Shown: positions 1 to 64,000 of the stretch, in pieces
How the letters are laid out: each line of letters opens with the position of its first letter
Position numbering within the stretch: the first letter of the stretch is position 1
Assembly (NCBI RefSeq): GCF_963678975.1
Contig: NC_089277.1
Coordinates: 20,429,440-20,493,439, forward strand
Direction of reading: 5' to 3'
Origin: Dysidea avara
Lineage: Eukaryota > Porifera > Demospongiae > Dictyoceratida > Dysideidae
DNA: 64,000 nt
Translations under genes and position numbers: made by a program
The notes under the pieces: model-generated
Databases searched by the model: none
The model's input: only the letters and a program-made list of their open reading frames with translations
What the model was told of the DNA's origin: nothing

Positions 1-3000
1 GATGGTATTTTCAACAAAAGGGAGCTTCAGAATTTGGTCTGATACCTGGTCAAAATCAGAATGAGCTTACTATTGCTAGTCCACTAGCAGAAAATGAAGG
101 TTCTTACTATTGTGAAGCTTTCAACGAACAAGGTGAACTAAGATCAAGGATTGTTAACCTAACTGTGTTGGAGTCAACAGTACTTCAGGTAACTCAAAGT
201 AGTCAAATCAATTTTATTGCTGCATCTCAGTCAGATATTAACCTTGACATTATGAGTTTGGGATCAGGTCGTACCGGAAATGATAAACATGCAAAAACTA
301 TTCTATCACCAACTGCAGTGAAAACATTGCAAGAAGAAGTTCTTAGTGTATTGCCCACACTGATATCATTTGGTTCAACAACAGTGAAAAATGTTGCAAT
401 AATTCCTGTATCTGCTACAACCATTAGTATTAGTGTTACACTTTACATTGAGAATATAAGCTACCTAAATATGTCACTGTCAGATTTTAACCTCTTGGCA
501 CAACAAGCCAGAGAAGAATGGCTGTCAGTTTGGAAAATGTTACAAGGTAATTCTGAACTGTTTTATACCAATGGGTATAAAAGTGATCCATCATCAATGC
601 GATTTGGCCAAATAAAGTTGACTTGTCCTCCTGGAAAGCAAGTTTCAACTACAAATAACCTTTTGTGTGGTAAGTTGTAGTAGCAATAATCCTATATTAT
701 GCACATTATTGGTTACACAGTAGTTATACTTATAACTTTATTTTATTTTCAGTAAGTTGTCCACCTGGAAGCCATCAAATTTTAGCTGACGAAAAATTGG
801 TGAAAGATGATGGAAGAATTCTAAGATATTTAACTCCAAAATGCCTACTATGCCAGATTGGGCAATATCAGGAGTTGCAAGGTCAAACTAATTGCAAGAA
901 ATGTCCAGTAAATTACATAACTCTGACAACTGGTGCAAGGTTTAAGGACAGTTGTTATGATACACAACAGTGTTCCCCAGGGATGTTTTCTGTAACAGGT
1001 GTTGAACCATGTGAAGTGTGCCCTCCAGGAACATACTCTGTTAATAATGGCTCTACATCATGCTTCAATTGTAACAATAAAAACAATCCACTTCCTTGTC
1101 CTATTAATAAAACTGGTAAGATATGCATTGCATGCAGTATTTACATGGATACAATACATTTTTACTGCATTTAACATAATTGTTATTCTTACTATGTATT
1201 GCTACATAAAGAGAGTGTGTAGAACATGTTAGCCTTAAATTTTAGAGATGTACTAATAATCGGATGAGTGCATGCTTGGTAGATTTCAATAATTACTTGA
1301 GCTGTTGTTACGTACCATACTCGGAAATCGGTTGCAATGGGCTATAACTAGCAGATTGGTACTCTATTTAGGTGCAGTACAATCAGGGAGGGCTGGTATC
1401 AAAGGTTCAGACATGTATTTATGTTAGTGATGCACTGATAGGAGATGCAGAATATCCCAATGTCGGTTTTGGTAACTATTACCCAAATATTTAACCAATT
1501 AATTTTACTAACCCTGATGTTATTGCTTTCAATAATGTTTTAAAATGGCACTTTTACAAATTGTCTGTAAAATTTTGGCAAATGTAAATATCAGATCAGT
1601 TACCAGTATCAGCTATATACTATGTGATTTTCAATATCTAAAATCTGGCCAATAAACTGATTTCCAATGATTTGCTGATTAATTGGTGCATCACTAATTT
1701 AGGTAATTTGTTAATGGCTTGTGGTAACCACAAGCCAGACCTGAAATAAACAGTGATTATTAGAGACCTACAGTAGCCCACCTATCTAATTAACTGCTTT
1801 GGCTTTACTGGTACAGTATGTGTTCAACCTCATTAGCTTTGCAATCATTACATTTAGTGGGTTCTGTACAAATAATACTGAAAGAGCCCTACAATCAGGT
1901 ATTGCAGTAAATTATCAGTAAAATAGGATCAGAGAATTGGTACATCTCAATTAATTTTGTATTTACTGTTTCAAACTTTCACACATGAAAATTTAATTGA
2001 ATATGGTACCACTATAATGCTGTTAACTTTTTGGACCCATTACATCTCTGGCTAGTTAGTTATTAGAAAAGCCATAAGTGTTCGAGTGTTAATCAAATGG
2101 CTGCAGGTTCGAGGCTGCCCAGGTCCAGTCATGGATTTTTTCTTCTTTCTCCTACTTTTCTAAGATACTTAGTGCAGTTAAATATAAACATCTTAGGCCT
2201 TTATAAGGCCTTCTGGTATACAGGCTCTGCCTTTACCAGGTACTTTATCATAAATAATATAGGGCTAGCCAAAAGTTAGTTATTAATTTTGATAATCATG
2301 TATATATGCAACATGTGCAAGCCCACAATGGTGGTACTGTATATAGCCTACTAACTTTAAGACTGTAAGACTTGAATGACTGTACTTATGTGTACATTTG
2401 TGTAGCCCACTAATATGGTAAACATGTTGTGTTGTTCATTATGAAAACATTTACTGTGTAATTGTAGACAATGATTATTGTGAACAATGTGAACACTTCT
2501 GTTACAACAACTCTAAATGTGGTTGCAATGATGGATATACACTGTCTACTGATAAGCAAAGTTGTATCAAATGTGCAGACTTATCTACAACATTCCTCTA
2601 TGACTCAACAAGAGCAACTTGGCATGTGACAATATGCAATAAGAATGATCTATCTCTAGTGTGCAATGGAAATCTGATCAATGATCAGTGGATTGTTACT
2701 TCGGCAAAGTGTGTTTGTGGTGTTAATGTAAGCTCTCTCTCTCTTAGGCTTAACAAGTCAAGACCATGTTCTGTTCAGGAAGATGGTGAACTTGAAATCT
2801 CTGCATCAGAAATATACCGTCATCCAAATTATAACAGTAGCTCCTCAGCTAAAGTTATGGATCTTGCACTAATCAAAGCCAAATCTCCTATACCAGTATA
2901 TGTGTTAAATGAAACCCTTCCATTATGCCTTGAAAATTCTGGTGATGATGATTTATATGAATATGGCAAGCGTAATAGTTATATTACATTTGGTCTAAAA

Positions 3001-3339
3001 AATTCTGATAATGTAGTTAAAGAAAATGCAGCACTGAGATTAGCTCACGTATTCATAACACCATTGTCTACCTGCTTGCAGAAATTTTATAAAGAAGCTG
3101 TTGATCTTGAAAGTAACCCTGCTATCTTTTGTGTGGGTTTCAGCAAAGATAATAGTTGTGCTGTAAACACTGGGTCAGCAATTATTAACAATGGTGTAAA
3201 TGGGAAGATGATTTTTACAGGAATAGCAAGCAGCTTTTCTGGACAGTGCACAGTAGAGAAATCGTTTATTGCTAATACAAAAATACAAGATGTAAAAGTT
3301 CTTCAATGGGCTAAAGGCATCATTGCAGCAGAACTCTAA
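1..3339 (+). CDS. Ig / ephrin-receptor-like Cys-rich / EGF / inactive trypsin-fold mosaic protein (3' part)
   Basis: Exons 1-669, 753-1115 and 2468-3339 have GT-AG introns and phase-1 junctions that keep one frame; the 5' part lies outside the window. In order they encode the end of an Ig domain (core Trp, then NEGSYYCEAFN with the usual D/E-x-G-x-Y-x-C signature), about 150 residues I cannot assign, and repeats of the CPPG(T/S)YS..G...C type found in ephrin-receptor-like GCC2/GCC3 modules. An EGF-like end (CGCNDGYTLSTDKQSC) and a trypsin-like domain follow. In the protease domain the catalytic His segment reads VTSAKC (His replaced by Lys), DLALIKA keeps the Asp, and the GDSGG block is CAVNTGSA (Ser replaced by Thr). 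The protein is therefore probably a secreted or surface binding pseudoprotease, not an enzyme. Domain calls are firm for Ig and the Cys-rich part, good for the protease fold. Confidence 0.85.
2044..2280 (+). repeat. tRNA-derived SINE-like repeat in intron
   Basis: Within the 1.35-kb second intron (1116-2467) there is a tRNA-like B box (GGTTCGAGGCT at about 2106), with a degenerate A-box-like stretch upstream and a T-rich segment downstream. This fits a tRNA-headed SINE fragment. The remainder of the intron shows no coding signal. Confidence 0.5.
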
Positions 3340-6300
3340 ACTCCATCTCAAATGAACTGTTTAGTTTACATAGTTTGTAGTATATACTGTAGTTACCATT
3401 TAAACATTTCAGGCTAGCTTTCGACAATCATAGTATATATTTTGATGTATGCTTAAGAGTATGCATACGAGTTTCATTAATAGTTACAATTTATGATCAG
3501 TCTTCCATACACAACATTTTTCATCATGGTGGGATATTTAGGGTGGCTCAAGCAAATATTTTACTGTTGAGCTACATACAAAAAGTATACATGGAGAATT
3601 ATAGCAATACACCAAAGTAAGCCATGTTTCACTACACAACATACTATATAGTAATAGTATTCAAGATTTAATTAAAAAGCCTCCATTTACTCCCCAGTAG
3701 AACCCTGGCACAAAATTACAATGCATGTTTAACTTGGTATTGCTCTGTCATCCAAGCTTTCAATGGAAATGAAAATTGCTGTGTATGGGGTTACCATTGA
3801 CACCTGACTATAATCCTCAATACATACCTTTGCATCCTGGTAAGTTTAATGCTGGTAGCTATTCACCTCCCACAGATTGGTGTTAGTGGCAGTGATTTGG
3901 TATGTGCACCTGGGCTGGTCCTGGCTGTCATTTTGCAGTTAAAATTATCTGGTCTGAATTTGAGGTCAAATGTCTGACTACAAACAAATGCTTGGGAATT
4001 TGGTGCAAAGAGGTGTCCAAATTCCTTCCTATAGGCCACATGTGGGGTATCTGAATGGTATGACATTCATCCTAATTGAGATCCAATACTACCTTTATCA
4101 GGAATGGGAATACTGCAAATGTATCTAGAGCCCTGTGGGATGGCCAACATTGTCACAAATGTTACAGATGTTGGTATGCCCTCTGACATGTGTGGAGCTG
4201 ACTCTTGCTCATGAAGAGCAATGTGCCAACACTTGGGTTTGAGAGACAGCACTTAGCTGCGTAAACATCATACTGAAACTCTTTGAGGATAAGGAGCTGC
4301 ACACATGAGAGGCAACACTTGATAGAAATTTGCCATACCTACTTAAATTTAATTTCAATTACGTAACTACTTGTATATAATACTGGAAAATGTCTATTGT
4401 GGGCACAGTAGCTTTAGTGGTATTATCAGTGGCAGATCCATACTTATAAAAGGGAGTTCTGCTCTGAGGCATGGTATTGTAGCTTTATTATTATTATTAT
4501 TAAAGCTTTACAGTGGCCAGCACTGAAGGTCTGACAGCAACATGTGCTGCAGTCTTTGGATTAACCTAGCCTAAAAAACTGGAACTGGAGACTTAAAGAT
4601 TACATGACCTAGTAACAATAAGGTGAAGCATAGTATTTGATGGCAAATAATCACTCCCAAGCATCATTTCACTGGCTGTTAGCCAAATCTCACAATAATA
4701 TTATAAGCCTGTGAAATTCCTAATGGAGTCTCTAAAAAGTAGTTGTGATAGCTTAGTTATACATTTATTTATTATCAATTCTGTCAAAATACTGGGTTGT
4801 ACTGCACAAAAGAACAAGCTTCCTGTAAATGTATATAGCTCCCTCAAACACCTTCGTACATGATTAGCGCCTCTATTGTGTTGCTGTTGTATAAGACATT
4901 CAGAGCCTTTAGACAGCTTTTAAAACATCACAACCATCTTGCATGATATTTCAAAGGCCAAAATGGTAAAAATCAACAGTGAGACACTAAAGAGGTGATT
5001 ATTTACTACATCAAAAATGTAGGAACTAACAAAAAGAATCTGGTTCTCCCCAACCACCTACAACTTAGCCTGTTTGTGCCCCTCCCTTTGCCAGTTTCTG
5101 GATCCACCCCTGATTAGCTATGTAGCTACCATTTTGTTGTAGCTACTTTTCTACATTTTAATACAAACACTAAATCTACGTGTACATCCAGCAATCTTCA
5201 TTTGGCAGTTTGCAAGGCTTACCAGTATATTAACTATAGTATATAATAGAATAGATCAAGGAACATGTTTATAGAGTACAGTATGATTAAAGTCTGACTG
5301 CACAATATCATTGACAGTGACTTCCTGTGAGAACAATACTGACATAGTAGGCTTTATATAATTATTAAACTGTAGATAGGAACATGATAGCTGTTTAGTC
5401 AGAGTCTCTTAACTTGCCAACGGTTAGTGGCTTTTTGCATATTTTTGCAATGCCAAATTATTCACCTCCCAAGTGTATAGCAAATTAAATACATACGTAT
5501 ATCAGGTAAACCTCCATACAGATAAATTAAGAAGTTTTCAGGTTGTACATAATTGTAGCTTATAACCTTATTATATTGCTAGAGTGGCTGGTCTGATCAC
5601 CGTTGTAAAGTACATGTGCTGTATATGGCTAGATGGTTTAAGTGTTGGTCTCTAGTGAAAAACCAACATGTGCTCTGTGCCCTATAGGTAATAAGACCAC
5701 AAAACAGCTTCCCCTAGCCTGGCTTGGTCACTTACTACATTCACCAAGGTTAGTTTTAAGTATCAGTTTTACAGTGTAGATATCATTGTCATAATATTAA
5801 AGTATGATCCAAATATGCAATGGTAATAGCAATCAACTCACAATGAGCTGCATTATTCCAATCAGAATTATTTGCAATTTATAATAAGGCAGTACAAGAG
5901 ACCTTAATAGCTATACACTGTATGCTGTCAAAAGCTCCAAACTAAATTGAAATCAGAGGAATACCATCTAGTATAGTACTGTTGAGTTGCACAAGTTTTA
6001 AGTTTGATTTGGCAAAGAGAAGCTCTTATACAGAAACATTGCAACTCATCAAAATGAGGATAAAATTGAATATTTTCGTTGGGTAGCTACTTATGCTACT
6101 ATTGCAGTCTTATGTGAGGACATTATAAGCAGAAAGACCAGTTATGACTAAATGTCAACATATCTCTAATTATCTCATTTAATTCTGGTGCCCAGTTAAT
6201 AATCTGCATGGTGCAGGGGGAACAAGGTATCTTCCCTGAACACTTTCTTTACCCTTCACAAATGATCAAGAGACTGTAAAGAAAAGTCAAATACTGCAAT

Positions 6301-7427
6301 AGAACAAGCTGAACAGCAAATGTATTATTACTTACTGTATTGATGTGTATAATTTGGTGCATGCAAAAAGCATAGTTGTAATCTAATATATAGTCTGTGA
6401 AGTATTAGGAGATGCTGATAACCTACAGCTGGGCTCGATCATGATTTACTATCTCAATAGAGACTTGCAAGAAGGGTTGAGTATATATAACTGGAAGTCA
6501 TAAATTAGGTATGTATACTTCTTTTATCAGCTCCTACAGTATAGTACACTGCATAGTTATTACAGCTCTGTAGCTGTTGTTATAAACTACAGTGAATTCA
6601 GGATAAAAGAAATACTGCTAGCTTGTGGCATTGTCTTTATCCTCCCTTGCCTATATTATATGAAAAATTAATAAAGTTTTTTAAAAATTGAATCCATACT
6701 TGTATTTAACATCTTTCTTTGTTCAGATTATATGCTGCTCTATTTGTCTTATTGTAATCAAAGAGAATCCTGTACTGAAAAGAAATCTATTAAGAATTGT
6801 ACTTAAAGATAGTGAGGTAATTAGCTGCCCATCTTGGGACCAAGAAGCTCCAATACTCTTTCTATAAATGTCTGACTATCCTCTCAAGTGTAATGTAATA
6901 GCTCTATTAGAATCTCTCATTGCTCTTATTATCTCTATCTACTTTAGTACAAGATTGTATTCATTGAGGTTCAGCATAAGGTGTAGTTCTAGAGGGTCTC
7001 ACTGGTTTCTAGAAACTGGTCAGCTTATTAAAATTGAAAAAGACGTTTAACGAAGTTCAAATCTTAAATCAGGTTTATTACCAAAAAGGATAGTTTATTA
7101 AATATTAACTTTAAGTGATCAAATTACATCTCTCTGCCACACAATAATCTTACTATTGCTGCTAGTCTTGCTCCTTAAAGTGTGTTAGCTAAGCATCTTT
7201 ACAATACTATTATCATTTTAGCTCTTAAATGCTTCTGCAACTGCTTAATAAGGTATCATTTTTCTATGGTCGAGTGTGAGATTTAAGCTCTCAAACCTTT
7301 TGTTGGGGGTGGTTTTTATTATAATAGTTATCTGAATAGTCCTAAATTACTTCAGTATGGCCCCTGTCACACTATTTTACAGCTAGAAACCAGTCAGAAA
7401 ATTTTCTAGAACTGATCCTGCTGAGTA
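3340..7427. other. Gene-free stretch, unassigned
   Basis: No convincing exon was seen. Around 3863-4252 the minus strand keeps two abutting short open stretches with coding-like composition; this may be a decayed copy of something, but no motif was recognised. A short ATT run lies near 4489-4502. The first ~100 bases are probably the 3' UTR of the mosaic gene. The rest is AT-rich sequence without recognised structure. Confidence 0.5.
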
Positions 7428-7623
7428 CAGTGATCCCTCAACTATCCGACACCATTGGGACCAAGACATGTTTGCATAATCAAAAATTTTGGGTTATCAA
7501 AGTCCATTCATTTATATACACAAAGCATTGTTCAAAGAACATACATCTTCACCAAAATACTCTAATAGAGCAGTCATACCTGATAATCAGACAATAGAGG
7601 TTCACATAAGTGAGGGAGCACCG
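7428..7623. mobile_element. pogo/Tc1-like MITE, TA target duplication
   Basis: A 196-bp element bounded by TA on both sides. The ends are CAGTGATCCCTCAACTAT and, reversed, CGGTGCTCCCTCACTTAT, which are imperfect inverted repeats of the pogo/Tigger style. There is no coding capacity. It contains one copy of the TCTAATAGAGCAGTCA motif that recurs elsewhere in the window. Confidence 0.75.
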
Positions 7624-8579
7624 TATCTTAAGTAGCTGCCTTTGCTACCTTGCAGGTAACTACATAACTATTTTATACAATCATGTATACAGTAGTTATA
7701 AAAAGGCAAGCTCCTCATATATACAGTAGCAGCAGGAAATGCTACCAGCCCTCCTCATTGCTGTGTGTCAAATGATGTAGCCACACTATGTAGTTGTTAA
7801 ACAATCTGTGCATTGCCTTCAGAGAATCTGTTGGGTTTGAATTTTGTATATATAAATATAATTAATGTTGGCATTATTGTATAGTGCTAGCTAGCCAACA
7901 CAGTTATTTGTTTAGTCCTCACCGTCCTAAAGGAAGAGCCACTAATTAAGACCAAATTTATAGTGCTTGAGTTATTGCGCATTGTACATTTTTCTTGAAA
8001 TGCACTAGTTGATACTTAAGGTATGCCCAATGAGGTCACTTTGTGTGCAGGTCAAACTTCAGAAGTATGAAGTAGGCTACCTTAAGTATGACCTTCATGC
8101 TTCTGAACATGCAGTGTATAACCACCATACTGAGGTGCATGTAACTTTATGTTCAACTGTATATTGTAAAAAGATTCAAATATTTGAGGGCATGTAGACA
8201 CAAACTATACACTAACTATCAAATAACAGGTTAATCTCAGTACTAATGGAACTTTTACATTCTGTAACGAAAATGGCATGACATAAAAGTTATGAGTCAT
8301 GAAGTACGAAAAAGTAGATAAAATTACAGTATGTACCAACATGCTCTATTTTTGCGCGTCCAGTATTATGCTGTTTAAACAGTTATCATTACAATTATAT
8401 ATTTTAATGGATGAAAATTTTTCAATTACGCTGCTATAATATGCACCGCAATAGTCAATATAGCATAACATACTTAGACACATAAGGGTGACTATCTTAT
8501 GTTGTCGAACATGCAATGACCACTTATATATAGTACATACGTACATATTTAAAACACATTTCTTTCATATCTGTTACAC

Positions 8580-8666
8580 AGCTAGTGCCACTCCATCCTG
8601 CTATACATGTACATGTATCAGGAGACGTGCAAGTGCCACAATTGAAGCATTCTTGCTCACAGTAAG
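8580..8666 (-). CDS. Orphan EGF-like exon
   Basis: An 87-bp minus-strand stretch between a good acceptor and a GT donor is open in phase 1-1, the usual class for EGF exons. It encodes YCEQECFNCGTC, then CTCIAGWSGTSC, matching the C-x3-C-x2-C-x2-C...C-x-C-x2-G-W-x-G-x2-C pattern of laminin/MEGF-type EGF repeats. It could be a downstream exon of the EMI gene that starts at 31196 on the same strand. However, that gene's EMI exon ends in phase 2, so at least one connecting exon would be needed, and the intervening introns would hold the large transposons. Membership is inference; the EGF call is strong. Confidence 0.65.
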
Positions 8667-9908
8667 CTGCATAACAACACATAAGGTACGTGCATAAATG
8701 TACAAAGGTATTTGGTGACATATACATTAGTGTTGGACCAATTCCAACCTTTTCCAAAATTGTGGTACCCTAGGCCTATAACTGATGCACAATTGTAGTA
8801 CTCTATAAGTTACACTTGTGCATAATACACTAATACATAGATGGTGCACATATGTACAGTGTACCACAAGTCATAGCTGCTGATCAGATATGTAAAAGTT
8901 GGGTTTTACAACGTTCAATTAAAGTATTGTGGATCTTTCTGGCTAAACAATTAAAACACTCTCATAAATAGTCATTTTGTATTAAAATGTTCATTCAAGA
9001 ATATTCTTAACCACTAGTACACTACACTAATAGAAACATTTGCAGTAAAAGATGAAAGGTTTACCAAGTATTCTAATTAGCTCATACAGGTTGAGAAGTT
9101 GCACCCACAACCTCAGGATGAAAGTTGCATGTTGGGGATTGTGGCAGCTGCAGTATGGTATAAGAAGGCTATAACTTTGACCTTATCATGAAAATATATA
9201 AGTTTCGTCCATCCTATGTGGTCTTGTTATAAGGTTATAAAAAACACTTTAAATATGGTTAGGACCTGCTATGATCTTAGTATGCCTTACTGTAGCTATG
9301 TTTGTAATCTAAAAAATAATAAGGTTGTCATGTTAATGAGGTCATATAGAATGTTTTGAAGCCTAACTACTTGACAGGCTTACTATTACAATGTGGCCTT
9401 GTTAAGAGGTGATGTCTATAAAAAGGTGGTGTTTAAAAGGCACTATCTAGGTGAGTTATGTATCATAATTATACATGTTGTATGTAGTTTTGACTATTTC
9501 ATTTCATTCTCGTTCCTTATATATTTAAAGTAATGGTCAAAAGCTCAACAGCAATAGTGTAAATAAGTGGTTGGTATTTTGTCACTGGTTGAAGTCCTTA
9601 ATAATGCAAAATTAATGTCTATTGGCTTCTGTGGGTAGGAGTAACCAAAAAATGATCACTGCTACCAGCTTTGCAAAAAAAAAATTCACTCTGAAAGTAC
9701 AGTAACTGCATAGTCAAGTGAGTTTCTAGGAATTCTGGCTAAAATTTGAATAGGAATTTAACCAACACTGAATTAGGGATTAAATGTACATTTCCAGGTG
9801 TAGATAGCTTCCCTTAATTGTTTCCCTACCTTTTAAGCCAGGCACACACCCACAGCCAGCTTTCACTGGCAGACACTCACCTGGTTTACTGAAATTGTTT
9901 TCATAAAA

Positions 9909-10046
<138 letters not shown>

Positions 10047-10524
10047 CTATCTAGCTATGTTTGTCCTAACGCACCCATGTGAGCAAAATCATTAAATAGT
10101 AAAAGCAGTATTTATGTAAGAAGTAAAACACAATGAAGTCTGTATTAAACTTCTGCACAGGTAACCTTTACTCTGAGGTGGTTTCTTTTTAGTGGTCTGA
10201 AATAGGGTGTGATGACTCTCCTCGAATTACCTTCCCTACAGGTTTTAAGGCATTTAAAAACTAAAAAGTAACAGTGCAGTACTTGTAAACTACCACAAAT
10301 AGTCTATCGTATGTGAACAAAAATAAAGAGCAACTTTGAGGATTTTTCAAGAAAATTTGTGGAAAAAACATGATAGTCAAACTATAAACAGTTTAAAAGA
10401 TACTTCTGTACATAATATGAAAAGCGGTTTATTTAACAGGCACTTCCTTAGCAGTGCACAGCAATGTAATTGAAGAAATACAAACATTTCATAAATTATG
10501 AAAGCCAAGAAATACAATAAATTA

Positions 10525-10913
10525 CACTACTGGACAATATATCCATGCTGTTACCATGGAATTCCCATGATCCTCATGAAATACCCATGAAAGTTGCAGT
10601 TGGTATTTTTCATGGGTAATGAAATGCCCATGAAATGCACACAGCAAAATAATGTACCCATGAACAACCCATGAACGAACGAGTTTTCATGGGTTTTAAA
10701 CAGGTTTTTCATGGCCATGATTTCACAGATTTTCATGGTATACAAACCCATGAAAACTCACTTGTTCATGGGTGTGTTCATGGGTACATTATTTTACTCC
10801 ACCATTTCATGGGTATTTCATTATCCATGAAAAAAACCAACTGTAACTTTCATGGGTATTTAATAGGATAATGGGAATTTCATGGTAATAGCATGGATCA
10901 TTGTCCGGTAGTG
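10525..10913. mobile_element. Foldback MITE with CACTAC termini, TTA target duplication
   Basis: The ends are CACTACTGGACAAT and ATTGTCCGGTAGTG, one mismatch apart, flanked by TTA at 10522-10524 and 10914-10916. The interior is a near full-length palindrome centred near 10710, built from CCCATGAA/TTCATGGG units. The 3-bp TWA-type duplication fits PIF/Harbinger; the CACTA-like ends would also fit CMC. Short open frames inside are by-products of the palindrome. Confidence 0.8.
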
Positions 10914-11111
10914 TTAATTATGTATTATTGCAGAATCAAAAACCTATTGGTTAAAATAATAAAATAATTCTAGATGAGTTATAGCTAGCTGCATGGCACC
11001 TGGTTTTTAGAAGTAGCACAACATCAACTTGTTATAATTATCTATAATCCATAATCAACACTTAAAATTCTTAACTTTTCATTGTGCTCATTTTCTTGTA
11101 TTTTTGTAATT

Positions 11112-12410
11112 ATGACTGGTGAACCAACACATATTACATCAAACGAAAGAATGGCACCAAAGTTAATGTGTTCATCTGAATAAGCCACCCTCCCAACTAT
11201 CCATTACTGAAAAAATGGAGTCGCCCTTATGCTATGTTTTCAGCTAGTTTAGCATCTTACACTGTGTTACCAATGAAGAGCATAATGAGAAGCACCTCTG
11301 CAATCAATTCAATCATTACAGAAAATATGGATAGATTTCAATAACTCATGTACTACCACAAATCAACACCTTTCACTGGCACAAAGAAGGACAAAGGTAA
11401 GTCCATGGTGCATACATTATATGTACTGCCATATGCAAAAAGGAACCTGTTGGGCTGAAGTTATGTCTACACTCATACCCTTAAGAAACATCACACTTGT
11501 TCCCACCATTATTGAGTTATGCTTGTCTGAAGGCATCAAACTGGCCGTTAGTCAGTAGAAGTTTGTGTTAATAAACCACTTTTATGTAAAAACCTATCAC
11601 AGCAACTTTGAGGACACTAATTCTACCTAACCAATACTGCCAAGTACTGAAGATATTGTAAGGCTGGTTTATTTCTGTGAGAAAGTGCAAACCTTCATGA
11701 TCCCTACTCTACAAACTATACAGTACAGTAATACCGTATCATACAGTGCAATAATACTGTATATTAGGGACCACAAATGTGTAGGCATGGCCCACGAAAA
11801 AATATCAACCAAAACCAGCCTCATTTTCCCTGATAACAATGAGGCAGTATTGGTTAGGTATAACTAAAGCTTTCAGATCAACCCACAATGCTGTCAACAA
11901 GTTGCTACAGATTTTTTTTTAATATTCAATAGAATATTCTACTGACTAACTGACTGACTGACTGACTGACTGACTGACTGACTGACTAATGTCTTCAAAT
12001 AAGCATAACTCAATATAACGGCTAAGACTCAAGCTTGATTTCTTCACTGTTCGTCATCACTTCAGCCCGAGAGGTGCCTTTTGGCATACCGCAGTACATA
12101 CATTGCATTCTTCATGGAGTTACCAGTGTCCTCCTTTGTGTCTCGTTTATCTTAGTTTACAGGGAAAGGTGTCAATTTGTGATGGCTTCCCTTCGTAATG
12201 GAAATCGTCCGTATTTTTCATAGTAGCTATTTTGATTGCAGAGGTCAATTCTTTATTCATAATGCTGTGAAATGGGTTGAACATATCTGACAATGAAGCA
12301 TGATTGATACTTCACTTTTCAGACAATAATTGATAGCTGGGGCACGCTGTACTGTTTCTTTCTTGTGTTGCAATATGCATGGGTTCACCAGTCATAATTT
12401 TATTTCACAA
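11112..12410. repeat. Inverted pair of a GACTGGTGAACC-type repeat
   Basis: One arm (about 11112-11640) runs on the plus strand and a second (about 11880-12410) on the minus strand. Both start at the (A/G)ACTGGTGAACC motif and share blocks such as CTGTTGGGCTGAAG, seen reversed as CTTCAGCCCGAGAGG. A third copy lies at about 14380-14935. The arms enclose a smaller palindrome (11655-11850, AGGCTGGTTT...AAACCAGCCT). Probably a foldback or long-inverted-repeat DNA element; family unknown. Confidence 0.6.
11941..11989. repeat. (TGAC)n microsatellite
   Basis: About twelve copies of the tetranucleotide TGAC/ACTG in a row, inside the second arm of the inverted repeat pair. Confidence 0.97.
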
Positions 12411-12609
12411 AAAAAGCTCAAACGAACAAAAACGTATGCAAAAAATTGAGTAGGGACATCAATAAAAAGTACTGAGACAAGCTGGAGCACTGCACAATAT
12501 TAAATCACAGTAAAACAATAAGAAGTGTTATATCCCTACTGTACTCAAGATACCATAAGAAGAGCACAGTAGGGATAGCAATAATACTTCTTATTGCTTT
12601 ACTGTGTTT

Positions 12610-13390
12610 CAGGCTTGTTGTAATTGTAATCATAATTGTAATTAATTACTAATCATTAGGAATTTTCAAGTAATTGTAATTGTAATTGTAATCACTCACT
12701 GAGCATAAAAGTAATGGTGATTGTAATTGTAATTAGTTGTTCATTCAATAATCATTATGTAATTAAATGTAAGGAATCAAAGTCATGCTATATAAAAGTA
12801 CTACCCCATAACTTGAGTAGTGACTATGTACACAATCCCATGTGTATGACATGTGGCCCATGCAGCTGCAGTAAATTATTGAAATTATTGGCATATATTT
12901 GTTGACCACATAGTTTAACACTTTATGTACAGTATGGGATATACATGAGGTACATACTGTTCAATAGTAGAGGAGAATTTAAACATATCTAAATGACACA
13001 GTGTTTACAAAAGATGAAAGTCCTCTAAAATTTTGGAATATTAAAGCAAATAAATACCCCATTTTAAGTACAATAGCAAAGAATAACTGGGAGTTCCAGC
13101 AACACTTGCGCCATTTGAGTGTGTATTCAGCCATAGTGGCAATGTTCCCAGACCAAGTAGATGTACACTATTACCAAAAAAAGTTTGAACGGTTAATATA
13201 CTTTAAGATTAATGCTGGAGAATTGTAAGTTATTGTTGTACCCCAATGTACAGTAGTAATTGAAAAGTAATTATAATTATTAATCATTATTTTACATACT
13301 GAAGTAATTGTAATTGTAATCATTAGATTGGCTTCAAAAAGTAATTGTAATTGTACTGATTACTTTCAGTGGGTAATTACAACAAGCCTG
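12610..13390 (+). mobile_element. Internally deleted hAT transposon
   Basis: The ends are CAGGCTTGTTGTAATTG and, reversed, CAGGCTTGTTGTAATTA, flanked by a perfect 8-bp duplication CTGTGTTT (12602-12609 and 13391-13398), which is diagnostic of hAT. Subterminal regions are rich in GTAATTGTAATT repeats. Only the C-terminal part of a transposase remains inside (12980-13228). Confidence 0.9.
12980..13228 (+). pseudogene. hAT transposase C-terminal dimerisation fragment
   Basis: An open stretch ending at TAA reads DESPLKFWNIKANKYPILST, then IAKNNWEFQQHL and further on FERLIYFKINAGEL. This follows the hAT C-terminal pattern D/E-x-P-L-x-F-W...K-Y-P-x-L-S-x-I-A...L-I-x-x-K-x-N. The conserved SSA/SERVFS-like stretch is degenerate. 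The catalytic part is absent, so it is a remnant in a non-autonomous element. Confidence 0.75.
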
Positions 13391-13489
13391 CTGTGTTTTA
13401 ATATTGTGCACCACTTCAACTTGTTTCATTACTTTTCATTGATGTACTATGGTCCCTACTCTAGTTGAAAATTGCAATTTTGATTATGG

Positions 13490-13800
13490 AGGTTTGTACT
13501 TTTTCACAGAGATAATATTGACCAAAATTTGTACTTTCTCACAGAAATAATATTGACCAAAAACCAGCCTTACAATACCTTCATGATGCCTTGGCAGCAA
13601 TGGTTAGGTAGTGGCCCAATTGGAGCAGCCAGCAAGCTGGGAGTCAGAGTAGGTGTGACCAGTGAGGCCAGAGCCTTACCACTTTTGGCTGGAAACAAAA
13701 AAAACATCAAATTTGAAGAAGCCAAAACCATAAGTATAGTGAACATGCAATCAAAACAATTGACAGAAACAACACTTAACTAACCATAACCAACCTATTT
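13490..13800. repeat. Short tandem duplication and repeat-derived open frame
   Basis: A ~38-bp unit (TTTGTACTTT.TCACAGA.A and following bases) occurs twice in tandem at about 13493-13563. It is followed by an open plus-strand frame to 13783 with no recognised domain. Parts resemble the AGGCTGGTTTTTGG blocks of the 11.6-11.9 kb repeat, so it is treated as repeat sequence. Confidence 0.45.
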
Positions 13801-13822
13801 TCACACTCAAAACAGCTTTAAA

Positions 13823-14068
13823 AAGGAGTGTCACATAGGTACGTGCTGTAGGAAGATCTGCAACCATGGCCAAAGTCTTGACCGGCTGAAATCTTGCTTT
13901 GACTTGTGACTAAGACCCTACTTAGCAACACTATTTTGGAACTTTTCGATTTTGGGCTGGACATTTTTACCCTTCACCATTGACTTGGGACAATTTTGGT
14001 GGCCTTGACCTTTGACTTTGGCCACAGTTGCAGATCTACCTACAATGAGTACCTGCGTGTTCCCCCTT
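13823..14068. mobile_element. GGAGTGTCAC-type palindromic MITE, copy 1
   Basis: A 246-bp element with long inverted ends (AAGGAGTGTCACATAGG... and AAGGGGGAACACGCAGG... on the reverse). Both ends contain TAGATCTGCAAC-like and TGGCCAAAGTC blocks. It is flanked by GCTTTAAA and GCTTTAAG, an 8-bp duplication with one mismatch. A larger copy lies at 43178-43672. Confidence 0.75.
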
Positions 14069-14379
14069 GCTTTAAGTTGACTTTGATTTATCCGTGTTAG
14101 GCACCTCTAAAATAATTACTGTTATAATTATTTAGCTATTGTTTTGTTTATCCATGTGGCTATTTTGGAAACGTTCAATAAACTCAAATGGGGGTGCTTT
14201 TTGGCAGTATCCAGTTATATCATTAAATACTTGCTAATTAACTAGCACCTTGCACACAATGCTAGCTACAGCCCAAAATTTGCTTCCAAATAGCATTTCA
14301 AAATGTCCAATTGGGAAGGGTGAGGGACATTCCCCCACACTGAGCCTTACTGCTTTCACTTTTACTCTGACGCCCCTGC

Positions 14380-14935
14380 TGGAACAGCCAAAACATTTCC
14401 AATAATATTTATGTTGTTACAGAACTTTGAACAAAATTTAACAGAATTTTCTACTGATTGATCTACCAACTGTTTGATGCCTTTAGGTAAGCATAACTCA
14501 TTAATGGCTAGGTGTATGGGCTGAAGTTTTTCACCACTAGACGTTTCTTCAGCCCAACAGGTGCCTTTTGACATAACTGTAGTATGTATAATGTACACAG
14601 TTACTTTTTCCTCCTTTGTGTCCCATTCCTTCTCACTGACAACACAATTAGGTGTTAAGTCACTGTAGTTAGCGCATAGTGGTTTTCCTAGAGTATGTTT
14701 GCAGTGAAAATTGTCTGTAGTGACTGGATTGATTGCATAGATGCTTCTTGTAATATTGTGTAACAGGTGGAACATAGCTGAAAATGAAGTGCAATAATGA
14801 ATGACTACTTCACTGTTTGAGTAATTGATAGTTAGGATACTCGTGTAAACTAACACATTAAGTATGGCCCCATTCTTTCGTTGATACAATGTGTGCTGGT
14901 TCACCAGTTATAATCATGTTACAAAGTAAACAAAC
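14380..14935 (-). repeat. Third copy of the GACTGGTGAACC-type repeat
   Basis: Minus-strand copy of the repeat at 11112-12410, sharing the AACTGGTGAACCAGCACA start and the TTTCTTCAGCCCAACAGG block. A 180-codon open frame runs through it on the minus strand, but it has no recognised domain and the other two copies do not keep it open, so I do not call a gene. Confidence 0.6.
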
Positions 14936-14967
14936 AAGTAAAAGGAAATATAGGAGATAAGGAATAA

Positions 14968-15125
14968 TAGCCATAAAAGTAGTGAAACAAGTAACAACAG
15001 AGGTCACCTACACCTGCAGATATGCGTACTAATTCAGTCATGGGTATAGTACTGCAGTAGGGATTAAATGTCCACTAGTATATCTGCAGGTATAGAAGAC
15101 CTCCCTTGTTTCATAACTTTTTATG
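14968..15125. mobile_element. Small foldback MITE
   Basis: CATAAAAGTAGTGAAACAAG near the left edge pairs with CTTGTTTCATAACTTTTTATG at the right, and the inner ACCTGCAGATAT pairs with ATATCTGCAGGT. The centre holds AGTAGGGATTAAATGTCC, which is also seen near 9775. No coding capacity. Confidence 0.6.
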
Positions 15126-16459
15126 CCAGACTACTGTAAACTTACAGCTTGAACACCACAAGTTGTGCTTTAGTACTTCTTGAAAAGCAATTGCTTTATA
15201 ATTAGGAACAGAGTATTAACTGACCCCATGGTCATTACTGTGTGTAATGTCCCAACACTATGACTGTATGAACTACGATGTACTAGGCAAATGATATACA
15301 ATATACATGAAGCAAAATAGCAAGAATAACATATAATAAAATCTCATGCACTCATTGATGTTCCCTTCACAGATTGGTGGCCATCCATCTTTGTGCATGT
15401 GTATAGTACGTTCACGTTGAGCTGAATCCTGAAAAACAGCTAAAAATTAAAAGTGGATTTTTCTCAACAGAGTTAACATTTCAGCCAACCAGGTGATTAT
15501 CGGTAACAGCAAAGGTGTCAACAACAGATACATACGGTTTGGCTCCATTACAAGTTCAGGAAAGGGCTGTAATAGGCATTGTACTTTTTATGGCTTCCCC
15601 ATAGGAAATGTGTTGTGAAATTTTTGATTGGCCGTAAATATTATGTCAAACATTTGAACAAAAAGATTTAGAAATATTTTTAGCGGGTCAAGCAGTGCTA
15701 CAGATAAGCCAAATTTCAAGATCATGTGTAATTGCATCCATGAGTTATTAAACGTTTTTGAGGATTCAGCTCAACGTGAGCATACAATAGTTATCAAAAC
15801 CAACTGAACTTTTATGGTTCAGTTATCCATTGAACTACCAACTATATGCTGAGAGACTGTTCCTTTGAATTCACCTACTAGCAATAAATATTGGTGTAGC
15901 TACATAAGATTTGCCACACATGGAATACCATTAGGTCTATTGTTTCATTTCTTTTTATCATAATTATGGATCCCTACTTGTACTACACTTTTAATTATTA
16001 AAGTCTACAGAAATGGATTTAATTTGTAATAAACAAAGTATTATATGATGTATTCTACTGTAGCTTCAATACACACATATGTTGACATGAAGGAGAATTT
16101 CCTATATATACAGTGTAGCAATGTTAAATTGTTCTATTCACAGCCTCACTGCTGTAGAATGTCATTTCTCTAAAAGCTATTCTAAACACAATTGTAACAA
16201 AATATATAAAGTTACAGCGTGCACACAAATCATGGTAGATGTATATACAATATACTTATCTAATCACTGAATATGAGTGGAATAATTGTGCTAAATATCA
16301 TTGACAGTTTCCACTTTCCCTCCAAAACTATCAACTAAAAACTACTCTCACTTTCCTTCACAACAAATTGCTAGACATAATCAAGCACAGATATGTCTTC
16401 AGAGTCTAAAGTTTAAAGTAAGTGTCAATTTTTGTATATATTTAGGGATGTGTATTAGG
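15126..16459. other. Gene-free stretch
   Basis: AT-rich sequence with no exon-like signal recognised. An inverted CGTTGAGCTGAATCC / GGATTCAGCTCAACG pair at about 15413-15427 and 15763-15777 outlines another probable MITE of ~365 bp (15413-15777) whose family I do not know. Confidence 0.5.
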
Positions 16460-17020
16460 AGGTATGTAACAAGCCGAAAGTGGCAACATTCGGCCTGCCA
16501 AGAAATTGCCAAAAGTGGCAATTTCTGGCAACCAGAAGTTACCAATTTTGGCTACTTTTGAACTGCTCGAAGGGTCACTAGAAAATTGCCAAATTTGGCA
16601 ATTTTCCGAACAGTTCAAAAGCTGCTAAATATGGAAACTCAGGTTAAGTCATCACAGTTTCCAAAATTGGCAACTTCTGTTTAGCTTTGAGCAGCCACAA
16701 TGAATGGCACTCCAAAGCTACCAAATCTGGCAATACTTGTAATCGTGCTTTTATAACTGACGATAAACTAATCGATTGTGGAATTTGGTTTCCAAAACTG
16801 GTAGTTATTTGTTGTTTCAAAATTGCCATTTTTGGCAAGCTTTGAGATAGTCAAAATTTGTGCCACTTTTGGCAATTTTAAGCTGGCCATATAATTGCAT
16901 GCATTTTGCAAGTTCGCTGTACTGTGTTTTCTTTGTTAAATGCTGAGGCGTTTTATATCTTAATCACTAATTCAGCAACTAATTACGTACTTACTGAATT
17001 AGTGAATAATCAAACTTGAC

Positions 17021-17060
17021 TGCTACCAAGAGTTCATAATATGAACTCTTTCTGCTACTC
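17021..17060. repeat. Minimal palindrome related to the 42.6-44.0 kb element ends
   Basis: GCTACCAAGAGTTCATAAT is followed directly by ATGAACTCTTTCTGCTAC. These are the two termini of the element at 42631-43965 joined with almost nothing between, which suggests an end-to-end deletion derivative. Confidence 0.6.
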
Positions 17061-17277
17061 AATTCTAAAAACAATTTTATAGTTTTAAAACCAATTGTGG
17101 AACCACTCTAGGGTGGCTACTATTAAAGATCTGTCATCTTAGAGAGCAAAGTTAAAATCTACAAATTTATAAATAGCTACAGTATAGCTACTACTATTAT
17201 ACGTATAAGATGGTGTGCATCAATAATTATATTAAACTGCTGCGCACGCAAATATGTACAGTAATATTTAATAGTTC

Positions 17278-17383
17278 TACCATGGCCACGAGGGATTTGC
17301 CTGATATATATGCCCAAGCCCGAGGGCCGCAGGCCCAAGGGCGCGGGCATATATATCAGGCAAATCCAGAGTGGCCATGGTAT
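17278..17383. repeat. GC-rich-centred perfect hairpin
   Basis: The arms ACCATGGCCACGAGGGATTT and AAATCCAGAGTGGCCATGG continue inward through GCCTGATATATATGCCC and GGGCATATATATCAGGC. They surround a GC-rich loop (CCCGAGGGCCGCAGGCCC). Arms of about 40 bp make a long snap-back structure inside the KDZ element. Confidence 0.85.
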
Positions 17384-17467
17384 AAGTAATATATACCACT
17401 CTGGCATGCTCACCTAATAGGTGAAGGAAGACAAACCTGCATTCACCACATTACTTTTATACAGAGG

Positions 17468-17850
17468 TTTGCAAAAATCGATTGTGGGTTTAAATTGTGG
17501 GCACAAAAAAGAAATGATTGTGGGTTTCACTGGTTGTAGTGATACCATTTTAAACCAAAGTAATCACTTTGTGGATGAATAAAGTTACCTAAGGTGCTAA
17601 AATAAACACTTAGACATATAGGTTGTGAATGTTTGAGGCATCTTTTCGTGCAGTTGAAATGTACTCTGTAGAAAAACAATCCACATTGCAAAAATGATTA
17701 TTTAGTGATGCTTAGTAACTGAACTATGCAATGACTCACTCATTTCTTTTTACTTCACAACAATGCCCCTGACTAAATCAATGTTTAATTCAAACCCACA
17801 ATGCAAAACTTTAAGCAGCTCTAATTCAAACCCACAATGCAAAACTTTAA
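17468..17850. repeat. CCCACAAT-type inverted/tandem repeat
   Basis: GATTGTGGGTTT at the left pairs with AAACCCACAAT at the right, where a 34-bp unit (AATTCAAACCCACAATGC...) is duplicated in tandem at about 17788-17857. A related GATTGTGGGTTTT motif recurs near 57179-57225. Probably a MITE nested in the KDZ transposon. Confidence 0.5.
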
Positions 17851-17899
17851 GCATCTCTATATAAATAATCAAAGGGAACTGATGCTTTGTAGCTGCCTC

Positions 17900-18010
17900 A
17901 GCATCAAAGGCAGTTGTGGTCAGGGCTATATCATGATATTGCCCTAACCACAGGACAATATCTAGATATTGCCCTGTGGTCAGGGAAATATGTGATATAT
18001 AACCCTGTGA
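17900..18010. repeat. Palindrome cluster
   Basis: Interleaved inverted repeats with CAGGGCTATATCATGATATTG, AATATCTAGATATT and CCCTGTGGTCAGGG lie just downstream of the transposase stop codon. No coding content; a nested foldback or a structured 3' region. Confidence 0.5.
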
Positions 18011-18246
18011 TTTCCTTTAATCTGAGGTGTCAAAGTGGTATATATACTGTATATCGTCATTTTTTTCAAAATAACCCTGTGTAACATATTTCAAGTGATT
18101 ATGAGGTGTCATAGTGTTGAATTTAGTATTGAACTTCTACATACGTAATCAAAGTTAATTAGCAAAGTGATAAATAGTTAGCGACTTGTTACTCTACTAG
18201 TATATGATTGTGTAAGATGGTGTCCAAGCAATTTGTAAAAGAAACA

Positions 18247-21200
18247 TCAGCAACTTTTTTTCAAGGAAAGTTTCCGCTTACTGTCACTGTTTTTTATTGA
18301 AAGAAACAGCTTTAGATGGAAAACAAAGTTGGAATGCTTCATATATGCAAGTTGCCCCTTGATTCGCTGCATACCAGCATTTGCTTGCTCATTCACTTGT
18401 GAATTCAAGCTCTTTGTATCCAATGTATTGTATTGATCCAGACAGTAGCCAGATGGACATCCTACGTGCCCTCTCCAATGAAACCTGTCAACACAAAAAG
18501 AAGTGTTTTGAAAAAAGACTGGCTCTCTGTTCAGGCAATACTGATGAAGACCACAGGCATTGTCATAAACAATAATTTTAGGAGGCTTCAAAAAGCGCGT
18601 CTTGAATATCTGGAATGGATGCCGCGGTGATTCACATTCTTTTAGGACTTCGAAACCATAGCATATTGCGTGGGGACAGTATATGGTAAAAATTCCAGGA
18701 GTAAGCGTTGGATGCTTAGAACTTGTTTTATTACAAACATCACTGCCAGCTGCTATTCTGGATTTGTCAATCTGGTATACAGCATTTCCATGTAACTGTG
18801 GTAAACTTGGAAAATAGCTTTAACTATTTGTCCTGCTTGGCTCAGGATAATGGAACTTGTCAGCTTTTGAGACTTTAAATGGAGCTTGTATAGTCACAGA
18901 TATATGACCCAGCAAATCAAAAACCTCTTGAGGAATTTCAGAAGAAATATGTTGATGGCAGAGCGACAAGAAAGATGAAATAACAGGAGCCTTTTTTGAC
19001 AGCAAATTCCAATAGTAGCTGTTTTGTGGCATAAATACATCTATTGATCTATTAGCAACTTTCTTCAGCGTATCACATGCCTCTTTACATCCTGCAATTT
19101 GTACCATTCCACACGCTGGTGCATTTCTTGCAATTTCAGAAAAAAACCTTCTGTATAGCACAGGTGCTAACTTTTCTTGGTGTTCATCTTCAATTTTGAG
19201 TAACAGTTTTTCGAGTGCTATAAAACCATCAGAATGTAGTATTTCAGTGAGCTGCTTAAATTCTACGTCAGTAAGCTTTTGAGGACAAACAATTGGCTTT
19301 CTATCTCTTTTGAAACAAGAATATTGCAGTAGTAAATCTCGAGCTTTTTTGGTCTTGATCAAAACTCTATCAACATGTGAACTTCCTTTAATAGGTGCTA
19401 ATTTACTTTCATCCAAATCACAATTTTTTATAGGTAGCATAAGATCTTTCCGCATGCCAATCATTGTTCCATCGCATACTATTATGTCAGGACAGGGTCC
19501 ACAGTTTTCACACACAAAGGACTCATCAATTGGTATATCTAAAAGCCTACTAAAAGCATACCATGCTTTTCTCAAAAAATGTATTGAAGGTGTGGCATCT
19601 TCTCCAAAGCATGTATATGTTCTTTGAAGACATCTACGTAATAAATTAAAGGTACGTAGGTAAATAGTAAAAGTATATAGTTTACAAAAGTATAATATTT
19701 CTCAAAGTGCAGTCATAGAAGGAACACAGATGCAACGTACCTTTGGTAAGCTATCAGTGGGTTTCTTCCTTCAATCATGAGGTGCAAATAATTAAACAGC
19801 ATTCCATAGTAAAATAACCTCTTGTTATCTAAATTAAAAAGTAAGCAATCTTGCCCATCAAAGTTGTATCGACATGAACAATCCCCGACAGTTGGCCTGT
19901 AGTACACTTTCCTTGTCTTGTCATGCATAGCAAGGTTTTGCTTATAAATCACAACACCTGTACCAGCAATCCAATTATTTGCAATAGGATCATTTTGATT
20001 CCATGAATTTCCATGTTTACAATGTTCATCTAAAATAGCATTCAATGTAAGTTACTGATACACATATGCTGATTGCCATGCTCTGTAGACAATTAATTGT
20101 ACCTGAAATGAAGGGTGGCAAATGCATTGGGAACATCCAATTTCCTCCTTCATGCTCAGCTACACGACTCTGTAGCACTTTTGAGAGTGGATAAGGTATT
20201 TTCTTCCATGACACTGCAGTGGGTACTTCATCTACCTTGCCATCATCAGTGTCCTCATCAGGTGTGAACTCAGATCTTTCTCTCCATTCTTCGAACATCT
20301 GCAAGGTAATAAAATTTTATCAAAACAATTTACAACCATATAGTACACTGTGTGTGATTTGCAATATCCTTCAATTGATGCAATACCGTTTACTCAGAAA
20401 ATTTGGCAGTGACTTTAATTTGGCAGTTTGGCAATTTCCGACCAAATTGCCAAATTAAAATAATGCCAAGCCGCATCAATTCAACAAGGTCTTTATACCA
20501 AAGCACTGCTTTCTAGAGATCGACAAATTAAAATGACGCCAACAGCTAAAACAAGGCCAAACACCAAATTTTATATTTCCACTTCTACGGTATAATATTA
20601 TTTAAATTTCCACTACACTGCTCACCTTGAGATGATCGCACTGTGGATCGGTACATACAATACATTTGTAGGTTGAACTGTTTCTTTTGTGTTTCATTAT
20701 CAGGCCTGCACTCTGTTCATCTTCTATCATATAAAAAGTTATATATTTATATCACAAGCATGAGATGTGACATCAATGCTATTACACAATACAGAGGGCA
20801 AAAGCCGAGGTTGAGTGTAAATAACATTGATATCATATGAGTGCTTGCATATGATATAACTGGATTCTAACCCACCACCTTTGTTCATCAATAATAATAG
20901 TGATTAGTCTTGCTTTTCAAGTTACAATTATTGTGTTTAGTAACCAGCAAAGCAGATCAGCTACATATGTATAGGTGATTTTAAATGCTTTGCTAGTTTG
21001 CAGTCAAAAAACCCAAATAGGTAATAACTAAAAAATGCTATCCTCATCTGAGCACTTCTTATTTAATAGTAATTATCATCAACACATGCACTTCAAATGT
21101 TTCTCAGTGCAATAACTGGTAGTTATATCCCTGGCATAACTTAGTTATTGCACACTTTGTTTCTTTGATGTAAAGCTTTAGTGGGTCAGAACACAGTATG

Positions 21201-21686
21201 TGTATGTAAACAATGAGCAAATGTCAGTATAAACTATAAAGTGTGCGTACCTGAAACAACGGCAACACACAGTGGACTTATGCTCAATACCACTATTTGC
21301 TGAGCTTCCTTAACACCACTATCTTCTTCATCATTAGCTTGTTCTGAACCTCCCTGATGGCTCTGAAGCTTACAAATGGTCGAACGATGAATGCAGTATT
21401 GTGACTCCTCCTTTAAGCAAAATGCGCTGTAGTTTTCCGTGATTATTGGAGAGGTGCACATCAACCCATCGCTTAGTACTTTTGATTCTTGACATGAGCA
21501 GGTAAATAAAAATGAGGTCTTTGACATGGAATGAAACTTCAGTTTCTTTATCAAACAGTACTCTGACTTGAGCTGTCCATTTTCAAAGCAATCTGCTATG
21601 GCATACCATTGCTTGCTCAGGGGTATAAACCTTTCTGATTGAAGTACAGTTTGGTAGTAAACTATATCTTTAGGCAGTGCACAGAC
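18247..21686 (-). pseudogene. KDZ-family transposase, one in-frame stop
   Basis: Five minus-strand exons join in perfect phase: 21686-21251, 20705-20626, 20298-20103, 20029-19741 and 19633-18247, about 795 codons. The order is: a SWIM-type zinc finger (CSC ... CIH) in the first exon; a small C-x2-C-x4-C-x2-H finger (CIVCTDPQCDH); VYYRPTVGDCSCRYNFDGQD; CENCGPCPDIIVCDG with a likely first catalytic Asp; VYDNACGLHQYC with a second Asp; VDRFHWRGHVGC; and NEQANAGMQRIKGQLAYM with the likely catalytic Glu. These are signatures of the RNase-H-fold KDZ transposases, also seen in host HMGXB3-like proteins. The only break seen is a TAA at 18820-18822; reading resumes in the same frame. A possible further 5' exon (21884-21740) does not join in phase, so the true start is uncertain. 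Confidence 0.85.
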
Positions 21687-22123
21687 CTATGGGAATCAAA
21701 CTACGTAATATAGTACTTGCCAGTTATGTAAGTACATACCTTTTCTTGATAAACTAATGTAGATGACTGAAGCTTTGGATTTGGTAAAGATTTGACTCCT
21801 GAAGTTTTGACTCCTGAAGTTTTCTTGACCTGGAAACTCCTTCCTATCTTCATGGCCCTTCAAATGTGCAGATTTGTGATTCATAGAGATTAAGTATAAT
21901 GCTACTCAGAAGTGTTGATTGGATTGTAAAACTTGAAAGTGTATGTCATGTGAGGAAAACTGCTTTGAAGTAATTATAGTAAAAAGGTGCATAATTCCTT
22001 AAAGTCAATAAAGACTTTTGTAGCATAATTTATTTTGCTTAAAGACTGGTCTAACCTGTTTAAACTTGCTGTTTTGCAAGGATCAGCCGTTTTCAGCTAT
22101 AAATTTACACTATCACACAACCT

Positions 22124-22988
22124 ATGGCATTTGGCAACTATTGGCGGAAAAGAATGGCTTCTAAAAACAAGATGATTTCAAGGGACTCTAAAAGGAGAAT
22201 TGATGTTATTACTAAGAAGATTGGAGACCTTGAGACGTATGGAATACCAAGCTTGTTTGTTTATGCTACACCTTGGACTGGAGGTCTTTGCGTTGCTGGA
22301 GACAAACGAATGGCTTCCATTGTAAAAGATAACAAACTTCAATTTCTTGAAGTTCTAAAACATCAGCCTCAAGAGGAGTCTCAAGAGGATGTTTCATCTC
22401 CAAAGCTGATTCTTCCTGCTTTGCCTCAACCAATTGATGAAATGAATGGAAGGACACTTAGCTCAGTCATTGTAGGAATTGGAAAAGATTTTGGTATTGA
22501 TTGGAAAGGAGACCAGCCTGAGTGGTGGCCTAATACAGTGCCTTTTAATCATCCTAGAGAGGTTCCAACACAATACAAAGGTCAGTATTATTTATTGTAT
22601 AATTGTTTGATAGTTCTGTTGTATTGTAGGTGAATGGTCAGAATGCCTAAGAATAGTGCTGAAAGAAATTTACAGGAAGTTTGAAGGAGAAGGAGCTTCC
22701 ATTTCTGAGTTGAAGAATGCTACAAGTTCAGATGCAGTTAGTAGCTCCAATAGGAAATCGGTAGAGATGCAAAGTCATGGTGAGGAAGAAGCTGAGGAAG
22801 AAGCTGAGGAAGAGTGGGAGATAAGACAACAAATAGAGGCCACTATATCTCCTATATCATCAAATAATGAAGAAGAGACTAATGAAGAGGATGAACATGA
22901 TGACAAAAGATTAAAAGAATTTACACCATTGGCCAAACGTAGATGTAAAAGGGTTATTAAGAAGCGGACACGATATGGAGAACATTAA
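22124..22988 (+). CDS. Accessory protein of the KDZ transposon (WWP motif, acidic C-terminus)
   Basis: Two exons, 22124-22580 and 22630-22988, joined in phase 1 through a 49-bp GT-AG intron, give about 271 residues with no break. The N-terminal part is basic (NYWRKRMASKNK...SKRRID). The centre has DWKGDQPEWWPNTVPFNHP at about residues 126-144, a Trp-rich motif of a kind seen in some animal nuclear factors that I cannot assign to a family. The C-terminal half has a Glu-rich run and ends in a very basic tail (KRRCKRVIKKRTRYGEH) typical of nuclear localisation. It starts about 440 bp from the transposase's first sure exon, in the opposite direction, so the two genes may share a promoter. Likely a DNA-binding helper; function inferred only from position and composition. 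Confidence 0.7.
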
Positions 22989-23289
22989 ACTTCAAATTTC
23001 TTATAGCTGTGTACTGTAGAAACTGCTTTTAAGTGCTTTAATCAAATTTGCTTTCAAATCAATTCATTTACAAGATTGCATATGTTATTATAAAGAATTA
23101 CACCAAGTCCCAGATTAGGTGGTTTTTGAGGACCATTAGCTTCTGCTTAAAGCAACAAAGGCAATGCCAATTTTGGGGAATTATGGAATAATCTCAGTAT
23201 TGGTGACCTTGAGATAACTGCGGTTGAAAAGTTAGCTACTTATAGTAGAACTTCTGTTTTGGAAAACTATTGCATAGCTTAAAAGTGGC

Positions 23290-24302
23290 AACTACGTACG
23301 TAGAATGTCACCAAAAGTGGTAAATTTTGTTTATCACAACTTGTGGTTTTGGACAATTCTGAAATAATTCAAAATTTGCGACTTTTGGCAAACTAAATCC
23401 CACAATTAATTGGTTAATTGTCCTGTATAAAAGTGACAGTATGTTTGTTGCCAGATTTGGTAGCTTTAAATCATTGAATTTAGCTACCAACTTTGGAAAC
23501 TTCTAAATTCTGCAACTTTGAAGTTACACAAAATTGCCAAATATTCCAACTAGCTATAAACCTGCCAAAATCGGCTTATTTTCACTTTTGAGCAGCTCAA
23601 AAGTAGCCAAAATTGGTAACTTCTGGTTGCCACTTTCGGTAAAATTTGTTCTGTAACATACCCAGAAATTGCCATTTTTGGTTACCAGAAATTGCCATTT
23701 TTGGTAAAATTTGATCTGTAACATACCCAGAAATTGCCTTTTTTGGTTACCAGAAATTGCCTTTTTTGGTTACCAGAAATTGCCATTTTGGTAAAATGTG
23801 ATCTGTAACACACCCAGAAATTGCCATTTTTGGTTACCAGAAATTGCCATTTTTGGTAAAATTTGATCTGTAACATACCCAGAAATTGCCTTTTTTGGTT
23901 ACCAGAAATTGCCTTTTTTGGTTACCAGAAATTGCCATTTTGGTAAAATGTGATCTGTAACACACCCAGAAACAATCCAAATATTTGCCACTTTTGGCAA
24001 ACTAAATCCCACAATTAATTTGTTAACTGTCCTGTATAAAAGTGACAGCGTGTTTGTTGCCAGATTTGGTAACTTTAAATCATTGAATTTACCAACTTTG
24101 GAAGCTTCCAATTTTGGCAACTTTGCAGTTACACAAAAATGGCAATTATGGACAACTATAAACCTGCCAAAATTGGCTTATTTTTACTTTTGAGCAGCTC
24201 AAAAGTAGCTAAAATTGGTAACTTCTGGTTGCCAGAAATTGCCACTTTTGGTAATTTCTGAGCAGTCTAATAGTTTCCAAAATTTGCCCTGTAACATACC
24301 TG
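23290..24302. repeat. KDZ right-end region with higher-order tandem repeats
   Basis: Short units of CCAGAAATTGCC(A/T)TTTTTGGTTA are stacked from about 23660 to 23990, and a ~151-bp higher-order unit is repeated almost perfectly (about 23666-23815 and 23816-23967). Each large unit includes TGTAACATACCCAG or TGTAACACACCCAG, which resembles the element's own outermost sequence (TGTAACATACCTG). Open frames through this array are artefacts of the repeat. Confidence 0.85.
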
Positions 24303-25108
24303 GTATTAGGCAGAACAAAGCTAAAGACTCAGTAAAATATATTTAACACAACATCTTTAACCAGGCTGTAGGACCAGGCCTACTGGGCTACAAACCTTCA
24401 ACACTTGCACTGTAATAAATAAAATGAGTGCTACATGTAGTTTCTTACTTAGGTTAAAATTTATTATAGAGGCATGAGTTTATTGTAATTATTATAGCCT
24501 CATACACTCAGCACCATTCTTTCCATTATTACAGTGTGATACTTTATTTATTTACTGCATGTTATAAAAAGTTGATATTAATAAGTAGGGACCCGCCGAT
24601 AATGCTCATAATTTTACCTATTATGCTATGCTGCACTGCTCAAAAATTCACCTATTATGCTTAAATTAACGCTCAATATTTATGGTGTAGTATTAGTGTC
24701 AAAATAGTACAGTATTTTGGTAGATAGCTACAGTGTAATTTTTTTGTGTGCGGGTGAAGCCAGGTGTTGAAATTACAATGAGTCGCACAATTAATTTTTG
24801 ATGGGTGATGGAATATTTATGATGGCAGTATAAATAAATTAAAACTGCACATCGATAGAGCGTTTGCATATCCATGGTAACCGTAAATGACGTTGACTGA
24901 CACACCTCCGCCGCCATATTGCTGTACCACCTGTTATACGCGTGGTCCTATGATTGTGGTAACCGAAGTGGTAATGACTGTTTAGATAGTGAATATGGTA
25001 TGAAATCAATGCGAATACATAGTAGTGCTGTTACTATTGCATGGCTGTTGTTGATAGGATTCATCTAGTGATGTTTGTCTTAGTCAGCAGACTCAGCACG
25101 CACAGCTA

Positions 25109-26975
25109 TTGAAAGTGAGTGATAAACGAAGGTACCTGACAAAGATAGCGGATGTTGGCGATCCCTATTGTATACCAAGTGCACAGCTTAGTAAGGAAGT
25201 TATCCCGTCGGTCACAAACACAGACATCTTCAACTATCTTGTTTTGACTACAAGCTTCTGTACCTCTGAGATGTGTAAAGCTTTGATGCTTACAAGTACT
25301 TTATGTGTGGCTTTGTGAACTGTTTGGGATCAAAGAAAATTGGTAGTAAAATAGTTACAGTTGCCAAGGTATGTAAGAAAGATAAGTACCCATATTATGT
25401 AGTATAGTAGTTTAATACAATTACAGGTGAGACATTCGCAACGAGCTAATGACCCTCCACTTGAATCATGGGTGATGTGTCTACTTGATGGAACTGTTGA
25501 TTGTGGACATTGTACCTGCATGGCAGGACTTGGAGAAGTTTGTTCTCATGTAGCAGCAATCCTTTTCTACCTGGAATCTGCAGCTCGATCAAAACTAACT
25601 TGCACACAAACTAGTTGTATGTGGAAGGAACCTACCTTTGTTGATGCTATTCCATACTTGCCAATTTCAGAGCTGCCACTGTCCAAACCAAAGCCTAGAA
25701 TCAGCTGTAACAAAAGGAGAGGGGCTCATTATCTAAGTGACATTACACCACTTGAGGATATGTTTCAGGTAGCAGAAGAATTGTCAGTTTCTGAGCTCCC
25801 ATCCACTAGTTCATCAGCCTGTCAGTCAACAAGTTTCTTGTTGTGTGTTCCTCCATCTGCTGAGGAGCGAATGGTCTTCCTTAGAGATATTTGCTCACAA
25901 CCGACCGGCAATTTGTTCCATAGTACCTCCATTTTCTAATGAATTTAAACCCACAGCAAATACTATTCAGCTACCTCCATCACTGCTTGATCTGTACAAC
26001 CCAGAAAATGAAGAATTGCTTTACACTGAGTTGTTGGAAGTATGTGATGAATTGCAGTTATCGGTTAGACCAGAAGAGGTACAGAATATTGAAGTTTACA
26101 CTCGAGAGCAAGCCAAGAGTCCAGCTTGGTTTAAACAAAGAGCAGGAAGGATTACTGCATCAAAAATGAAAGCAGTTTGTGCCACAGACCCAAGCCATCC
26201 TTCGTAATCATTACTAAGCCAGATCTGTTATCCACATTTGAAAAAGTTCACAACTCCAGCAACCACATGGGGGTGTGAACATGAAGCAGTTGCAAGATTG
26301 GCATACATTGAGATGATGAAACCCATACATACAAATTTTCAGTACAGAAATAGTGGATTCGTAGTAAGCACAGAATATCCATACATTGGTGCCAGTCCTG
26401 ATGGAGTGGTGCAGTGTGACTGCTGTGGATGTGGGGTACTGGAAATCAAATGCCCATACTGCGTCAGAAAGAGCACTCCAGATGAAGCACCCTATCTCAA
26501 TAATGGTAAACTCTCTGAAAAGCATGGATATTATTACCAGGTTCAGACACAACTGCTTGTTTGTTCAGCAAATTATGCTGACTTTGTTATAGCTACATTC
26601 AGTGATGCTTCCCCCAATTTGTCATGTGAACGCATCTTTCTAAATGAAAGTTTTATAGAACATGTTAAAGCTGCCGAAAAGTTTTTCAAAATTTGTCTTT
26701 TACCAGAGTTACTTGCTAAGTGGTACTCTCGGAAGGCAGTTATGCCTGATCAGACGGCTGCAGCTTCAGTGGTATCTGCTGAATATACATACTGTTACTG
26801 TAAGGAAGATAAGGGTGGTGAAATGGTTGGATGTGACAATCCTAATTGTTTACATGGCTCATGGTTTCACATTGAATGTCTCAAGATACCTAAACCACGT
26901 TCCAGTAAGTGGTATTGTCCAAACTGCAGGACAATGCCTGAGTTTTCCCGTAAACGGCAGCGGACTAAGCAGTGA
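25109..26975 (+). pseudogene. SWIM / YqaJ-exonuclease / PHD protein of the ISL2EU-like element
   Basis: Starts with YLTKIADVGDPYCIP, has an intron at 25369-25426, then a SWIM finger (CGHCTCMAGLGEVCSH). A YqaJ-type nuclease follows: WFKQRAGRITASKMKA, then WGCEHEAVA, IGASPDGVV with the metal-binding Asp, and LEIKCPYC with the E-x-K pair. It ends in a PHD finger (CYCKEDKGGEMVGCDNPNC, WFHIEC, WYCPNC). YqaJ proteins are lambda-exonuclease-like nucleases, and in ISL2EU elements they accompany the transposase. Two frame slips (about 25285 and 25905-25935) and one stop (TAA at 26205-26207) break the reading frame, so this copy is inactive. All nuclease residues I could check are still present. Confidence 0.85.
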
Positions 26976-27090
26976 CTTCACCTTGTGTTAGTTTATTATT
27001 AACTATTAAGTTTGTATAGGTTTTTTAATAAAGTAAATAACATGACAAAGTTCATCTATTAATAATAATAATCATTGTTCAATTAAATGA

Positions 27091-28907
27091 CTATTCTACT
27101 GGTACAACTGAAACACAAAGATTGTTCAGGGCCGAACACACTAATATTATTTTATCGATTGGTGGTTTGTCGCCAGGGTGTTTAGGCTTTAAAAAATCAA
27201 TAGGGATACAACTCATCAAAATTGAGTACCTCTGACGGGTAGCTCCAATGACACGTTCTATGTGTATCCGTACATTCGCTAACTTCCTTGTTGCCTCAAC
27301 ATCTATGGGTGAGAGTTGGGAACAGCCTCTTGTAAATGATGGTATATGAAGTGTTGCCTGCATTCTGGCCACATCGTCAGCAATATCAAATCCCCGGTCA
27401 GCAAGAACACAATCTCCTGGAAGTAATTTGTTTAAAAATCCAGAGTTGACTGTCAAAAGTTTGTCACTGACCCTTCCACCCCAGGCAGGTGAAATGAAAC
27501 TTGTTACACCTTGTGGACACATTGCAATGAACACTTTTGCTGTATTTGCATGCTTGTATTGAGACCAAGTGGATGATTTTGCCCGACTAGGGGTTTCAAT
27601 TTTAATCTCAAAACAATCAATCACTGCAACAACCTTAGTGCCATATGTTGCCCGAAAACAGCTGGGCATAGTCTTCCATAATTCCTCTCTTTCAGGCCAC
27701 TTGATGAGCCACTCCAAACGACAAGACATTATATCCAACATTTCATGGAAACGCCTACTGACAGTTGATGTACAAATTCCTAACCGGTAAGCAATGTCTT
27801 GTAATCTCAAGTTAAGCCTCAATTTCATGAGTACTATCATGAACGACCTCCAATAGTATGAACGTTTATCACCTAGTGCAAAGGAGCCCATCACTAGTTC
27901 AAATGTTTTTAACAGGAGAAGGCTAGTAGCTAACCCAGTGTAGTATTGTACCTTGGCATCATCAGACATAATGTTGTTCTCACAGAAAAAATTATCGTCA
28001 TCCGTCTGTACGGCTTTGTTACACATTTTAGGTGGCCTTGGAGTTTGAGTTTCACCATCAGCTGTCTGTATTGCATGATCTATCAGCCCACTGTTTGAAT
28101 TAAGTGACAACTGACTGGACTGTCCTGTTGTTGTACTAGTTGAAGTCAAGGTACCGTTTGTCAAAATAAAGGTTGGGTTAGTGATCAAGGTACTGTTTGT
28201 TGTAGAAGTTATGGTTGACATAGTGGTTATTGTAGAGGTACTGGTTGAGGTACTAGTTGTTGTAGTTGAGGTACTAGAGGTAGTTGCCAAGGTAGAGGCT
28301 GAGGTACTGCCTGATGTACTAATATTTGAATTCGTCTCGAAAACTCTTTTGTTCTTCTCTTTGGCTCGTGCTTCTCTTTCTGAGGCTCTTTCACTAGCTG
28401 CATGTGTTACTGCCACATCTAGCTTGCTGTGTCCAAGTTCCAGTGTGGGGAACCAATCAACATTATGCTTATCCATTGTGTCAGCAGGCTTCCCTACAGA
28501 GCATTTGACAAATGTTAAACTCATGAGTATCAATGATATCAAATCATGGATTATAAATTTCCTAGCTACTCAGGAAATGTATAATCTGAACTGAAAGCCA
28601 ACACGCATACAGTGTACAAGTATAAAAAATAATACACTATAAAATATTTTGTATATAATCAATGCATGAACTTTCAATAGATACTGTACTCACTAGCCAC
28701 AAAATGACACTCGCAAACCCAGACATTTGCTAGCTTCTCCTCCGTTAAATCCTCTCTCGAAATAGCTTTCAGCCAGGCCCTCCTTCGCTCTCTAGTAATC
28801 TCCAACATTTGCTGACCTTGATGCTGAATAATGGCTGGAAGCCTATAAAATGAACATTTAGTCTTGGATGACTTCTTGGAGCTGTTGATTATTGCACATC
28901 CAACCAT
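27091..28907 (-). CDS. THAP-domain DDE transposase of the ISL2EU-like element
   Basis: Exon 28907-28694 joins exon 28493-27091 in phase 1, giving about 538 residues with no stop. N-terminus: a THAP finger (CSFYRLPAIIQHQG, TRERRRAWLKAI, VCECHF), but its first C-x-C pair is incomplete: CAIINSS has Ser where the second Cys should be. Then VDWFPTLELGHSK, a long Ser/Thr-rich low-complexity stretch, a helix-turn-helix (RLQDIAYRLGICTSTVSRRF) and a DDE_4-type catalytic domain with all three acids: VVAVIDCFEI, VLADRGFD and IHIERVIGATRQRY. It faces the YqaJ gene, with only 115 bp between their ends. The catalytic core looks intact; loss of the THAP cysteine and of the partner gene argue against present activity of this copy. 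Confidence 0.85.
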
Positions 28908-29392
28908 ATTTAAGCAACAAATAAACAAACAATTAATCCTTGAATAAACCGTAAAACCTTGAATAAACAGTAAACCATGAGATACGCCACTCACTAACCA
29001 CTGTCCACGTGTTTCGTGACACAGGTGGTACAGCAATATGGCGGCGGGGTGTGTAAGCCAACGTCATTTACGGTTACCATGGATATGCAAATGCTCAGGG
29101 CGATGAATATTTAATAGCCCTCGCCAAAATTAATATTGAATCGACCTCTTTAAAAATAATTTTGCAGCCCTTTAATTAATCATACCGCCCTCAGAAATAT
29201 TCATCGCCCTATGGAAAATAATCAATGTGCAGTTTTAATTTATTTATACTGCCCTCATAAATATTCCATCACCCATCAAAAATTAATTGTGCAACTCATT
29301 GTAATTTCAACACCTGGCTTCACCCACACAAAAAAATTACACTGTATCTACCATAATACTGTACTATTTTGACACTAATACTACACCATAAA

Positions 29393-29629
29393 CACTGCTT
29401 GAAGGTTCTTAGTTTACTAATTTGTTAAGATGCCTTACTGTAGTTATACTGATAGTAAAGTGTCAGTAAACTTAAGTATATGGAACATAATTATTTTACT
29501 AAGTTTTAAACTCTCAGTAAAACATCAGTGAATGCGCGTTTACTGAAAAACTACTAAAATAACAAACAATTAACTGTTCCATATACTGGGGATATACCAC
29601 TGTAGTAAACTAAGATACTTCAAGCAGTG
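29393..29629. mobile_element. CACTG-ended MITE, copy 1
   Basis: A 237-bp element with ends CACTGCTTGAAGG and, reversed, CACTGCTTGAAGTATC, flanked by AAA on both sides, a 3-bp duplication. CACTG ends plus a 3-bp duplication suggest a CMC (CACTA/Mirage/Chapaev) relative. It sits exactly on the right edge of the ISL2EU-like element. A copy differing at only three positions lies at 52683-52919. Confidence 0.85.
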
Positions 29630-30007
29630 AAATATTTACCTATTATGCTCGATTATGTTCAATGTTCATGCCTTAGTTCATATGCTTTGCTACTAGTTTA
29701 ACACTATATAGAAAGAAAAAAATGAGTGGCTGGAACACAAATAATAAATTCTTGCTGCATGCCTGCATGTAAGAGACAAGATTGATATACTCTAATAGAA
29801 CAGTCAGTTTGATGATTGTTCTATTAGAGTTACTGACTGCTCTATTAGAGTATATCGATCTTATTTTGCAATTGTCATTTTTCCAGCAAGAATTTACACT
29901 ATCGTACAAATATTTAACCTATTATGCTGGCATTATGCTCAATGCTTTTAGGTACCTATTATGCTCAAAATTATGCCAGCATAATCGGCGGGTCCCTATT
30001 AATAAGT

Positions 30008-30511
30008 GCAGGAATTTTACGAACTAGTACAGATCACTATAGTTAAAAAAATGAAGTTCATTACAAAATTAATCCCTATATATAGCTACTTTGACCAACA
30101 TAAACTGTAATCTTACAGTACAATATAAAAGCTAATCAAACTACACATGGAAAAGGAAAGGTTTCTTTAGATTTAGGCTTTAGATGCACAGTTAACATTC
30201 ACTTGCTCAATATACAGTACAGTAGTTATGACAGCTCATATCATCATAATAAATTATATGCTGTAGCAATAATACTTGACAGCTATTAAACTATGTATAA
30301 GAGACACACATCCAAGACTGTAAAAATATATTCTGAAAATATGTAGACACATACAGAAACATATTCATTATTCCATGCATGATAGATTCACTACCACACA
30401 CCTCCACCCATGAGCTGCACCCATTCATATTTGCAACCTCACACAAACCTTATGAATGCAATATAATTTATAGTGTGTATACAGTATATACAGAATAATG
30501 TATATAGGTAC
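30008..30511. other. Gene-free stretch
   Basis: AT-rich sequence downstream of the EMI exon on the minus strand, so it is probably an intron of that gene. No feature recognised. Confidence 0.5.
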
Positions 30512-31196
30512 CTGTAGCTTGGACATGTCCCCCAACCCAACCAGCCACAAATGTTCTCACGGAACTCTTCAATAAAAGTGACATTTTCAGCACGGCTTCT
30601 CATAACATATTGTGTCATCGTCCTATTGCATACACTGAAAAGAAAGAAATAATTATAATAAGCTACATAATTATGTGAGACATATGTACATTATCGGATT
30701 TGCAAAAAGGGGTCTTCCAATTCTATGAACTTGGAAGACCATAACTCCATGATCAAAAGCATAAAGCCCTGAAATTTCCTTCATCCCCTATGTTGGTGCT
30801 CACCACTGACCAAAGTTTAAGTCAGCAATCTCAGTGAAAGTGTGCGTGTGTGGAAGACCACTTTTCACCAATCTGGTTACCTTAACAATTATGTACTTAC
30901 AAAAGTACATTATTTACTGTAAGTATCGTGTAGCTACATACACATCACGTAGCTACTACTTTTTTTAAATAAAAAGCAAGAGCACACAATTGTTAAACCT
31001 CTATAAAAATAGAAATTATATCATTTACAAGCAGCACACACTAACAGTAGCAATTATTTATTTGCATCAAAAACTGCCATTGCTGCTACAGAGTAGGTAT
31101 ATATGCAGTATTTAACATTACTTACCCTTCTTGACAATATGCCTTGCCCAAGAACAAGAACAGCAGCACTGCTGCTAAAATAGCTGAATATTTCAT
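30512..31196 (-). CDS. Secreted EMI-domain protein, first two coding exons
   Basis: Exon 31196-31126 starts with ATG and encodes a clear signal peptide (MKYSAILAAVLLFLFLGKAY). It joins exon 30634-30512 in phase 2. The second exon begins GVCNRTMTQYVMRSR and continues through FREN to CGWLGWGTCPSYR, matching an EMI domain, the Cys/Trp-containing module that stands before EGF repeats in MEGF-like extracellular proteins. Donor and acceptor sites are canonical. Downstream exons are not identified nearby; the EGF exon at 8580-8666 on the same strand could belong here but the phases need an intermediate exon. A degenerate MITE (30690-30882) sits in the intron. Confidence 0.75.
30690..30882. mobile_element. 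TGTGACCGG-type MITE, degenerate copy
   Basis: CGGATTTGCAAAAAGGGGTC at the left and GACCACTTTTCACCAATCTGG at the right mirror the ends of the copies at 36730-36968 and 38142-38392. The outermost bases have drifted. Confidence 0.65.
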
Positions 31197-33066
31197 TACT
31201 CTGCAGTAAATTGACACCTCGAATGACACCAAATGTGTGCATCTAGGCATATTATACCTTTGCAGATGTCATAAAAATGTAACAATTTTATATATTATGT
31301 TATCATAAACCCTTATGAATATCTTAAGGTGACCATAGCAACAGCCAACCAGTCTCCAAATGTTAGTGTTGATAGACCATGTTGAAACACAAATGCTATA
31401 TTATAGTAAACACATCATAGCTACAGTGCTTTAGAATTGTAACAAAAAGTTTGTATATAGCAAAGCTAGATTTTATTCCTTTTGCGATTTACAATGCCAT
31501 ACCACCATAAGAGAGCTGGGTTCAGTGGGTTGTTAATGGGTTACAAAAATGAATAAAACCCAATATTGGTAGTTGGAAGTTTCTTCCTGCGCTAGAAGAT
31601 TTTGAATGGATGAAACAATATACATTGTACCATATTACAGTATATACTTTCCAATATTAGTATCAGTACTTTGGTGAGTTACTATTCAACTGACTTTAGG
31701 ACAAACATATGTAGTAAATCCTATTAGCTATGTTAAATAGTGATACATACGAATAACTTACAGTCACTCCACATTTGTTCTACAGATGATTGATGAAAGC
31801 AATGCTATGTGTTTGTATGCACTATGTAATGACAGCTATCAGTATATGTATTGTACATGTGCTTCTAGGATTTACATGGCATGCAGTATATATATATAGG
31901 TGGTAATGGCATAACTGTAGTACACACATGCAAAAAGCCCCTTAAAACCAAATTAGTCTTTTCTGCTATTAAATAAGAACTGAAAGTAAACTAATACTGT
32001 TATATCACCATGGAAAGTCATTTAATAGCATTATTATAATGCTATAATGTTACAAGCCATACAAATAATATATCCAGTTACCTTATTTCTATAGCCTCTT
32101 ACAAGACCAACTGACCCACAGAGGACCAAACAAGGTAGTGTAATAATTTATAATTCAAGACAGTCAGTCAGGTAGCTATTTACCTACTTTATTTGGACTC
32201 TCCATGTCATTAACTACATTATTTACAATGTGTGTAAGTTTATATAACTCCATATTTGGTAAATGACACATGATCAGTAGTAGACTGACTGATATAAACA
32301 CAGAATTACTGGCCACAGCAAGGAAAACTGGTGTACTACACCATAAGTAGCTATATAAAAAATAATTACCAAAAACATAATTTCATACAATGTCATAAGT
32401 ACTTACAGTTCTATGCCCCACTCTGAGATTTATAACACTGTTCTCTAATGCTATAAGCCGTCCTTACACACGTACTGATTTGATTGATTTGATTTACAAT
32501 GCAATGCTCTCCATTTCCAGCACACCATAAATCTAAATTGCCAAATACATTAATGAAATACAAGCTCTTAAAGTTCATGCGTGCAGCAACTTATTTTAAG
32601 TAGTCAACTGTTAACGGTGTTTGGCTTACTTAATTTAATCTATATACATACTTAATAGTAAATGCTACAGTTGCTTAATTGAATCAACTGAATCATCCCC
32701 AAAGTTAAGACTAATATTCACCATTAAAATTATATCATTGGCTGACAGTATTTTTGCAAAGTTTTTGGCTCTTGCATGGTAAAAAGTCGGTAGCTATAAT
32801 TCATAGCATCGGTTAAAAAGTTGTAAATAAAACTTGAGATGGTAGTCAAAAACGACTGCAATAAAGTTAGTGTTGATATAAATGCACTGGCTATTCAGCA
32901 TCACGAAGTTCACACTTAAAAGTACACTGCATGCAATCACTTAGTAGCTATGTAGGCCATATAATTATACGCACTTCACAACTCCTTAAATCCAGCCTTT
33001 TGAATGCCAAGCCCCTTTTTACCATAGCTGTTTTGCAAGTACTTCTTTTGAATTTATGTAGCCCAG
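31197..33066. other. Gene-free stretch upstream of the EMI gene
   Basis: This should hold the EMI gene's promoter and 5' UTR. No exon, repeat family or structured element was recognised beyond AT-rich sequence. Confidence 0.45.
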
Positions 33067-33373
33067 TGGCATATCTAGACTCTCTGGTTTTGGTAGGGCC
33101 AAAAGCAAAAAAAAGGTAAATGTTTGTTCACAATGGCAGCCCTCCAACAACCAATGCATATAATATATCACTGATAAAGTATATAAAATCATTTTCTAAC
33201 TGCATAGTTTGCTACACTGCTTCTCCGAATAGTGTGGCTGCTTTATTAGAGTGATTGACTGCTCTATTAGAGTATCTCTCTCTCATATACAAATGCCTCT
33301 GGTATGGCACCAAATTCTTTGGTAGGGCACAGGCCCACCAATTCCCAGATGCACCCCTGGATATGCTACTGAT
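33067..33373. mobile_element. CAGTGGCATATC-ended MITE
   Basis: CAGTGGCATATCTAG at the left and CTGGATATGCTACTG at the right form imperfect inverted ends. TTTGGTAGGGCC and TTTGGTAGGGCA occur near each end as direct copies. It contains another TGACTGCTCTATTAGAGTA motif. The target duplication is not clear; hAT-like ends are a guess. Confidence 0.6.
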
Positions 33374-33609
33374 GACATAGCCCTCATTTTAAAGCCTGTA
33401 CTACCGGTGGTCTGTCAGATGCAGGCTTTGCAATTTGTTTTGTGCATAGTTGGGATAACTAAAACACATTGTTGGGTCATCCAGCCTAAGAAGCCTGGCG
33501 CACCACACCATATGTTTAATGTAAGTGATGAAAATGGCATGACATGTTTATTTTTTTGACAACTAAATGCTTATAGCTATTTACAAAGTAAATATTATCT
33601 ATAAACTCA

Positions 33610-33750
33610 TATCACAGTACAAAATAAGTTGTGAAAGTTGTGGCAAATAGTGAATGTTATTGGAAATTCTTAGTGACGGTCACTAAAAAATGTACAGTGA
33701 TGTTCACTATTTGCCACAATATTCACTGCTTATTTTTTACTGTATACAAA
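33610..33750. mobile_element. AGTGAA-type foldback element
   Basis: ACAAAATAAGTTGTGAAAGT then TTGTGGCAAATAGTGAA at the left mirrors TTCACTATTTGCCACAAT and ATTTTTTACTGTAT at the right. The centre is TAGTGACGGTCACTA, itself a palindrome. It belongs to the same family as the cluster at 56365-56620. Confidence 0.65.
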
Positions 33751-34115
33751 TGAATGTAAATTTAACTTTACTTACTGTATATATATTCATGGGATATCTA
33801 TAATAGATACCCAACACCCTGAACTTGTGTTTATCTTAGCTTCATGATGGGAAAATATTCTACTTGTGGAGGTGTTTAATGTAGCAACCATTAGGTTCTG
33901 CATATTTTTAGTGACCTTACAGCATTGTAGAAGCATATTTGCTTTGTTTGGTTGCCACATCAGAGAACCATAAATATTTATGTACATCTTGTGCTATTGT
34001 TCGTCTCTATAATTGTACACATTGACAAATCTGATTCTCTTGTCTGTAAGGAATCAAGTACGTGTGCATAAGCCCATGCAGCCAATATAAATATTTTACA
34101 GCAAGTATATCTGTA

Positions 34116-34312
34116 CAGTGGAACCTCTATTTAATGGACACTTTGGGACCAACCAATTTTGGTGAAATTTTACTGTTATAAGGAGGTTGTCCTCTTTCAG
34201 AGGTAAAATTGTATTGGTAAAGGTCTATAGGGACTTCAGTAACTGTCCTTTATAAGGAGGTTAAATGTACAGTGTCCTTTACAGGGAGGGTCCATTAAAA
34301 GAGGTTCCACTG
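34116..34312. mobile_element. pogo-like MITE, TA target duplication
   Basis: A 197-bp element with ends CAGTGGAACCTCTATTTAAT and, reversed, CAGTGGAACCTCTTTTAAT, flanked by TA (34114-34115, 34313-34314). The inside repeats TATAAGGAGGTT. No coding capacity. Confidence 0.85.
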
Positions 34313-34627
34313 TATGTATACAGGCTACTATTATGTAGAGTATGTGATAGCTATGGAGGCTAACAGACACTACATTGTTAATAATAAACTTTAATACACA
34401 AATATATAGCATGATTGCACAATATCTTAGAAATCTGTATAATACAAAAAACTCAGTCATGTAGATAGTACATCTGACATAATATCACAATGGTTACTTT
34501 TGTACAAATTAATTACTGGAATTATTTATATCACTGATCATATTCTTTAACAGCTGGTTATAATGTTGTGCTTCGTGTACTGCAACATAGATAAATATAA
34601 TGCACTTTTACCTGTAAATGTTATATG

Positions 34628-34842
34628 CAGTGGATCCTCACTAATCTAAACAGCTCTGTTCTCAAGATGACAAAAGTCTGCTCAGATTAGTACTTTTGTT
34701 CAGATTAGTGAACCCATTGATTATAATACAGGCCCCAGTTCAAATATTCTAATAGAACATACACTTGTTCCCAAAATATCCTAATAGAACAGTCATTTCT
34801 ACTGTTCGGATTACCGGAGTTTGGATTAGTGAGGATCCACTG
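34628..34842. mobile_element. pogo/Tigger-like MITE
   Basis: The ends CAGTGGATCCTCACTAATC and, reversed, CAGTGGATCCTCACTAATC match perfectly. TA follows the right end (34843-34844); the left flank is TG, probably a mutated TA. The interior contains the CTAATAGAACAGTCA motif. Confidence 0.85.
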
Positions 34843-35143
34843 TACATGAAGTAAGTACTGACAGCATATATCCCACTAAGGATCAATAAATGGTGTTTGT
34901 TTTGACACATTCTGTCAGAACTGCTGAGAGAATTTGGGGCAAATTAAGATTTTGGGCCCCTACAACTGATATACGTACATGTAGCTATGTAACCTTAAAG
35001 TGTGGGGGCACACTAACTGCACACACTACCATATGAAGCAGGGGGTCTGGGGGCATGCCTAACCTAGGAAACTTCTGAAGACTAGACTGCATATAGTAAA
35101 CCAAATTATGGTGCCTGATGTAATTACCATTGTAATAACCATA

Positions 35144-38100
35144 TTAGCTCACTTCTTCTTCTAAATCATGTCTTAAATTGACAAGTGATGTAACAGTATC
35201 AGAATCATTGCATTGAGAAGCAAGAAACAAAGGATTATGCTTTGCCTGTAGTGACAATTCGCAATAACTCATTAGCTTTAAAAAGAAAACACATACTACT
35301 CACAGAAGTATGGGCATTAATATCTGCTCCTGATTTGAGAAGTAACTCCACTACTTCAACATGGCTATTTTGAGCAGCAATGTGCAAGGCAGAGAACTTT
35401 TGCTAAAACAGTGGTATAGAAGGTAATACATGTAATGTGCAGATTATTGTACTGCACTTCATTATACATCAGCTCACCTCTTCAACTGCACTAATGTCTG
35501 CCCCTAGTTTTATAAGTGATTCCACTACTTTAACATGACCATTTTGAGCAGCAACATGCAAAGGAGTGAACTTTACCTGAAGGATACAGTATAAAACACA
35601 CTGTATATAGATAATTTGTTATATGCTATTTGATTGTAAAATCATACTTAAAAATGAAAACTTGATGCAGCCCCATAAAAATCAGGCTGAAAGTTTTAAT
35701 TTGAAAGGTGACAACCAAGAAATGGCTGTAAAGGTGTTAATGTGAATAAATTTAGTAATGAGGCAACATTATAACTGCAAAGAAAAAAATTAAAACTTTG
35801 GTCACTCATGGCTACAGAATTTTGCTTAAATTTGAAGCCCTACCTTGTGGATAACTCTACTGTAAAAACCACTACATTCAGATAAAAGGGCTCAGAGTTA
35901 TTGTATGTGTAAAAACATTTTCATTATTCCTACTAATAACAAACCGGTGTGTCTTGAAAAGGGCTGGGTAGCCATACAGTACATTAAAACTCAAACAGTA
36001 TGTTGGTGTAGTGGTCATCAGTGTTACCTTTAAAGTATAGAATTCTGATTAGCTGAATGTGATTCTTTATATTTCAATAGGTCCTTATATTATTTACATA
36101 ATAGGTAATTGCACTCAAACATATGGGAATGTGGTAGAACAGATCTTTCATACACTGTTTCATCACTTGTTCCATCACATGTATGGGGGAAGCAATAGCA
36201 AATTTTAGAAATAATAGATAAATATTATAACTTCAAGCATTTTACTAGACTGATTTTGGCTGATGTAGCCACTATACTCTAATAGAGGAGTCAGACTTCT
36301 ATAATATATAGTACAGTACATAGTAGAGGAATCAGATTCTGTATAATAGAATAACCATACAGTGGTAGATCAGACCTATATAGCATAGCCAATGAAACAC
36401 TAAATACAGCAACCGACTGAAAGAATAAATGACAAGTTAAAGTTAAATGTAACAACTACATGTAACATGTGCAACCATATATACATGATACAATCTCAGC
36501 CTCTGTAAAAGTTGAAAACCTACAAATCATAATTACAGCCCATACATTTATTATGCAATTTAAAATTTATTGCAAGGTTAAAAGAAAGTTTGCATGCCTT
36601 CTTTATCGGGTGTATATAAAGCATTAATTCATTCTCGGTAAGCATGGAATTTTCTTTGAGCTGTTCTTATGTAAGCATAACTGCATACACAAACACTTTC
36701 TTAAAACACTAACAGAACCTGGACATATATGTGACCGGATTTGACAAAACCAGGCTTCCACACACATCCAGATTTGTGACTTTGAAGAACCATAACTCAA
36801 TTTGGGAGTAAGCTATCACTTTCAAATTTTGAACAGTTATTGTACCATGCAGTAAAAGAATGTTGTGAAAATTGTAGGTCGATAGCATATTTGGTGGCCA
36901 AGCTACAACTGGTTAAAGTTGAAGAATTGGATGTGTGTGGAAGCCTGGTTTTGTCAAATCCGGTCACATATGAGCTTACACTCAATCAACTGTCCACTAT
37001 GGGGGAATTATATATAGCTTTGGATAAGGTGAGTATCTACCTTACAAGTTCAGTAATGTCCAGTAATTTCCTAAACTCACTTACTGTTTCATACTACTAA
37101 TAATAAACACAAGCTAATTACCTCCTCAAATGCATTAACATTTGCTCCTGATTTGATAAGTGATTCCACTATATAAACATGACCATTTTGAGCAGCCAAA
37201 TGCAATGGGGTCCATTTTTTCTACACAAGCAAACAAGGAATATCATTGCATTATATTCCACCTTATATCACACACCACCTTACCCGTTCAGTAGCATTAA
37301 CATTTGCTCCTGATATGATGAGTAACTTCACTACTTTTTCATGACCATTTTGTGCAGCAATGTGCAAGGGAGTGAACTTTCGCTAGAATAGTACATGACA
37401 TTTTGTCATACTTGATTTCTGTATGCTCTAACTGCTGCTCACCTCTGTAAGAGCACTAACATCTGCTCCTAATTTGATAAGTAACTCCACTATTTTGACA
37501 TGGCCATATTGAGCAGCAATGTGCAAAGTAGTAAACCTTTGCTATAATACAAAGCAATTAAGTGATTAACTACTTTTCAGGTTCAAGTTTATTATACACA
37601 TATGCATACATGCACGCACTCATGCACATGCACGCACGCATGCACGCACGCACACACACACACACATACACACACACACACCCCTGTAGTAATACTAATA
37701 TCTGCTCCTGACTTAATAAATGACTCCACTACTTCAACATGACCATTTTGAGCAGCGATGTGCAAAGGACTCCATTTTCCCTATAAAATATAGCGTGGAC
37801 ACATGCATAGCTTGTCTTTATCAAGTTTCATGCAAGGACTTGCTCACTTCTATTACAGCATACATATCTGCTTTTGATTTGATAAGTGAATTCACAACAC
37901 TAACATGACCATTCCGAGCAGCTAAATGCAAAGGAGCCCATTTTCTCTGCAATAGTAGACAAGGTAAATATTATATAATGTGTAAAAATTAATTTAAATC
38001 CCATTACAAACACCAGTTCACCTCTTCAATAGCTTTCACATCTGCTCCTGATTTGATAAGTAAGTCCACTACTTCGATGTGACCATAATGAGCAGCAATG

Positions 38101-38667
38101 TGCAACGGAGTGCACTTTTGCTAGAATATATACAGATCATATGTGACCGGATTTGCAAAAAGGTGCCTTTTCCACACATTTTACATACCAGCAAACAAAA
38201 TCATGTAACACTTGACACCTTATACTGATTAACTTGCTCATAGTATCAAAATGTAGCCAGATACTGTAGCTACAATCACGGAAAATTTCAGGCAATTATA
38301 TGCCATGTTAAAAAAGTTAAGAAGCTTCAAAGTTCACAAAATGGGTCAAATTTTGTGTGTGAAAAAGGTATCCTTTTGCAAATCTGGTCACATAATATCA
38401 AATGATCTATTAAATTAAACTTTAATATAAATGCTACAGTGTACATAGTGCCTCACCACTGTAACAATGCTAACATCTGCTCCTGATTTGATCAGTATCT
38501 CCACTACTTCGACGTGGCCATTCTGAGCAGCCAAGTGCAAAGGAGTACATTTCATCTGAGTACAATGTTAGTACACCAGAAATGGTCACAGTTGAGCATG
38601 TATGTGTGTGTGTGTGTGTGTGTGCATGTGCGTGTGCATGTTTGTGTGTGCATGGTGTGTGCGTGTG

Positions 38668-38725
<58 letters not shown>

Positions 38726-41700
38726 AACACCATATTGGTCAGCATCTCCATGAGGTGATTCACAGGCAATGGCGTTTAGCCAGCTAAGCTTACGATGATT
38801 ACAAGGTTGGGTTACAGCGTGCCAAGCCCAGGATGCTACCTGATGGTATCACTTTGTACACACTAACCTGGTTCCTTTGTGGAAGTTTTGCAAACTTCCC
38901 AGTGGATACTGAAGTCTTCACTTAGCACAGGCACAGCTTGATGGATAATTCCAGGGCACACGCTGCTGCTGGAGTTCAATGGGTTCTCTGGTTTCCATCC
39001 AGCTGCACCATGACCATTTCCAGTAAATCAGGTGTGTACTGGTGGAATGAATGTCCACTTTTGCTGCTGTCTATCCCTTCCAATTAGGAAGACCCAGAGG
39101 GGGTAGCAGAGAAGGAAGGTGTGTGTATGTGTGCATAGCCAGGTAACTAGAGCATCAGCCTGATAATCTAAGGTACCAGGATCAGAGCCCAGTTATACCG
39201 AATCGGCGTAATTGTTTTCTTACTTTACTTACATTACTCCAGTGTATGCAGCTGTATGGTGGCCTGGTGTCAACTGGGGAAGCAGCCTACCCAGCTGTAA
39301 CATTAATAGGTAACCTGGTATTTACTGGGGAGCAAATGCCCAACTGTCCTTTCCTCGCTTAGGAGTGTTGGGGTCATTGTAGAAATTCAGGTTCCACGAT
39401 CTCTCCTGGACAGTCCTATTGTGAGTTACTAGTTTTTCCCCTGGATGATCTGTACAAGTCTCCAATGCCTGAGTGATGCAGATTCATCCCAGTGCTGATT
39501 CAGTTGGTGGCAATAGCTGTGCTTTGCATGGTTACTGGAGGCTTTTGCTTTGCATACGTACATGCGTGCAAATGTGTGTGATGAATTCATTGAGTTGCAA
39601 ACTGCTTTACCTCTGTAAAAGCACTAATATCTGCTTCTGACTTGATGAGTGATTCCAACACTTCAATTTGGCCATTTTGAGCAGCAATATGTAATGGAGT
39701 CCATTTTCTCTGCAAAATTATGTTATGCAGTAACCAAGTATTCATTACATAGAAGTTTGCTGCACATTCACACACAGCCTCACCTCTTCAACAGCATTAA
39801 TATCTGCACCTGATTTGATAAGAGATTCCACTACTTCAACATGACCATTTTGTGTAGCCAAGTGCAAAGGAGTACATTTTCTCTGCAGTAGTGAGCAAAA
39901 CATATCAAAGTTATTATTATTAACTGTTGCACATGTAAACAACCTCACCTCTTGAAGAACTTTCACATCTGCTCCTGATTCTATAAGGGACTTCACTACA
40001 ATTGCATGACCATTTCGAGCAGCCAAGTGCAAAGGAGTCCATTTTTTCTACAAGATACCATTATGTGTGGTAGTATTTAGATGTATGGAACATATGATTT
40101 CTTATTTATTTATTGATACTGAGCAGTCAGCTGCTAGTATATATGCTCAGGAAAAAAAATCACACACACATATTGACCATTGAAGTGAAGCCATCAGATT
40201 TATCAAACGGTCTTTGTAACAACTAGTGTAATCATTCAAGATGTATTTAGTGGCACGACGTTGGATTCTTTCAAGGTTTAAAATGTCTTTCATTGAGTGA
40301 GGATGCCAAATTTGTGTACAGTAGAGTAACTGTGAATCTGTGATCTTACCAATGATACATACAGTCTAACCAATGTGGAAGGAAAATGGGTGGGGGAAAA
40401 AGTACGGCGAATTAGTCCAAGTATTTTGTATTAATTTAGATTTTGTATTTTAGTCCAAAAGTGTGATAGTAAGAGTGACTGACTGCAGACACACCATTCC
40501 CTGATTTAATTAAGAATACATAAATTCATAATTGAACCATAGCTGACACCATTTTGTTAATATTACTAATATGTAGCTTGTTACACTGCTCCTCTAAAAA
40601 TACTGTGACTTCTATATTACAGTATCTTGATCTTGACTGCTCTATTAGAGTACATCGAATTACAGCTACAGATAATTTTAGGGGGCTAAGCCCCCCTTAC
40701 TTTTTTTCACAGGGGCTGCAGCCCCCCTTGCCCCCTTCTCCGCTACTCCTGAATAGGACTGGGTAGTATTCAGTGTTGGGCAAGTTACTTTTTAAAAGTA
40801 ACTAGTTACATATTACATATTACTTGCAACTGAACTATTTAGTTACAGTTACATATTACCCATAAAATAAAGTAACTATAATAATATTACATATTATATT
40901 ACTTTGTGTCCACAACCTTAAGCTGTCACGTGTGAAACTACCACCTTATCACGTGACATGATTTCGTTGTTGGCCAATGTGCAAATCTTGGTTATAAGTA
41001 AGAAGCTAGTGAATAAGCTTCATTCAGTAGGCTTCATTACTTCGTTGTGGTTAGGCGTTACCCAGTGGATTACTAACGAGATTAGTAACTTTGTTACTTA
41101 TAGTAATAATATTACGTAATATTAGATTCGTTACAGTAACTATATTACTTAGGTAACGTGTTACATTTGTAAGAAAAGTAGTTATATTACCTGTTTTTAT
41201 AGCATATTTCGTTATATTACTTAGTTACCACAAAAGTAACAAGTTGATGTTGTGCTACTTCTAAAAACCAGGCGCCATGCAGCTAGCTAACTCATCTGGA
41301 ATTAACTATAGACAGTATATGCTACTATGAATTAACCAACTACTTTACAATAGGGTAGTTTTGGGTTGTGCAATAATACTAGCTAATTCTCGTATTTCGT
41401 AATTTATGAAATATTCGTAATTCGTTCAATTACGTTGCTAAGGAAGCGTTTGTTAAACAAACCACTTTTACCAACATATTACACACAGAACTATCTTCTA
41501 AACTGTTTTATAGTGTGACTAACGTGTTTTTTTTTCACAAATTCTCTCGACAAAGCCTCAAAGCTGATCTTCATTTTCGTTCGCGTACGTAAGGGATACG
41601 CACCCTTTCAACTCGAAGCAATAGGCTATTCCTGGTAGTGTACGAGGCCTGCACCGTTGTTTTTCAGTTGCTAAATGCCTGAAAACCTCAAAGGGAAGGT

Positions 41701-44700
41701 AGTCTGAGGAAAGTCATCACACCCGTATTTCAGTCCGCCGAAAAAAAACCACCTCAGAGCAAAGTTCACCCGTGCAGAAGTTTACTACAGACTTAATTTC
41801 ACTTTTACTTCTTACGTAAAAGCTGCTTTTACCGTTATTAAATGATTTTGCTCACGTGGGTGCGTACGGACAAACATAGATAGGTAGATATGTAGATATT
41901 TAGATAGGTAAATAGGTAGATAGGTACACACACACACTTTTACGATAACAATTTCAGTAAACTAGGTGCGCGCCCACGTGAGCGCGCCTGGTTTAATAAT
42001 ATTACGTAACGCGTTACATAAGTAACGCGTTACTGCCAACACTGGTAGTATTGGACTTTTAGTGCTCAATATAGCTATAATGTATATACATTAGACTCTA
42101 TTTAGGCTGTTTTGGGTGGGTAATAAATCTCATATACTCCACCTTGTTTTCTAATATACTCCACGCCTTTAAGCACAATATGACATATGCTCAAAATCGG
42201 ATTTGTCCGATCACTATGCAATATTCACGTGCAGTGATTTAACGAGCGCGATTATTTAGTCACGTGAAGATGCATAGTTTCCATGGTGCTAGTATTATCG
42301 TAAGAAAACCAGCCGCTTTTGCCGAGCCTACAGCAGAAACAGCCGTGGGTGAGGTAAGTAATCTGAGTGTAATGTGAAATAGAGTCTAAAGCAGTTATAT
42401 AACTTTGGGCTTGTACATACCAGGCACTTGTCTTCCATAGCATCATGTGCTTATTTGTGCAATAATCTTCTGGTCTCACAAATACATATTGGTGAAAACC
42501 GCAGTATATCAATGTCATGACCTCGTGTCATGGTATTATTGATGTTTCACTGAAGTCTAGACAATGCTGGTATTGTTTCATTGGAATACCACAGTATTAC
42601 TATAATACCGATATACTCTCCAGCTCTACTACCAAGAGTTCATAATATATACTAAGGAGAGTATCCCACTCTCATATACCCCTGTAGAAAGGCGTATCGT
42701 GAAGTTATTATTATTATTATTGTTAATTAGCAAAGCCCACTAGGGGCAACACGCTAATGAGCATTACAATCACACATTATATTATATTACTTACAGCATT
42801 CTTAAATGTTTCAAGATCTATCGTGTCGATGTTAGGAATTTGAAGGGAGTTCCATTGAATAATTGTTCGAGGGAGGAAGGAGTATTTGTACACATCAACT
42901 CTTGTTTGCAATTGAGTTAGCTTGAGAAGATGTTGAGCACGGGTGGAGGACACTGGAGTTGGTGACGGTAAGCAATGATCAGGTATTGCTAGTAAGTTCC
43001 TGACAATCTTGAATAGGAAGGTGAGTCTAGCAATTGTTCTTCTGTTTTGAAGTGTAGGCCATTCAAGACTGGTTAAGTTATGACGTAACGACAAGATGTC
43101 GTGGTTAGTGACGTACAGGAAGCCGTAAAAAGTGCAAGAATCGTTAGCACCGTTCACACTTGCGACGCTCAGGATACAAGGGAGTGTCACTCAGGCTCTT
43201 GCTGTAGGTCGATCTGCGACCGCGGTCAAACTCTAAGTCAACGGTCAAGGCCACTAAATAGCTCTTACAGTGGGTCAAGGGTCAAGACGATACGGAAGGT
43301 TCGAAACCCACAATCGAAAACTATACGTAGCTATTATCAAGTTTACGGGATTATACGTAACTCACAAGAAATAAGGATCTCTAAGAAGATGTTTTAAAGC
43401 TCCAACAGGCATTTCGCCGTAATTATAATGATCTTTCTCTCCCAGCCGCTGGTAGCACGCACTAAGAAAATATTATACTAGGTTACAAGCGCAGGTGCGT
43501 ATAGGAAAATCGAGAAATAAGTGCAGGTCAAAAGTTTGACAAGAAACGCTCAAGTCACAGGACAAAGACGATAAACGCTGCAAGTCAAGGGTCAAGGTGA
43601 AATTTTCCCCGGTCAAGACTTTGACCGCGGTCGCAGATCTACCTACAGCGTGAGCCGACGTGACACCCCTTTGGGGATAGCTGTATTCGCGAATGGCCTA
43701 GTAAGAAACGCCTACGAAGCGGTCTTAACCCATGAAGGAACGATTGTAGTTGGGTGAGAAACGCTTAGAGCTGGAGTTAATTTGGTTGCTAGCGACGTTG
43801 GTAGGCACGCGTTCAATCGCTACCATGTTCAACTAATGACATCATTAATTATACACAAAAAACGGGCGAACTCAGAAGTGTTACATCATAACTTCACGAT
43901 ACGCCTTTCTACAGGGGTATATGAGAGTAGGATACTCTCCTTAGTATATACATTATGAACTCTTGCTACTACTCATTGAGCAGACAAATGTAAGAAAGCA
44001 TAAAATATTTTAATGCCACTTGGGACAATCATAACTGCACTTAACATCATAGTGTAAGCATAAATTTCTGCTTTATTCATAAAGCTATCATATAATAGTG
44101 CTGTTTTTAAGCTAAGACTACTTGAGCATTAAGATGATTCTTGTAACTGTGTTTTATTGGCTGTAATCCATACATATAATACAGGGAGTGGTACATGGAA
44201 ATTGTCAAGGAATGAAATTTTCAAGAATTTTGCAATTGATGACACTTTTATGACAATGTAACTACAGGTTACATGTATCACCATTGGCTGTTTCTGAACA
44301 AAAATATGAATACCTTGTTTTGTGAAGTTTATGGCTATGCAATATTTCTTCTTCTGCTGTTATTTTACATTAAACTTCACACCCACTCACCACTTGAACA
44401 GCACTAACATCAGCTCCTGATTTGATAAGTGACTCAACAACTTCAACATGACCGTTTCGAGCAGCCAAGTGCAAAGGAGTACATTTTTTCTAAAATATGT
44501 ACATGGCACATATTAAGACAAATCTTACCATATTTGACTTCATTGCACACGCAATATATTTTACCTCTTGAACAGCGCTAACATCAGCCCCTGATTTGAT
44601 AAGTGACTCCGCTACTTCAACATGGCCATTTTGAGCAGCAATGTGCAAAGGAGTGCATTTTTTCTATATTTAATGCAGAGGACACAAAATGGTTGTAATT

Positions 44701-47700
44701 AGTTTACCCTAAAAACATGTTAACTATCTGTCTTGTATATAATCACTGGCATAGCTACCAACAGCTTATCCAATGTGTGCATTATACAAAAGTCTGATCA
44801 GGTTTTAAACATAATGTTATGTTACAGGAAATTTTATAAAAATCATACTACTCAGTAAGGAAAGGGGCAACATTGTTGTCATGAAAAACTCCTTATTTTC
44901 AAGCCAAACTAAATTGCTTTTAATGATGCTCAATTTCATGAGCATAATAACCTCATCATGCCTATGCACACATAATGGTTGTGTTTACAACAGAAAAGTA
45001 AAAAAGGAAAGGCCAATAATTTCCATATACATTAGTAGATACACACTTTGTGAATATGTGCATGTTCTGTTACAATTACAAACTAACTTCTTCCACACCC
45101 CTAACTTCTACTCCATATTTGATAAGTACATCTACCACAGTAGCATGACCACTTTGGGCAGCAAGGTGCAGAAGATTCCACCTTTCCTAAAGTGGAACAT
45201 TATAAATGTATGCTTTGCTTGATCATTTCACTTTACACATAAACTACTATTGACTCTTTACATAAAATTATGATTTACTTCAGTAAGGACTCTAACATCT
45301 GCTCCAGAAGAAATAAGAGACTCCACCGCATCAGCATCACTATTCTGAACAGCAAAGTGTAGACGGGTTTCTTTACTTGGGAACTATGTATATACATTAA
45401 ACACATACATAATTATGTGCAGATACTGCATATCCTCTGTGTATTATACTGTATGAATTACTGTCCAGTGGTTGTTTGATATGTTCAACTAAGTACACAA
45501 TTGAGTTGGTCTTGGTTTTTTACCACCTATCCATGATCCTATACATGCAATATGGAAGCACTACAACATCCAATCAGGCATCCACCACAAAATTGGGCAT
45601 CCACTACAAAATTGGGTATAGGTGGTTTTCATGTGCACAACTTTTCAAATTTCTCAGCTATAGTCATGGAGAAGTTTTTTTATAAATGTAATCAGCTGGA
45701 TGCTTTGAACTGAGTTACTTTACTAACACATACATATACTATCACAAAATTGATGAAGATTACAGTAGTTACCTACCAGCCAGTGCATAGAAACTGCATA
45801 GAGATAGTTATGTATCTAGGCTCAAACGAATAGCCGATTATTCGTATTAATATTCGTTGGCATAGTATCCGAATAATAAAATTAACACCCGAATATTCGC
45901 ACATGATCGTTATACAATGGCACGTGATTAGCTGTAAGCAATTAAGGAAGCGGAGACGATGCCATTGAATGGAAAGAATGGTGTTGAAGAAGCGAACAGT
46001 AGAAATAGCATTAGGCAGCCACTAATTGGTGAAGATGTACTAATGCTGTGGCAGATTGCCGTAAGCACAAGACTTCATATGGATTCATGGTTTACTCCAG
46101 ATACTTCTACTTTGTTATAAACACTTTCCGTCACAATATCGCTGCGGTAATCCTTTCAGAAAGGGCACTATGCAAGGCCGAAGGAGACGGTCCGGTTGGT
46201 CAGGCCTGAGCCGGACCAATAATCTGGAGTTGAACCAACTAGCTGACCAGCTCGAACTACATTACTCTCATGCAATCTTTGGACGATCACATCTACATGT
46301 AGCTACGTACATTTCACAGATGTTATTGAAAATGCATGACACGAGTAGTTACCTAGTTTCTCAGCCTAACTAAAGCACAGAACTACACGTATAGTACCTC
46401 CAATTACCTTACAGTACAGCATTGCATTCGTATCGTTTTGTACATAAATGATTGTGGGTTCTACGTACAGTATCACGTGTTGCGATAGTTGGCATTTATC
46501 ACGTGTAAGGCAGGTGCCTTCTTTGATTCTAAACCAGCACACTTATATCACAATTCAATCTTCATAAAATAATCATTAGCATTCCTTGGCTTGTCTCTCT
46601 TGGCTTCCTTTACTGGGCGAAGGGCTGGCAGTGACAAACCAGATGACTCATTCCTCGGCAAGAAGCTGCACACTCATACATTACATGGTGGCCATCTGGA
46701 TGAGATGTTGAGTAGAAATCACTCCTCTTCAACTACCCACTCGTCCTGTCAAGATACCGAGCAAACTCTCACTCTCACCCACATCGCGCCATTTTCGAAT
46801 GCTGATTGGTCTCGTGACTGTCCACCAGTATATTTTGTGATGATCCGTTCACTTCATACAAACCAGTATAATAGTATACAGCTGTGTAGCATTTTATTGT
46901 AGCTGTGTGAATTCACTGTATAGTAATTATATCCTAGCTAAAGGGGGCCATGCTGCATGGGTTCCCTGTGAAATTTGGGGGGAAAGTTGCAATTTGCTAG
47001 CTAGTTTACTTTAAAATTTAGCATCAATTTTAAATTTTAAGGCATTTTCAAACCTTTAAATTGCAAAAATTCTGCAGCTCCTGGGGGTTGCACCCCAGAC
47101 CCCCCTTGAACTTCTAATTGCTAGCTATAACTAAATGAACCATACAGCAAGTTTCATGCTGTGTCCCCTGTATGTCAGGTCTGCAATAGTATAGAAAGTC
47201 TGAAGAACAACAGATAGACCTGAGCATATTTATATAGCTAGCTAGCAGTGAAATATCACTAAAATTGCATATCTGAGTGTCTAATTTTCAAAAATTTCCT
47301 GTGGGGGCATGCCCCCAGACCCCCTAGAATGCTCGTGCTTCGCACTTCGCAGAGTGTGCTTCGCACACTGTGCAACAGCTCCTCTCTCATTGGCATGTAT
47401 ACAGTAGCAATTTCAACATTATAGTCAATGGCCTGACCAACTCAATTTTCCCTCCTCCGGCCCTGCTATGCTACCCTTTTCTTCTCAGTAAGTTATTCAT
47501 ACGAAGCCACAAACTTGTTTGTGGTTCTTTATAGGTTTCTTATTAGTGGCCACCTTAATTACTGGATTGCATTCATAGCAATGAAACCTTACACCGAATA
47601 TTCGAGTATTCGGACAATAGTTGAGTAAATATTCGAATACAGTAAGCTACTATTCGTTTGAGCCTTAGAACTTAAGGTGACTTACTTTAACGATACACTA

Positions 47701-50700
47701 AATTTACCAAATTTGTATATTGGCGAATTATGCACTTGCCAATTTCATGCTCCACCACCCCCCCCCCACCCCCAGGCGTCCCCACACCCCAGGTGAGGAT
47801 TTGACATTGCTTCTTGTCCCCGCCCCTGGGGCAATTGACAGTTGTCCAAATCACTGACCGATTTTCGGTAGTTGCATTTCTAAACAATAAAATTGCACTT
47901 GCTATAATTTTATTAGCTACAGGGCAGGTTTATTACTAGTCGCATGCATGAAATATGCGCTTAGCCATCCTTGAGGTGTTGTCAAATCCCCTACTATGGG
48001 GGTGGGACATGAAATTGACAAGTGCATTAGCGCATACAAAATTTAGTAATTTTATGAATTTGTGAATTGGTGCAATTAACTAACCACACATTTTGCAGGT
48101 TTAGTGCGTACTAAATTTAGCAAAAAAAACCAAAGTTGCTAAAATTGCTAAATTTAGTATATAGCTAAATTTAGTCACCCTAAAGTATATGGACTCAGTT
48201 GATCCTGATTAAATGCTACTATATTATTGATAATATGCTTATTCCACAAGGTAAATACATAGCTATAAATCCTCCAAGTAGTACAACCATGGTAATAATG
48301 GTTTTATATGCAAATGGCTTCCTGCACTTGCTTGTCACACAACTACAAGTTTTCTTCTTTGCTACATACACACCACAATATACACATCTTTCACAATGTG
48401 ATAATTGGTAACATGTAGTGTTTACATGTCACCACACCAATGTCAATGTAACCAAAAATGCTAATCTGCAAATTTAGGAAGTAATTATAATAATATTATA
48501 AACTTGAACATAGGAAACTCACATCATTTCTTGCATCAAGCACAACTGTTGAAGAGATTTTCAAGTACACAAAACTTTTTTTGATAAACTCAGTAATGTT
48601 TCTAGTAGCTGTTTCTGCCATGTATGAAACAGCTGTCTTAGGAATGATAAATTCCAGCAGTAAAGAAGACACAGCTGCTTTGCAAAATGGAGGAATCACA
48701 AAAGGCTTAACTCCACAGTATCGGCCAACAAACTGTTTGAGTTCATCGTATTCCTTTTTGGTAATACGATAGAATATTTTATTGCTTACAATTGCTACCA
48801 TTTTATCATAACCCTTAGGAACCTTTTGCTTTTCAGACATACAGTAGTTGTAAATTTCTTGCAATTTCATTTGACTGTTTAGTTTTTGCTCATATTGTGT
48901 TAGCATTTGCTCACAGCGATCAGCAGATTCCAGTGATTGTATTAGAATTTTGAGCAAAGAAAAATCATCCCATCGCCAACATCCACGTAGATTTTTAATG
49001 AACATTATTCTAATACATTTGCAGGCTTCTATTTCTTTGAGTTGATCTTCATTAAATAAGAGCACACTTGAATCATCCTTGATAGTCAGATAAGAGCATA
49101 CGTTCTTTATGACCTCTAGATTCTCATGTTCGTTCAGCTTTAATTCTCTAATGATATTTGATATAAGAATTCCAAATTCACCACTTGCTTGATGTGGTGT
49201 GGTGATCACTGCTGATGCTGGAGAAGTATTGTACTTGCTTTTCGATTTATCAGCATTTACCTTGTAATTGTCTGTGAATAAATGCATAAATACATACAGA
49301 ATATTGTACACATGAATGTAAAAACCGGCTACATATTCATAGATGGATCTAGGAGACACTGTTGGGGGGAGGGCATGGGAACGGGGCAAAAAACTGTATG
49401 GTGAAGCATTGTTTATTTTACTAGGAAGAGAAAATATAACTATCAGGAATTGTGGTAATTATTCTTATTGGGCTTTCATGCATACACATTATTTCTTGTA
49501 ATTGCATTTTTGGTGTAAGCCACTAGGGAATTGTGGTTAATTGTACATAGGTCTTACTTTTTGTATGGTATTCAATTGCCGTAGTTGTCTTGTAATTTTG
49601 TGTTTCATTATAGTCTTTGCCATTAGCTGCTATCTAAGTGGGTTACTACATATTGACATGACGACCCAAGTGGCTGCTCCAATTCCTGCTGCTATTGATG
49701 AACTTTACAGCCAAGTTGAGGACCGGCAATCCTATACTGAATGCTTGCAACAATATTTCATGGCTGCTAGTATTACAGATAAAGCTAAAAAGCAAGCTAT
49801 ATTGCTAAATGCATGTGGTGCATGCGCTTACAGACTAATTTGCTCTCTATCAGCTCCTAATAATCCAAAAGACACCTCTCTGTCTGATTTGATCAAACTA
49901 ATGTCTGAACACTATCAGCCAAAACTGTCTGTTACAGTACAGTAATTCAAGTTTCATTCTCATTTTTATACTGTACATGGAGCATCAGTGGCAACTATGT
50001 AGCTGGACTTCTTTCTTCCCTTTCAGGTGGTCAAGAATTCACCAAACTAGAATTGGCACATGCTTATTGCTATATTTTTTCACATAACTTTGGTTGGCAT
50101 GGCTTGATGAATGAAGAACACTTACATTCTAAAAGCCTATTTGGATGTCTTCTGAGTATTTTGTTTAAATTAGACTTTCTAGTTTGAATCTGAGAGCACT
50201 TTTTGACAGTTATTGAACTAAGTGTACAGTTCAAAAAGCATGTGTTAACTTAAAAATATCTTTCTGAGATAGAATCTGCTTGATCACTTGGTGCATTTAA
50301 TGAGCTAGTGTGGAATAATTCAATTAGAATAGTGACTGTTCTATTAGAGTAGTGACTGCTCTATTAGAACACAGTATCTTGATCGTGGCACAAAATGTAA
50401 ACTTATTTGCCAGAATTTCTTCATATAGCATTCAGTTTATACATGCATTTATAACTTTGTCTTCTATTTACTCATTGGCTGTCAGTACTTTAATATAGTG
50501 TGAACAATTCCCAGCCTGTTCACGGTAAGTGATGCAGCTATACAGAGTGAATAATAACAATATGGAAAGCAGTAATTGCTTTATGTGCTATTTTACAATT
50601 ACATGCGCTGTACCTGTTTGCAACTGAATCTTCACATTTACTGCCAATGAATTCAATCCAACAGTGGTCAGTGCAGTGACTAACTGACTCCAACTAGCAT

Positions 50701-51012
50701 CAGGCTTCATCATCAGCCACTTTTCGAACATGATAGTACAGCACTTGCTAGCATCATTAGGATGATCAGCTTTGATCACATCCAGTACGCCAGTGGCATT
50801 GTCCAGTAACTGTACACCTAGATCATACCACTGTGCTGCTACCCCACTGACTTCAGGTTTCAAAATGGCACGAAGCTGTTTTTGAGTTGGATAATCGTGA
50901 TCTATGTAAAATAAATATTTAAGGATAAAAATCTCAGTTATTGTTTATGCCATTTTATTGCAGGGCTTGTATATTGTTTTGCCTCACCTCTCAAGTCTTG
51001 GATGTCTTCCAT
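35144..51012 (-). CDS. Death-domain / ankyrin-repeat protein, complete gene model
   Basis: Coding exons on the minus strand: 51012-50988, 50901-50614, 49271-48523, 45383-45279, 45186-45088, 44663-44565, 44489-44391, 40047-39949, 39882-39784, 39709-39611, 38555-38457, 38120-38022, 37946-37848, 37780-37682, 37541-37443, 37382-37284, 37220-37122, 35576-35478, 35402-35304, 35245-35144. All junctions keep frame, giving about 917 residues. Exon 2 is a Death domain ([35 protein letters not shown]). Exon 3 (about 250 residues: [39 protein letters not shown]) is unassigned. Then come sixteen ankyrin exons; fifteen are exactly 99 bp, phase 0, one 33-residue repeat each ([20 protein letters not shown]). 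The last exon is a degenerate repeat with stop TAA at 35144-35146. Death plus ankyrin suggests an intracellular adaptor in innate or apoptotic signalling. The ATG at 51012 is uncertain: the frame stays open upstream to a possible acceptor near 51056. Confidence 0.9.
36730..36968. mobile_element. TGTGACCGG-type MITE, TA target duplication
   Basis: A 239-bp element in an ankyrin-gene intron. The ends TGTGACCGGATTTGACAAAA are perfect inverted repeats, continuing through CCAGGCTTCCACACACATCC, and are flanked by TA (36728-36729, 36969-36970). Tc1/mariner-like by its TA target. Confidence 0.9.
37621..37681. repeat. (CA)n-rich microsatellite abutting a splice donor
   Basis: CACGCA/CACACA repeats end exactly where ankyrin exon 37682-37780 begins on the minus strand, so the donor site is supplied by the GTGTGTGTG run. 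Confidence 0.9.
38142..38392. mobile_element. TGTGACCGG-type MITE, second intronic copy
   Basis: A 251-bp element with ends TGTGACCGGATTTGCAAAA and, reversed, TGTGACCAGATTTGCAAAA, flanked by TA (38140-38141, 38393-38394). It is in the intron between ankyrin exons 38457-38555 and 38022-38120. Confidence 0.88.
38600..38722. repeat. (TG)n microsatellite
   Basis: TG dinucleotide tract with CATG interruptions in its first half, located in an ankyrin-gene intron. His/Thr- and Val/Cys-repeat open frames on the two strands are artefacts of it. Confidence 0.97.
38723..39550 (+). repeat. Composite SINE-like repeat with tRNA-like head
   Basis: At about 39130-39210 there is a tRNA-like segment, with TAACTAGAGCATCAG as an A-box-like stretch and GGATCAGAGCCC as a B-box-like stretch. 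A T-rich linker and an unassigned body to ~39550 follow. The upstream 38723-39130 block looks like a second unrecognised repeat. It fills the intron between ankyrin exons 39611-39709 and 38457-38555. Confidence 0.55.
40640..40770. repeat. GGGGCTGCAGCCCC-type repeat fragment
   Basis: TTTAGGGGGCTAAGCCCCCC and GGGGCTGCAGCCCCCC are short palindromes of a kind that mark MITE ends; the boundaries are not clear. It lies directly left of the hAT element. Confidence 0.45.
40771..42044. mobile_element. hAT non-autonomous element, 8-bp duplication
   Basis: The ends CAGTGTTGGGCAAGTTAC and, reversed, CAGTGTTGGCAGTAACGC are flanked by a perfect GTAGTATT duplication (40763-40770, 42045-42052). The arms are rich in GTTAC/GTAAC units, like the widespread hAT MITEs of fish and marine invertebrates. 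The middle (about 41235-41990) is a copy of the microsatellite-bearing repeat at 9832-11040. No transposase. It lies in the ankyrin-gene intron between exons 44391-44489 and 39949-40047. Confidence 0.92.
42703..43172 (-). pseudogene. CR1/L2-like LINE, 3' fragment
   Basis: On the minus strand the sequence reads [18 protein letters not shown], then [14 protein letters not shown] and [16 protein letters not shown], ending [11 protein letters not shown]. This is the typical C-terminal segment of a non-LTR retrotransposon protein (L-x-W-x-L-x-x-R-R...F-P-R-x-x-x-x-W-N-x-L). It is followed by a short 3' UTR and an (AAT)n tail at 42707-42722, as in CR1/L2-type elements. The 5' part, including the reverse transcriptase core, is missing. 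Confidence 0.8.
43178..43672. mobile_element. GGAGTGTCAC-type palindromic MITE, copy 2
   Basis: AAGGGAGTGTCACTCAGGCT with GTAGGTCGATCTGCGACCGC at the left mirrors GCGGTCGCAGATCTACCTAC and GTGACACCCCTT at the right. The same family as 13823-14068, but about twice as long and more GC-rich, hence likely younger or less CpG-decayed. Confidence 0.8.
45819..47665. mobile_element. AGGCTCAAACGAATAG-ended element with nested repeat
   Basis: AGGCTCAAACGAATAG at the left and CTATTCGTTTGAGCCT at the right are perfect inverted ends, and the inner parts are rich in TATTCG/CGAATA units. Inside, about 46172-47465, a second element has GGCCGAAGGAGACGG and, reversed, GGGCCGGAGGAGGG ends, each followed by GTTGGTCAGGCC. 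Two open frames inside (46170-46373, 46591-46902) show no domain. All of it sits in the intron between ankyrin-gene exon 3 and the first ankyrin exon. Confidence 0.7.
47672..48187. mobile_element. TTAAGGTGAC-ended MITE with C-rich core
   Basis: Outer ends are AACTTAAGGTGACTTA and, reversed, TACTTTAGGGTGACTAAA. Inner inverted blocks are ATGCACTTGCCAATTTCATG and CATGAAATTGACAAGTGCAT. The core has C-runs and GTCAAATCCCC units that recur at 56890-57060. Confidence 0.6.
49659..49944 (+). pseudogene. LTR-retrotransposon gag fossil
   Basis: A short open stretch resembles the N-terminal part of gag from Ty3/Gypsy-like elements of invertebrates ([49 protein letters not shown]). Only this part is visible; no protease, reverse transcriptase or LTR was found nearby, so it is an old, broken remnant. 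It lies in intron 2 of the Death/ankyrin gene, on the opposite strand. Confidence 0.7.
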
Positions 51013-51056
51013 CAGTGAATAAACTGAATCACTACAGGAAATACCCACATACCTAT

Positions 51057-52682
51057 ATAGTCCATTAGCAACACAATACCCATCTCAAGCAATACACTAC
51101 TAGTGAGTGTATTTATAAAATAATCAGGTAAGGATCCATGTAAAAACAAGCGGCATGATTCATATAAATCTTGTAGTTATAAGTTGTTCTAAGTAGCTAC
51201 TGTATGCCAAACTATGTATGGGTTTCTCACATAAACATTTTGGTATACAATCATACTCATACTTCTTGTTCCACTATACTCTTCTCTTGTGGATCCAAAC
51301 GTAACATGACATTTGATAATTTTAAATACACTAGTTTGCTTACTTTTTGCTATAGCTATCATGAAGCATTGGGCAATGGCAATATCCCGGATATGCATGA
51401 TCACTCAGTGTTGGTGTAACACACAGGATATTATTTTTGACTGGTTGAAAATTAAAATTGTTCACAGTGTGCTCTATACTATGCCATGAATATATACACT
51501 ACCATATTTTCCTATAAACTTTATGAGTGGTTTTGTTGATGAAATTGTATTTGCTTATTTCAGCTTTCTTTGTAATTTCAAATGCATTTTGTACATCGGA
51601 GCACTCCTGAGGAGTACGAGCTACTTTGCTGATAACCCTCCACTTTTAGATGCATTACGCAAACAGTATCCAATTACTTTAAATGTATCACTTTCACACT
51701 TTAGTGTAAAGAACAAAAAAGCCAGTGTATATATCACACATTCAACTAGTTTTTGAAATGGCATTGTGCGAATACAAGTACGTACCTCAACTATGCAATA
51801 TTTTGATAATGCTGATATTAGTTATCAGATTACCTTGATGTACTTTTCTTTTTTTTGCTATGTCTCTCCTCAGTAATATAGTCACACCTCACAAGAATTA
51901 ATTTTTCTTTTCTTCATCAAAGCCTTAAACAAAAAAATGATAATTGCAGGTTAGTTTTATGTTACTGTTCTGATATTAATCAGACACCTGGCTCGACATC
52001 ACATAACATGGTTTGACTAATGGATTGAGCCATAAGTGTATTCACAAATTAATAGTGATTGTGAGTACAGTTAGCAAATGAACACACTTTTGCACAATGC
52101 ACTGATTGGAATGCAAGTTGATAAGATTGTTTTAATACTAGCTACATAGTGCTAATCAACCTTGTCATATGCTTAACTTGTGTCATTATCCCTATATGTT
52201 CAAACCCTTAAAGCAGTTGTTGATATCCCATAATGTTTATCCTAAATTCACATGGAATACATTTGGGAAATATGTCTGCACATGTAGGTGATTCACTTAT
52301 ATACTACAGGAACTTGCCATGACATCTGCACAAGCCCAATAGATACAGGCCCAAGGAAAAGACTATGAATGTGTTATTCAAGATGCTACTACCAAGTGGA
52401 ATTCCATCTCATTCTTGAGTCGTACGCTTTGCTCTGTTGCACTACGAGCAATGAATAGAAGGGAACCGGCAATTTACATATTAATGTATAACTTGGAAAA
52501 TGCTATATCTACACAGTACTGTGACTCTTTTACCACAGTTATATACCTACCTAATATAATTTTTAGCTAGTGCTATAGACAATATTACTATATATAGCGT
52601 ACAAGTGTGTGTACACTCCATACCATTACTTGTGTTAACAGAAGCTTTAGATAGAAATAAATCCCCTTTTAATTTGAGCAAA
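51057..52682. other. Upstream region of the Death/ankyrin gene
   Basis: Should contain the promoter and perhaps 5' exons. I recognise no motif, domain-coding exon or repeat family here. Confidence 0.45.
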
Positions 52683-52919
52683 CACTGCTTGAAGGTTCTT
52701 AGTTTACTAATTTGTTAAGATGCCTTACTGTAGTTATACTGATAGTAAAGTGTCAGTAAACTTAAGTATATGGAACATAATTATTTTACTAAGTTTTAAA
52801 CTCTCAGTAAAACATCAGTGAATGCGGGTTTACTGAAAAACTACTAAAATAACAAACAATTAAGTGTTCCATATACTGGGGATATACCACTGTAGTAAAC
52901 TAAGATACTTCAAACAGTG
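52683..52919. mobile_element. CACTG-ended MITE, copy 2
   Basis: A 237-bp near-identical copy of 29393-29629 (three substitutions by eye), flanked by AAA on each side. Same length and ends. Confidence 0.9.
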
Positions 52920-54636
52920 AAATTAATGGTATCAATATCATGGTTTCTATTTGCACAGATAACCTTATAGTACTACACAATTGAACAAATGGCTACAAGG
53001 AAGTATGTACATTGTGTCCATTGTGGCTTTTATTTCATAGCTACGTAATTATTAAAAGGTCTTGGAATGGTGCAATTATTATTAACTTAGCTATCTACAA
53101 TACTGAACCAGGATTCAAAGATCCACTTGAATCTCTTAGCCCTCTATAGGGTTGCATGTGTTCCATTGCATTATTAGCTCTTCTTATTTAAGCCATTTTA
53201 ATCATTTAGAATCAGAACAAATTCTGGTTATACAAATATTTAATGGATACAAGTACCACACAGAGAATCATACTGTGAAAACTACCTGACTAAAAAAAAC
53301 AAATCTCTGTGCTCCAAGAGCATTGATGGTACTAGTACAAGGTGCATTTAATAATTCATACAAAATTTAAAGCTACATGCTTTTAAAAGAAATTGCTGAC
53401 TTTTCATTATCAAGGATAGTATGTCAATTTCTATATCATACTCAAAATTCCAGCTCTATGGCAGGTGTATCTCATCTCTAATGAGAACTACCAGTTTTCT
53501 GTTACATTATACTCCCATTTATATTTGGTCAAATACTAGCTACACCAACCTATGATGCTGATAATTATATTAAACAACACATACACTGATATATCTATGA
53601 GGGATGCCATCTAGTCACAATTAAGATATTGATCCTTATAGCCATAATAAAAACAGAACACTCTTCTATTGATTGAAACCCCTACTATGACCTGTTTACA
53701 TTGTTCCCCACACTGTTCATGCAATCATATACATACAGTATAGCTAATTGTGTATTTCTCTTTTATCTGTCCAATATTTACTTACAGATTTGAATTCAAT
53801 TCCATGTATGATATATAGCTACATATCTTAATTTTCGTTATGGCCATAACCTAGCTGGGTGCTTCACACACTGGTGAGAAGAACCTGCATGCTACTTTCA
53901 CTGACACTTTTATCACGCATGCCTTCTCTTCACTACAGTTTAACATATATATTACAATCATGCATGGGACTAGCTCGCTATATATAGACCACAAAACACT
54001 TAAAAACGCAAAATAGAATTCGTGTAGCTATCAATCATATGTAGTTAGGCTAGTTCTCTTCAGCTTAACTTCCCTCCCATCCCCCTCCTCCCCAAACTCC
54101 TTCCGTTCTTTAGAACTACGTTTTATATGAAGAAGTTTGCGGACATTTACTATACTTTTGTCCATGGCAAAAATGCCAGCTGGAACAGGCATGTCCAATA
54201 CATTTTGATTGAAAAACCATTAAAAATTAAATTAATTATCGTGTACCGCCTACATCGAGTCTGTTTAGCAACTTTCCGAATTTGATACATGTAGAGAAAC
54301 TCTCTGCTAGTACAATGATACCAAAAGAAGTCCAATTCACGGAAATTTAGGCGCGTCAAAATGGCCTAAACCGATTGGGTGTAGCAAATTTCCCCATACA
54401 TTTTGTATTGGGTGTTTCGGGGCCTGCAATAAAAGGCGTAATAACCCGCGACACGTGATAGATACCTCGGATTCCGAACCAGATTTGGAAAGAGCAGTGA
54501 ATAGCGATTAAGATGAGCTATAGCAGAAGGAAATCAGAGGAAATTTAAGCGCGGCATTTTAAGGTTGAAAATCACTTACTTTTTCTATGGCGAATTGAAT
54601 GGAGGATATTTGGAAGGGAACGCTACGAGGTATTTC
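52920..54636. other. Gene-free stretch
   Basis: AT-rich sequence with no exon, repeat family or structural element I can support. Short open frames on both strands lack any domain signature. Confidence 0.5.
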
Positions 54637-55463
54637 CAAGGGCGTAGGCAGGGGGGTTCGGATGGTTCGGACGAACCCCCTTTCAGAAGCAGAATTTTAA
54701 AAAATTAAAAATCACACCAAATCTTACAACCCTGGAGCTCTCCGGTATCTACTTTCCGACTGGCGCTCCTCTGTACTACTCTTGAGGGTCACATCACATT
54801 AATGCTGAACCCTGCAAATCATATCTATTGCATCACGTGATCAATTGCGCACGTGATGAATGGCGCGGGTGAAATGGCGAGGGACTGTTCAGTAGACATA
54901 TTACAAGCTTAAGGCAGCAGCTGCTAAATTCTTAAGTTGAGTGGTCGTGTTATACATGTGTCAGGTTAGCACGAACTGTGAATTGTTGATGTATATTTAC
55001 CTGATGAATTGTTTATTTATTACATGTTGTGTCACGTGATGTCTCGAACATATTGTAGTACAAGCCAAGTGTTAGTCTGAAGTTATTGACCATCAACAGG
55101 AGGACCGGCCGAGAATAATGTATATAGCTGGAAAGAAGTATTGCCAACTAAGGGATTCGAGTGTGGAGGGCTTACGTGTGCTAGGAAATTGAAGTTGGCT
55201 GTCAGTATGCTGTCTGGAAGTGAAGATTAGTTAGCTTTACGATAGGTTTATAGTTTCTATATAAGCTGCATAAACAGTAGTGTGTAGGTTTTGGCTAGTT
55301 AGATGCACAAACACCTTTTAATGTTACTGTCTAAGGGCACATTTTGTGTATGCATCATTTTCGTTCAAACATGGTCTAGGGGAAGCACCCAGGCCTTCCC
55401 CTTAAGATATTCCCGCCACTTTAAATCCGAACCCCCTTCAAAATAATCCTGGCTACGCCCCTG
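54637..55463. mobile_element. GGGCGTAGCCAGG-type MITE
   Basis: The left end CAAGGGCGTAGGCAGGGG and, reversed, right end CAGGGGCGTAGCCAGGAT continue into inverted GTTCGGA / TCCGAAC blocks. ATTTC directly flanks both sides (54632-54636, 55464-55468). The terminal sequence is related to that of the hAT element at 59713-60839, although the visible duplication here is only 5 bp. No coding capacity. Confidence 0.75.
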
Positions 55464-56084
55464 ATTTCGATGTCTTGACAGCCATTAACCTTCACTTCAT
55501 TAGTGTTACAATGAAACAAAAGCACTGTGAATTAGTTCTGCAGGTTAGTTTGCGAAAATTACAGTGTTCTGTGATTAAGTCAAATTATCAGTGTCCGTTC
55601 CATGTAAAAACCTCTTCATGTAGGATAGTTTTAGACAAGACGACAAACAAGTAGAAGACTATACAACTTACAACTATAAGTCACATGTAACTAGAGCTAG
55701 CAACATTGAACTCACTAACTACACGTGACAGCTACAGCCTTAAGCCTGTCGCTGCCGCTGTCCGGAATTGGAACTAAAAATTAAACACCAAATTTTATGC
55801 GTTCCAGTTTAGTTAAGCTGCGGGATGAAATAGCTATATGGATTTCCATGCAGCAGCGGGTTAGTCTCGCGTGGCCAGAATCAACTCTCCGCCCGGCGTT
55901 TATCGATTAAATAAACGGAGTGTCTATGTCCACCGGTATACCGGTTGTTCTGAGAGTCAACAAAGTTCTATTACTCCCGTTATGCTAGTGTCACGCAAAT
56001 GCTTACAGACCTTAATTGGCCTACACTTGCACGATGCAGAGATGAACTGAAAGCCATAATGATGTTTAAAATGGTCGTTTACAT
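55464..56084. other. Gene-free stretch
   Basis: No exon recognised. A GTCTCGCGTGGCCAGA motif near 55865 resembles the ends of a widespread invertebrate MITE, but no partner end was found. Confidence 0.4.
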
Positions 56085-56290
56085 CTTGACGTAAAAAGGC
56101 ACTTAATCCCATGGGGCACCCATGGGAAGATTTAACGTGAGCAGTCCCATGGATCACTCATGGGAAAGAATAACGTCACTATGCCCTTGGGTCACTCATG
56201 GGAAGATTTTACGTGCTTTACACTCACGCAAAATGCTGGTAGAAGGTTGGAGATCCACTTGAGAGCCTTACTCCTGGGAAGATTTTACGT
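56085..56290. repeat. Degenerate tandem CCCATGGG...AAGATTTTACGT repeats
   Basis: Three to four imperfect units of roughly 40-50 bp follow one another, each with CATGGGAAGATTT.ACGT or close variants. Several carry a CCCATGGG-like palindrome. Confidence 0.7.
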
Positions 56291-56331
56291 AACTTTGTAG
56301 ATCACTTGATACAAATGTCACGTGATGCAAT

Positions 56332-56653
56332 CTAATCACGTGAGCATTGTTAAACGAGATTCCTACACTAAAAAATTTGTAGTGAATTGCTCTGCCACAA
56401 TACTCACTACTTTTAAGTAGTGACGTTTTGTAGTGAACGTCACTACTTTTTGCAGTGAACGTCACTACTTGGTGATCAATGTAGTGACGTTCACTACAAA
56501 ATTAGTAGTGAACGTCACTACACAAAAATAGTGAGTATTGTGGCAGACATTAGTAGTGACGTTCACTACATTTAGTAGTGACGTTCACTAGTTTGTTTTT
56601 ACTGTGTATCGACTGTTAAGCTAATCACGTGAGCATTGTTAAACGAGATTCCT
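56332..56653. repeat. 33-bp direct repeats around an AGTGAACGTCACT palindrome cluster
   Basis: A 33-bp sequence starting CTAATCACGTGAGCATTG occurs identically at 56332-56364 and 56621-56653. Between them lies a foldback element in which GTAGTGAACGTCACTAC-type palindromes recur at least six times, with ends ACACTAAAAAATTTGTAGTG and, reversed, ACACAGTAAAAACAAACTAG. It is related to the element at 33610-33750. Confidence 0.85.
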
Positions 56654-56874
56654 TGTTAAACAATAGTGTTGAGATGTGTTCTCTGTGGAGATCAAGGTCT
56701 ACATTGATTTTACTACTGCTCTGCTTTGGAAATCCTCTTTGCTTCGCACAACCCAGTAGCTCTGTGGATTCTGAGCCATTGGCTGCTAGTGTCATTATCG
56801 GAACAGCCCTTCTAGTTACTATAGTGGCTGCAGTATAGCTACTTACATACAATTCCCTTAGTTAGGGTCCGCAA

Positions 56875-57065
56875 ACCGCTTAGTAATCCTTGAGGTGTTG
56901 TCAAATCCCCTACTATGGGGGTGGGGACATAGTGGGGATTTGACAGCCGATTTTGCCCCAGTAGTGGGGAATTTGATACCACGATTTGTCAAATCCCCTG
57001 TATTCCTTTTCCCCCACCCTCCCCGGGGGTGGGGGGTGGGGCATGAAATTGACAAGTGCATAATA
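56875..57065. repeat. GTCAAATCCCC repeat
   Basis: TTGTCAAATCCCCTACTATG, TGGGGATTTGACA, TTTGTCAAATCCCC and CATGAAATTGACAAGTGCAT occur in one 190-bp block. It shares a long stretch (CTTGAGGTGTTGTCAAATCC onward) with the core of the MITE at 47672-48187. Confidence 0.7.
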
Positions 57066-57850
57066 TGAAGGACATAATGCATTCCTGACAATATTTATAT
57101 TACTGTACCTCAGTAAACTGCTCCCAATAATGAGTAAAGGCAGAAGACTAGCTTCCTTTCCTTGAAACATTTTGGTTTGATTGTGGGTTTTATTCCCATG
57201 GTTACAAAGGTTTTAATTGTGGGTTTTTGGCAGTGAATTCTACAAGGGCTCTTTTGCATCTATTAACAGGTCATCTAAGTGATAGTGTAGTAAGTTGATA
57301 ATAGATATCAAACAATAGCATCCTACAATAAGTGTAAGTCATGCAACAGGAATGATACTGAAAAAAAGAAACAGCTGAAAACACTGCCTTTAGAGAGTGA
57401 CATCCCCCTCCCCTAGGTTGGCATGCTTTACATGCTAGTGTGTTTCACACACTAATGTAGTTACTTAGGTTTGTGTGAGAAGGTTTGGTATACTACAAAT
57501 GTCACTGTCAAGCTTAGCCTCCAAAATCCTAAATCTGCCCCTGCACTCCTTGGTTGAAATTAAGCCACACCTAACTATCTAATGTGTGAAAAATGTGCAT
57601 GCAAATTCTTTGGTTCATGTTTGTGCAAGCTATAATTCTAGGTATCCATGTTTGTGCAAGCTCAAGTCTTGCTTTGTTTGCTCATGCAAATTCTTTGATG
57701 CTTGTGCAAACTAGTTCCATGTATTTTAATGCATCCTTGTACATGCAAGTTCTTGTTTTGCTTTGATGTGCTTGTTTTTATGCACTGCATTTGTAGGAAC
57801 GTTTTTGTACTCATAGCTATTGTCTGTAGCAGCTTAGTATCATGTTGCAG
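57066..57850. other. Gene-free stretch
   Basis: No exon recognised. A direct duplication of CATGTTTGTGCAAGCT lies near 57618-57663, and a GATTGTGGGTTTT motif shared with 17468-17850 lies at 57179-57225. Confidence 0.4.
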
Positions 57851-57855
57851 AATTA

Positions 57856-60800
57856 TGGATGAAGATGCTACAAATGTATTCCTACAACTCCGCTGAATTG
57901 CTGCATCTGTGATGGTCCTGAAACACCAACTCAGAAGCTGGTACAGGCAACTTCTAGAGGCTACCCTACTCTGTCAGGATATGCAGAAGCTATTGGAAAT
58001 GTAGCAATTCTGGATCGCATGAAGGAAGCATACAAGGTTGAAGGAACGACGTACCATAGAGAGTGCAAACGTGATTTGTACGAGTCTGTCAAGGTCGCCA
58101 CAAAATCAACTCGTAAGTGACTTATGTATTTTATTAAGTCAGTTTTAAATTTTCATGTAATGTAGGTGCAGCAATGGCAGAGAAAGAGTCAGTACAGATA
58201 AAGAGGTGACAGATTTCATCTGCATCAAGTGCATGTAGTTCCAAGAGTATTTGTTCTAATCAGCTTCCATACAAAACATATGTATTCTTTGCAATCAGGC
58301 TGTTGATCTCTTCCCAAATCATCCAGGTGGGATTCATCATTGAACACAATTTTTATTATATTGAACCTCTGTTCACTCCTATACAGAAACTGCTAGAAAG
58401 AGATAATGAGTACCAGACAATTTGACTGCAGATGGGCTGAAGGCAAGCTTGTTGAAGACAGCAAAGGATAGCAAGGATGATTGGGGCATTGAAGTTGCTA
58501 GGCGCCTGGAAGGAATCAATGACTTGGTAGCAGAAGATACCCTGGTACCATTTGCGCTGCAAAGTAAATTTTGAGACAGGTGGCCACTACTCCAAGACTA
58601 AAGATATAAGTGATCCAATTAAATTTTATTCACATTCTGGCACTTGAACGATTTTCACTTTCCTTAGGTGGGAAGGAAAGTGATTGAGGAACGAGAAGTA
58701 GTTTTCCATGAACTCTGTGAATGGTTAGACTCAGAACTCGAGCATGGGGTGATGACACTTGACTAAGTTCATGAAAAATTACAGCAGTTAGATCCATCAC
58801 CAGACAAAAGCCTTGCGTATTAAAAGAAGTGGCTAAAGAAAAAGCTCCAAGAAAAATACCATGAAACTCTGTATTTTACATCACAGGAAAGGAAGCAGGA
58901 TGTGCTTTGTTTTAGAGATAAAACCAGCAGCATTTTACAAGAGCATCATGCAAATCTTCAGTTAGGAGAAGAGAAAACTCAGATAATAAAAACTGCACTA
59001 AAGCTCATTTGCAATGACATTGCCACTATTGATCTTGATCCAAAGACATATCCCACTGCACATAGTATGACTGATATTTCAGGTCAGCTGGTGCTTGTTC
59101 CTGAGAGCTTTCAGATGTTCTTGAGACCATTTGTGAAGACAGATGAAAAAGTAGTTATTTGGGGGCAAAACGTCATAAAAGCCTATTGACCTCGGTCAGG
59201 GGTATTACCATACCAGATGGAATTCGCCATACATCTTGACCATAGATTTGGGTCTAAGTAGATGCTAAACAAGTTACACCAATTGGGGGTATACTGAATC
59301 TTATGCAGAGACACAAAATTAAAATATTGCTTCCTTAATGAAAAGAACACTATTGGCATCTCTGATTCTTCTGGCACTCTTGATACCATTATTGAAGAAA
59401 CTGATGATCAGATAGATGCTGAGGTTGAGGTTGATGTTGATAGTTTATCAGCCAGTGCAACAGTAACTGAAAATGAAATACAGTGTGAGGTTTCTTTGGA
59501 GGTTAGGGATGCAAGCTCAAGCTGTGCAGTCACTCAGTTTGTTGGGGACAAAATAGATTTGAACATTGTTTCTATTTATGGGAACACTCCCTTTCATTCT
59601 ATGGGTTTGATTAAGGTTACCTCTCCAGCACCACCTTCAGCAGATGATCAGAGTGTCAACAGGGTGAAGTTAAAATCACTTGACAAGGCTAAGATTCTGA
59701 AGGCAAGTGAGGCAGTGGCGTAGCCAAGGGTGGGCATGGGCAGGCATTTGCCCAACCGTCACAGTTTCTTGCCCAACCATCACAAACTTTTGCCCAACCA
59801 TCACAAGTAGCTTAAGATTCACGTGAGGATTCACAGCAGCACACAAAACAATCCTACTTTAATACTGTAAAGCGTAAATGTGTACCTCATTTGTTGAACC
59901 ATGACTTCGACGAAGGGATCGTGATAGATGGTGTATCACGTGATCCATTACGCGGGAAAATCCCTTGGGAAGTCCCTATAATTACGCTCCTTGCCGCGAT
60001 TTAAATTCGAAATTTAAAATGGAGTTGAAGCGTGGTACACTATAGTCGTAGTACCGTATCTCTAAGCCACAGTGAGTGATAATCGTCAGTAGGATTCAAT
60101 GTGGATGGTGCTGGCAGCAAAAGATTTCGTTTCAGTGGACTTGACAAGCGTATTTTTTTTGATAAGGAAAGTACCGTATAGCCTAACTTACTGCTGATGA
60201 AAGAAAACGGGAAAACCTACTCTTCTAGATAACAATAATGGCAGACGACTGGAAATGGAGGAAAGGTCAAGTCATTATAAAGTATCACGTGCACAATTTG
60301 TACTGATTAACCGAGTTGTGGTTGGCACCAGATTTATGCAAAATGTACATTGGCTGCTATAAGTCTGGGACGAAGCATTCTTGGCATGCTGATATTTGTG
60401 ATAAGACTCATTATAGTTCATAAATTAGCGCCCCCAGCCTTAATTTGGGGCCATGTGGCGTTTACTTTAACATATCGTGTGGTGGTTGGTCTAAAAGCTA
60501 TACTGCCAGTTGATTGTAGTAAATATGTGATGAACTGTTTACATTGTTGGTTCTTGTAGATTCAGCAGTTTGATGTCACGTGATGCTTGGCTACGACGAT
60601 CGTCGATGGATGCCTGCCCTACAAGTTTAATAGAATAGCATATAGCTAGTAACTGTTTGCATGCATGCAAGCAAGTAGCATTTGTTTACACTAGCATAGG
60701 TAGCTGTAGGCCTTGTGTGCATACACTTTTCAAATTTTTCTTTGATAATGTCTCACATGAAAGTGAGCGTGTTCCTTGGGTGTGTGTAGTTAAGTTGATG

Positions 60801-61272
60801 TTATGCCCAACCATCAAATATTGGCTGGCTACGCCCCTGAAGTGAGGTTAAGATTCTTTCATTCACTGTCAGGAATCAGACAGGGATAAACACCATCACA
60901 TTCATTCCCATTGCTCAGCTCTCCTCCTCAATCACACAAGACAAGCCATTGCTTTCTCCAGGAGATGTGCTCTGGGCAGCAGGGTGGGTGATCAAAGCCC
61001 GAAATTCCGAATTTCAGTACAGCAACTGGAATGGCTGGATGAAAAGAATCCATGTAGAGAATTTCAAGCAGACCACACAGGTTGACTTCCTTCCAGTAAT
61101 AGAAGGTGATCCTAATGACCACAGAACCATCTTCACCACACTGAAAGAGTGCATGCAACTTTTAAAGATCATAAGCTGTAATTGTAAAGGAGATTGTAGC
61201 AACCGACGGTGCAGCTGTAAGAAGAACGATGTTAAGGGTGCTCGCGGATATTTGAAGCCATACAATGCGTGA
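57856..61272 (+). pseudogene. Broken copy of a multicopy Cys-rich gene of unknown family
   Basis: A dispersed plus-strand coding fossil. The first part has a finger-like CCICDGPETPQ ... YHRECKRDLYE pattern and a normal GT-AG intron (58111-58165), so it is not a processed copy. Later parts read LCNDIATIDLD-like and TYPTAHSMTDISGQLVLVPE, and HLDHRFGSKWMLNKLHQLG-like. The end is LLSPGDVLWAAGWVIKARN and a Cys-rich tail (CNCKGDCSNRRCSCKKNDVK). Genes of this general plan occur in many copies in cnidarian and sponge genomes, but I do not know their function or whether they belong to a transposon. The frame is broken in several places, and a 1.1-kb hAT element (59713-60839) has inserted into it. Confidence 0.6.
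59713..60839. mobile_element. hAT MITE with CAGTGGCGTAGCC ends
   Basis: The ends CAGTGGCGTAGCCAAGG and, reversed, CAGGGGCGTAGCCAGCC are flanked by a perfect 8-bp duplication AAGTGAGG (59705-59712, 60840-60847). Near the ends GCCCAACC(A/G)TCA occurs several times. No transposase. It splits the coding sequence of the multicopy Cys-rich gene. Confidence 0.92.
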
Positions 61273-62140
61273 TTTTGTACTGCCTCTTATAACTAGACAA
61301 CGTGTAAAATGAATCCATATGGTACTTATATTGGTAGTGGTTCCCCTTCTCTTCAACACAAACCAAACAGAATTTCACTAGCCTTTACCGTTTTATAGCT
61401 ACGTGAAATTCTTTCCAGAGCGCTTAAATCGAAACTAGTCCTTCATCTTTACCACTAGAGCGCTGGAAATTGCGCTAAATATACTAAAGGTTACAACTCA
61501 TATATCTATGAAAAGTATTAATCCATAGCTTACATTGATAAGAAGTAAGCCCTGAAAGTGTGTTTCACTAACCAAACCCTCGTGTCTCCATCGCCATTAC
61601 TCGTGAAGCCATAGTGCTACGGACAAAATCTCTTCATAGTCCTGTAGAGAATTTATCTGCCTATATATCTCCGTGCAAAATTTGAAGCTTTTACGGCTAT
61701 CGCTCAAAAACTAGTTTTATTTTTAGTAAACATGTACAAAGATTGCGTGCACCCAACATTATTGATATAATAACCACACAAATTCCTATTAACCGCAATC
61801 ACCAACTTTTCAAAATAACATGTCATAAACGCTGTTCAAAACACAAAGAAGCTCTGTTTTCTCTTCTTCACACACGGGAATAGCTTCTTGCTACGCCTGG
61901 AGTCTCCAGCAAGCCGCTCTTCATTAGGTTACGCTAGGCACGCCATCATCAGCAGCTTGTAAAGCCTTGTGATTCCAGCTGGTAACATAGTCCCCTACAT
62001 AAGCAGCTTACAATTACAATACAAACTACCAGCATACCCTATCACTCAAGAAAACAAGGCACGAACGCATGTTAGCTACAAGTGAAACATGCGTTCACAC
62101 TTGTCGCCTTATAATAACAATATGACGTGACGTGGTGAAC
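61273..62140. other. Stretch between fossil gene and LINE
   Basis: No exon recognised. The part next to 62140 may be the 5' UTR and internal promoter of the LINE, but its 5' boundary is not visible. Confidence 0.4.
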
Positions 62141-64000
62141 ATGGCGTCTCCTCATCGCCCTCAAGAGCAATATGCTAAACCGCCGCCGTGTTGGCCACGT
62201 TTGGATGACATTCTTCGTAACCGTTTAGCCTGGCTACACCACTCGATCGGCAGGGATGTGTTGAGTCCTGCTGAAGGTGCTGGAGAGTTTTCTCACATTG
62301 TGAGTGACCTTCTATTGGAGTATGAAGTGATAACTTTGCCAACCTGTAACGGACGCCATCGTCCTCGTAGAATGGAAACAATTTTGAAGAACCTTACTGA
62401 CATGAAGAACGCTTCTCGTAGACATATGGAGGGCGATGACGGGAATTTTATTACACTGGTGCGAACGCACAATAAAGTTTTAAAATGTCATCGCCGCCAG
62501 CAAATCACTAGGGAAATGTGTAAGAATGAGCAGGAGTTCCGAAAGAATCCCTGGAAGTATGTTCACAAGAAGTTACAACCATCTGATAATCCTGATCCAT
62601 CTTTCGATCATAGCTCTGCTACCAGTTACTTTAAGGAAACTTACTCTGATAGTACAGTTACTTACAACAAATTACCGGATTGGACCCATGAATTTATACC
62701 TGATTGTGATCCGTCATTATTCAACACAGAGAAGATCACTCCTGGATTAGTGAAATCTACATTGAAACACTGCTCTATGCAGTCTGCTCCAGGAATGGAT
62801 GGCATCACCTATTATCATCTCTACCACCTTCCGTCAAGTCATCATTTCATGGCTACCCTGTTTAATAAATTACTTGAGACAGGAACTGCTCCACCTAGCT
62901 GGGGAGTTGCCCGGTTAAGGCTTATTCATAAATCTGGTGATACCAGTGATCCATCTCACTTCCGTCCAATTGCCCTTACCTGTGTGGTGGGGAAGTTATT
63001 CCATAAGATTCTGAGCCGCCATCTTGAGATTTACTTGAGAGCAAACAATGTTATAGATACTAGTATCCAGAAGGGTTTTGTTTCTGGCTTGCAGGGCGTG
63101 TTTGAGTACATATACTCTCTATCTGCTATCATGGAGGATGCTTTGACAAATAGAAAGCCACTGATGATGACTTTCCTCGATTTGAAGAATGCTTTCGGCT
63201 CTGTATCCCACCAACTGATTTTCAATATGCTGGAAGCAGTAAAAGTGCCACCTTCTTTTAAAGATTACGTTCAATCCTTTTATTCACAGTTGTTTGTCAT
63301 CGTTAAGGGTAATTCTTGGGAAACAGACCAGATACCTTTTAAACGAGGTGTTTTTCAGGGAGACACACTCTCTCCTATAATCTTCCTACTTGTGTTCAAC
63401 CCTGTTCTCAAGCTAGCAGAGTCATTGAACTCCTCCTACGGCTATCAGTTTCAGTTGAAGATCAAGGACACTGAGATGCTTCCACCTGTTGGTACCTATG
63501 TGTATATAAAATGGACTGAGGACAATGGAGAATTGCCAGGACGGTACAAAGCTTATGTTGATGAGTACTACACAGATGGATCTTGTAAAATTGTGTACAG
63601 TGAAGATAATGGACAAGTGGTATATGAAACAGTTGATCTCAATAGGACGCAGTGGCTACCCTGTTCTAAAAGAGCTAGGAAATTCGTTCCTCTTGAGACA
63701 GATCCGGTCACCAGTAAAGCTAAATGGAGGCCTTCATTGAAAGTAGTTAACTCCAGTGGGCATTCAGTGATGGGTTATGCTGATGATGTTACGTTGGTTT
63801 CTGATAACTTTGATATACATGTTAGTGTTCTTCAAACAGTTGACCGTAGAGCATGTGACCTGGATCTATCTTTCAAACCTGTGAAGTGTATATCGTACCT
63901 ATTCGACGGCTATAAGTGTTTGCAGAAAGGAATAGTTCTATCTAAAGGTGTTACAAGGTCAATTACTGAAGGCGGTACAAAGTTTTTGGGAAAGCTCATT
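62141..64000 (+). CDS. LINE reverse transcriptase with Tudor-like insert, open to the window edge
   Basis: From ATG at 62141 the frame stays open for 620 codons and runs off the window. The reverse transcriptase blocks are in order: SAPGMDGITYYHL, FRPIALTCVVGKLFHKIL, QKGFVSGLQG, motif A TFLDLKNAFGSV (about residue 345), motif B GVFQGDTLSPIIF (about 405) and motif C GYADDVTLVS (about 545). The catalytic aspartates of A and C are present. The QGD-LSP and LTC blocks fit R2/NeSL- or CR1-like non-LTR elements rather than LTR elements. Between B and C lies an extra ~60 residues (about 450-505) beginning VGTYVYIKWTEDNGELPGRY and containing YYTDGSCKIVYSED and ETVDLNRTQWLP, resembling a Tudor/agenet fold. 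No break in 1.86 kb suggests a young copy. The endonuclease would lie downstream or is absent. Confidence 0.85.
   Translation, partial: MASPHRPQEQYAKPPPCWPRLDDILRNRLAWLHHSIGRDVLSPAEGAGEFSHIVSDLLLEYEVITLPTCNGRHRPRRMETILKNLTDMKNASRRHMEGDDGNFITLVRTHNKVLKCHRRQQITREMCKNEQEFRKNPWKYVHKKLQPSDNPDPSFDHSSATSYFKETYSDSTVTYNKLPDWTHEFIPDCDPSLFNTEKITPGLVKSTLKHCSMQSAPGMDGITYYHLYHLPSSHHFMATLFNKLLETGTAPPSWGVARLRLIHKSGDTSDPSHFRPIALTCVVGKLFHKILSRHLEIYLRANNVIDTSIQKGFVSGLQGVFEYIYSLSAIMEDALTNRKPLMMTFLDLKNAFGSVSHQLIFNMLEAVKVPPSFKDYVQSFYSQLFVIVKGNSWETDQIPFKRGVFQGDTLSPIIFLLVFNPVLKLAESLNSSYGYQFQLKIKDTEMLPPVGTYVYIKWTEDNGELPGRYKAYVDEYYTDGSCKIVYSEDNGQVVYETVDLNRTQWLPCSKRARKFVPLETDPVTSKAKWRPSLKVVNSSGHSVMGYADDVTLVSDNFDIHVSVLQTVDRRACDLDLSFKPVKCISYLFDGYKCLQKGIVLSKGVTRSITEGGTKFLGKLI

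What the first reader, a model, noticed from the sequence alone, without database searches (positions are those of the whole stretch)
16460..24302. Near-intact KDZ transposon with precise ends and an 8-bp duplication
The boundaries, inverted ends, GTATTAGG duplication and phase-consistent exons agree with each other. The transposase shows a SWIM finger and three likely catalytic acids, with only one visible stop (18820-18822). Complete KDZ elements with defined ends are seldom described outside fish and fungi, so this is a useful reference for sponge-type KDZ elements.
Basis: partly seen in the sequence, partly recalled or inferred. Interest (0 to 1): 0.8.

Follow-up and report, generated by a model that had tools for sequence, protein, structure and literature searches.

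The report
KDZ-like transposon carrying an NRF1-like gene
This is a real, recently active DNA transposon of the KDZ type, and it carries a second gene, missed at first reading, for a protein related to the animal transcription factor NRF1, which may recognise the arrays of DNA palindromes at the transposon's two ends.

Summary
The element is real. Its ends recur at the same bases in 6 of 6 close copies in the genome, 5 of 6 with their own 7- or 8-bp target duplication. Corrections: the base before AGGTATG is G in all six, so the window's duplication reads better as 7 bp (GTATTAG); the transposase has six exons, not five; the window copy holds a private ~770-bp insert. KDZ membership is supported but below Pfam's gathering scores.

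The main result is a second, intact gene (22124-22988, + strand, 271 aa), divergent from the transposase and homologous to the NRF1 DNA-binding region: a five-family profile finds NRF1 in PDB at 6e-11, and one diverged family scores 42.4 bits in PF10491 (cut-off 23.5). Of 28 such genes found genome-wide, 26 lie within 10 kb of this transposase lineage, 25 head-to-head; 0 of 40 over-cut-off Pfam-KDZ places lie near one. It is under purifying selection. The ends carry dense CCA-N4-TGG palindromes (23 seen, 0.56 expected); flanking bases differ in the family whose base-contact residues differ. Proposed mechanism: an NRF1-like dimer binds these ends. Binding is inferred, not shown. No paper pairing NRF1 with KDZ was found in the searches made.

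The parts
16452..16458 (.). left target-site duplication GTATTAG (GTATTAGG if the next G is counted as target)
   Evidence: sister copies carry different 7-8 bp duplications
24303..24309 (.). right target-site duplication GTATTAG(G)
16459..16472 (+). left terminus GAGGTATGTAACAA
   Evidence: identical in 6 of 6 close copies
24289..24302 (-). right terminus CTGTAACATACCTG (reverse complement CAGGTATGTTACAG)
   Evidence: identical in 6 of 6 close copies
16506..16875 (.). left subterminal array of TTGCCA-N4-TGGCAA-type palindromes
   Evidence: 25 sites in both ends together against 0.59 expected; 0 in the 6.2-kb interior; CCA-N4-TGG 23 against 0.56
23164..24254 (.). right subterminal array of the same palindromes, partly in overlapping direct repeats at 65-bp spacing
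21740..21853 (-). transposase exon 1 (start codon at 21853)
21251..21686 (-). transposase exon 2 (CxC...CxH SWIM-like motif, by eye)
20626..20723 (-). transposase exon 3 (cysteine/histidine cluster, by eye)
20103..20298 (-). transposase exon 4
19741..20029 (-). transposase exon 5 (CxC4 cluster, below Pfam cut-off)
18247..19633 (-). transposase exon 6: putative acids in CDGT, YDNAC and NEQANA; internal stop at 18820-18822 in this copy
22124..22580 (+). ORF2 exon 1, NRF1-like protein
22630..22988 (+). ORF2 exon 2, rest of the DNA-binding region, acidic linker and conserved TPLA-K/R-rich tail
21854..22123 (.). 270-bp gap between the two divergent start codons, presumed shared promoter; no TTGCCA/TGGCAA half-site in it
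   Evidence: promoter role is inference
17268..18040 (.). nested insert private to this copy
   Evidence: empty site printed for L031, L032, L033, L035

Best explanation
A two-gene DNA transposon of a KDZ-like lineage, presumably cut-and-paste. One gene is the transposase (three acids and zinc clusters, mostly by eye). The second, read divergently, encodes a small protein built on the NRF1 dimerisation and DNA-binding region. Most likely it acts as a dimer that binds the palindrome arrays (TTGCCA-N4-TGGCAA here) packed into both ends and helps gather the ends for the transposase, or licenses transposition. Shown: both genes, their linkage at 26 loci of one genome, NRF1 homology, purifying selection, and palindrome arrays concentrated in the ends. 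Inferred: dimerisation, that ORF2 rather than the transposase reads the palindromes, and the role in end assembly.
For: NRF1 homology: five-family profile A1 finds NRF1 8k4l in PDB at 6e-11 (8k3d, also NRF1, 3.6e-8; next are kinases at 0.015); hhalign 98.1% against host plus human NRF1; family G ORF2 scores 42.4 bits in PF10491, cut-off 23.5; a genome-wide PF10491 search returns host NRF1 (318.5 bits) plus 8 places over the cut-off, and by coordinates all 8 lie beside this transposase lineage. Linkage: 26 of 28 ORF2 loci within 10 kb of the lineage, 25 divergent; 0.05 expected by chance. Selection: dN/dS A-B 0.16; ORF2 open in 5 of 6 family A copies, transposase in 1 of 6. Palindromes: CCA-N4-TGG in ends A 23/0.56, B 19/0.52, C 20/0.57, D right end 12/0.31, E 12/0.40, G 23/0.38 (observed/expected), H 27/0.51; interiors 0-2. 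Co-variation: families A, B, D, E, H have S/C/A, H, R/Q at NRF1 base-contact positions 206/242/244 and TTG as commonest triplet before CCA; G has K, N, T and CAT, with 0 TTG among 46 half-sites. Backbone-contact W258 is kept in 7 of 7 ORF2s and W224 in 6 of 7 (the seventh has a stop there).
Against: No binding data. In families I and J no palindrome was seen in the stretches fetched (0 sites), though their ends were not located; so arrays were seen in 7 of 9 families looked at. The window's own ORF2 is below the PF10491 gathering score (20.5 against 23.5), and D's did not list PF10491. The three NRF1 base-contact residues are not kept as a set in any family aligned, and several backbone-contact residues (201, 202, 220, 223, 246, 253) differ too. 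28 of 54 transposase places have no ORF2 within 10 kb. The only structure prediction (exon 1 alone, no alignment) was useless, pLDDT 38.
Confidence: 0.6

Rival explanations
1. The transposase reads the subterminal palindromes; ORF2 does something else, such as opening chromatin, countering silencing or DNA methylation, or steering integration, as accessory genes of other transposons may do.
For: The transposase has its own cysteine clusters (CxC4, below cut-off) and also differs between the TTG and CAT families (about 41% identity between A and G). Fungal KDZ elements carry TET/JBP accessory genes (PMC12730594, passages read).
Against: ORF2's homology is to a DNA-binding region that reads a palindrome as a dimer (PMC10810270, passages and section 17), and the arrays are palindromic.
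Confidence: 0.3
2. ORF2 is a regulator of the element's own divergent promoter and only secondarily touches the ends.
For: The two start codons lie 270 bp apart head-to-head, and divergence is kept at 25 of 28 loci.
Against: No TTGCCA or TGGCAA half-site in the 270-bp gap; in the 6.2-kb interior no palindrome within 3 mismatches and one bare core at 17091, far from the gap.
Confidence: 0.12
3. ORF2 is a passive, once-captured fragment of the host NRF1 gene without function.
For: Host NRF1 is present as a single strong locus.
Against: dN/dS 0.16 between A and B; beside the transposase at 26 of 28 loci; open in 5 of 6 family A copies; 23-30% identity to host NRF1, so not a recent capture.
Confidence: 0.03

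Closest known systems
KDZ transposons (Kyakuja, Dileera, Zisupton)
   Same: KDZ and CxC4 profile similarity, three acid motifs by eye, 7-8 bp target duplications, an accessory gene beside the transposase as TET/JBP is in fungi (PMC12730594, passages)
   Different: Profile scores are below Pfam's gathering cut-offs; the accessory gene is NRF1-like; duplications are mixed 7 and 8 bp, where that paper gives 8 for Zisupton and for Zisupton-1_PGr (Dileera lineage) and 7 for Kyakuja with CA..TG termini and no inverted repeats
NRF1 (animal transcription factor; NRF1/erect wing/P3A2)
   Same: PF10491 region, WWP motif, W224 and W258, the order of dimerisation and DNA-binding parts
   Different: Carried by a transposon; 23-30% identical to host NRF1; R206, N242, R244 not kept as a set; proposed sites are CCA-N4-TGG palindromes, not GCGCATGCGC
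Transposons with an end-binding protein separate from the catalytic one (En/Spm TnpA; recalled, not from a call)
   Same: Two genes and dense subterminal repeats that a non-catalytic protein could bind
   Different: Different transposase and different DNA-binding protein

Membership tests
KDZ | Match to PF18758 at or above gathering score (26.6 bits) | tested here: not met
   20.9 bits for 18247-18819; 2 of 4 lineage members match, best 2.3e-5, the L031 member not listing it; full L031 and G proteins did not list it
KDZ | KDZ-associated cysteine cluster (CxC4, PF18717) | tested here: inconclusive
   A 22.7 bits, E 9.1e-5; G 16.2 bits, E 0.0098; cut-off 26.9
KDZ | Three catalytic acids in the transposase | tested here: inconclusive
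   CDGT, YDNxC, NEQA kept in family A, L039 and G; assignment as catalytic is by eye
KDZ | Target duplication of 8 bp (Zisupton, Dileera) or 7 bp (Kyakuja) | tested here: met
   7, 8, 7, 8, 7 bp in 5 of 6 copies, none clear in 1; family G 8 bp by eye; families B and C imperfect, 6 bp plus a mismatch
NRF1 family (PF10491) | Match to PF10491 at or above gathering score (23.5 bits) | tested here: inconclusive
   Family G 42.4 bits, met; window 20.5 bits, not met; family D not listed; profile of five families finds NRF1 at 6e-11
NRF1 family (PF10491) | Base-contact residues R206, N242, R244 | tested here: not met
   Window has S, H, R; G has K, N, T. So an NRF1-like homolog, not an NRF1 ortholog
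NRF1 family (PF10491) | Dimerisation and binding to a palindrome | not testable with these tools
   Needs protein; only the presence of palindromes was tested

The most novel reading that the evidence does not exclude
The animal transcription factor NRF1 was domesticated from the end-binding accessory protein of a KDZ-like transposon lineage, rather than captured by it; its dimeric palindrome reading is a relic of binding transposon ends.
Probability: 0.15. Interest if true: 0.88.

Novelty: new variant of a known kind. Interest (0 to 1): 0.68.

Why it matters
As I recall, NRF1's DNA-binding region is usually treated as standing alone among transcription factors. Finding homologs of it as a conserved gene of a whole transposon lineage gives it relatives, makes its origin (captured by or domesticated from a transposon) testable with trees, and offers a natural set of protein variants with different matching palindromes. 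For transposon biology it adds a second kind of KDZ-type cargo besides TET/JBP and a concrete model of how end arrays could be read. A copy with both genes open exists in this genome (L031), so the activity can be tested.

Tried and rejected
Structure prediction: only window sequence may be sent, so exon 1 of ORF2 alone was folded; pLDDT 38, discarded, no fold search made. A scan of viral contigs with the ORF2 profile: 83 stretches matched a pattern, none encodes a relative. Chance neighbourhood of ORF2 and transposase: rejected. Families I and J were fetched to extend the palindrome co-variation; no palindromes seen, so they do not support it. 8 bp as the fixed duplication length: not upheld.

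Literature: searches listed no paper whose title or abstract start pairs NRF1 with KDZ or with a transposon gene (one search listed 10 of 13). Only two papers were opened: PMC10810270 (passages and section 17) and PMC12730594 (passages). Listed but not opened, among others: PMC8122590 (Nrf1_DNA-bind in an ascidian), PMC9926710 (KDZ in a cnidarian), PMC12477816 (KDZ in a brown alga).

Rows dropped: family letters A-K and 'lineage' are my labels. F (fragments L014, L020) was left out of the alignments as partial; C was counted for palindromes but left out of A1 and the contact table because its ORF2 has stops and is close to B; K and the ORF2 near L039 were not fetched or compared. In one search, 68 matches were merged by hand into 52 places and 2 places added; the 34 and 33 ORF2 matches were merged into 28 places plus host NRF1.
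Full report
The observation. The region 16460-24302 is a DNA transposon. Its first and last bases, GAGGTATGTAACAA and CTGTAACATACCTG, occur at the same places in all 6 close copies found in the same genome (window, L031, L032, L033, L035, and L034 joined with L040), each in a different flank. Five of the 6 have a target duplication: GTATTAG (window), GAATGAAT (L031), AGTCACT (L032), AGAAAATC (L033), GTCACCT (L035); L034/L040 has none that is clear. Since G precedes AGGTATG in all six although targets differ, I count that G in the element, and the window's duplication is then 7 bp. Lengths 7 and 8 both occur; in the related families B and C the flanks match only over 6 bp plus a mismatch (by eye). 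Five copies aligned over the element differ by 0.6-0.8% in ungapped columns, so the spread is recent. The window copy holds a private insert of about 770 bp at about 17268-18040; L031, L032, L033 and L035 show the empty site.

The transposase. Six exons with GT-AG introns give 840 codons including the end stop, with one internal stop in the window. One sister copy, L031, has the frame open without any reading-through; L032, L033, L034 and L035 have shifted or interrupted frames. The Pfam KDZ profile matches the last 190 aa of the window at 3.3e-4, and 2 of 4 members of the lineage match it, best 2.3e-5; the 298-aa piece and the full protein of L031 did not list it at E up to 1. CxC4, a cluster named for KDZ transposases, matches at 9.1e-5 in A and 0.0098 in G. 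All are under Pfam's gathering scores. Genome-wide PF18758 gives 84 matches; 40 pass the cut-off on their own, and none of these lies within 10 kb of a transposase of this lineage. So I read this as a diverged KDZ-like lineage. The three acid motifs (CDGT, YDNxC, NEQA) are kept in A, L039 and G, by eye.

The second gene. On the + strand, 22124-22580 and 22630-22988 splice into an intact 271-aa frame. hmmscan gives PF10491 (Nrf1_DNA-bind) at 4.2e-4, 20.5 bits, below its 23.5 cut-off; phmmer against PDB gives human NRF1 8k4l at 6e-4. Related elements have the same gene. A profile of five families (A window, B, D, E, G; alignment A1) finds NRF1 in PDB at 6e-11, the first non-NRF1 entries being kinases at 0.015, and hhalign against host plus human NRF1 gives 98.1%. 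The family G version alone scores 42.4 bits, E 8.8e-11; family D did not list PF10491. A genome search with PF10491 returned 10 matches: host NRF1 on C7 (318.5 bits), 8 over the cut-off (read through the intron, two stops), and one weak. By coordinates, the 8 and the weak one lie beside transposases of this lineage. The host NRF1 region is 57% identical to human, so the transposon genes are far from both.

Linkage. Protein searches with ORF2 of D and G found 28 transposon loci (merged; the tool calls its counts lower bounds). Of these 26 have a relative of the window's transposase within 10 kb, and 25 are divergent (transposase places); 0.05 would be expected by chance. The exceptions are C4:4201687 and C15:2323261 (no transposase found) and C14:9877575 (same strand). 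In the other direction, 28 of 54 transposase places have no ORF2 within 10 kb; many of their matches are short or hold stops. None of the 40 over-cut-off Pfam-KDZ places lies within 15 kb of an ORF2. Within this genome the gene therefore marks this lineage. In A, B, D, E, G and I the reading frame breaks at the same place before a conserved W (KG|EWS in A, EG|NWS in G), a break absent from the open host NRF1 stretch.

Selection. Nei-Gojobori dN/dS for ORF2 is 0.16 between A and B (pN/pS 95% range 0.16-0.32) and 0.10-0.41 for the other pairs in which dS could be computed, where it is near saturation; 2 of 10 pairs gave no value. ORF2 is open in 5 of 6 family A copies; L032 has one stop.

The ends. 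With up to 3 mismatches, TTGCCAANNTTGGCAA occurs 25 times in the 1.6 kb of the two ends against 0.59 expected (maximum 5 in 200 first-order Markov sequences), 0 times in the 6.2-kb interior and 6 times in the other 56 kb of the window. The simpler core CCA-N4-TGG shows the same in A (23 against 0.56), B (19/0.52), C (20/0.57), D right end (12/0.31), E (12/0.40) and G (23/0.38), with 0-2 in the interiors examined and 15 in the 56 kb outside the element, and in H (27/0.51). Families I and J showed 0 in what was fetched; their ends were not located. In A-E and H the commonest triplet before CCA is TTG; in G it is CAT (19 of 46 half-sites) with no TTG. The gap between the two genes has no TTGCCA or TGGCAA.

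Link to the NRF1 structure. In NRF1, R206, N242 and R244 make the base contacts and the dimerisation region sets the two half-sites (PMC10810270, passages, section 17). At these positions A, B, D, E, H have S/C/A, H, R/Q; G has K, N, T; I has K, S, T. W258 is kept in all 7 ORF2s aligned and W224 in 6, the seventh (E) having a stop there; other backbone-contact positions (201, 202, 220, 223, 246, 253) are not kept. So the family with different contact residues has different bases around the shared CCA-N4-TGG core.

Reading. The best-supported account is a two-gene KDZ-like transposon whose NRF1-like protein binds the end arrays as a dimer. Homology, linkage, selection and arrays are shown; binding and role are inferred. 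Accessory genes in KDZ elements are known in fungi as TET/JBP (PMC12730594, passages). I found no paper that pairs NRF1 with KDZ or with a transposon gene in the open library searched, judging from listings. The direction, capture of NRF1 or domestication into NRF1, cannot be told from one genome. That the host is a sponge was not tested; an animal host is suggested by its NRF1 gene.

Noticed in passing
17268-18040: Nested ~770-bp insert private to the window copy; its left part lies in a 69-nt inverted pair, 81% complementary (17260-17328/17332-17400). Looks like a small non-autonomous element.
   Followed up: partly
L050-L060 (11 fetched of about 20 places): A numerous, non-autonomous-looking group matches only the C-terminal tail of ORF2; in 6 of the 11 the right terminus GTAACATACCTG is seen, followed by different flanks.
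   Followed up: partly
25403-28569: Neighbouring transposon: DDE_Tnp_4/HTH_Tnp_4 transposase (27094-28569, -) and a YqaJ plus PHD-finger frame (26208-26972, +), reminiscent of ISL2EU-type elements (the name is recalled).
   Followed up: no
2422-3336: Trypsin-domain open frame of 305 aa.
   Followed up: no
G000:C8:941135-1017497: Three family G copies at 35-37 kb spacing on C8, with ORF2 exon 1 at 99-100% identity, suggesting local segmental duplication.
   Followed up: no
L065, L061, L062, window 22900-22988: The four ORF2s with a C-terminus in alignment A1 end in a conserved TPLA-x-R-(K/R)-x-K-R tail after an acidic linker; perhaps a nuclear signal or a contact for the transposase.
   Followed up: no
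G assembled from L068, L064, L028, L069: Family G has its terminal ACATACC sequence three times at the right end, a 61-bp tandem array, and an open 785-residue frame for the transposase.
   Followed up: partly
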